The position numbers and the translations under genes were made by a program. Shown in pieces: positions 1 to 36,552 of a DNA stretch of 36,552 bases (position 1 is its first letter; every line of letters starts with the position of its first letter). The notes under the pieces are model-generated. The model saw only the letters and a program-made list of their open reading frames with translations, was not told the DNA's origin and searched no databases. This DNA comes from Acidimicrobiaceae bacterium (GTDB lineage Bacteria; Actinomycetota; Acidimicrobiia; Acidimicrobiales; Bog-793), in the NCBI GenBank assembly GCA_027365385.1, contig DAHXNN010000146.1:1-36552 (forward strand), in the 5' to 3' direction.

Positions 1-552
1 GTCCACAAGAGCGACGTCGGTGGCGTCGTCCTCGACCTCGACGGACCCGATGACCTGGCCCGCGCGTACGAGGCGATGCGCGCAGGTCTCGGCGAGGACG
101 CGGACGAGGTGCTCGTCCAGACGATGCTGCCGCCGGGGACCGAGGTCATCGTCGGGATGAGCTCCGACCCGCTGTTCGGCCCGCTCGTCGTCGTCGGCCT
201 CGGCGGCGTCGCGACGGACCTGCTCGCGGACCACGCGTTCGGCGTCCCGCCGATCACGCACCAACAGGCGCTCGAGATGCTGCGCTCGCTACGCGGCGCG
301 CCCCTGCTCACCGGCTACCGCGGCTCCCGGCCCGTCGATCTCGATGCCTTGGCGGACGTCGTCTGCCGGATCTCCGCCTTGTCGGAGCTGTGCCCCGAGA
401 TCGTCGAGCTCGACTGCAACCCGGTCGTCGCCTCGCCCTCCGGCGCGGTCGTCGTCGACGCGAAGGTCAGGTGCGAACCGCGAGTGGACGCGCCCGACCA
501 GCTGACCCGGATGCTCCGCCGGCCACCAGGGAGCGGCCGCCCTCAAGTGTGA
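1..552 (+). CDS. ADP-forming acetate/acyl-CoA synthetase, C-terminal (ATP-grasp) part, truncated at window start
   Basis: Frame open from base 1 (VHKSDVGGVVLDLDGPDDL...) through ...GVPPITHQQALEMLRSLRGAPLLTGYRG...ELDCNPVV...VVDAKVR, typical of the ATP-grasp domain of ADP-forming acyl-CoA synthetases. Confidence 0.85.
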   Translation, partial: VHKSDVGGVVLDLDGPDDLARAYEAMRAGLGEDADEVLVQTMLPPGTEVIVGMSSDPLFGPLVVVGLGGVATDLLADHAFGVPPITHQQALEMLRSLRGAPLLTGYRGSRPVDLDALADVVCRISALSELCPEIVELDCNPVVASPSGAVVVDAKVRCEPRVDAPDQLTRMLRRPPGSGRPQV

Positions 553-2488
553 CGGGCCGGGTGTCCGCTGAGCCGACGACCAACGGGGCCTCCACCGCCC
601 GGGCGAGCAGGCGTGCGTAATAGGCGGCACCGGTCGGGTCGAGGTGCACGCCGTCGGGATAGAAGAAGCCCGGATGGCCGGCGCTCGCGGCGAACCAGTT
701 CACCATGGTCGCGTGCGGGTAGCTGCGGGCGACTGCGGCGATCGTCGCGTTGACCGAGTCCTGCCACGGCCGGGGGACACGCGTGTTGACGAGGACGACG
801 CGCTGGACGTCGCCGAGCGAGTGGAGCAACGCGACGAGCGAGCCTGGCGGGTACGTCGCGTTCGTCCCGAGCTCCACGATCACGCGACTCCCGATCACCC
901 CCTCCGCGCGCAGCTTCGGGACCGCAGCCTGCACCTGCCAGATCTGCTGGCCGATCCTCGCATAGATCTCTATCCCGGGCAGGAGCCGCTCGAGGTAGGG
1001 CGCAGCGTCGATCATGACCGAGTCGCCGATCGCCGTCACCCCCTCGCCAGCGGGAGGAGGGAGCGTCGTCGTGGTCGTCGAGGTGGTCGTCGGGGCCACG
1101 GGGAAGGGCGACGGCGGGAGGAGGCCGAGACGTCCCGGCGCCTGCAGCGCCTTCGGGTGCCGGGGCTCCCGGCGGCGCGCGTGCGGACGGGGGTGGGGCG
1201 AGATGCTCGTCACCTCGTTCGACGGCACGAGGGCTGGGACGGCGACCAGCCCCGCCAGCCCGATCGTGCAGACGGCGACGTTGCCGAGCGCCGCCGTCGC
1301 GACGAGCCAGCAGACCGGTCGCAGCCGGGGAGCGGACCACGAACGAACGCTCCGTCTCGCGCGCAGCCGGTCCGCAGCTCGCGAGAGCGCACCGTGACGC
1401 ACGGGCTCTTCCACGTAGCGCCACGAGAGTCCGGCGAGGAGCAGGCTGGCACCGACCTGCGCTGCGGAACGCAGCACGTCCTCGGATGCATCCACCGGCG
1501 TCGTCAGCACGATGATGGGGTAGTGCCAGAGATAGATCGCGTACGAGCGCTTCCCCACCCAGCGCAAGGGACGCCAGCCGAGCGCGCGTCCAAGACGCGC
1601 GGCAGGATGGATCGTCACGGCGACGACGAGCGCCGTGAGGACAGAGAGGAGCACCATCCCGCCGTCGTACAGGAAGCCCTCGTACTGGTTCGTAAGCCAG
1701 AACATTGAGACGATGCCGAGCAGGGCGGCGGCGCCGATCCCGTCGAGCACTAGGCGGGCGCCGGGCTCCACGTGGCCGACGGTCCGCTCGCGGGGCCAGA
1801 CGATCGCGAGCGCGGCACCGACGAGCAGGGCGAACGCGCGGGTGTCCGTGCCGTCGTAGACGCGCGTCGGGTCCCCACCAGGGACGAAGAGGACGCCCAT
1901 CTCGACCGCAGAGGCCGCTGCCAGTGCGAGCACGAGAAGAAGGCGCGCCCGGCGCCTGTGGACGAAGCGCAGGCCGGCGACGACGAGGATCGGCCAGACC
2001 AGGTAGAACTGCTCCTCGACCGCGAGCGACCAGAGGTGGCCGATCGGCGACGGTGGCCCGAAGCGTGCGAAGTACGAGACGTGGTGGAAGATGAACCACC
2101 AGTTGCTGACGTAGAGCAATGCTGCTGGGAGGTCGCTGCGCAGCGCCGGCAGCTGACCCGGGTCGAGCAGCGTCACCCAGCCGAGGACGACGAACAGCAT
2201 CACGAAGAGCGCGGGGAGCAAGCGGCGGGCACGGCGGGCCCAGAACCGGCGGAAGCTGATCCTGCCGTGCCGTCGGTGCTCCGCGAGGAGGAGGTCTGTG
2301 ATGAGGTAGCCGGACAGCACGAAGAAGACGCCGACACCGAGCAGACCACCAGGCACCCACGACGAGCTCAAGTGGTAGCCGATCACGGCGAGCACAGCGA
2401 CGGCTCGAAGCCCGTCTAATCCCGGAAGATAGCGGCTCCCTCCCTCGACCGGCTCAGGCACGCGCCCTCCTCGGCGACAGCTCGGCAT
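467..2488 (-). CDS. Acyltransferase-3 (OafA/YrhL-like) membrane protein with C-terminal SGNH-hydrolase-like domain
   Basis: YLPGLDGLRAVAVLAVIGYH, FFVLSGYLIT and HLWSLAVEEQFYLVWP motifs; Thr-rich linker; C-terminal GDSVM...ELGTNA...YPDGVHLD SGNH-like motifs. Exact start uncertain. Confidence 0.9.
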   Translation of the reverse strand: MPSCRRGGRVPEPVEGGSRYLPGLDGLRAVAVLAVIGYHLSSSWVPGGLLGVGVFFVLSGYLITDLLLAEHRRHGRISFRRFWARRARRLLPALFVMLFVVLGWVTLLDPGQLPALRSDLPAALLYVSNWWFIFHHVSYFARFGPPSPIGHLWSLAVEEQFYLVWPILVVAGLRFVHRRRARLLLVLALAAASAVEMGVLFVPGGDPTRVYDGTDTRAFALLVGAALAIVWPRERTVGHVEPGARLVLDGIGAAALLGIVSMFWLTNQYEGFLYDGGMVLLSVLTALVVAVTIHPAARLGRALGWRPLRWVGKRSYAIYLWHYPIIVLTTPVDASEDVLRSAAQVGASLLLAGLSWRYVEEPVRHGALSRAADRLRARRSVRSWSAPRLRPVCWLVATAALGNVAVCTIGLAGLVAVPALVPSNEVTSISPHPRPHARRREPRHPKALQAPGRLGLLPPSPFPVAPTTTSTTTTTLPPPAGEGVTAIGDSVMIDAAPYLERLLPGIEIYARIGQQIWQVQAAVPKLRAEGVIGSRVIVELGTNATYPPGSLVALLHSLGDVQRVVLVNTRVPRPWQDSVNATIAAVARSYPHATMVNWFAASAGHPGFFYPDGVHLDPTGAAYYARLLARAVEAPLVVGSADTRPVTLEGGRSLVAGGASGSAGRARPLAVRT

Positions 2489-2667
2489 CCGACAGATTGT
2501 GCAGACTACTCATGCCACGACCGGCACGGGACGCGCCGCGGACCCCACCGCCGCGGGTCCGCCGGGCAGGAACCCTTGCGCCACACGCCTTTTCCCATGT
2601 GACCTCTTTCCCGGCACGGTCGCGGGCCCGACCGGTCGCTAGGGTCGCTCCTGTGTGCACGACGAGG

Positions 2668-3279
2668 ATGGAGGGCAGCGTCCGCGGCGCCGTCGCCACA
2701 GGGCCGGCGGGCCACCCGGGTGCAGAGGGAGAGACGGGTGCCGTTCCAAAGGGGCGGGGAGCGCGCCGGCGGCGGGCACGTGCGACGACGTGGACGCTCG
2801 CGGCTGTCGCGGTCGCCTGCGCCAGCTGTGGCGGCGGTAGCCATGCGCTCGCCTCGTCCGCGATCCTGAGGACTGACGGCGCGGACCGGACCGTCGCCCT
2901 ACGCCTCGACGCGAGCGCGACGGGTGCCCTCGCCGGGTTCAACTTCGACGGCTTCGGCGAAGGTCGGATGCGCGTCCACGTGCCTGTCGGCTGGCGCGTC
3001 GAGGTGACCTGCACGAACGAGTCCACGATGCTCACGCATTCGTGCGCCGTCGTCGAGGACCGCCGGCTCTCCCCCTACGGCGCAAGCCTCGCGTTCCAGG
3101 GCGCCTCGACGCCGGACCCGACAGCAGGGCTCGGCTTCGGCAAGACGGCGAGGTTTGCCTTCGTCGCCTCGAGGGTGGGAACCTACCGGATCACGTGCCT
3201 CGTCGTCGGCCACGAGATCGACGGGATGTGGGACTGGCTCACGGTCACGGCCGGCGGCCGTCCGTACGTGACGACCTGA
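2668..3279 (+). CDS. Sulfocyanin-like cupredoxin-domain protein with N-terminal signal/lipobox-like segment
   Basis: MRVHVPVGWRVEVTCTNESTMLTHSCAVVED...FQGASTPDPTAGLGFGKTARFAFVASRVGTYRITCLVVGHEIDGMWDWLTV. Open frame extends to 2497; ATG at 2668 chosen. Confidence 0.75.
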   Translation: MEGSVRGAVATGPAGHPGAEGETGAVPKGRGARRRRARATTWTLAAVAVACASCGGGSHALASSAILRTDGADRTVALRLDASATGALAGFNFDGFGEGRMRVHVPVGWRVEVTCTNESTMLTHSCAVVEDRRLSPYGASLAFQGASTPDPTAGLGFGKTARFAFVASRVGTYRITCLVVGHEIDGMWDWLTVTAGGRPYVTT

Positions 3280-3364
3280 CCGCTCGAGCGTCGATGTTGC
3301 CGAGCCTCATGATCCTCGGGTCGACGTAGACGGCGCACACCTCGCGGTCGGGTCGTGTGAAGCG

Positions 3365-4753
3365 TCAGTGGTGGAAGCCATTCCGGTCCGGGTGCTGCGG
3401 GAGACGCGACGGCAGCCGCCCGAGCTGCACGAGCTCGGCGACGAGATCGGCGAGGAACATGTCGGCGAGATCTCTCCCGAAGCCGTTGCGGACCACGACG
3501 CGAAGGACCGCCGTCGACTGGAGCCGAGCGGGAAAGGTGTACGCGGGCACCTGCCAGCCCCGCTTGCGCAACCCGTCGGAGACGTCGAAGACGGTGAAGT
3601 TGTCCACACCGCGGTCGAGCTCGGCGACGACGACCGGTAGCTCGCTGCCGTCGGCGAGAATCCGGAGCGGGCCAGTGGCGCCGATGGACGAAGACAGGTG
3701 CAAGGCTGTGTCCCGGCACGCCTGCTGCACGCGCCGGTAGCCCTCCCGCCCGAGGCGCAGCAGCTCGTAGTACTGGGCGACGACCTGTGCACCGGGACGC
3801 GAGAAGTTGAGCGCGAACGTCGGCATCGAGCCACCGAGATAGTTGACGTGGAAGACGAGCTCCTCGGGCAGCGCCTGCTCGTCGCGCCAGACGATCCAGC
3901 CGACGCCGGGATAGACGAGGCCGTACTTGTGCCCGGAGGTGTTGATCGACACGACGCGGTCGACCCGGAAGTCCCAGAGAAGATCCGGGTCGAGAAAAGG
4001 CGCGACGAATCCGCCGGACGCGGCGTCGACGTGGATCGAGACGTCCGGGCCACCTCTCGCGGCGAGCAGGTCGAGCTCGGATGCGATCTCCGCGACCGGC
4101 TCGTAGGCGCCGTCCTGGGTCGAACCGAGGATCGCGACGACTCCGATCGTGTCCTCGTCGCACAGCGACGTCGCCTCGGCGCCGGTGAGGTGGCGGCGCC
4201 CCTCCACCATTGGGACGTAGCGCGGCTCGACGTCGAAGTAGCGACAGAACTTCTCCCAGCAGACCTGGACGTTGATTCCCATGACGAGATTGGGCCGAGC
4301 GGTGCTCGCCCCCAAGCTGCGCCGACGCTCGCGCCAAGACCTCACGAGAGCGAGCCCTGCGAGCATGCACGCCTCGCTCGACCCCGTCGTCGAGCAGCCC
4401 GTCGCGTCCCGGCCGGGCGCGTGCCACAGGTCGGCGAGGATGTGGACGCAACGCCGCTCGATCTCGGCCGTCTGCGGGTACTCGTCCTTGTCGACGATGT
4501 TCTTCTCGGCGCACTCGGCCATGAGGCGCGCCGCCTGCGGCTCCATCCACGTCGTGACGAACGTCGCGAGGTTCAACCGAGCCGCGCCGTCGAGGAGCAG
4601 CTCGTCGTGGACGAGCTGGTACGCGGCGTCCGGGTCCAACGGCCCGTCGGCGAGACGGTATCGCGGGACGTGCCGCGTCTCGGCATCGCGCGCGAACAGC
4701 GGACCCAGCGTCACCTCGTCGGTGGGAGCGCCGTCCCAGCGGTGAAGCGCCAC
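3365..4753 (-). CDS. gadB: Glutamate decarboxylase (PLP-dependent)
   Basis: CSTTGSSEACMLAGLA, HVDAASGGFVAPFLDPD and SINTSGHKYGLVYPGVGWIVWR (PLP lysine motif). GTG start at 4753 within the longer open frame. Confidence 0.93.
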   Translation of the reverse strand: MALHRWDGAPTDEVTLGPLFARDAETRHVPRYRLADGPLDPDAAYQLVHDELLLDGAARLNLATFVTTWMEPQAARLMAECAEKNIVDKDEYPQTAEIERRCVHILADLWHAPGRDATGCSTTGSSEACMLAGLALVRSWRERRRSLGASTARPNLVMGINVQVCWEKFCRYFDVEPRYVPMVEGRRHLTGAEATSLCDEDTIGVVAILGSTQDGAYEPVAEIASELDLLAARGGPDVSIHVDAASGGFVAPFLDPDLLWDFRVDRVVSINTSGHKYGLVYPGVGWIVWRDEQALPEELVFHVNYLGGSMPTFALNFSRPGAQVVAQYYELLRLGREGYRRVQQACRDTALHLSSSIGATGPLRILADGSELPVVVAELDRGVDNFTVFDVSDGLRKRGWQVPAYTFPARLQSTAVLRVVVRNGFGRDLADMFLADLVAELVQLGRLPSRLPQHPDRNGFHH

Positions 4754-4892
4754 AGAGACTCCTTCGTCCGGGCCGGCCGCTCGTGTCGCCGGGCTCGACG
4801 CGGACCCTAGCGCCGCTGCCCGCCACGCGGGGAGCGCGTCTCGTGGCGGGGAGCTGGCGGCACGTCGGCCACTCGTCGGCAAGACTGAGGAG

Positions 4893-5237
4893 ATGACTTC
4901 CACACGCACGTTCGAGCTACGCACGTACCGGTCGTCGCCGGGCCGCCTCGCGGCGCTGTCGGCTCGCTTCCGGGACCACACGATGGCGCTGTTCGCCGCC
5001 CATGAGATCACTGTCGAGGGCTTCTGGCAGGCCCAGGACCTCGACGACCCGTCGACCGGCACGCTCGTCTACGTCTGCTCGTTCCCGAGCCGCGAGGCGG
5101 CCACCGCCTCCTGGGAGTCGTTCCGCGACGACCCCGAGTGGCAGCTGGTCAAGGGCGAGAGCGAGGTGCACGGCTCACTCACCTCGAGCGTCGAGTCGCT
5201 CTTCATGGCGCCGACCGACTACTCGCCGATGCGCTGA
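4893..5237 (+). CDS. NIPSNAP family protein
   Basis: FELRTYRSSPGRLAALSARFRDHTMALFAAHEITVEGFW...VYVCSFPSREAATASWESFRDDPEW; standard NIPSNAP layout. Confidence 0.85.
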   Translation: MTSTRTFELRTYRSSPGRLAALSARFRDHTMALFAAHEITVEGFWQAQDLDDPSTGTLVYVCSFPSREAATASWESFRDDPEWQLVKGESEVHGSLTSSVESLFMAPTDYSPMR

Positions 5238-5610
5238 CCGCCAGTCGCCCGAGCAGTCGGCCCACGGCCGCGTAGCTTGGTGTTGACGAACGAGTGGACG
5301 GCGACGCCGCCGTACCTCCGGCGAGCTCACGCGCGCCGAGCTGTGACAGCCACCTGACCGGGCTGAACACCAGGTGGGCAAGCGGCACGTAGACGAGACG
5401 AAGCCAAAGTGCCACGAAGAGTGCAAATCTGACCGGTCACGTACGCTCTGTACCACCACCGAAAGCACGTTCTTCGCGCCGACCATACCGCCGTAGAGCA
5501 AGGCGGGCCCGGGTTGTCAGGAACAGCACGAGCGAAGCGCTGACGAGCACCCCACGCGGTAGCTCCAGCGCCCATCTGGACTACCGGAGAGAGCGCCGCC
5601 GCTAGCAGAG

Positions 5611-5958
5611 CTAGCCTGATCTCCTGGCTAACGCCCTGTAGGGAGCGAGGTAGCTCTCCCGGATCTCGTCCGCGATCCGACCACTACGCGAGATCGCGAT
5701 GCCTTTGCCCTGAGCCCAGCTGCGGATCCTCGACGGCTGCGCCAAGTAGGACTCCAGCACCTCGGTCGAGAGCGGACCGCGCTGTCCCGTGGATATGCCA
5801 TTGCGACGGGCCCACTCTCGCACCACTTGCGGTCGGGCATCGTAGAGATCCCGCAATGCCTCAGGTATCCGTCCGCGATCGGACACGTCGAGACCGCGCT
5901 CACGCGCCCAGCTACGAATGGCAGCAGTATCAGTTAGCGATGATTCTTTGACGTCCAC
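5611..5958 (-). CDS. Small protein of three tandem Lsr2 C-terminal-like DNA-binding repeats
   Basis: Three aligned units: AIRSWARERGLDVSDRGRIPEALRDLYDA / VVREWARRNGISTGQRGPLSTEVLESYLA / RIRSWAQGKGIAISRSGRIADEIRESYLA. No N-terminal Lsr2 dimerisation domain seen. Confidence 0.8.
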   Translation of the reverse strand: MDVKESSLTDTAAIRSWARERGLDVSDRGRIPEALRDLYDARPQVVREWARRNGISTGQRGPLSTEVLESYLAQPSRIRSWAQGKGIAISRSGRIADEIRESYLAPYRALARRSG

Positions 5959-6001
5959 GACCCTATGCTAATGCGAAACTAGGTGTGCCCGTGCACAACG
6001 T

Positions 6002-6073
6002 GGTTCCGGAGGGGTTTCGGAGGGGTTTCGGCATTGCATGGCTGGTTTCGGTGCTGCGCTCCGGTTGGTTTCC
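6002..6073. repeat. Array of five same-orientation GGTTYC[GC] motifs, three at exact 11-bp spacing
   Basis: GGTTCCG 6002, GGTTTCG 6013, GGTTTCG 6024, GGTTTCG 6044, GGTTTCC 6067 (read directly). Confidence 0.7.
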
Positions 6074-6217
6074 ATTCCGCAACCCGACGCTCGGCGCGGC
6101 GCCGCCGAGCCACCAGATGGCATGCTCCCAGAATGGTCTCGCGCGAGATGGCATCCCTGTGCGCGAAACGGCGAGTGGAATGACGGGTACCGCGCGAACC
6201 TCGGTACCGCGCGGACT

Positions 6218-6895
6218 TCAGTACGTCGCCCTGCCACCGCTGATGTCGTAGACCGCTCCTGTCGAGAAGCTGCACCTGTCGGACGCGAGCCACGCTACGA
6301 GCTCGGCCACCTCCTCCGCACGGCCCACGCGTCGCATCGGGATGAGGCTGGTGATGTGGTCGAGGACCTCCGGCGAGGTGTCTGCGTTCATAGGCGTCGC
6401 GATCACTGCCGGCGCGACGGCGTTGGCGAGGACGCCGCTCGTCGCAAGCTCCTTCGCGAGCGACTTCGTCAACGCGATCACCGCGGCCTTCGATGCCGAG
6501 TACGCGGACAGTCGAGGGTTTCCTTCCTTGCCGGCGATGCTCGCGATGTTGACGATCCTGCCCCAGCCGCTCTCCCGCATAGCCGGCACGACAGCCCGGC
6601 ACGTGTGGAACGTGCCTGACACGTTCACCGCGAACGTCCGCGCCCAGTCTGCGTCGTCCACCTCCCACAGCACCACGTTGGGGCCGACGACACCGGCGCT
6701 GTTCACCAAGATGTCGACGGGCCCGAGCGAGCTCGCCGCGGACGCGACAGCTCCTGCGTCGCAGACGTCGACGACCATGTCGGCACCTGGCACGACGTCC
6801 CACGTGACGACGTCGACGCCGTCGTCCGCGAGCCGCTGCGCAGCCGCCCGTCCGATCCCGCTTGCTCCCCCTGTGACCAGCGCTCTCCGGGTCAT
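6218..6895 (-). CDS. SDR family oxidoreductase
   Basis: MTRRALVTGGASGIGRAAAQRL (Rossmann), NSAG, NIASIAG...SAYSASKAAVIALTKSLA. Confidence 0.9.
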   Translation of the reverse strand: MTRRALVTGGASGIGRAAAQRLADDGVDVVTWDVVPGADMVVDVCDAGAVASAASSLGPVDILVNSAGVVGPNVVLWEVDDADWARTFAVNVSGTFHTCRAVVPAMRESGWGRIVNIASIAGKEGNPRLSAYSASKAAVIALTKSLAKELATSGVLANAVAPAVIATPMNADTSPEVLDHITSLIPMRRVGRAEEVAELVAWLASDRCSFSTGAVYDISGGRATY

Positions 6896-7005
6896 GGCAA
6901 CCTCCCGGGACAGCCTGCCATCTGCGGCGCCGCAGCGCCGGCGCCGACGGGACCCCGCAGAGCGTCTAGCCTGCGCGCCGTGCTGCAACGACGAGTCGGC
7001 ACCAC

Positions 7006-8016
7006 GTGAGAGCGCTCGTCCTCACGAGCCCGGGCCGCTGTGAGGTGCGGGAGATCGACGACCCGGTACCCGGTCCGTCGGACGTGGTCGTCGACGTGGA
7101 GCGTGTCGGGGTGTGCGGGACCGACGTCGAGCTGTTCACCGGCTCGATGCCCTACCTGGCGGACGGCCACGCAAGCTACCCGATCCGCCCCGGTCACGAG
7201 TGGTGCGGGACGGTGTCCGCCGTCGGCGGAGACGTCGATCGCCGCTGGGCGGGCACGCGCGTCACAGGGGACACGATGCTCGGGTGCGGCCGCTGCCGAC
7301 GCTGCCGCACCGGCCGCCACCACGTCTGCGAGGACCGCTACGAGGTGGGGATCCGAGGTGGATTCGCCGGTGCGCTCGCCGGGAAGATCGTCGTCCCGGT
7401 CGGCTCGCTCCTCGAGTTGCCCGAGGACGTCGACGATGTCGCCGGCGCGCTCGTCGAGCCCGCGGGGAGCGCGCTCCGCGCGGTGGAGGCGGCCGACGTC
7501 GGTCCGGGGGCTCGCGTCCTCGTGCTCGGGGCGGGCACGATCGGCCTGCTCGCGGAGTTGTTCGCCCTCGCATTCGGAGCGGAGGTCCACGTCGTCGACC
7601 GTTCGCCGGTTGCGCTCGACCTCGCCAACGCCCTCGGGGCGACCGGAGCCTGGACTGCGGACGACGTCCCCGCGCTCGCCTACGACGCGGTCGTCGACGC
7701 GTCGACGTCGCCGCAGTTCCCCCAGCTCGCGCTCGACATCGTCGAGCCAGGGACGCGCGTCGTGCTCGTCGGCCTCGCGGGCAGCCCGAGCATGGTCGAC
7801 GCTCGCGATCTCGTGCTGCGCGACGTCACCGTCGTCGGCATCCTCGGCGCGTCGTCCGGCCTTGCTCGGGCGATCGAGCTGTTCGCGTCGGGCACCGTCG
7901 ACCCCCGGCCTCTCGTCGCCGCGACCGTCGGGCTCGACGACGTCGCGCAGGTGCTCGCCGGCTGGAGGCCCGACAGCTGTGGTCCGGGACCGAAGATCCA
8001 CGTCGACCCTCGGTGA
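7006..8016 (+). CDS. Zinc-dependent medium-chain alcohol dehydrogenase
   Basis: VGVCGTDVELF, RPGHEWCGTVSAVG, GCGRCRRCRTGRHHVC structural-zinc cysteines, GAGTIGLLAELFAL. Confidence 0.92.
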   Translation: MRALVLTSPGRCEVREIDDPVPGPSDVVVDVERVGVCGTDVELFTGSMPYLADGHASYPIRPGHEWCGTVSAVGGDVDRRWAGTRVTGDTMLGCGRCRRCRTGRHHVCEDRYEVGIRGGFAGALAGKIVVPVGSLLELPEDVDDVAGALVEPAGSALRAVEAADVGPGARVLVLGAGTIGLLAELFALAFGAEVHVVDRSPVALDLANALGATGAWTADDVPALAYDAVVDASTSPQFPQLALDIVEPGTRVVLVGLAGSPSMVDARDLVLRDVTVVGILGASSGLARAIELFASGTVDPRPLVAATVGLDDVAQVLAGWRPDSCGPGPKIHVDPR

Positions 8017-10214
8017 CCGCTGGCTGGAGCTCGCCTCGACGAGCGTTCCTCGCGTACGCCGTGCTGGGCCTGTTCGCGAACATCCCGGCGTGGCCTGGCG
8101 ACCCGGCGCGTATCGCAGCCTGCACCTGCGGGGGCAACAAGGACCCCATCCAGACCGTGTGGTTCCTCGCGTGGACACCCTACGCGCTGCTGCACGGTCT
8201 CGATCCGTTCACCACGCATCTGCTCAACGTGCCGATCGGCGTCGACCTCGCGCAGAACACGTCGATGCCCCTTCTCGGCCTGCTCACCGCTCCGCTCACG
8301 CTCGCCGTGAGCCCGGTCGCCAGCGAGAACCTCCTCCGGTGGTGCGCGTTCCCGCTCTCGGCGACCGCCATGTTCGCCGTCGTGCGCCGCTGGGTCCACT
8401 GGCCGCCCGCCGCGTTCGCTGCCGGCCTGCTCTACGGCTTCTCACCTTACATGGTCGGACAGGCGTCGGTCCACCTCGACCTCAGCTTCGTCCCCTTCCC
8501 GCCCCTCATCTTCTACGCCGTCCACCAGCTCGTCGTCCGCCGGGACACGAACCCCCTGCGCTGGGGGGCGGCGCTCGGTGCGCTCGCTGTCGCCCAGTTC
8601 TTCGTGAGCACCGAGATCCTCGCGACGACGGCGATGATCTCCGCGATCGGGGTCGTGCTGCTCGTCGCGGTACGGCCCCGCCTGGCGGTGGCGAATGCCG
8701 GGCACGCGGTGCTGGGTCTCTCCGTGGCGTGCGTGATAGTCGCAACCGCATGCGCCTGGCCCGTCTACCTCATGACCCACGGCCCCCTGCACTTCTCCGG
8801 CCCGGTGATGGGGCTGCACGAGCAGTACAACGCGGACCTCCTCGGCCCCGTCCTGCCCACGTCCGCACAGCTCGTCGCACCCCGCCACCTCGTGGCGATC
8901 GGCTCGTCCCTCGTCGGCGGCCCGGCGAACGTCGACGAGAACGGCAGCTACCTGAGCCTGCCACTGCTCGCCTGCCTCGCGTGGATCGCCGTGCGCGAGC
9001 GGCGGGACCGCTGGGTGCTGCTCTGCCTCGTGATGGCGGTCGTGTCGTTCTCCCTATCCCTCGGCCCGCGCCTCGTCGTCGACGGCACCGTCCACCACCT
9101 GCCGTTTCCCCTCCCGTTCGAGCTTGTCCGGCGTGTCCCCGAGCTCGCGGACCTCCTCCCGGCCCGCCTGGCGCTGTACGTGACGTTCTTCGTCGCGGTG
9201 GTCCTCGCACTCGGCATCGACCACTGGCACGAGAGATGCGCCGACCGGGGCAGTGCTGCATCGGAGCCTGCCTCGCCGCGACGCCCCTCCCGCACCTTGA
9301 CACGGACGGCCAGGGCGCTCGGCGTGCTCCTCGGAGCGGCGACGATCCTCGCCCTCCTCCCGAGATGGCCCTACCGTTCGATGAGCGCTCGACCCGCGCC
9401 CGCCGAGCGAGCCGCGTCGCTCGCGCTCGTCCCTCGGGGGAGCACGCTCCTCACCTATCCCTACGTGACCCCGTCGACGGACGTCGCGATGCTCTGGCAG
9501 GCGCTCGACGAGATGCGCTTCGGCCTGCTCGGCAGCTACGTCCTGCGGCGCGGCCCCGGCGGGCAGGCGACGCTCCTGCCGAGCGCGCTCGCGCCCTACG
9601 ACGTCGAGGGGATGCTCGCGGACCCGCTCGCGGACGTCGCCGTGCCGATCCCGAAGGTCCCGTATCTCGCGCCGACGACCGAGACGGTCGACGCGACCGC
9701 CATCGCGATCGGGCGCGCCGTCGCCAGCGCGCGATTCGGGCGCGCGGCGATCACCGGGGTGGTGCAGAACGCCGATCCCCGCACGCGGTCGCTCTACGTC
9801 GTCGGCCGGAGCGGCGTGCTCGTCGGGGTCGACGCGCACCGATCGACGCGCTACCTCCCCGCGACCCACTCGCCGGTGCCGTTTCGCTCGGTGACCCGGG
9901 GCGAGCACGTCACCGTCTACGGCCGGACCGGTCCCGGGACGCTCGGCCAGAGGCGAGTGCGCGACCTACGCCAGTTCCTCGAGCGCTACCACGTCGACGC
10001 CGTCCTCGTCGAGCTCGGACGCCACGACTCCACCCTCGTCGTCCGCTGGATGGCACAGGCGCTCGGACGCCCCACCCGATCGGGAGGCGACGGGGTGCTC
10101 TGGACCGGTGTCCGGCGCGATCTCCGGCGGCTCGGCGGCGACGGGGCGGGAGGGACGGCGGGCATGCCCAGCACCTCCAGGCGCACACGGGGCTCCCGCA
10201 TCCGGGCTCGGTGA
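8013..10214 (+). CDS. Large polytopic membrane protein, GT-C glycosyltransferase-like
   Basis: GTG at 8013 overlaps the upstream stop (GTGA). Many hydrophobic helices, then a soluble C-terminal region. Family assignment by gestalt only. Confidence 0.7.
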   Translation: MTAGWSSPRRAFLAYAVLGLFANIPAWPGDPARIAACTCGGNKDPIQTVWFLAWTPYALLHGLDPFTTHLLNVPIGVDLAQNTSMPLLGLLTAPLTLAVSPVASENLLRWCAFPLSATAMFAVVRRWVHWPPAAFAAGLLYGFSPYMVGQASVHLDLSFVPFPPLIFYAVHQLVVRRDTNPLRWGAALGALAVAQFFVSTEILATTAMISAIGVVLLVAVRPRLAVANAGHAVLGLSVACVIVATACAWPVYLMTHGPLHFSGPVMGLHEQYNADLLGPVLPTSAQLVAPRHLVAIGSSLVGGPANVDENGSYLSLPLLACLAWIAVRERRDRWVLLCLVMAVVSFSLSLGPRLVVDGTVHHLPFPLPFELVRRVPELADLLPARLALYVTFFVAVVLALGIDHWHERCADRGSAASEPASPRRPSRTLTRTARALGVLLGAATILALLPRWPYRSMSARPAPAERAASLALVPRGSTLLTYPYVTPSTDVAMLWQALDEMRFGLLGSYVLRRGPGGQATLLPSALAPYDVEGMLADPLADVAVPIPKVPYLAPTTETVDATAIAIGRAVASARFGRAAITGVVQNADPRTRSLYVVGRSGVLVGVDAHRSTRYLPATHSPVPFRSVTRGEHVTVYGRTGPGTLGQRRVRDLRQFLERYHVDAVLVELGRHDSTLVVRWMAQALGRPTRSGGDGVLWTGVRRDLRRLGGDGAGGTAGMPSTSRRTRGSRIRAR

Positions 10215-10406
10215 GCTCGCCCGCGTGGAGAGGCGCGGTGAACGGGCCGCTGGCGGCGTGCCCCGACGCCTCGTCGTGGCCTCGTTGCGCGACACTGGAC
10301 CGCACGTCGACAGACCGACCCGGCTCCCCTCGACGGACGGAGGGTACGCGTCCTTGGACGCGACCCGTGCGCACCGGAGCGGAGGCGGCCAGAGCTCTGG
10401 AGGAGA

Positions 10407-11618
10407 TTGCACGTGTCAGCCGTACATCGCCGCTCGAGGCGTCGGGGGCGCCAGCTCGCGGCAACCGTCGCGACCTTGGTGATCGGCGGGACGGCGCTCG
10501 CCGTCGTCTACCGGACCAGCTCCGGCAACGCTTCTGCGACGCAGGCGCCAGCCGTCCGCCCGTCGCGCCTCCGCCTGGTCGCCCGCAGCCACCACCCGTC
10601 GCACCAGACCGCCACGAGGGCCGGCCTGCGGGTCCTCTCCACCACGCCGTCGAACGGAGCCGGAGGCGTCGGGGGGACCTCGCCGATATCGGTCACCTTC
10701 TCGGCGGCGATCGCCGCCGACTCCGCGCGACCGCGCATCGTCCCGAGCGTCCCCGGGTCGTGGAGGACTACCGGTCGGACGACGATGACCTTCACGCCTG
10801 CAGCTCCGTTCGTTCCGGAGAGCGATGTCACCTTGACGATCCCGGGCGGTCGTGCAGGTGTCCGCAGCCTCGACGGGTCCACGCTGCGCGCGAGCGTCGT
10901 CGTCGACTTCGGGATCGAGAACGGCTCCATTCTCCGCCTCCAGCAGCTCTTGTCCCTCCTCGACTACTCGCCGCTCGCGTGGTCACAGGCCGGACCAGCG
11001 ATCCCGGCGAACGACACGACGGCTCAGCTCGAGGCAATGTACGCGCCGCCTCGTGGACGCTTCGCCTGGCGCCAGTCCGGATGGCCCTCGCAGCTCACCG
11101 TCTTATGGAAGCAAGGCGCGTACACCACCTTCACACGCGGTCTCGTCATGTCCTTCCAGGCCGACCACGGTCTCATCGTGAACGGAGTTCCCGACGCGGG
11201 ACTGTGGAACGACATGCTCACCTCACTTGGCTCCGGCGTGGTGAACACGGGCGGGTACAACTTCGCGCTCGCCGACAAGGTCGCCCCGCAGACATTGACG
11301 ATCTGGCACGACGGCGCGGTCGTCCTGCACACCGCGGCGAACACCGGGATACCGCAGTCGCCGACACCGTCGGGCACCTTCCCGGTCTACGCCCGCTACC
11401 GCACCTACGTCATGCACGGCAAGAACCCCAACGGCGTCGCCTACGCCGACTTGGTGCAGTATGTGGCGTACTTCTACGACGGCGACGCAATCCACTTCTT
11501 CCCTAGGGCGGACTATGGGATCCCGCAAAGCCTCGGCTGCATCGAGCTTCCGCTCGCGCAGGCAGCCGTCGCGTGGCCCTACCTCGCGTACGGCACCCTC
11601 GTGACGGTGGTGAACTGA
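10407..11618 (+). CDS. L,D-transpeptidase with Big_5/Ig-like and peptidoglycan-binding-like regions
   Basis: LRVLSTTPSNGAGGVGGTSPISVTFSAAI...TMTFTPAAPFVPESDVTLTIP (Big_5-like); SFQADHGLIVNGVPDAGLW (PG-binding-like); HFFPRADYGIPQSLGCIELPLAQA catalytic Cys motif. Confidence 0.88.
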   Translation: MHVSAVHRRSRRRGRQLAATVATLVIGGTALAVVYRTSSGNASATQAPAVRPSRLRLVARSHHPSHQTATRAGLRVLSTTPSNGAGGVGGTSPISVTFSAAIAADSARPRIVPSVPGSWRTTGRTTMTFTPAAPFVPESDVTLTIPGGRAGVRSLDGSTLRASVVVDFGIENGSILRLQQLLSLLDYSPLAWSQAGPAIPANDTTAQLEAMYAPPRGRFAWRQSGWPSQLTVLWKQGAYTTFTRGLVMSFQADHGLIVNGVPDAGLWNDMLTSLGSGVVNTGGYNFALADKVAPQTLTIWHDGAVVLHTAANTGIPQSPTPSGTFPVYARYRTYVMHGKNPNGVAYADLVQYVAYFYDGDAIHFFPRADYGIPQSLGCIELPLAQAAVAWPYLAYGTLVTVVN

Positions 11619-11664
11619 CGGCGCCGCTCCATCTCGACGGCACCAGCCGGGAAGGCGGGCTGCG

Positions 11665-12438
11665 TCACCCTCCCACAGGTAGCTGAGCGAGCATCCCGCC
11701 GTCGACGACGACCGTGGTGCCGTTGACGAAGCGAGCCTGCGGCGAAGCGAGCCACGCGACGACTGCAGCGACGTCGTCTGGGTCTGCGAGCCAACCGAGG
11801 CGGCGAGGGTCCTTCACGAACCCGAGCTCCTGGGTGTCCGCACCGAGACCTCTCGCTCCGGTGTAGCTCGACGGCGTGTCGACCGCACCCGGCGCGACGG
11901 CGACGACACGCACGCCAGCGGCAGCGAGGTCGACTGCCATCTGCCGGGTGAGCGCGACGATCGCCCCTTTCGATGCTGCGTACGGGGCACTCTCGGGTAG
12001 CGCCGCGAACGCGTGGACCGACGCCATGTTGACGACGACGGCACCGTCCCCGGCCGCGACGAGATGCGACCTGCAGGCCCGGGTCATCAAGAACACCGAC
12101 TTCACGTTCACTGCGAACACCCGGTCCCACAGCTCCTCGCTCACCTGAGCGATCCCGCTCGAGAACGGGCTGATCCCGGCGATGTTGCACAGGACGCGGA
12201 CCTCCCCGAGCCCAGCGGCGACCTCGGCGACACCGATGCAGTCCGAGTCCTTGCTCACGTCCGCGGCACAGCCCGTCGCCGACCAGCCTGCGTCGCGGAG
12301 CGTCGCGGCCGTCCGCTCGGCGGCCTCGGCGACTCTGTCGGCACAGACGACATGCAGGCCGTCCGCGGCAAGACGCGCTGACGTCGCCTTGCCGATCCCC
12401 TGCCCCGCGCCCGTCACGACCGCCACACGCGTGCTCAC
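11665..12438 (-). CDS. SDR family oxidoreductase
   Basis: STRVAVVTGAGQGIGKATSARLAADG, CNIAG, YAASKGAIVALTRQMAVDLA; GTG start at 12438. Confidence 0.9.
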   Translation of the reverse strand: MSTRVAVVTGAGQGIGKATSARLAADGLHVVCADRVAEAAERTAATLRDAGWSATGCAADVSKDSDCIGVAEVAAGLGEVRVLCNIAGISPFSSGIAQVSEELWDRVFAVNVKSVFLMTRACRSHLVAAGDGAVVVNMASVHAFAALPESAPYAASKGAIVALTRQMAVDLAAAGVRVVAVAPGAVDTPSSYTGARGLGADTQELGFVKDPRRLGWLADPDDVAAVVAWLASPQARFVNGTTVVVDGGMLAQLPVGG

Positions 12439-12555
12439 CGCTCGCCACTCCCTCGTGCTGCAGACCCTCGCCCCGACCGGGACGTCGAGGCCATCGTAGG
12501 GCAGGTGCCGTCGCAATACTGCCGGGACGGGGCCGCAGAGATCGGACCCGGCGAC

Positions 12556-13794
12556 CTACGAGCCTGAGCTCCCGTCGCCCGGCTCGGCGCATGACGACGC
12601 TTCGATCGCCCACCGCAGCGCGGAGATCGCCGTCGCGCTGAGGGTCGCCTCGCTGAACCCCGCCCGCGTCGCGACCGCCGCCCGGCCGAGCTGGCAGTCG
12701 ATGACGTCCGCGACGATACGGCCGACCGGCGTGTCGCGGCGCGCGACGGCGTCTCGGAGCACGTCGTCGAGGGGAAGAGCGGCGAGCACGTCGTCAAGAG
12801 GCATGTCGAGGAGAAGGTCGAAGGCAGAGAGCATTCCCGCGGCGAACGCGACGTCGGCCTGATCCCGGCAGGAGCGCTGGGCGAGGAGCTCGCACATCCT
12901 CGCTCTCGTGAGCGTCGTGATCGCTTCGCCGTCCGTCGTCGAGCCGTGGCTCGTCTCGAGCAGGAACGTTATCCAACTCTGCAGGTGTCGCCACCCGAGC
13001 AGGACGAGAGCCTCTCGGATGCTACGCACGGGACGGCGGAACCCGTTGTCCGCCCCGACGCCCGCTATCTGCATCAGCTGATACGCCATGGCCGGCTCCG
13101 AGCGGACCACCTGCTCGAGCTCGGCAGCGCTGCACTGTCGGGACACGAGAAGAGCCGCTTGGCGCAAGCGTCCGAGGTTCGAGGCGTCGAGTGTCCTGCC
13201 CGGGACGACCTGCGGCGCCGACAGCAGATCGCCCTGGAAGTAGTCGAAGCCGATCTTGCGGCATGCCTCGAACTGGGCGGACGAGGCGACGTCGAGCGCG
13301 AGCGCGAGCATGCCCAGCTGCTTGATCTCCCCGAGCAGGGCGGCCAGCCGGGCGGGGTCCAGGCTCGCGTGGGCGACCTTGACGATGCTGGCGAGTCCGA
13401 GCAAGGGCTCGCAGCTCGCGAGGTCCTGCACGCCGTCCAACGCGATCGTGAAGCCGGCGTCGGCAAGGCGCCGGCTTCCCGCGACCACCTCCTCGTCGCC
13501 GGTGAGCCACGGTGCGACCTCGAGGACCGTGAGCTCGGGGGGCAGCACGACGGGCACCTGCCCGGCGAGCACGGGGCGGTCCGCGTCGCAGAACACCAAC
13601 CGGTCCCCGACGAGCCTAGAGACGCCGATGCTCACCGCGTCGAAGAGCACCGATGCCGTGGTCATATCGCCGGCCGGTCCGACCTCTCCCGACGAGCGCG
13701 GACCCGTGCGGCCGATCAGGAGCTCGTAGCCGACGACCTCGAGCTCGACGTCGAAGACCGGCTGCCTCTCGACGACGACGTCAATGACCGCCAC
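12556..13794 (-). CDS. EAL (degenerate)/HDOD domain protein, YuxH-like
   Basis: VVVERQPVFDVELEVVGYELLIG N-terminus (degenerate EAL); FDYFQGDLLSAP; HDOD-like LEQVVRSEPAMAYQLMQIAG...REALVLLGWRHLQSWI. GTG start at 13794 assumed (alternative ATG 13833). Confidence 0.85.
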   Translation of the reverse strand: MAVIDVVVERQPVFDVELEVVGYELLIGRTGPRSSGEVGPAGDMTTASVLFDAVSIGVSRLVGDRLVFCDADRPVLAGQVPVVLPPELTVLEVAPWLTGDEEVVAGSRRLADAGFTIALDGVQDLASCEPLLGLASIVKVAHASLDPARLAALLGEIKQLGMLALALDVASSAQFEACRKIGFDYFQGDLLSAPQVVPGRTLDASNLGRLRQAALLVSRQCSAAELEQVVRSEPAMAYQLMQIAGVGADNGFRRPVRSIREALVLLGWRHLQSWITFLLETSHGSTTDGEAITTLTRARMCELLAQRSCRDQADVAFAAGMLSAFDLLLDMPLDDVLAALPLDDVLRDAVARRDTPVGRIVADVIDCQLGRAAVATRAGFSEATLSATAISALRWAIEASSCAEPGDGSSGS

Positions 13795-15769
13795 GGCCCG
13801 TCCTCCCGATCGGCGCCGCCGTGTCGAGGTCATCTGCCGGGCGCGCCTCCTCGCCGGCGGCCGGCCAACCCGCCGCACCCACCTCCTCGACTCTGTGCCT
13901 CTTCTCGATTCCGCGCGCCTCCTCGATTCTGCGCATCGTCGCGACCACCTCTCCGGCGGCCACGGCCGGGGAGAACAGGTAGCCCTGCCCCACGTCGCAG
14001 CCCACCATGCGAAGGCAGGCGAGGTGCTCGGCAGTCTCGATCCCCTCGGCGACGACCTTCGCGCCGAGCCCGTGGCCGAGGGAGACGACCCCTTCGAGGA
14101 GCGTGAGCCGGTCCGGGTCGTCGTCGCAGCCGCGCACGAGCGAGTGGTCGATCTTGATGATCTTCGGGTAGATGAGCGAGAGATAGGACAGCGACGAATA
14201 GCCGATCCCGAAGTCGTCGATCGCCATCCTGATACCGAGATGGACGAGACGCTGCATCGTCTGGTTTGCCGCCTCGAGATCGCCGAGCGCCGCAGACTCC
14301 GTCACCTCGAGGACGAGACGGGACGGCGGGAGGCCGCTAAGGGTCAGGGCCTCCTCCACGACGCGCACGAGGTTGGGGTCGTAGAGCTGGCGCGTCGAGA
14401 GGTTCACCGAGACGTAGAGCGACCGGTCGCTGTCGAGTGCAGTCCAGCTCATCGCCCGACGCGTCGCCTCGCGCAAGGCGAAGGCGCCGAGATCGAAGAT
14501 CAGGTCGCTCTCCTCGGCAAGCGCGACGAACACCGTCGGAGGCACGCTCGCGCGCGTCGGGTGCGCCCAGCGCATCAGCGCTTCGAAGCCCTCCACCTTG
14601 CCGGTGGCGAGATCGACGAGCGGCTGGAAGTGCATCGAGAGCTCTTCGGCGGCGAGCGCGCCGCGAAGCTCCTGGGCGAGCTCGAAGCGCTGGACCGCCC
14701 GCTCGTGGACACCGGGGTCGAACACGACGTGACGTCCCTTGCCAAGCCGCTTCGCCTCGTACATCGCCGTGTCCGCCCTAGCGAACAACGACGTCGGATC
14801 CTCGTCCCCCGTCGCCCACGGCACGATGCCGAGGCTCGCTTGCTGGATCACCGACGTCCCACCGACCGTGAAGGGCTCGTCGAATGAGCGCATCAGGCGT
14901 GCCGCTACCTGGTTCACCTCGACGGCACCGTCGAGATCCTCGACGAGCAGGAGGAACTCGTCGCCTCCGAAGCGGCAGAGCGTGTCCGACGTCCGCGTCT
15001 GGACGCGGAGCCGATCGGCGAGCGCGACGAGAAGCTCGTCGCCGACGTGGTGCCCGAGGGTGTCGTTCACGCCCTTGAAGTCGTCGAGGTCGAGGAGGAA
15101 GACGGCTCCGCACCCCCCTCCGGCACGTCCCGCACGTGCGAGCGCGTGCCCGAGCCTGTCCTCGAACAGGACCCGGTTCGCGAGACCAGTCAGAGGGTCG
15201 TGGAATGCCTGGAAGGTCAGCTGCGCGACGAGGTCGTCCTCGCTGGCTACGTCGCGCGCGGCGAGCACGCAGCAGGCACCGTGTGCTCCCGGAAGCTCGA
15301 ACCGGCCGGTCGTGACCTCGGCGCCGACGATGCTCCCGTCCCCGCGGCGCCAGCGCACCGATCTTCGGCCGAGGTTCGCCACGCAAGAGTCGAGCACCGT
15401 TGCACCGCCCGCCTCCACGCCGTCGACGCGGAGGATCCCGGCGCCACCGGGGCCGACGAGCGCTGCCCGACCGTGTCCGACGAGCTCGCAAAATGCGGCG
15501 TTGACCTCGAGGACGTCTCCAGTCTCGCTTACGACGGCCATCGCAGTCGGGCTGTTCGCAAAAGCGAGCTCGTAGAGCTGGCGGCTCGGGTAGCGCTCGC
15601 CGTCGAGGTCCCTACCCAGATCCCAGAGCCGCGCTCGGTCGGTGTGCTGGGTGCCAGCGGCCCCGTCGACCGCCACCTTTCCGACCTCCCACGTCCGGTG
15701 CTGTTCGTTGTCGCAACCACATACGACGCCGAAGGGCTCGACCTTGAGCGAGACACGTTCCTGATGCAC
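13781..15769 (-). CDS. PAS-GGDEF-EAL protein (diguanylate cyclase/phosphodiesterase)
   Basis: PAS-like LYELAFANSPTAMAVVSETGDVLEVNAAFCELVG; RFGGDEFLLLVEDL; GFEALMRW; DDFGIGYSSLSYL. Confidence 0.95.
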   Translation of the reverse strand: MHQERVSLKVEPFGVVCGCDNEQHRTWEVGKVAVDGAAGTQHTDRARLWDLGRDLDGERYPSRQLYELAFANSPTAMAVVSETGDVLEVNAAFCELVGHGRAALVGPGGAGILRVDGVEAGGATVLDSCVANLGRRSVRWRRGDGSIVGAEVTTGRFELPGAHGACCVLAARDVASEDDLVAQLTFQAFHDPLTGLANRVLFEDRLGHALARAGRAGGGCGAVFLLDLDDFKGVNDTLGHHVGDELLVALADRLRVQTRTSDTLCRFGGDEFLLLVEDLDGAVEVNQVAARLMRSFDEPFTVGGTSVIQQASLGIVPWATGDEDPTSLFARADTAMYEAKRLGKGRHVVFDPGVHERAVQRFELAQELRGALAAEELSMHFQPLVDLATGKVEGFEALMRWAHPTRASVPPTVFVALAEESDLIFDLGAFALREATRRAMSWTALDSDRSLYVSVNLSTRQLYDPNLVRVVEEALTLSGLPPSRLVLEVTESAALGDLEAANQTMQRLVHLGIRMAIDDFGIGYSSLSYLSLIYPKIIKIDHSLVRGCDDDPDRLTLLEGVVSLGHGLGAKVVAEGIETAEHLACLRMVGCDVGQGYLFSPAVAAGEVVATMRRIEEARGIEKRHRVEEVGAAGWPAAGEEARPADDLDTAAPIGRTGRGGH

Positions 15770-15793
15770 GACAGCGCAAGACGCGCACCTGCC

Positions 15794-16822
15794 CTACGCC
15801 TCCGTCACCCGGTCGCCGTCAGCTCCACGACGCTCCGGCCAGGAGGCGCCCCACGCGACGTCTCGCGCCCCTCGGTACTCGCCACCTTGCCGCTTGCTCA
15901 CCATCTCGTCCCGAACGTCGCCGCCGGCGGTGCAGAGGCTGAGCGTCACCACGCCCTTGCGGATCCAGGGATGACGGACGACGCGCGCCGCGGGACGGTC
16001 GAGATCGAGGCCGCGGGCAGCCGCCACGAAGCTGAACTTCTCGTCCTCGTAGGCGAGGTCCGCCCCCTTGAGGCGTCTGTGGAGAGAAGACCGCTCGAGC
16101 CGAGCAGAGAAGTGGCACCAGTCGTCCCCTCCGGCGAGCGGGCACGGCGCGTCGTGCGGGCACGGCGCGACGACGGCCATGCCGAGCTCGACGAGCAGGG
16201 CGCGAGCGGCCACGATGCGCGCGAAGCCGGCCGGGGTGCCCGCGTCGACGAGCACGACGAGCGGCGCCGCACGAGCGGCGCACGCGACGAGGTCTGCCCG
16301 GCCGCGGGCGTCGAGCTCGCCGAGGAGGTAGGACGCCACGGCCATCTCCGCCGCAGGGATCGCTGCGCCCGACGATGCGAGACGCCACGTGCGCCACGTC
16401 GCACTCGCGAGCGCGTCCGATCCGGACTCCCCGGCAAGCGAGCGCCCGAGATCGATCGCCACCTCCTGCTGCTCGAGCAACGTCACCACACGCGAGCCGA
16501 AGACGTCCACCGCCGCCCAGGACGCCGCACCCGTCCCCGCCCCGAGGTCGACGACGCTCGACGGCCCCGGCGACGCGAGCGAAAGACGCACCTGGCGGAG
16601 CGCGGACCACGTCGCCGCGAACGTCGCCGGCATCCGGTAGGCGGCATAGGCGGCGGCGGCGTTGCGACCGGCGAGCACTGGTGACGAAGGGACGCCGCCT
16701 GATCGGTACTCCTCGGTCATCCTCGCGACCGACGGCAGCATCGACGCCGCGCTCCGACCAGCGAGCACGGACTCGATCGACCGCCTGAGCCTCCTCGACG
16801 CGTCGAGCCCCGTCTCCGTCAC
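15794..16822 (-). CDS. Rsm22-like small ribosomal subunit methyltransferase
   Basis: YAAYRMPATFAATWSALRQV, VVDLGAGTGAASWAA, PCPHDAPCPLAGGDDWCHFSARLERSSLHRRLKG; GTG start at 16822. Confidence 0.85.
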   Translation of the reverse strand: MTETGLDASRRLRRSIESVLAGRSAASMLPSVARMTEEYRSGGVPSSPVLAGRNAAAAYAAYRMPATFAATWSALRQVRLSLASPGPSSVVDLGAGTGAASWAAVDVFGSRVVTLLEQQEVAIDLGRSLAGESGSDALASATWRTWRLASSGAAIPAAEMAVASYLLGELDARGRADLVACAARAAPLVVLVDAGTPAGFARIVAARALLVELGMAVVAPCPHDAPCPLAGGDDWCHFSARLERSSLHRRLKGADLAYEDEKFSFVAAARGLDLDRPAARVVRHPWIRKGVVTLSLCTAGGDVRDEMVSKRQGGEYRGARDVAWGASWPERRGADGDRVTEA

Positions 16823-17273
16823 GTGCGCCACGCAAGCTCGCCGGCGGACGCGCTCGGCTCCTCGAGCGCCCACCGTACGAGCGTCCCCATGGACAAGAAG
16901 CGCCGGATGCCCTCGTAGCGACCCATCGGATGACGGTACATGCTCCCGGCGGGCAGCTCGGCAACGCGAGCGACGATCCGGGTCGACGTGGACGGCGGAG
17001 CCGGGCGTGCAACCTTTCGAGCGGGCGTGAAAGCCCAAGGCGCCACCGGCATCGTCGGTCCCGAATGCCTGCATCTGGCAGCCAGCAGGAACGGTACGCC
17101 TGGTGTCCGGCAAGCTCCCGCCGCTCTGCGAGCGCCTCGTCGCTCCCGGTCGAGTGCGCGCGCCGGTTCGACGTCGTCGTCTCGTTGCAGTCCCGCAGCG
17201 ACGAGCAGGTCTCCAAGTTGCTCCTCCGCCTTGCGCAGCTCGGACTCGAAGAGCCGATGGGAGGCTGCCCCGG

Positions 17274-17860
17274 TCACGAGGACGCGTGCGACACCTTCGA
17301 TGACGACCTCCCCGCCCCCGTCGGGCCGACGATCGCGACCGTCTGCCCCGGATCGACGGCGAGGGAGAGGTCGGTGATGAGGGGCTGTTCGAGGAGGTAG
17401 GAGAAGGCGACGTGCTCGAAAGCGACCCTGTCGTGCACGGCGGGGAGGACGGCGGCGACCTCGGGGTCGGGCTCCTGCTCGGTAGCGTCGAGCAGGGCGA
17501 AGACCCGCTCGGCGGAGGCGATGCCGGACTGCAGGAGGTTCGCCATGCTCGCCACCTGGGAGATCGGCTGGGAGAACTGGCGGGAGCACTGGATGAAGGC
17601 CTGGACGTCGCCGAGGGAGAGCTGCCCCGAGGCAACGCGCAGCGCCCCGACGACCGCGATGAAGACGTCGTGGTGGGAGGCGAAGGTTGCCTGCGCGGCG
17701 AGGCGCTGGCCGAAGACCTTGATGAGTGCGTGGCCGGTGTACATCTCCTCGATGTGACCGTTCAGCTGTCCCGTCGTCGTCCACTGCGCGAGGAAGTGTG
17801 GTTGTGCCGCCTTGCCGATGCGGGTCGCGACGACGATCGACGAGGCGACGGTCGCCGCCT
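17274..17860 (-). pseudogene. Degraded MDR-type ABC exporter fragment (partial TMD plus NBD truncated at Walker A)
   Basis: RIGKAAQPHFLAQWTTTGQLNGHIEEMYTGHALIKVFGQ...VASGQLSLGDVQAFIQCSRQFSQPISQVASMANLLQSGIASAERVFALLDATEQEPDPEV...VDPGQTVAIVGPTGAGRSSS then stop. Lacks N-terminal TMD, part of the mid TMD, and everything after Walker A. Confidence 0.85.
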
Positions 17861-18254
17861 CGGCGCTCCATGCGACCGCCGAGGAGAACGCTCGGCCGCG
17901 CGTCCAGACGACCGAGGCCGAGGTCAGCGTTCTACGTATCGACGCCCGACCTTCAGGCAAGCGACGGACGCGGCCACGAGGAGAGGACCGCCGCTGCCCA
18001 GCCGCATTTACGCCAGTCCGATCGCTTCGACCTGGCGCACAGGGGTGCACCACCGTCGAGCATCGAGAGCCGGCGATCCGTACTGGTCCCGGCTCAGCCG
18101 GGACGTTGACGAGACGGCGCCGATTCGGCGCTCGGCATCCCCCGCGGCGCACAACCCGGCGCGTCACAACGGCGGCCGTCGCCACCGCCGCATCAGACCC
18201 GTACGGCACGTCGGGGTGTGATGCACACGTCCGATCCGGACCTCTCGTCCACCC

Positions 18255-18482
18255 TCACGTGGGTGTCGGCAACGCCCGGAGTGCTACCCGGTAGCGCTGC
18301 ACGGCGATCAGGCACCAGAGGGACTCGACGACACCGAAGGGCCACGTCCGGGAGAGAAAGCCATAGCTCGCGGACAGCGCACAGCCGAGCGCGAACAACA
18401 GGACGAAGCTGCGGTGCCGGTGCTCGAGGGCGTACATAGTCATCATGAAGCCGAGGACGACGACGCCGTAGACGGTGAGCAC
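18255..18482 (-). CDS. Small hydrophobic membrane protein (75 aa)
   Basis: [65 protein letters not shown]; resembles small conserved actinobacterial membrane proteins. Confidence 0.6.
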
Positions 18483-18559
18483 ATGACGAGACTAGGACGG
18501 CATGGCCTCGAAGTGTGGACAACGGGACCGACGGTCGCGAGTGAGCGCCCGCTCGGACT

Positions 18560-18820
18560 TTGCGCTGCTGGACCTTGCGCTGACGAGCCTTGTCGTCGCG
18601 CGACATCGTCTGGAGCGACTCGCCGGCGATCACGACATCGCCACTCGTAGGTTCCTCGAGGCTGCCGGCGATCGTGAGCAGGGTCGACTTGCCGGAGCCG
18701 CTCGGTCCCATGATCGCGACGAGCGCGCCACGTTCCACGGACAGCTCGACGTCTCGGACTGCATGGACCTCGACGACGCCTTCTCCAGACTTCGAGACGC
18801 GTCGCAGCTAGAGGAAGCTC
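18560..18820 (-). pseudogene. 5' fragment of a LolD/MacB-type ABC transporter ATPase
   Basis: [78 protein letters not shown], then homology ends; TAG stop immediately before the leading LRRVSK. Confidence 0.75.
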
Positions 18821-19394
18821 AACGACGGACCACCAGCCGACGGGCAAACCGCGGACCTGCCGACGCAGCTGGGAGCTCCGACGCAGCGCGTTTGAGACGC
18901 CCGTCGGCCGTGTCGAGCCAGCGGACGACCGAGTCGAGCCGGAAGAGCTCCGCGTCGACGACGAGCGCGAAGCTGAGGTCGAAATCGGCCTCATCCTCTT
19001 TGAGGCGCGTCCACTGCTGCATCAGCTCGACGAGATACCGGCGATGGACCTGGATCACGTCATGGACCGACACGCCCGGCACTCGTATCGCGGAGAGCAC
19101 CTTGATGACGAGCTCGTCACGCGGCGGCGAGGTCGTGTCCGGCGGAGTGTTCAACCAGGACGAGAGCTCGGTCGATCCGGCTCCGGTGATGTGGAACCCC
19201 TTTTGCGGGCTCTCGCTCTTGGACTCGTCCGACTCGACGAGACCGTCGCGTTCGAGGCGCTGCAGCGTCGTGTACACCTGGCCGATGTTGAGAGGCCAGA
19301 CCTCCCCGGTGCTGGACTCGAACTCCTTTTGCAGCTGGAGGCCATACTTCGGGCCCTCGCTCAGCAGGGCGAGGATCGCGTGACGGACGCTCAT
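18819..19394 (-). CDS. PadR family transcriptional regulator
   Basis: MSVRHAILALLSEGPKYGLQLQKEFE...WPLNIGQVYTTLQRLERDGLV...YHITGAG-like wing. Confidence 0.92.
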   Translation of the reverse strand: MSVRHAILALLSEGPKYGLQLQKEFESSTGEVWPLNIGQVYTTLQRLERDGLVESDESKSESPQKGFHITGAGSTELSSWLNTPPDTTSPPRDELVIKVLSAIRVPGVSVHDVIQVHRRYLVELMQQWTRLKEDEADFDLSFALVVDAELFRLDSVVRWLDTADGRLKRAASELPAASAGPRFARRLVVRR

Positions 19395-19414
19395 CGTAGG
19401 AGCCGATGGCTGAT

Positions 19415-19427
19415 CATACGCGGTATG
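19415..19427. promoter_or_regulatory. Candidate PadR operator palindrome CATAC-GCG-GTATG
   Basis: Inverted repeat 21 bp upstream of the padR ATG, in the intergenic region divergent to the ABC ATPase gene. Confidence 0.4.
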
Positions 19428-19575
19428 GTACAACGCGAGACAACGACGTCGAGGCCCGCTCCCGAGCCGGCAACGCCGAGTGGCTCGAAGATCTACCAGC
19501 GATCGGGCGGTCGACGCGCCTGACGAGAGCGACGCACCACGACCGGAGCGCGATGACTACTCCACCGAGCAGACG

Positions 19576-20517
19576 ATGATCGAGGCGCATGCTCTCACCA
19601 AGCGCTATGGCGAGACGCTCGCGGTCGACGAGCTCAGCTTCGAGGTGCGTCCTGCCGTCGTGACGGGCTTCCTCGGGCCGAACGGATCGGGCAAGTCGAC
19701 GACGATGCGGATGATCGTGGGCCTCGACGCGCCAAGCAAGGGCGACGTCAGGGTGAACGGCCGCCGTTACCACGACCTCCCCTGGCCGCTCCACGAGGTC
19801 GGTGCGCTCTTGGAGGCCAAGGCGATCCATCCAGGACGCTCCGCCCGGGCCCACCTGCGAATGCTCGCCGAGACCAACCACATCGCAGGTGCGCGTGTCG
19901 ACGAGGTTCTGGAGATCGTCGGCCTTACCTCGGTCGCGGGCCAGCGTGCCGGCAAGTTCTCGCTCGGCATGGGCCAGCGGCTCGGCATCGCGGCGGCGCT
20001 CCTCGGCGACCCGGAGGTGCTGTTGTTCGACGAGCCGGTGAACGGCCTCGACCCCGATGGCATCCGGTGGGTGCGCAACCTCTTGAAGGGACTCGCGCGC
20101 GAGGGGCGGACGGTCTTCGTCTCGAGCCACCTGATGAGCGAGATGGCGCTCACCGCGGACGAGGTCGTGATCATCGGAAGGGGGCGCCTCATCGCCCAGG
20201 TCCCCGTCGATCGGCTGATCAACCAGAGCTCCCAACGCTTCGTCCGCGTCCGCTCACCGGAGATCGACAAGCTCCGTGATGCGCTCGAGACCAACGGCGC
20301 GACCGCCGTGATCGAAGAGGACGGCTCGCTCTCGGTCCGCGGTGCCGACGAGGTCGCCATCGGCGAGCTCGCGGCGAGGATCCCGGTCGTCCTCCACGAG
20401 CTCTCGCCGCAGTCTGCGTCCCTCGAAGACGCATTCATGGAGCTCACCGAGGAGAGCGTCGAGTACCACGGCGCGGTAACCGCCAACGCGACGGCATCGA
20501 CGGGGACCGACCGGTGA
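19576..20517 (+). CDS. ABC transporter ATP-binding protein
   Basis: MIEAHALTKRYGETLAVDELSFEV, GFLGPNGSGKSTTMRMIVGL, KFSLGMGQRLGIAAALLGDPEVLLFDEPVNGLDP. Confidence 0.95.
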   Translation: MIEAHALTKRYGETLAVDELSFEVRPAVVTGFLGPNGSGKSTTMRMIVGLDAPSKGDVRVNGRRYHDLPWPLHEVGALLEAKAIHPGRSARAHLRMLAETNHIAGARVDEVLEIVGLTSVAGQRAGKFSLGMGQRLGIAAALLGDPEVLLFDEPVNGLDPDGIRWVRNLLKGLAREGRTVFVSSHLMSEMALTADEVVIIGRGRLIAQVPVDRLINQSSQRFVRVRSPEIDKLRDALETNGATAVIEEDGSLSVRGADEVAIGELAARIPVVLHELSPQSASLEDAFMELTEESVEYHGAVTANATASTGTDR

Positions 20518-21653
20518 ACGGGTCGTCGATCGCTTCGAGCTCGGGTGGGACGATGCTCCTCGCTGCCGTGGTGGGTCACCACCACCAACGAGCACCCTTC
20601 CTGGCGATCCTCGTGCTCCTCGTGCTCGTCGTCGGCGGGGTTGTCGTCGTGCAACGACGTCGCGACCGCCGTCCGCTCAACGACGCGCCGTCGCCCCGGA
20701 CATACGAGGAGCCGCTGCCGGTCCCAACCGACAGGCAACGCGCCGTCGCCAGCTCCGGTAGCAAAGCGCCGCGAAGTACCGATCTGGCGGCGCGCGTTGG
20801 TGAGCGTCTCCCGACCACCACGCGTGGCGAGAGGGGGGGCACCACGTTGGACGAGGCAATGCCGCGAGGGCGATACGGCATCTCGGGATTGCTTCGCTCG
20901 GAGTGGACCAAGCTGTGCAGCGTGCGCTCCACCATGTGGACGCTCGGCATCACCATCGTGCTCGGCATCGGCGTCTCCGTCCTCGCCACCACAGAGACCC
21001 GGGCTCACTGGCTCACCACGTCGTCCGCCAGCCGTCAGGGCTTCGACCCGATCAGCACGAGCCTTGTCGGCGTGTTCATCGGACAGTTCGCGATCGGTGT
21101 CCTCGGCGTCCTCGTCATGAGCGCCGAGTACGGGACTGGAACCATGCGGGCGACGCTCTCGGCAGCGCCGCGCCGTCCACTCGTGCTCGTCGCGAAGGTG
21201 ATCGTGTTCGGCGTGGTCGCGCTCGTCGTCGCAGAGGTCGTCTCGTTCCTCGCGTTCTTCGTCGGCCAGGCGCTGCTCACCGCACCGGCGCCCCATGCGA
21301 CGCTCGGGAGTCCCGGCGCGTGGCGGGCGGTGGTCGGAAGCGGTCTCTACGTCGGCGTTCTCGGTCTCTTCTCGCTCGGACTCGCGACGATCATCCGCCA
21401 CACCGCGGGAGCAATCAGCGCCTTCGTCGGCGTGCTGCTCGTGCTCCCGTTGATCGTCCAAGCCCTCCCCTCCTCGATCAAGTTCGACGTACGGCGATTT
21501 CTACCCGACCGAATCGGCGCGCAGATCCTCAACGGACCCGCGAGTGGCTTTCCCGGCGCGTTCTCGCCGTGGATCGGCTTGCTCGTCCTCTGCGGGTACG
21601 CGGCGGCAGTCCTCGTGATCGGCGGTGTGCTGCTCGTACGCCGGGACGCTTGA
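20514..21653 (+). CDS. ABC-2 type permease with N-terminal extra TM/linker extension
   Basis: Overlaps the ATPase stop; N-terminal AILVLLVLVVGGVVVVQRRRDRR, polar linker, then YGISGLLRSEWTKLCSVRSTMWTLGI...VLVMSAEYGTGTMRATLSAAPRR typical of ABC-2 permeases. Confidence 0.88.
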   Translation: MNGSSIASSSGGTMLLAAVVGHHHQRAPFLAILVLLVLVVGGVVVVQRRRDRRPLNDAPSPRTYEEPLPVPTDRQRAVASSGSKAPRSTDLAARVGERLPTTTRGERGGTTLDEAMPRGRYGISGLLRSEWTKLCSVRSTMWTLGITIVLGIGVSVLATTETRAHWLTTSSASRQGFDPISTSLVGVFIGQFAIGVLGVLVMSAEYGTGTMRATLSAAPRRPLVLVAKVIVFGVVALVVAEVVSFLAFFVGQALLTAPAPHATLGSPGAWRAVVGSGLYVGVLGLFSLGLATIIRHTAGAISAFVGVLLVLPLIVQALPSSIKFDVRRFLPDRIGAQILNGPASGFPGAFSPWIGLLVLCGYAAAVLVIGGVLLVRRDA

Positions 21654-21726
21654 AGAGGCCTCCTTCGAACCGTCGTCCGCCAGGAGCCTCGTGCCGTCAG
21701 GATCGTGTCCTGGAGCTGGTCCGGCG

Positions 21727-22008
21727 TCACGCTCGAGCAGACGAGATGTCCTTCGGCAAGATCCTGCGCGCGTGACATCGGAAGCTGACGACGTGGCCGT
21801 CGTTCACCCGACACGAAGATCGTCGGCTCGAGTGCCGGCGGTCGCGGACTCGTAGGGCGCGACGTCCAGGTGAGACCGGTATCTCGATCGTGTCACCGTC
21901 CCACCAAGTTGACCCAGCGTCTCGACTGTCGACCACGACGTCGAACGTGCCACGGTGGGCTACCTCCATCACGGGTGCCTTCCGCGTCAACTTGCGCGTT
22001 GCCGACAC
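21727..22008 (-). CDS. Small hypothetical protein
   Basis: VMEVAHRGTFDVVVDSRDAGSTWWDGDTIEIPVSPGRRALRVRDRRHSS...NDGHVVSFRC; resembles small beta-rich actinobacterial hypothetical proteins. Could be a remnant. Confidence 0.45.
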   Translation of the reverse strand: MSATRKLTRKAPVMEVAHRGTFDVVVDSRDAGSTWWDGDTIEIPVSPGRRALRVRDRRHSSRRSSCRVNDGHVVSFRCHARRILPKDISSARA

Positions 22009-22082
22009 CTCGAGTCTCCCTTCGGTCGGGCCTGTAAGCTTCGTCCGTCGGTCATGCAGTCACGGACATGAACCCAGCTAGC

Positions 22083-22709
22083 TCACTTCGTCTTTCGCGT
22101 CGCCAGGTCGAAAATGGTGGCGATCTCTCTCGCGTATCTGTCGACGTCGAGGTCCGGGTCACGGACGATCCGGTGAGGCACTGAGTCGATGGCTGCTCGG
22201 ATCGCCACGGCCATCACCCCTGGGTCGAAGTCGCTACGGAGCTCCCCTTCGGCCTGAAGGCGCGCAAGGAGCTCTTCGAGAAGGTGGACCGCGACGTCGA
22301 CATCCCGACCATCGACGCGCCTGCGACCTTCGGTCGTCAGGCCACCGCTCCGTGCAATGTCGACGATGGCCACCATGTGGTTCCGGTGCTCACGCATGAA
22401 CGCGAGATTGGACTCGATGTACGCGCGAAGCGCCGCCGGTCCGGTCGATTCGGCGAGGATGCGCGGGATCATGTAGGCCCGACCGGCTTCGATGACCTCG
22501 GTCACGACCTGCCTGATCAGGTCGTCCTTGCCCGCGAAGTGGTAGCTGATCACGCCTTTGCTGATACCGATCCGCTCGGCAATGCGAGCGAGGGACGCCT
22601 GCGCGAAGCCGACCTCGGCGATCGTGTCGATCGCGGCGGCAACGATCTGCCGGCGCCGAGCGCTCTCCGTGAACGTCCGCTCCTCAGTTCCTGTCGCCGT
22701 ATCGGTCAT
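22083..22709 (-). CDS. TetR family transcriptional regulator
   Basis: RRQIVAAAIDTIAEVGFAQASLARIAERIGISKGVISYHFAGKDDLIRQV. Confidence 0.94.
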   Translation of the reverse strand: MTDTATGTEERTFTESARRRQIVAAAIDTIAEVGFAQASLARIAERIGISKGVISYHFAGKDDLIRQVVTEVIEAGRAYMIPRILAESTGPAALRAYIESNLAFMREHRNHMVAIVDIARSGGLTTEGRRRVDGRDVDVAVHLLEELLARLQAEGELRSDFDPGVMAVAIRAAIDSVPHRIVRDPDLDVDRYAREIATIFDLATRKTK

Positions 22710-22850
22710 GCGCAGAATGTTGGCGGCCTAGCCATACGGTCAGATATTAGTACAGATGGACAGCACTCGTGCTAGCTTCCAAGTCGTGCGACGAAGCGGG
22801 CTCTGCGAGCGGGCTGCCCGGACGGAAGTCGCCGACGTACGCGCTCGTCC

Positions 22851-23837
22851 ATGACCTCGGAGCAAGCCGTGACATCACTCGGCGGCGGAACGAGTGCTGA
22901 ACACGCGCTCGTCGTCGAGCATCTGACCAAGCGATTCGGCGACCGCCTCGCGTACGAGGACGTTTCCTTCGACGTCGGCTATGGCGAGGTCTTCGGCTTC
23001 CTCGGTCCAAACGGGGCTGGGAAGACCACGACCGTGCGGACGCTCGGCACCCTGCTCGCGCCGACGTCGGGTACGGCGACTATCGCCGGTATTCCCCTAA
23101 GTGCCGAGTCAGCTCCGGCTATCCGGGCACGGATCTCGATCATGCCCGAGTCTCCCGGGCTCTACCTCCGCCTCACCGTCGCGGAGAACCTCGAGTGCTT
23201 CGCCCGCCTCTACCAGCTTACCGATGTTCACAGCCGAATCGACCGGTCGCTGCAGGCGGTCAATCTCGCCGATCGTGCGAACGACCCCTGCGGCTCGTTA
23301 TCGAAAGGTCTCCGCCAGCGCGTCGCACTTGCCAGGGCGCTCCTCAACGACCCGACAGTCCTGTTCCTCGACGAGCCCACCTCCGGGCTCGACCCGGTCG
23401 CGACACGCGACGTTCACCAGCTCATTGCCGCATTGCGCGAGCGAGGGGTGACGATCTTCCTCACGACGCATCGGCTGGAGGAGGCCGAGCGCCTATGCCA
23501 TCGGGTGGCGATCCTGAACACCACGCTGCGCCTCATTGGGCGCCCCGACGAGTTGCGCAAGCAACTGTTCACTCGCAGCCTCGAGGTGCGAACGCGATCC
23601 CTGCTCGACGATCCCGGTCGCGTCTTCGCGGGGCTCGCGGACGTTGAGCATTGGGAGCGGTCGCCATCCGGCCCCTACGTGCTGAGCGTCACCGATCCCG
23701 ATGCCGCGGCACCGGGCGTCGCACGAGCACTCGTGGCCGCGAACGTTGACATCATCTCACTTACCGAGTCGCGTCACTCCCTGGAGGACGTCTACCTCGA
23801 GCTCGTCAACGAGGACGTCGAGGCGGCGAAGCGATGA
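22851..23837 (+). CDS. ABC transporter ATP-binding protein (NatA-like)
   Basis: GFLGPNGAGKTTTVRTLGTLLAPTSG, GSLSKGLRQRVALARALLNDPTVLFLDEPTSGLDP. Confidence 0.95.
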   Translation: MTSEQAVTSLGGGTSAEHALVVEHLTKRFGDRLAYEDVSFDVGYGEVFGFLGPNGAGKTTTVRTLGTLLAPTSGTATIAGIPLSAESAPAIRARISIMPESPGLYLRLTVAENLECFARLYQLTDVHSRIDRSLQAVNLADRANDPCGSLSKGLRQRVALARALLNDPTVLFLDEPTSGLDPVATRDVHQLIAALRERGVTIFLTTHRLEEAERLCHRVAILNTTLRLIGRPDELRKQLFTRSLEVRTRSLLDDPGRVFAGLADVEHWERSPSGPYVLSVTDPDAAAPGVARALVAANVDIISLTESRHSLEDVYLELVNEDVEAAKR

Positions 23838-24574
23838 ACTTCAGTTGGACGCGAGTCGGGGCGATCCTCCAAAAGGAGCTTCGCGACTACCGGCGCAACC
23901 GATTCATCATCTACACGATGTCGTTCATGCCGCTGCTCTTCGTTGTCTTGCCAGTGATCCAGCTCCTCACGATCAAGGCTTCGATCAGCTCGAGCAAGCT
24001 CGACACGCGCATCGGCCTTTCCATGCTCTACATGCTGCTCATCCCCGCGATGATCCCGTCCGCGCTCTCCGCGTACTCGGTGGTCGGTGAGCGGGAGCAG
24101 GGCACCCTCGAGCCGATCCTTGGCACGCCGATTCGACGCGAGGAGTTCCTCATCGGAAAGGCACTGGCGACGTTCATTCCGACACTCGTGATCGCGTTCG
24201 CGATCTTCGGCATCTTTCTCGCCGCGACCGCTCTCTTCGCAAACCCCGTCGTCGTGTCCGCCATCTTCGAACGCTCACATGTGCTTGTGCAGCTGCTCTT
24301 CACACCACTGCTCGCGGGATGGTCGATCTGGGTAGGCATTGCCATCTCGTCGCGCTCCTCCGATGTCCGGGTTGCCCAGCAGTTCAGCAGCTTTGCGAGC
24401 CTGCCCCCGCTCGCGATCGTGGCGCTCATGTCGTTCAACGTCGTCACTCCCTCGGCCAGCCTCGCGCTCGGGCTCGCCGGCGGATTGCTCGTCCTCGACG
24501 TGTTCGGCTGGCGCGCCGTGGCCGCGATGTTCGACCGCGAACGGCTTCTCGCCGGCGGGCGGGGCCGACGATGA
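23834..24574 (+). CDS. ABC-2 type permease (NatB-like)
   Basis: AILQKELRDYRRNRFIIYTMSFMPLLFVVLPV...GEREQGTLEPILGTPIRREEFLIGKALATFIPT; overlaps the upstream ATPase stop. Confidence 0.92.
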   Translation: MNFSWTRVGAILQKELRDYRRNRFIIYTMSFMPLLFVVLPVIQLLTIKASISSSKLDTRIGLSMLYMLLIPAMIPSALSAYSVVGEREQGTLEPILGTPIRREEFLIGKALATFIPTLVIAFAIFGIFLAATALFANPVVVSAIFERSHVLVQLLFTPLLAGWSIWVGIAISSRSSDVRVAQQFSSFASLPPLAIVALMSFNVVTPSASLALGLAGGLLVLDVFGWRAVAAMFDRERLLAGGRGRR

Positions 24575-24777
24575 CCAAGGAGCGGGTCCGATCGACGGAC
24601 GGCAAGCTCCGGCTGTTCTACCTACCTGCCTACTCACCCCAGCTCAACCCGGGCGAGTGGGCCTGGCAGAACGTGAAGGACGCTCGGATTAGGACCAGTG
24701 CAGGGGAACGTTTCACTTCCACGCCGATCATCAGATGGCTTGTAAGAGCAGGTGATTCCTCCGCGACTGCGTCGTAG
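24571..24777 (+). pseudogene. IS630-family transposase C-terminal remnant in a chimeric short ORF
   Basis: VRSTDGKLRLFYLPAYSPQLNPGEWAWQNVKDARI matches the DDE C-terminal block of IS630 transposases; ATG at 24571 overlaps the permease stop (ATGA). Confidence 0.8.
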
Positions 24778-24929
24778 AGATCGGCTGCCGGGCATGAGCG
24801 GCTCGCCCATTTCCAGAACGTGAGCCGTGCTGTCCCGCGCCGTCGGTAGGACGTGTCTCCTCACCCGCGCTTCCCACAATGTCGGCCCGGCCGGACCGAC
24901 GGCTGCCTCGACCCACTCACGACCCGGCG

Positions 24930-27900
24930 TCAGGAGAAATCCCTACTTCGGGTCGTCACAGCCAGGACAAGCTCCTCGATGCGCTCGGCCGTGATGTTGA
25001 CGACACCGCCTGCCGACTCGGCACGGCCGCGCACGACCATCGCGGTCGCTCCGGCCGCGACCTTGCGATGCCGCTTCCAGCAGCCGACGGAGACGACGAC
25101 GTTGACGAGCCCGGTCTCGTCCTCGAGGTTGATGAAGGTGACACCGCCGGCCGTCTCTGGGCGTTGGCGGTGCGTCACGACGCCGGCCACCGTCACCTTC
25201 GTGCCGTCCTCCACCTCCCTCAGCTCGGCTGCGGTCGTCACGCCCCGGAGGTCCAAGTCCGGGCGGACGAGCTCGGTGAGCGACGAGTCCACGCTGATCC
25301 CGGTCGCCCAGAGGTCCGCCACCAGCTCCTCGTTCCGCTCCATCTCCGGCAGCTTCGGCGGCTCTGCACCTGTGACCATCCCGGCGAGCTGGCCGGGCTT
25401 GGCCGCGGCCACAGCTCCTGCTGACCACAGGGCGCCCCGGCGGCCCTCCCGGCCGAGCCGAGCCAGCGCTCCGGCCGTCGCGAGTGCCTCGAGATGCCCT
25501 GCGTTGAGCTCCGCCCGGCGCGACAGGTCCTCCAGGTCGACATACGGCGCACCGGCGGCGATGCGCTCCGCCACGTCGTCACCGATCGAGCGCACCGAGG
25601 AGAGGCCGAGGCGGAGCGCCGCGGTCGTCGCGCCTTTGCTCACTGGCTCGAGGCTCGCGACCGCACCGCTCACGTTCACCTCGGCGCGGCGCACGGTCAC
25701 CCCGTGCCGGCGAGCGTCCGCGACGAGCGTGCGCGGTGCCCAGAACCCCATCGGTTGGGAGTTGAGGAGCCCCGCACAGAACGCTGCCGGGTAGTGGAGC
25801 TTCAGCCACGACGACGAGTAGACGAGGTAGGCGAAGGACACGCTGTGGGACTCCGGGAAGCCGAAGTTCGCGAACGCCGCCATCCGGCTCCACAGCTCGT
25901 CGGCCACGTCGCCGACGATGCCGCGAGTGGCCATCCCGGCGTAGAAGCGACCGCGGAGCGCCTCCATGCGCAAGGCCGAGCGCTTCGAGCTCATGGCCTG
26001 GCGGAGCTGGTCGGCCTCGGCCGGTGAGAAGCCGGCGACGTCGATCGCCATCTGCATGAGCTGCTCCTGGAACAGCGGCACCCCGAGAGTCTTCTTCAGC
26101 GACGGCTCGAGGAGCGGGTGGAGGTAGGTCACCTTCTCCTTGCCGGCCCGCCGCCGCAGGAAGGGGTGGACCGAGCCACCCTGGATCGGACCGGGCCGGA
26201 TGAGGGCGACCTCGATGACGAGGTCGTAGAAGGTCCGGGGTCGAAGCCGCGGCAGCGTCCCCATCTGCGCCCGGGACTCCACCTGGAACACCCCAACCGT
26301 GTCGGCCGCGCAGAGCAGGTCGTAGACAGCGGGCTCCTGCGGCAGCTCGGCGAGGTCGACCTCGACCCCGTGGAACTCGGTGACGAGATCGACGGTGCGG
26401 TGCAGGGCCTCGAGCATCCCAAGTCCGAGCAGGTCGAACTTCACGAGGCCTGCCGCCGCGCAGTCGTCCTTGTCCCACTGGAGCACCGTGCGGCCGGGCA
26501 TCGTCGCCCACTCGACCGGGCAGACCTCGGCGATCGGGCGGTCGCACATCACCATGCCGCCCGAGTGGATGCCGAGGTGGCGCGGGAAGCCCTCGAGCCG
26601 GGTCGCGAGCTCGACCACATGGTCGGGGATGTCGTTCGTTCGTTGGCCGAGGTGGTCGGTCTCCCCCGCCGCCGCGGCGACCCGGCCGCGGCGTTCGAGC
26701 TGCTTCGACCATCGGTCGACGGTACCCATCGGGTAGCCGAGCACGCGGGCGGCGTCGCGGATCGCCGAGCGGGGCCGGTAGGTGATGACATTCGCGACCT
26801 GCGCCGCGCGGTCGCGGCCGTGGCGCTCGTAGACGTACTGGATCACCTCCTCCCTGCGCCCGCTCTCGATGTCGAGGTCGATGTCGGGCGGCCCGTCGCG
26901 CTCGGTCGACAGGAAGCGCTCGAAGAGCAGGCCGAGCGAGACCGCGTCCGCGAGCGTGATCCGGAGCGCGTAGCAGACCGCCGAGTTCGCGGCCGAGCCG
27001 CGCCCTTGGCAGTAGATACCGCTCCGCCGGCAGAACTCGACCAAGTCCCAGACGACGAGGAAGTAGCCGGGGAAGCCGAGGTGCTCGATCACTCCGAGCT
27101 CGTGGTCGATCTGCGCCCACGCGCCGGGGGCCCGCTCCGCGCCCCGCGGGCCATAGCAAGCGGTGGCGCCCTCCTCGGTGAGGTGGCGGAGGTAGGCCAT
27201 GTCGTCCATGCCGTCAGGGAGCGGGAACGGCGGCAACCCCGGGGCGACGAGCTTCAAGTCGAACGTGAGCTCCGCCGCGAGCTCGGCGGTGCGCTCGACC
27301 GCTCCGGGGTAGCGGCGGAAGCGCCGGGCCTGCTCCGCGGGCGAGCGCAGGTGCGCGGACGGCCCCGGCGGCAGCCAGCCGTCGAGGTCGTCGAGCGAGT
27401 GCCGGGAGCGGATCGCCGCTAGCGCGCACGCAAGCGGATGGCCGGTGGGACTCGCGTAGTGGGCGTTCGCTGTCGCCACGAGCGGTACACCCCGGTCGGT
27501 CGCAAGGACGGCGAGAGCGTCGTTGCGCGCCGAGTCGAGCGGCTCGTCGTGGTCCCACAGCTCGACGGCGACGTTGTCGCGTCCGAAGGTGGCGGTGAGC
27601 TCGTCGAGTGCCCGGCACGCGGCACGCGGGCCGTCGGTCACGAGCGCCGCGGGCACGGCCCCCTTCCGGCACGCGGTGAGGGCGAGCAGATGGCCTCCGG
27701 CCGCCGCGGCGATAGCTTCGAGCGAAAAACTCGGCCGGCCCTTCTCGCCGCCGGCGAGCTGGGCCGCGGCGATCGCGGTCCCGAGACGCGCGTAGCCTTC
27801 GGGGTCCCGGGCGAGGAGGACGAGGTGCTGGCCCGGCGGGTCCGGCTCGCCGACCGGGCGCTTCGCGATCCCGAGGGTCACCTCTGCGCCGAAGATCGTC

Positions 27901-28082
27901 GGCACGCCGAGCTGGCGGGCGGCCTCGGCGAAGCGGACGACGCCGTAGTAGCCGTCGTGGTCGGTCAGCGCGCACGCGGCGAGCCCGAGGCGAGCCGCCT
28001 CGACGACGAGCTCCTCAGGCGACGACGCGCCGTCGAGGAAGCTGAAGTTCGAATGGCAGTGCAACTCGGCGTACTCAACCAT
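24930..28082 (-). CDS. dnaE2: Error-prone DNA polymerase III alpha-type subunit DnaE2
   Basis: N-terminal PHP MVEYAELHCHSNFSFLDGASSPEELV; GPPDIDLDIESGRREEVIQYVYERHGR; C-terminal OB-fold EVEDGTKVTVAGVVTHRQRPETAGGVTFINLEDETG; paired with imuB. Confidence 0.95.
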   Translation of the reverse strand: MVEYAELHCHSNFSFLDGASSPEELVVEAARLGLAACALTDHDGYYGVVRFAEAARQLGVPTIFGAEVTLGIAKRPVGEPDPPGQHLVLLARDPEGYARLGTAIAAAQLAGGEKGRPSFSLEAIAAAAGGHLLALTACRKGAVPAALVTDGPRAACRALDELTATFGRDNVAVELWDHDEPLDSARNDALAVLATDRGVPLVATANAHYASPTGHPLACALAAIRSRHSLDDLDGWLPPGPSAHLRSPAEQARRFRRYPGAVERTAELAAELTFDLKLVAPGLPPFPLPDGMDDMAYLRHLTEEGATACYGPRGAERAPGAWAQIDHELGVIEHLGFPGYFLVVWDLVEFCRRSGIYCQGRGSAANSAVCYALRITLADAVSLGLLFERFLSTERDGPPDIDLDIESGRREEVIQYVYERHGRDRAAQVANVITYRPRSAIRDAARVLGYPMGTVDRWSKQLERRGRVAAAAGETDHLGQRTNDIPDHVVELATRLEGFPRHLGIHSGGMVMCDRPIAEVCPVEWATMPGRTVLQWDKDDCAAAGLVKFDLLGLGMLEALHRTVDLVTEFHGVEVDLAELPQEPAVYDLLCAADTVGVFQVESRAQMGTLPRLRPRTFYDLVIEVALIRPGPIQGGSVHPFLRRRAGKEKVTYLHPLLEPSLKKTLGVPLFQEQLMQMAIDVAGFSPAEADQLRQAMSSKRSALRMEALRGRFYAGMATRGIVGDVADELWSRMAAFANFGFPESHSVSFAYLVYSSSWLKLHYPAAFCAGLLNSQPMGFWAPRTLVADARRHGVTVRRAEVNVSGAVASLEPVSKGATTAALRLGLSSVRSIGDDVAERIAAGAPYVDLEDLSRRAELNAGHLEALATAGALARLGREGRRGALWSAGAVAAAKPGQLAGMVTGAEPPKLPEMERNEELVADLWATGISVDSSLTELVRPDLDLRGVTTAAELREVEDGTKVTVAGVVTHRQRPETAGGVTFINLEDETGLVNVVVSVGCWKRHRKVAAGATAMVVRGRAESAGGVVNITAERIEELVLAVTTRSRDFS

Positions 28083-28108
28083 GCGGCACTCCCGCCGCGC
28101 AGGCGACG

Positions 28109-29653
28109 TCAGTCATAGGTCGCCTCGATCCACCACCGACCGGACTCGGTGTAGACGAGGTGCGCCTCCTCATCGGCCGTCAGCAGCTGGAAGCGGGCGC
28201 GCCGGCGCCGCGCCCTCGGATCCCAGGTCCGCTCGTCGACGAGCCACGGACCGGCCCAGCCCGCGAGACCGACCCACGGACCACCGCCGATCGCGACGAG
28301 CGCCGGGTCACCGGAGATACGGCCGCGCGACAGCACCCGGACCGGCTGGCCGTCGGCATCGACGAGCTCCGCGGGGACCGGCTCCCGATACACGATCGCC
28401 GGCGCGGGCGCGGGGTCCCGTCCCGGGAAGGGCCCGGCGGGAAGCTCCGGTACCGGCTCGCCCCACGGGACGAGGACGACCCGCTCGGCCGGTCCCCGGC
28501 CGCCCCGGACGACGGCCGTGAAGACCGCATCCGGACCGAGCATCCCCCGTAGCCGGTCGAGCCCACGCATCGCACGCTCGTCCGCGTCGGAGCGACCACC
28601 GAAGAGCTGGAGCTGGCGACCGTGCGCCGGCACCACCTCGTCCGCCACGAGCCGCAGCCACGAGATCCCCGCCGTCGGCGCCGGCTCGGGCGCGCTTCCC
28701 GACAGCCAGCCCTCGAGCTGCCAGCGCAGGCGCTCGACGATCGTCGGGGTGGAGAAGCGGTCGTCGGCCCGCCACCGGCGGCTCAGCGCCTCGCCGTGCT
28801 CCGTCTCGGCCTCGATGACGAGCCGGGTACAGGCGAGGAAGCGCTCCCCGAGGACCACGGCAAGCTCGTCGGCCAGTGACCGTCCGGCAAAGGCCGCCAC
28901 GTCGACACGTTCGGCCGGCGGGTCGAACTCGGTGCGGACGGACAGCTCCTCCGCGGGCGCCTGGGCGTCGAGGCTCTCGCCGTCGAGGCCGCGTGACCGG
29001 CGGTGGGCCAGCTCACCGGCCGGTCCGAAGCGCCGGGCGACCGCGTGCGTGGGCAGCGCCGCGAACGCCCCGAGGGTCGGCAGGCCCAGCCGGACGAGCA
29101 GGCCGGCGAGGTCCGGGTCGCCGAGGACCTCGACACCGTGCGGGGCGAGGAAGGTCGCGGCCTCGCCCCGCGGGACAAGGAGGCCGTGGTGGGCCGCGAG
29201 CGTGGCGGTGAAACGGCCGTCCGCGATCCCGACCCGGAGCGCCCCGCGGTGCTGCTCGGGGAGCGCCGATCGAGCGACGGCCGCCACCTCCCGGCACAGC
29301 GCCTCCTCGCCGCCGAGGTAGCGCGCCGGTCCGCGCACGTCAAGCGCGAGCGACCCGGGCTCGGTGACCTCGACGAGCGGCGTGAGAGTTGCGACCGCGG
29401 CGGCCACCGGCTCGAAGGCGCGTGCCTCGGTGGCCCGGTCCCGGCCGACGACGGCAAGCCCGGGACAGCAGTGCTCGGCCTCACGCTTTCGCTGCCCGGT
29501 CGCGACGCCGAGCTCGGCCGCGCTCGCCGAGGCGGCCACCACCCGGTGGTCCTCGATGACTGCCACCGGCTCCTCGTCGCCATAGCCGAGCGCAGCGACC
29601 GGCCAGCGTGGACAGAAGGCGACAAGGACCCGCACCAACCTGGCCGTGCTCAT
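28109..29653 (-). CDS. imuB: ImuB-like Y-family DNA polymerase homologue
   Basis: MSTARLVRVLVAFCPRWPVAALG...CPGLAVVGRDRATEARAFEPVAAAVATLTPLVEVTEPGSLALDVRGPARYLGG; lacks the N-terminal DxDxFFA-type catalytic motif; directly upstream of dnaE2. Confidence 0.9.
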   Translation of the reverse strand: MSTARLVRVLVAFCPRWPVAALGYGDEEPVAVIEDHRVVAASASAAELGVATGQRKREAEHCCPGLAVVGRDRATEARAFEPVAAAVATLTPLVEVTEPGSLALDVRGPARYLGGEEALCREVAAVARSALPEQHRGALRVGIADGRFTATLAAHHGLLVPRGEAATFLAPHGVEVLGDPDLAGLLVRLGLPTLGAFAALPTHAVARRFGPAGELAHRRSRGLDGESLDAQAPAEELSVRTEFDPPAERVDVAAFAGRSLADELAVVLGERFLACTRLVIEAETEHGEALSRRWRADDRFSTPTIVERLRWQLEGWLSGSAPEPAPTAGISWLRLVADEVVPAHGRQLQLFGGRSDADERAMRGLDRLRGMLGPDAVFTAVVRGGRGPAERVVLVPWGEPVPELPAGPFPGRDPAPAPAIVYREPVPAELVDADGQPVRVLSRGRISGDPALVAIGGGPWVGLAGWAGPWLVDERTWDPRARRRRARFQLLTADEEAHLVYTESGRWWIEATYD

Positions 29654-29715
29654 CGAAGGCTCGTTCCGTGCTCCACCGACCGCTAGGCGATTCACCCCAC
29701 GGTCGTGGACTGTAC

Positions 29716-29729
29716 CGAACGTATGTTCG
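29716..29729. promoter_or_regulatory. LexA/SOS box CGAACGTATGTTCG
   Basis: Perfect inverted repeat CGAAC-GTAT-GTTCG, 63 bp upstream of imuB ATG (minus strand). Confidence 0.85.
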
Positions 29730-29908
29730 TCACCGCGCAGCGCCGGGAGCTGCACCGACCGCGCGACTGCCCAGCTCAATGGCTACGTCACGGCGCCAGA
29801 TCTTCTCGCCCCGGTGCTCCCGAGCCGCCGCTGTTGGAACCGACGGGTCCTAGCTGGAATGGGGTCCAAGCGTCCTTGGTGCCGGCATGCCGCCAGGCAG
29901 TACAGTGC

Positions 29909-29922
29909 CGAACGTATGTTCG
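29909..29922. promoter_or_regulatory. LexA/SOS box CGAACGTATGTTCG overlapping the helicase start codon
   Basis: Identical 14-mer; the ATG (29916) of the UvrD-like gene lies inside it. Confidence 0.85.
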
Positions 29923-31997
29923 CCACTGCGTGGGACGAGGGGCTCGACGACGCCCAGCTCGCGGCCGTCGGCCACACCGGCTCGCCGCTCGTCGTCATCG
30001 CCGGGGCCGGCACCGGGAAGACCCGCACCCTCACCGCGCGCGTCGCCCGCCTCCTCGAGCGGGGGGTGGCACCCGAGCGCATCCTGCTCCTCACCTTCAC
30101 GAGGCGCGCCGCCGACGACATGCTCGCCCGGGCCACCGCGCTCGCGGGCCGGGCGGACCTCGGCCGGCGGCTCCGCGGTGGGACCTTCCACGCCGTCGCC
30201 CACCAGCTCGTGAGCGCCTGGTCACAGCCGCTCGGCATCGGCGAGGGGTTCTCTGTGCTCGATCCGGCCGACGCGACCGACGTGATGGACCTGCTCCGCG
30301 ACGAGCACGGGCTCACCGGGACCGGGACGCGTCTTCCGAAGCCGGCGACGCTCGTCGACGTCTACTCGCGCTGCGTGAACACCGGGCGGGTCGTGGCCGA
30401 GGTCGTGACGAACGACTTCCCCTGGTGCGAGCCGCATGTCGACGCGATCTCGACGCTCTGCCGGGCGTATGTGGCCCGCAAGCGCGAGCGCTCCCAGCTC
30501 GACTTCGACGACCTCCTCCTCTACTGGCGGGCCGCGCTCGCCGACGAGGCGATCGGGGCCGAGCTCGCAGCGATGTTCGACCACGTGCTCGTCGACGAGT
30601 ACCAGGACGTGAACTCGCTCCAGGTCGACATCGTGCGAGGGCTCTGCCCGGACGGGCGCGGGCTCACCGTCGTCGGTGACGACGCCCAGGCCATCTACGG
30701 CTTCCGCGGCTCGGACGCCGCCCACCTCCATACCCTTGCCGCCACGCTCCCCGACGCGAGGGTCGTCCACCTCGAGCAGAACTTCCGCTCGCTCCAGCCG
30801 ATCCTCGACCTCGCGAACCACGTCCGGCCGGCGCCTTCGCTCGACGGCGAGGTCCCCGGGGCGACCGTGTCGTTGCGACCGCTGACGCTGCGGGCGAGCC
30901 GCGAGGGTGGCACCCGGCCGACGTTCCTGCGCTGCTACGACGCGGCGTCCGAGGCCCGCGCGGTCGTGGACCGGATCCTCGGGCATCACGAGGCGGGCAT
31001 GCGGCTTTCCGAGCAGGCGGTGCTCGTGCGCGCCGCCCACCACAGCGACCTGATCGAGCTCGAGCTCACCGCGCGCCGTGTCCCCTACCGCAAGTACGGC
31101 GGCCTCCGCTTCGTCGAGGCCGCGCATGTGAAGGACTTCGTCGCCACCGCGCGCCTGCTCGACAACCCCGCCGACGACATCGCCTGGTTCCGCCTGCTCC
31201 GCCTCCACGAAGGCATCGGTCCCGCTCGGGGCCGCCAGCTCCTCGAGACGCTGCCGCCCCGACGGCCGGTCGGACCGGAAGCCTGGGCCGAGACCGTCGC
31301 CGCGGCCCCGGCGCCTGCCCGCGTAGCGCTCAGTGCGACGATGGTCGCGCTCAACGGAGCACGCGACCTCGCCGGCGCCGGCGCGCGCAGCGCAGGGATC
31401 CTCGAGCTGCTCCGCCCGCTCGTCGCTGCTCGCTACACCGACGCCGAGGCCCGGCTCGGGGACCTCGACCGGCTCGCCGCAGCGGCTGCGGTGACCGACG
31501 ACTTCGCGGCCTTCCTCGCCGAGGTGACGCTCGATCCCCCGGTGTCGAGCTCGGACTTCGCCGGGCCGCCGCACGTCGACGAGGACTTCGTGGTGGTCTC
31601 TACGGTGCACTCGGCGAAGGGGCTCGAGTGGCGCGTCGTCCACCTGCCGCACCTCGTCGACGGGTCGTTCCCCTCGGACATGGCGCTCCGGTCAAGTACC
31701 GGGCTCGCGGAGGAGCAGCGCCTCTTCTACGTCGCGCTCACACGGGCGCGCGACGAGCTGCACCTGTACGCGCCGCTGCGTATGCCCCACCACCGGCGAG
31801 CCGGTGACGATCGCCACTCGCTCGCCCAGCACAGCCGCTGGCTCGACGATCAGCTGCTAGCGCTGCTCGCCGTGCAGGAGCAGCCCTCACCGCGCACGCG
31901 GCTCGCGCCGCCCGGGGTCGACCCGGAGGCGGGAGAGATCGCGCCCCGGCGCGCGGCGGTCGCGGCAGCGCTCGACCTCGACGCGCTCTGGCGGTAG
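29916..31997 (+). CDS. UvrD/PcrA/Rep-like ATP-dependent DNA helicase (SF1)
   Basis: DDAQLAAVGHTGSPLVVIAGAGTGKTRTLTARVARL, LLTFTRRAADDM, VDEYQDVNSLQVDIV, VGDDAQAIYGFRGSD, STVHSAKGLEWRVVHLPHLVDGSFP, EEQRLFYVALTRARDELHLY. Confidence 0.95.
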   Translation: MFATAWDEGLDDAQLAAVGHTGSPLVVIAGAGTGKTRTLTARVARLLERGVAPERILLLTFTRRAADDMLARATALAGRADLGRRLRGGTFHAVAHQLVSAWSQPLGIGEGFSVLDPADATDVMDLLRDEHGLTGTGTRLPKPATLVDVYSRCVNTGRVVAEVVTNDFPWCEPHVDAISTLCRAYVARKRERSQLDFDDLLLYWRAALADEAIGAELAAMFDHVLVDEYQDVNSLQVDIVRGLCPDGRGLTVVGDDAQAIYGFRGSDAAHLHTLAATLPDARVVHLEQNFRSLQPILDLANHVRPAPSLDGEVPGATVSLRPLTLRASREGGTRPTFLRCYDAASEARAVVDRILGHHEAGMRLSEQAVLVRAAHHSDLIELELTARRVPYRKYGGLRFVEAAHVKDFVATARLLDNPADDIAWFRLLRLHEGIGPARGRQLLETLPPRRPVGPEAWAETVAAAPAPARVALSATMVALNGARDLAGAGARSAGILELLRPLVAARYTDAEARLGDLDRLAAAAAVTDDFAAFLAEVTLDPPVSSSDFAGPPHVDEDFVVVSTVHSAKGLEWRVVHLPHLVDGSFPSDMALRSSTGLAEEQRLFYVALTRARDELHLYAPLRMPHHRRAGDDRHSLAQHSRWLDDQLLALLAVQEQPSPRTRLAPPGVDPEAGEIAPRRAAVAAALDLDALWR

Positions 31998-32044
31998 GGC
32001 GGGCTCGGCGCAGCGCTGTCGAAGCTCGCAGGCCGCTCGCGCGG

Positions 32045-32821
32045 CTACCCGACCGCGTAGGCCGCCGCGGGGACTGGCGCGTCCACCTTGACGGGCGCCG
32101 CCGGCGCGATGACCGGCGCGAGCGGACCGCTCGCTTCGGGGAGCACGAGCTGGGCCCGGTCGCCTCCGCCCGGCACCCGCCGGCCGGACGAACGGACCTG
32201 CAGCTCGCGGCTCGCAAGCCTGCCGTAGCCGGAGCCGAGGCCGTGCCAACGCACCGCGTCGGCGTGGAGCACGACGTCGAGCGGCTCCGGCCAGCGTGCC
32301 ACCGCCGAACGCGGACCCGTCCTCGGGGGCTGCGCGACGATGAGCACCGCGCCACGCTCGCGTGTCCGGGATGCGAGCCGCCGGGCAAGGCCCGGCGCGG
32401 GCCGGCTCGGCGGGCAGAGGACGACGACATCGGTCGTGTCGACGAGCACGGCGGCGACCTCCCACCAGGCCGTGCCGGGGTCGGGCACGAGCGCGAGGCG
32501 GGCGAGCGGTACCCCGAGCTCCGCGGCGGCCTCGACGCCGAGCTCGGGCCAACCGAGCACTGCGCCCCACGCGCCACGGGCGAGCGGTTCCGCCAGCAGC
32601 GCCAGCACGAGCGCGCTCGCGCCGGCACCTCCCTCGCAGCCGAGCGAGCTTCCCCGGCGAAGGCCCCCACCGGGAAGGACCCGAGCGAGCGCCGGACTCA
32701 CGGCGAGGCCCGCAGCGCCGTGAACGGACGCGCCGCGCGTCAGGGCTGCCGGGCCGCTGGGCCAGTCGAGCGCCGGGGAGGGCCTCACGACCGGGACACT
32801 ATCGAACTGGTGTTCGGTCAC
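32045..32821 (-). CDS. imuA: ImuA-like (RecA-like/SulA-related) mutasome protein
   Basis: Ala/Gly-rich RecA-like layout: LPGGGLRRGSSLGCEGGAGASALVLALLAEPLARGAWGAVLGWPELGVEAAAELGVPLARLALVPDPGTAWWEVAAVLVDTTDVVVLCPP; SOS box at its start; neighbours imuB/dnaE2. Confidence 0.75.
   Translation of the reverse strand: MTEHQFDSVPVVRPSPALDWPSGPAALTRGASVHGAAGLAVSPALARVLPGGGLRRGSSLGCEGGAGASALVLALLAEPLARGAWGAVLGWPELGVEAAAELGVPLARLALVPDPGTAWWEVAAVLVDTTDVVVLCPPSRPAPGLARRLASRTRERGAVLIVAQPPRTGPRSAVARWPEPLDVVLHADAVRWHGLGSGYGRLASRELQVRSSGRRVPGGGDRAQLVLPEASGPLAPVIAPAAPVKVDAPVPAAAYAVG
32803..32816. promoter_or_regulatory. LexA/SOS box CGAACTGGTGTTCG
   Basis: CGAAC-TGGT-GTTCG; overlaps the first codons of the imuA-like ORF (minus strand CGAACACCAGTTCG). 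Confidence 0.8.
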
Positions 32822-32882
32822 AACCAGCCAGCGTGCTTCCTGGGGCCGGTGTTGTCACTGTGGCTAATGAGCCTCGATCAGC

Positions 32883-33611
32883 CTACGCGGACGCTTCGGC
32901 ATCGAAGGCAATCCGCTCGATCAGTCCCGAGTCGTCGTTCGCCACGTTCCCCACCCGACCGCTAACCGGGTAGAAGTCCAAGGCCCCCTCGCTCGCTGGG
33001 CGGAGCAGGCTGACCAGCTCGTCGGCATCGTCGTTCTCGCGGTCGAGCCACACCTCGAGCGCCTCGCGCCCGAGGATCGCCGGCATCCGGTTGTGGACCA
33101 TCGCCAGATCGCTCGGTGCGTCCGTCGTGACGATCGCGCACGACGGGACCCAGGACTCGGGGTCGTCGATCGGACGGGTGTCGTCGTGCCAGAACCGGTA
33201 GATGCCGGCGAGCGCGAGCGGCGCGTCGTCGGGCCGGCGGAAGAAGAACGGCTGCTTTCTCTTCGCCCGGCCGGATGCCGCGCGCCACTCCCAGTACCCG
33301 TCGGCCGGGAGCGCGACGCGGTGCCCCGTGACGAGCGCCTTGCGGAACATCCCCTTGTCCGCGAGCGTCTCGGCGCGCGCATTGATCGGCTTCCTCGGGT
33401 CTGAGGGGTTGCGCCCGGGAGGTATGAAGCCCCAGTAGAAAGGGCGGAGGTGCCGGACGCCGTCCCGGTCACCGACCAGCCCGAGCACGTCGGTCCCCGG
33501 GGCAACGTTCCAGCTCGGACGCCACCCGTCGACGATGGCCGGATCCAACACCGCGTCGAACAGCTGGGCCAGCCGATCCGGTGGCGTAGCGAGGACGAAG
33601 CGGCCGCACAT
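32883..33611 (-). CDS. SRAP domain protein (SOS response-associated; YedK/HMCES family)
   Basis: MCGRFVLATPPDRLAQLF, SWNVAPGTDVLGLV, RPFYWGFIPPG, KPINARAETLADKGMFRKAL, RVALPADGYWEWR, VHNRMPAIL; Cys2 catalytic residue after Met. Confidence 0.96.
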   Translation of the reverse strand: MCGRFVLATPPDRLAQLFDAVLDPAIVDGWRPSWNVAPGTDVLGLVGDRDGVRHLRPFYWGFIPPGRNPSDPRKPINARAETLADKGMFRKALVTGHRVALPADGYWEWRAASGRAKRKQPFFFRRPDDAPLALAGIYRFWHDDTRPIDDPESWVPSCAIVTTDAPSDLAMVHNRMPAILGREALEVWLDRENDDADELVSLLRPASEGALDFYPVSGRVGNVANDDSGLIERIAFDAEASA

Positions 33612-34131
33612 GCGAGCAATGGTAGGGCCGCCGCAACGCCTCCAGACGCGCGTCCGCCGCGATACACAGCGCTGCACTCAGTTGGTCGAGCAGGCCGTGA
33701 ACGGGCACGAGAAGGAGCTCCCGCGACCGCCGCGCGAGCACCGCGAACGTCCCCGCGTCGATCTGTCGCGCGAGCCGGAAGACGATCCGTCGCTCCGAGG
33801 AGGCGATGACCCCCTGCACGGCGCTCGGTGCTCCCGTCGCGAGGATGTGACGCCACCAGACGAGCGAGCCGACGGCGACGAGGAAGACCGCGCCAAGAAG
33901 CCCGACCGCGAGGTGGGTGACGAAGCCGGTGAGGAACAGCGGAGCGGCGACCGAGAGAATGTGCGCGACCCCGAGCTTGGGGAAGCGCTCGGCGGCGAGC
34001 AGCAGTGCCCCGCCGAGGTAGGCCGGTAGGGCGAGCGCGAACAGCAGTCCGTACTTTCGGAAGAGCGCGACGAAGACGCTGCTGTTCAGTCGAGCAACGT
34101 CGACCGGTCGAAAGGCACGCCATTCCTCCAT
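33469..34131 (-). CDS. Hypothetical membrane protein; C-terminus overlaps the SRAP gene
   Basis: N-terminal hydrophobic helices (YGLLFALALPAYLGGALLLAAERFP; LFLTGFVTHLAVGLLGAVFLVAVGSLVWW). Distal Arg-rich part overlapping SRAP may be out-of-frame extension. Confidence 0.55.
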   Translation of the reverse strand: MEEWRAFRPVDVARLNSSVFVALFRKYGLLFALALPAYLGGALLLAAERFPKLGVAHILSVAAPLFLTGFVTHLAVGLLGAVFLVAVGSLVWWRHILATGAPSAVQGVIASSERRIVFRLARQIDAGTFAVLARRSRELLLVPVHGLLDQLSAALCIAADARLEALRRPYHCSHVRPLRPRYATGSAGPAVRRGVGSGHRRRVASELERCPGDRRARAGR

Positions 34132-34171
34132 GAGACGGATGTAGTACGCCGACGCTGTGTCAAGAGAAAGA

Positions 34172-34186
34172 CCTTATCGAATAAGG
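34172..34186. promoter_or_regulatory. Palindrome CCTTAT-CGA-ATAAGG upstream of the membrane protein gene
   Basis: Inverted repeat about 41 bp upstream of the ATG at 34131 in an AT-rich patch. Confidence 0.35.
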
Positions 34187-34188
34187 AC

Positions 34189-34225
34189 GACGGACGATAT
34201 CCATAGTTGACCGTGGATGTCCGTC
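34189..34225. repeat. Imperfect hairpin GACGGAC(GAT)ATCCA ... TGGATGTCCGTC
   Basis: Arms pair with a 3-nt bulge; lies just beyond the 3' end of the AbiEii remnant. Confidence 0.4.
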
Positions 34226-34277
34226 AATGTCCATTGCGGTCCGGATGCAGAACGTGCCACGGGTGGGAGGCGCGGCC

Positions 34278-34612
34278 TCAACCGAGGATCGCGAACAAGT
34301 CTGCGATGACCATCTCGCCGGCAGCCTCGACCTCGTACTCGTCCGGCCAGTCAGACACAAGAGGGCGGAGGTCGTTGCGGAAGTCAGCGCGCGCCAGCTT
34401 CAGGCGGAGGTTTTGCTCGGCCAGTCGCGCCGAGTAGCCGTCCGGCCCTTGTGCAGGCAGGTGCCGCCCCGGAAGGCGAGCTCGCGGCCGAGGTAGGGGT
34501 CGTTTGCGATCTCGACGATGAGGCGCGCGAGGACGAGGTCCTGCTCGACCTGCTCGAGGGTGGGCCAGCGGACGTGGGACGACCACTCGACGATGTTCGC
34601 CTGCGGGATCAC
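34278..34612 (-). pseudogene. AbiEii-like nucleotidyltransferase toxin, internally deleted and frameshifted
   Basis: N-terminal VIPQANIVEWSSHVRWPTLEQVEQDLVLARLIVEIANDPYLGRELAFRGGTCLHK, then in another frame C-terminal YSARLAEQNLRLKLARADFRNDLRPLVSDWPDEYEVEAAGEMVIADLFAILG; the middle is missing. Confidence 0.85.
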
Positions 34613-35424
34613 AGGTCGGGCTCGACGTCGGTGTTCACGAGGACGTTCCAGCGCGCGTCGAGCTCGCCCGATCGAGGACCTCCGGCATCGAGTGGCGTCG
34701 GCTCGCTCCGTCTCCGGGCGTGTGGCACCAGCGGATCGGTCTCGATCTCCGTGCCGAGGTGTCGCGCGACGTGATCGAATAGCCATCCGGTGCGTTGTAC
34801 GACCGCAAGCGGGTAGGTCGTGGCCGCGCGCGTCAGCTTCCCGAAATCGAGATGGCCGCTGCTCACCAGGTCGGCCGCGACCGTGGCGACGTTCGAGAGA
34901 CCACCGCCGTGCTTGGGCGATGCGACAAGGTCGAGCACCGTCACCTCCCGGGTCGCGACCCGCATCGTGCCCGTCGGGGTGCTCGAGATGTCGACAGGAC
35001 GGTCTGCCGCTCGGACATCCTTGATGAACTCGAGTGCGACGCGGCCGAAGGAACGATCTCGTACGCGAGCGGTCGTGACGACCTGGAAGACCTGGGGACG
35101 TTGGTGCGCCGCGCCGTGGACCTCAGCAGCCGACAAGAAGCCGACGTAGTAGGGGTGGTCGAGCGCGGCCATCAGCCGGTCGACGAAGTGCGTCGCCGGC
35201 ACCGCGCCCCACGACCGGTACTCGGGCGGGATCGGGACGTAGGCGCCGCGCGTCGGGGAGAAGACCTGTCCCTTCTTGCGCAACCTCGCCATGAGAGGAG
35301 GGACCTGTCCCTGCGGGACATGGAGCAGCTCAGCGACCTCAGGCAGGTTGATCCAGTGCTGCCCGCGCGCGATGAGCTCGTCCGGCAAGTCGCTCGCCCG
35401 GATGTCCACCCTGGCGTCAGACAT
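34609..35424 (-). CDS. AbiEi-like type IV antitoxin
   Basis: HWINLPEVAELLHVPQGQVPPLMARLRKKGQVFSPTRGAYVPIPPEYRSWGAVPATHFVDRLMAALDHPYYVGFLSAAEVHGAAHQRPQVFQVVTTARVRD; its stop overlaps the toxin GTG start (GTGA). Confidence 0.9.
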   Translation of the reverse strand: MSDARVDIRASDLPDELIARGQHWINLPEVAELLHVPQGQVPPLMARLRKKGQVFSPTRGAYVPIPPEYRSWGAVPATHFVDRLMAALDHPYYVGFLSAAEVHGAAHQRPQVFQVVTTARVRDRSFGRVALEFIKDVRAADRPVDISSTPTGTMRVATREVTVLDLVASPKHGGGLSNVATVAADLVSSGHLDFGKLTRAATTYPLAVVQRTGWLFDHVARHLGTEIETDPLVPHARRRSEPTPLDAGGPRSGELDARWNVLVNTDVEPDL

Positions 35425-35597
35425 GTCACCAATATAGCGGACTTCACAATTTCCGTTACTCCGCTGACGACGCTACGAGAAGAGCATCAACCATTCGACT
35501 CGTGTCCTGACCAACACCGGTCGTTGGAGCTTTGCGTACGACAAGCGTCGGCATTCGCCAGCTCGGTGACCTCGACCGAGGCTCCAGATGGATCGGC

Positions 35598-35830
35598 TCA
35601 CGCGGGCGCGGCAATGTCCGGAACGGCACTCGTTTGCTGTCGCGTTGTCGCCTTCGCCGCACCCCTCGCGATCTGCTTCGAGAGCGCGGACGCGATCGCG
35701 ACGTCCCGTTCTCGGGTCGCGTGCTGGTAGATGAGCGCGGCCCGTGGCTGTGGGCCTGTCCCATCCGGTTCATGAGCTCCTTCGTGCTCGCCCCCGTCGA
35801 CGTACTGGTAACCAGCGATCTTCAGAGGTT
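35598..35830 (-). pseudogene. Tyrosine recombinase C-terminal remnant with a frameshift
   Basis: Frame A: TGASTKELMNRMGQAHS; frame B: QPRAALIYQHATRERDVAIASALSKQIARGAAKAT; together they match the XerC/phage integrase C-terminal motif (GAST-ELM-RMGH...AALIYQHATRERD). Confidence 0.85.
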
Positions 35831-35860
35831 GTCGAATAGCGACAGAGATCCAGCTATTCG

Positions 35861-36154
35861 TCACACTCCGCGATCACCGCTGTGCAGGAGTTCGGCGGCG
35901 TAGCTGTCCCAGTCACCTCCGGCTGCCTTGACCCACCGGACGGCGGTGAGCGGAGTGAGGTTGAGGGCTCGGACAAGCACTGCGGCTGGCAGGGTGGCGG
36001 CCGGGTGGATCATGACGCCGTCGACGCGGTACCGCGCCCGCCATCGACCCGACGGCAATTTCCGGGTGCTTACCCACGGACTGCGAGACGTCTTTCCAGC
36101 CACGACGTCCAGGTCATCGCTGTGGCACGTATGTGGCACGGCGCCTCGTGGCAT
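35861..36154 (-). pseudogene. Chimeric integrase remnant (N-terminal arm-binding piece fused to a C-terminal piece)
   Basis: VSTRKLPSGRWRARYRVDG followed directly by AATLPAAVLVRALNLTPLTAVRWVKAAGGDWDSYAAELL, a different integrase-type C-terminal block; the catalytic core is absent. Confidence 0.65.
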
Positions 36155-36161
36155 GAAGAAA

Positions 36162-36181
36162 GGGGACCCTCTCGGGTCCCC
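36162..36181 (-). terminator. Rho-independent terminator downstream of the tRNA-Gly 3' end
   Basis: Perfect 8-bp stem GGGGACCC-tctc-GGGTCCCC; on the minus strand followed by TTTCTT. Confidence 0.75.
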
Positions 36182-36208
36182 TTCTAGGTCATCTAACTGG
36201 ACTTTCTC

Positions 36209-36258
36209 TGGAGCGGACGACGGGATTCGAACCCGCGACCCTCACCTTGGCAAGGTGA
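36209..36258 (-). other. tRNA-Gly(GCC) 3' half: att site / truncated tRNA
   Basis: Minus strand TCACCTTGCCAAGGTGAGGGTCGCGGGTTCGAATCCCGTCGTCCGCTCCA: anticodon stem-loop with GCC, T-arm, acceptor 3' strand and CCA. No matching 5' acceptor strand or D-arm upstream. Confidence 0.85.
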
Positions 36259-36325
36259 CACCTAGGCGCAGGTCAACGTGCTAATATCGCCCCGTCGTGC
36301 ACTTCATTTGCACCTAGGAGCGAAA

Positions 36326-36552
36326 GTGACCCGAGCGAGCACCACCACCACCTCGAAGCCGGCGGCGAAGCGCTCCCGCCGATCATTTGGCAATATCCGT
36401 CAACTTCCGTCCGGTCGGTGGCAGGCGTGGTACCGCCTCAATGGCGAGCAGCACACGGCCGACCACACGTTCCGCACGCAGACCGACGCCCGAGACTGGC
36501 TGACCACCGTGAGCGCCGACCTGTTGCGCGGCGTGACCCTGGTCGACGTCAG
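36326..36552 (+). CDS. Tyrosine-type integrase, N-terminal part, truncated at window end
   Basis: GTG start: VTRASTTTTSKPAAKRSRRSFGNIRQLPSGRWQAWYRLNGEQHTADHTFRTQTDARDWLTTVSADLLRGVTLVDV; arm-binding/SAM-like N-terminus, adjacent to the tRNA 3' half. Confidence 0.85.
   Translation, partial: MTRASTTTTSKPAAKRSRRSFGNIRQLPSGRWQAWYRLNGEQHTADHTFRTQTDARDWLTTVSADLLRGVTLVDV

Follow-up and report, generated by a model that had tools for sequence, protein, structure and literature searches.

Organization of the right end of the contig

The window (the whole 36,552-bp stretch analysed here) is the entire contig C108 of the draft genome G000 (2.39 Mb, 243 contigs). Close to its right end, a piece of a tRNA-Gly(GCC) gene lies between the start of an integrase gene, which runs off the contig, and the remains of another, decayed integrase and its neighbours (Table 1).

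Table 1. Features at the right end of the window and in the adjoining chromosome
Feature	Position	Strand	Evidence
Chromosome downstream of tRNA-Gly (imuB, uvrD-like helicase, SRAP); G001 homology begins here	28075..33645		Matches G001:C61:14384-20000 at 94.3% (5.6 kb)
Truncated AbiEii gene, covering just positions 2-56 of 260	34400..34786	-	PADLOC AbiEii, E = 5.6e-20
AbiEi antitoxin gene (type IV toxin-antitoxin)	34609..35424	-	PF09407, E = 5.5e-27; PADLOC AbiEi, E = 1.2e-70, full profile
Integrase pseudogene of older island	35601..36154	-	tblastn of G015 integrase, E = 1.5e-19 and 3.3e-18
tRNA-proximal arm and integrase leader of older island, with terminator-like hairpin at about 36160-36184	36014..36208	-	G015:C4 match
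Displaced 3' fragment of tRNA-Gly(GCC), nt 27-76; att core common to intact gene	36209..36258	-	50/50 identity to G000:C14:356-405
Island-side att arm of newer island	36259..36325		Words also present in C14 arm
Integrase 5' end (75 codons), tyrosine integrase of newer island, cut by contig end	36326..36552	+	tblastn to integrase N-termini; homologues with PF00589/PF14659/PF22022

The tRNA fragment (TCACCTTGCCAAGGTGAGGGTCGCGGGTTCGAATCCCGTCGTCCGCTCCA) begins with the first anticodon-stem nucleotide, ends with the CCA and lacks the 5' half of the gene, and ARAGORN found no complete tRNA in the window. A search of the 2.39-Mb G000 genome gave a match of 98% over 55 bp (E = 3e-21), and the word made up of the T-arm and acceptor occurs at only two sites in G000, namely the fragment and an intact tRNA-Gly, so the match is not a product of chance. 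The first-pass annotation had described the 3' half alone of a tRNA-Gly on the minus strand, beside an integrase start, and its coordinates are exact to the base over all 50 bp.

The intact gene and the placing of the two flanks

The intact tRNA-Gly(GCC) is located on another contig (G000:C14:356-431), carries the identical 50-bp 3' segment, and is the one further copy of the core in the genome; it is thus the full-length gene whose presence had been proposed as a check on the junction. Upstream of it are orn- and dut-like genes (names read from the sequences rather than from a family search), and downstream are 355 bp of non-native DNA, up to the contig edge. For synteny we used G001 and G002, which are genomes of the same genus. 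The C14 junction is present in G001 as well (C14 127-1687, 90% identity), including the DNA downstream of tRNA-Gly.

The orn and dut genes lie upstream of tRNA-Gly on C14, G001:C61 and G002:C83 alike. The single contig G001:C61 holds orn/dut and tRNA-Gly (1362-1437), with the SRAP/uvrD/imuB block 13 kb further downstream, and on G002:C83 tRNA-Gly is followed by a GGDEF-containing block that matches 10625-16804 of the window. The genes in the left part of the window are 94-96% identical to those of G001 and 77-81% to those of G002 (for the GGDEF-containing block, 76-78% DNA identity), and the orientations of the flanks agree among C14, the window, G001:C61 and G002:C83. On this placement C14 forms the upstream flank and the left-hand genes of the window form the downstream flank, and the island fills the gap that separates C108 (right end) from C14 (left end). 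The prediction had been of this kind: an island on the right of the fragment, with the intact tRNA at its far end. No overlaps between contig ends, and no contig bridging both ends of the island, were found in G000. In G002, a strong terminator hairpin directly follows the CCA of tRNA-Gly, and this gene looks like an empty site.

The downstream chromosome also has a mutagenesis cassette near the insertion hotspot (24930-31997), which encodes a DNA polymerase III alpha subunit (DnaE2-like), an ImuB-like Y-family polymerase and a UvrD-like helicase.

A decayed island to the left of the fragment

The reading as an integration at a tRNA 3' end, with its island to the right, stands, with one addition: the DNA immediately left of the fragment is the remnant of an older island and not pristine chromosome. 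The arm and core together (36019-36258) are 92.5% identical over 240 bp to G015:C4, from another genus, where the matching DNA is beside an intact tRNA-Gly that is followed by an intact integrase. Because the left-hand DNA matches the G015 element and includes the integrase pseudogene, the fragment can be seen to divide a newer island on the right from a decayed older one on the left. The hairpin in the arm (fold z = -2.87) was considered as the native terminator of the tRNA, and hence as proof of native chromosome; this was rejected since the same hairpin occurs in the leader of the G015 element.

The pseudogene consists of two pieces, which correspond to residues 1-47 (36154-36014) and 338-405 (35806-35601) of the G015 integrase, the intact homologue, which carries PF00589. 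About 290 middle codons are missing, and an unrelated segment is found in their place (35807-36013, minus strand; about 200 bp). This segment encodes LPAAVLVRALNLTPLTAVRWVKAAGGDWDSYAAE and has no Pfam match; it may derive from the tail of a different recombinase that became fused to the pseudogene.

Farther left is an AbiE pair (34400-35424, minus strand), in which AbiEi is intact and AbiEii is cut to about 55 matched residues, leaving an antitoxin without its toxin. AbiEi is probably a leftover of the older island's cargo. The stretch between 33645, where chromosome homology resumes, and the fragment has a GC content of 0.64-0.66, versus 0.70 overall. A second core or tRNA fragment that might belong to the older island was sought in positions 1-36200 of the window, and nothing scored above shuffled sequences.

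The integrase of the newer island

The newer integrase starts with a GTG at 36326, 67 bp inside from the displaced fragment, with AGGAG (36316-36320) 5 nt upstream. Its frame is still open at the right and ends at 36550 solely because the contig stops at 36552. The 75 residues match the N-termini of frames of 369-443 aa in relatives (tblastn, E down to 3.7e-17), and each of the three full-length homologues that we checked (L047, L053, L048) carries PF00589, PF14659 and PF22022; L047 aligns to the window integrase at 56% over 54 residues. A Pfam search with the 75 residues alone gave no match, as expected for the N-terminal, arm-binding part of such a protein. To judge from these homologues, the catalytic domain would be encoded beyond the contig end. 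Headless integrases at contig edges were checked in the G000 bin, and the remainder of the gene was not among them: C235 has a possible length, but is XerD-like and sits beside trpS- and scpA-like genes, and C205, C32 and C211 do not fit.

Between the fragment and the GTG, the arm contains CACCTAG twice (36259 and 36311) and CGTCGTGCAC once (36293), words that also occur in the arm on C14. Positions 36259..36325 and C14:1-355 have 12 7-mers in common, against a mean of 4.8 for random stretches of the window (P about 0.02), and their longest common word is 10 bp (P about 0.06). The likeness between the two island-end arms is suggestive only.

Within the fetched relatives, the window and L047 (genome G011) have the integrase next to a tRNA 3' fragment on the opposite strand, which in L047 is a tRNA-Glu fragment; the commoner layout is that of an integrase just downstream of an intact tRNA and in the same direction.

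Interpretation of the junction

We regard the junction, with high confidence, as one end of an island that was inserted into tRNA-Gly(GCC) by a tyrosine integrase and came to lie beside the remnant of an older, related island (accretion). The 50-bp tail of the tRNA gene is displaced distally, an identical tail completes the tRNA on C14, the integrase begins 67 bp inside, and the flanks belong to one locus.

From the sequence we infer the following steps. The integrase would pair attP with the anticodon stem-loop of the tRNA (TCACC-TTGCCAA-GGTGA, a 5-bp dyad with a 7-nt spacer), and strand exchange would take place in the loop. The island's copy would then make the tRNA whole again, its former 3' half being moved to the far end, so that splitting and restoration of the gene would be one step, and excision would rejoin the tRNA parts. 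The older island, related but differently oriented, would have been an earlier user of the same tRNA-Gly, its integrase-side arm still abutting the fragment, and the newer island would have inserted between the tRNA and this remnant. Anticodon-centred sites are a standard class for tyrosine integrases (PMC4383910; PMC8371274, reviewing Williams 2002), since a stem with its 7-nt loop looks like a core site whose overlap is 7 bp. Two integrase subfamilies, of opposite polarity with respect to the same tRNA-Gly core, would share one att boundary. It is conceivable, if rather improbable, that either might act on the hybrid site, so that the old remnant would move along with the new island.

Alternative explanations

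A sub-case of the accretion reading is that C14 and C108 are separated by two or more islands, so that the C14 end comes from a different island than the window integrase, in a tandem array with a further, unassembled tRNA fragment. Tandem arrays at tRNA-Gly do occur in the family, as in G011, where two tandem displaced fragments are found on C111 and a cut tRNA at the edge of C73; the arms at the two ends resemble each other only weakly; and an arm like that of C14 persists in G001, where a second fragment was not detected. On the other side, the assembled G000 has just two copies of the core, and some arm words are common to both ends. We consider this arrangement unlikely, though a serious contender.

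An assembly artefact is a far poorer explanation, and a very unlikely one. Both junctions are near contig ends of a fragmented draft and the core is a shared repeat, so that the assembler might have swapped, at the 50-bp repeat, a tRNA-Gly joined to the old arm and a circular element bearing attP. Two reciprocal misjoins would be needed, however, and the word size used in assembly is usually above 50; moreover, the C14 junction recurs in G001 and the layout of fragment and integrase in G011. A third reading, in which the fragment has no tie to an element and represents an unrelated tRNA pseudogene or a coincidental match, has nothing in its favour beyond the missing island interior, and is refuted by the 50/50 identity, the exact 3' terminal extent, the integrase within 67 bp and the synteny of both flanks.

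Other uses of tRNA sites

The 353-38510 interval of G029:C19 (L137, L138) has at one end an intact tRNA-Gly with an integrase and an excisionase-like HTH_17 gene, and, at a distance of 38 kb, a 43-nt tRNA fragment. The interval also holds purK-, icd-, ilvD-, sua5- and dabA-like genes; the locus has either been rearranged or is an island with genes of a housekeeping type. With purK-, icd-, ilvD- and sua5-like genes inside, it was set aside as a clean 38-kb precedent and gives partial support at most.

Among viral contigs with the 40-bp core, nine of ten matches are intact tRNAs. In L068 (2410-2485; IMGVR_UViG_3300036798_000321), the core follows the 5' half of a pseudo-tRNA, unrelated in sequence, with which it still folds as a tRNA (ARAGORN), and a distant integrase is beside it; this may be an attP in the guise of an entire tRNA. 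It is of no help for the window junction. A scan of the genome collection for cores not preceded by A gave two matches (L104, L105), with no related integrase in the fetched DNA.

Elsewhere in G000, integrases are found within about 1 kb of tRNAs on C133 (L035), C119 (L036), C181 (L040) and C127 (L004, L017), the tRNAs being tRNA-Ala(GGC), tRNA-Val(GAC), tRNA-Val(CAC) and tRNA-Pro(GGG). Thus tRNA-targeted insertions are frequent in this genome.

Comparison with known systems

The locus resembles the tRNA-gene islands of Islander (PMC4383910), 2083 of 3919 of which use anticodon-centred sites, in having a regenerated tRNA and a displaced 3' fragment at its ends, a tyrosine integrase at one end, and an anticodon-centred site. 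By the criteria of Islander, an intact tRNA gene and a fragment of the same gene are both present (50/50 bp); the fragment reaches the end of the gene (nt 27-76, including the CCA) and is not internal; and a tyrosine integrase gene, identified from its N-terminal 75 residues, is inside the interval. The fragment is downstream of the gene, in the same orientation and on the same replicon, as placed by synteny (G001:C61, G002:C83) with the ends on separate contigs. Islander intervals span 2-200 kb; here the ends are on two contigs, with the interior of the island outside the assembly. For accretion, in which each island has its own integrase and fragment, there are two integrases (one a pseudogene) and no second fragment in positions 1-36200 of the window.

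Actinobacterial integrative elements at tRNA 3' ends include the tandem pairs Sav3708/Sav3728 and Fean5518/Fean5534 (PMC3218068). The features in common are a high-GC host, a tyrosine integrase, a tRNA 3' end, and the use of one tRNA by two elements whose integrases differ; here, in contrast, the older element is decayed, and no replication or transfer genes are visible, the island interior being outside the assembly. Actinobacterial integrative conjugative elements are recognised by a replication gene and an FtsK-type translocation gene. The element of G015:C4 (L116) and G029:C19 (L117) uses the same tRNA-Gly(GCC) and core, and is the element that the older remnant matches in arm and integrase. 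Its integrase is beside the intact tRNA and in the same direction, whereas the newer island has its integrase beside the displaced fragment and pointing away from there.

Significance

The insertion site is of an ordinary and well-understood type, and the current view of tRNA-targeting integrases is unchanged. The analysis places one boundary of a genomic island with single-base precision in an uncultured lineage of high GC that is probably actinobacterial, and links two draft contigs of G000 (C108 and C14) across one locus. For the family, it identifies tRNA-Gly(GCC) as a repeatedly used insertion site, occupied by means of at least two types of integrase.
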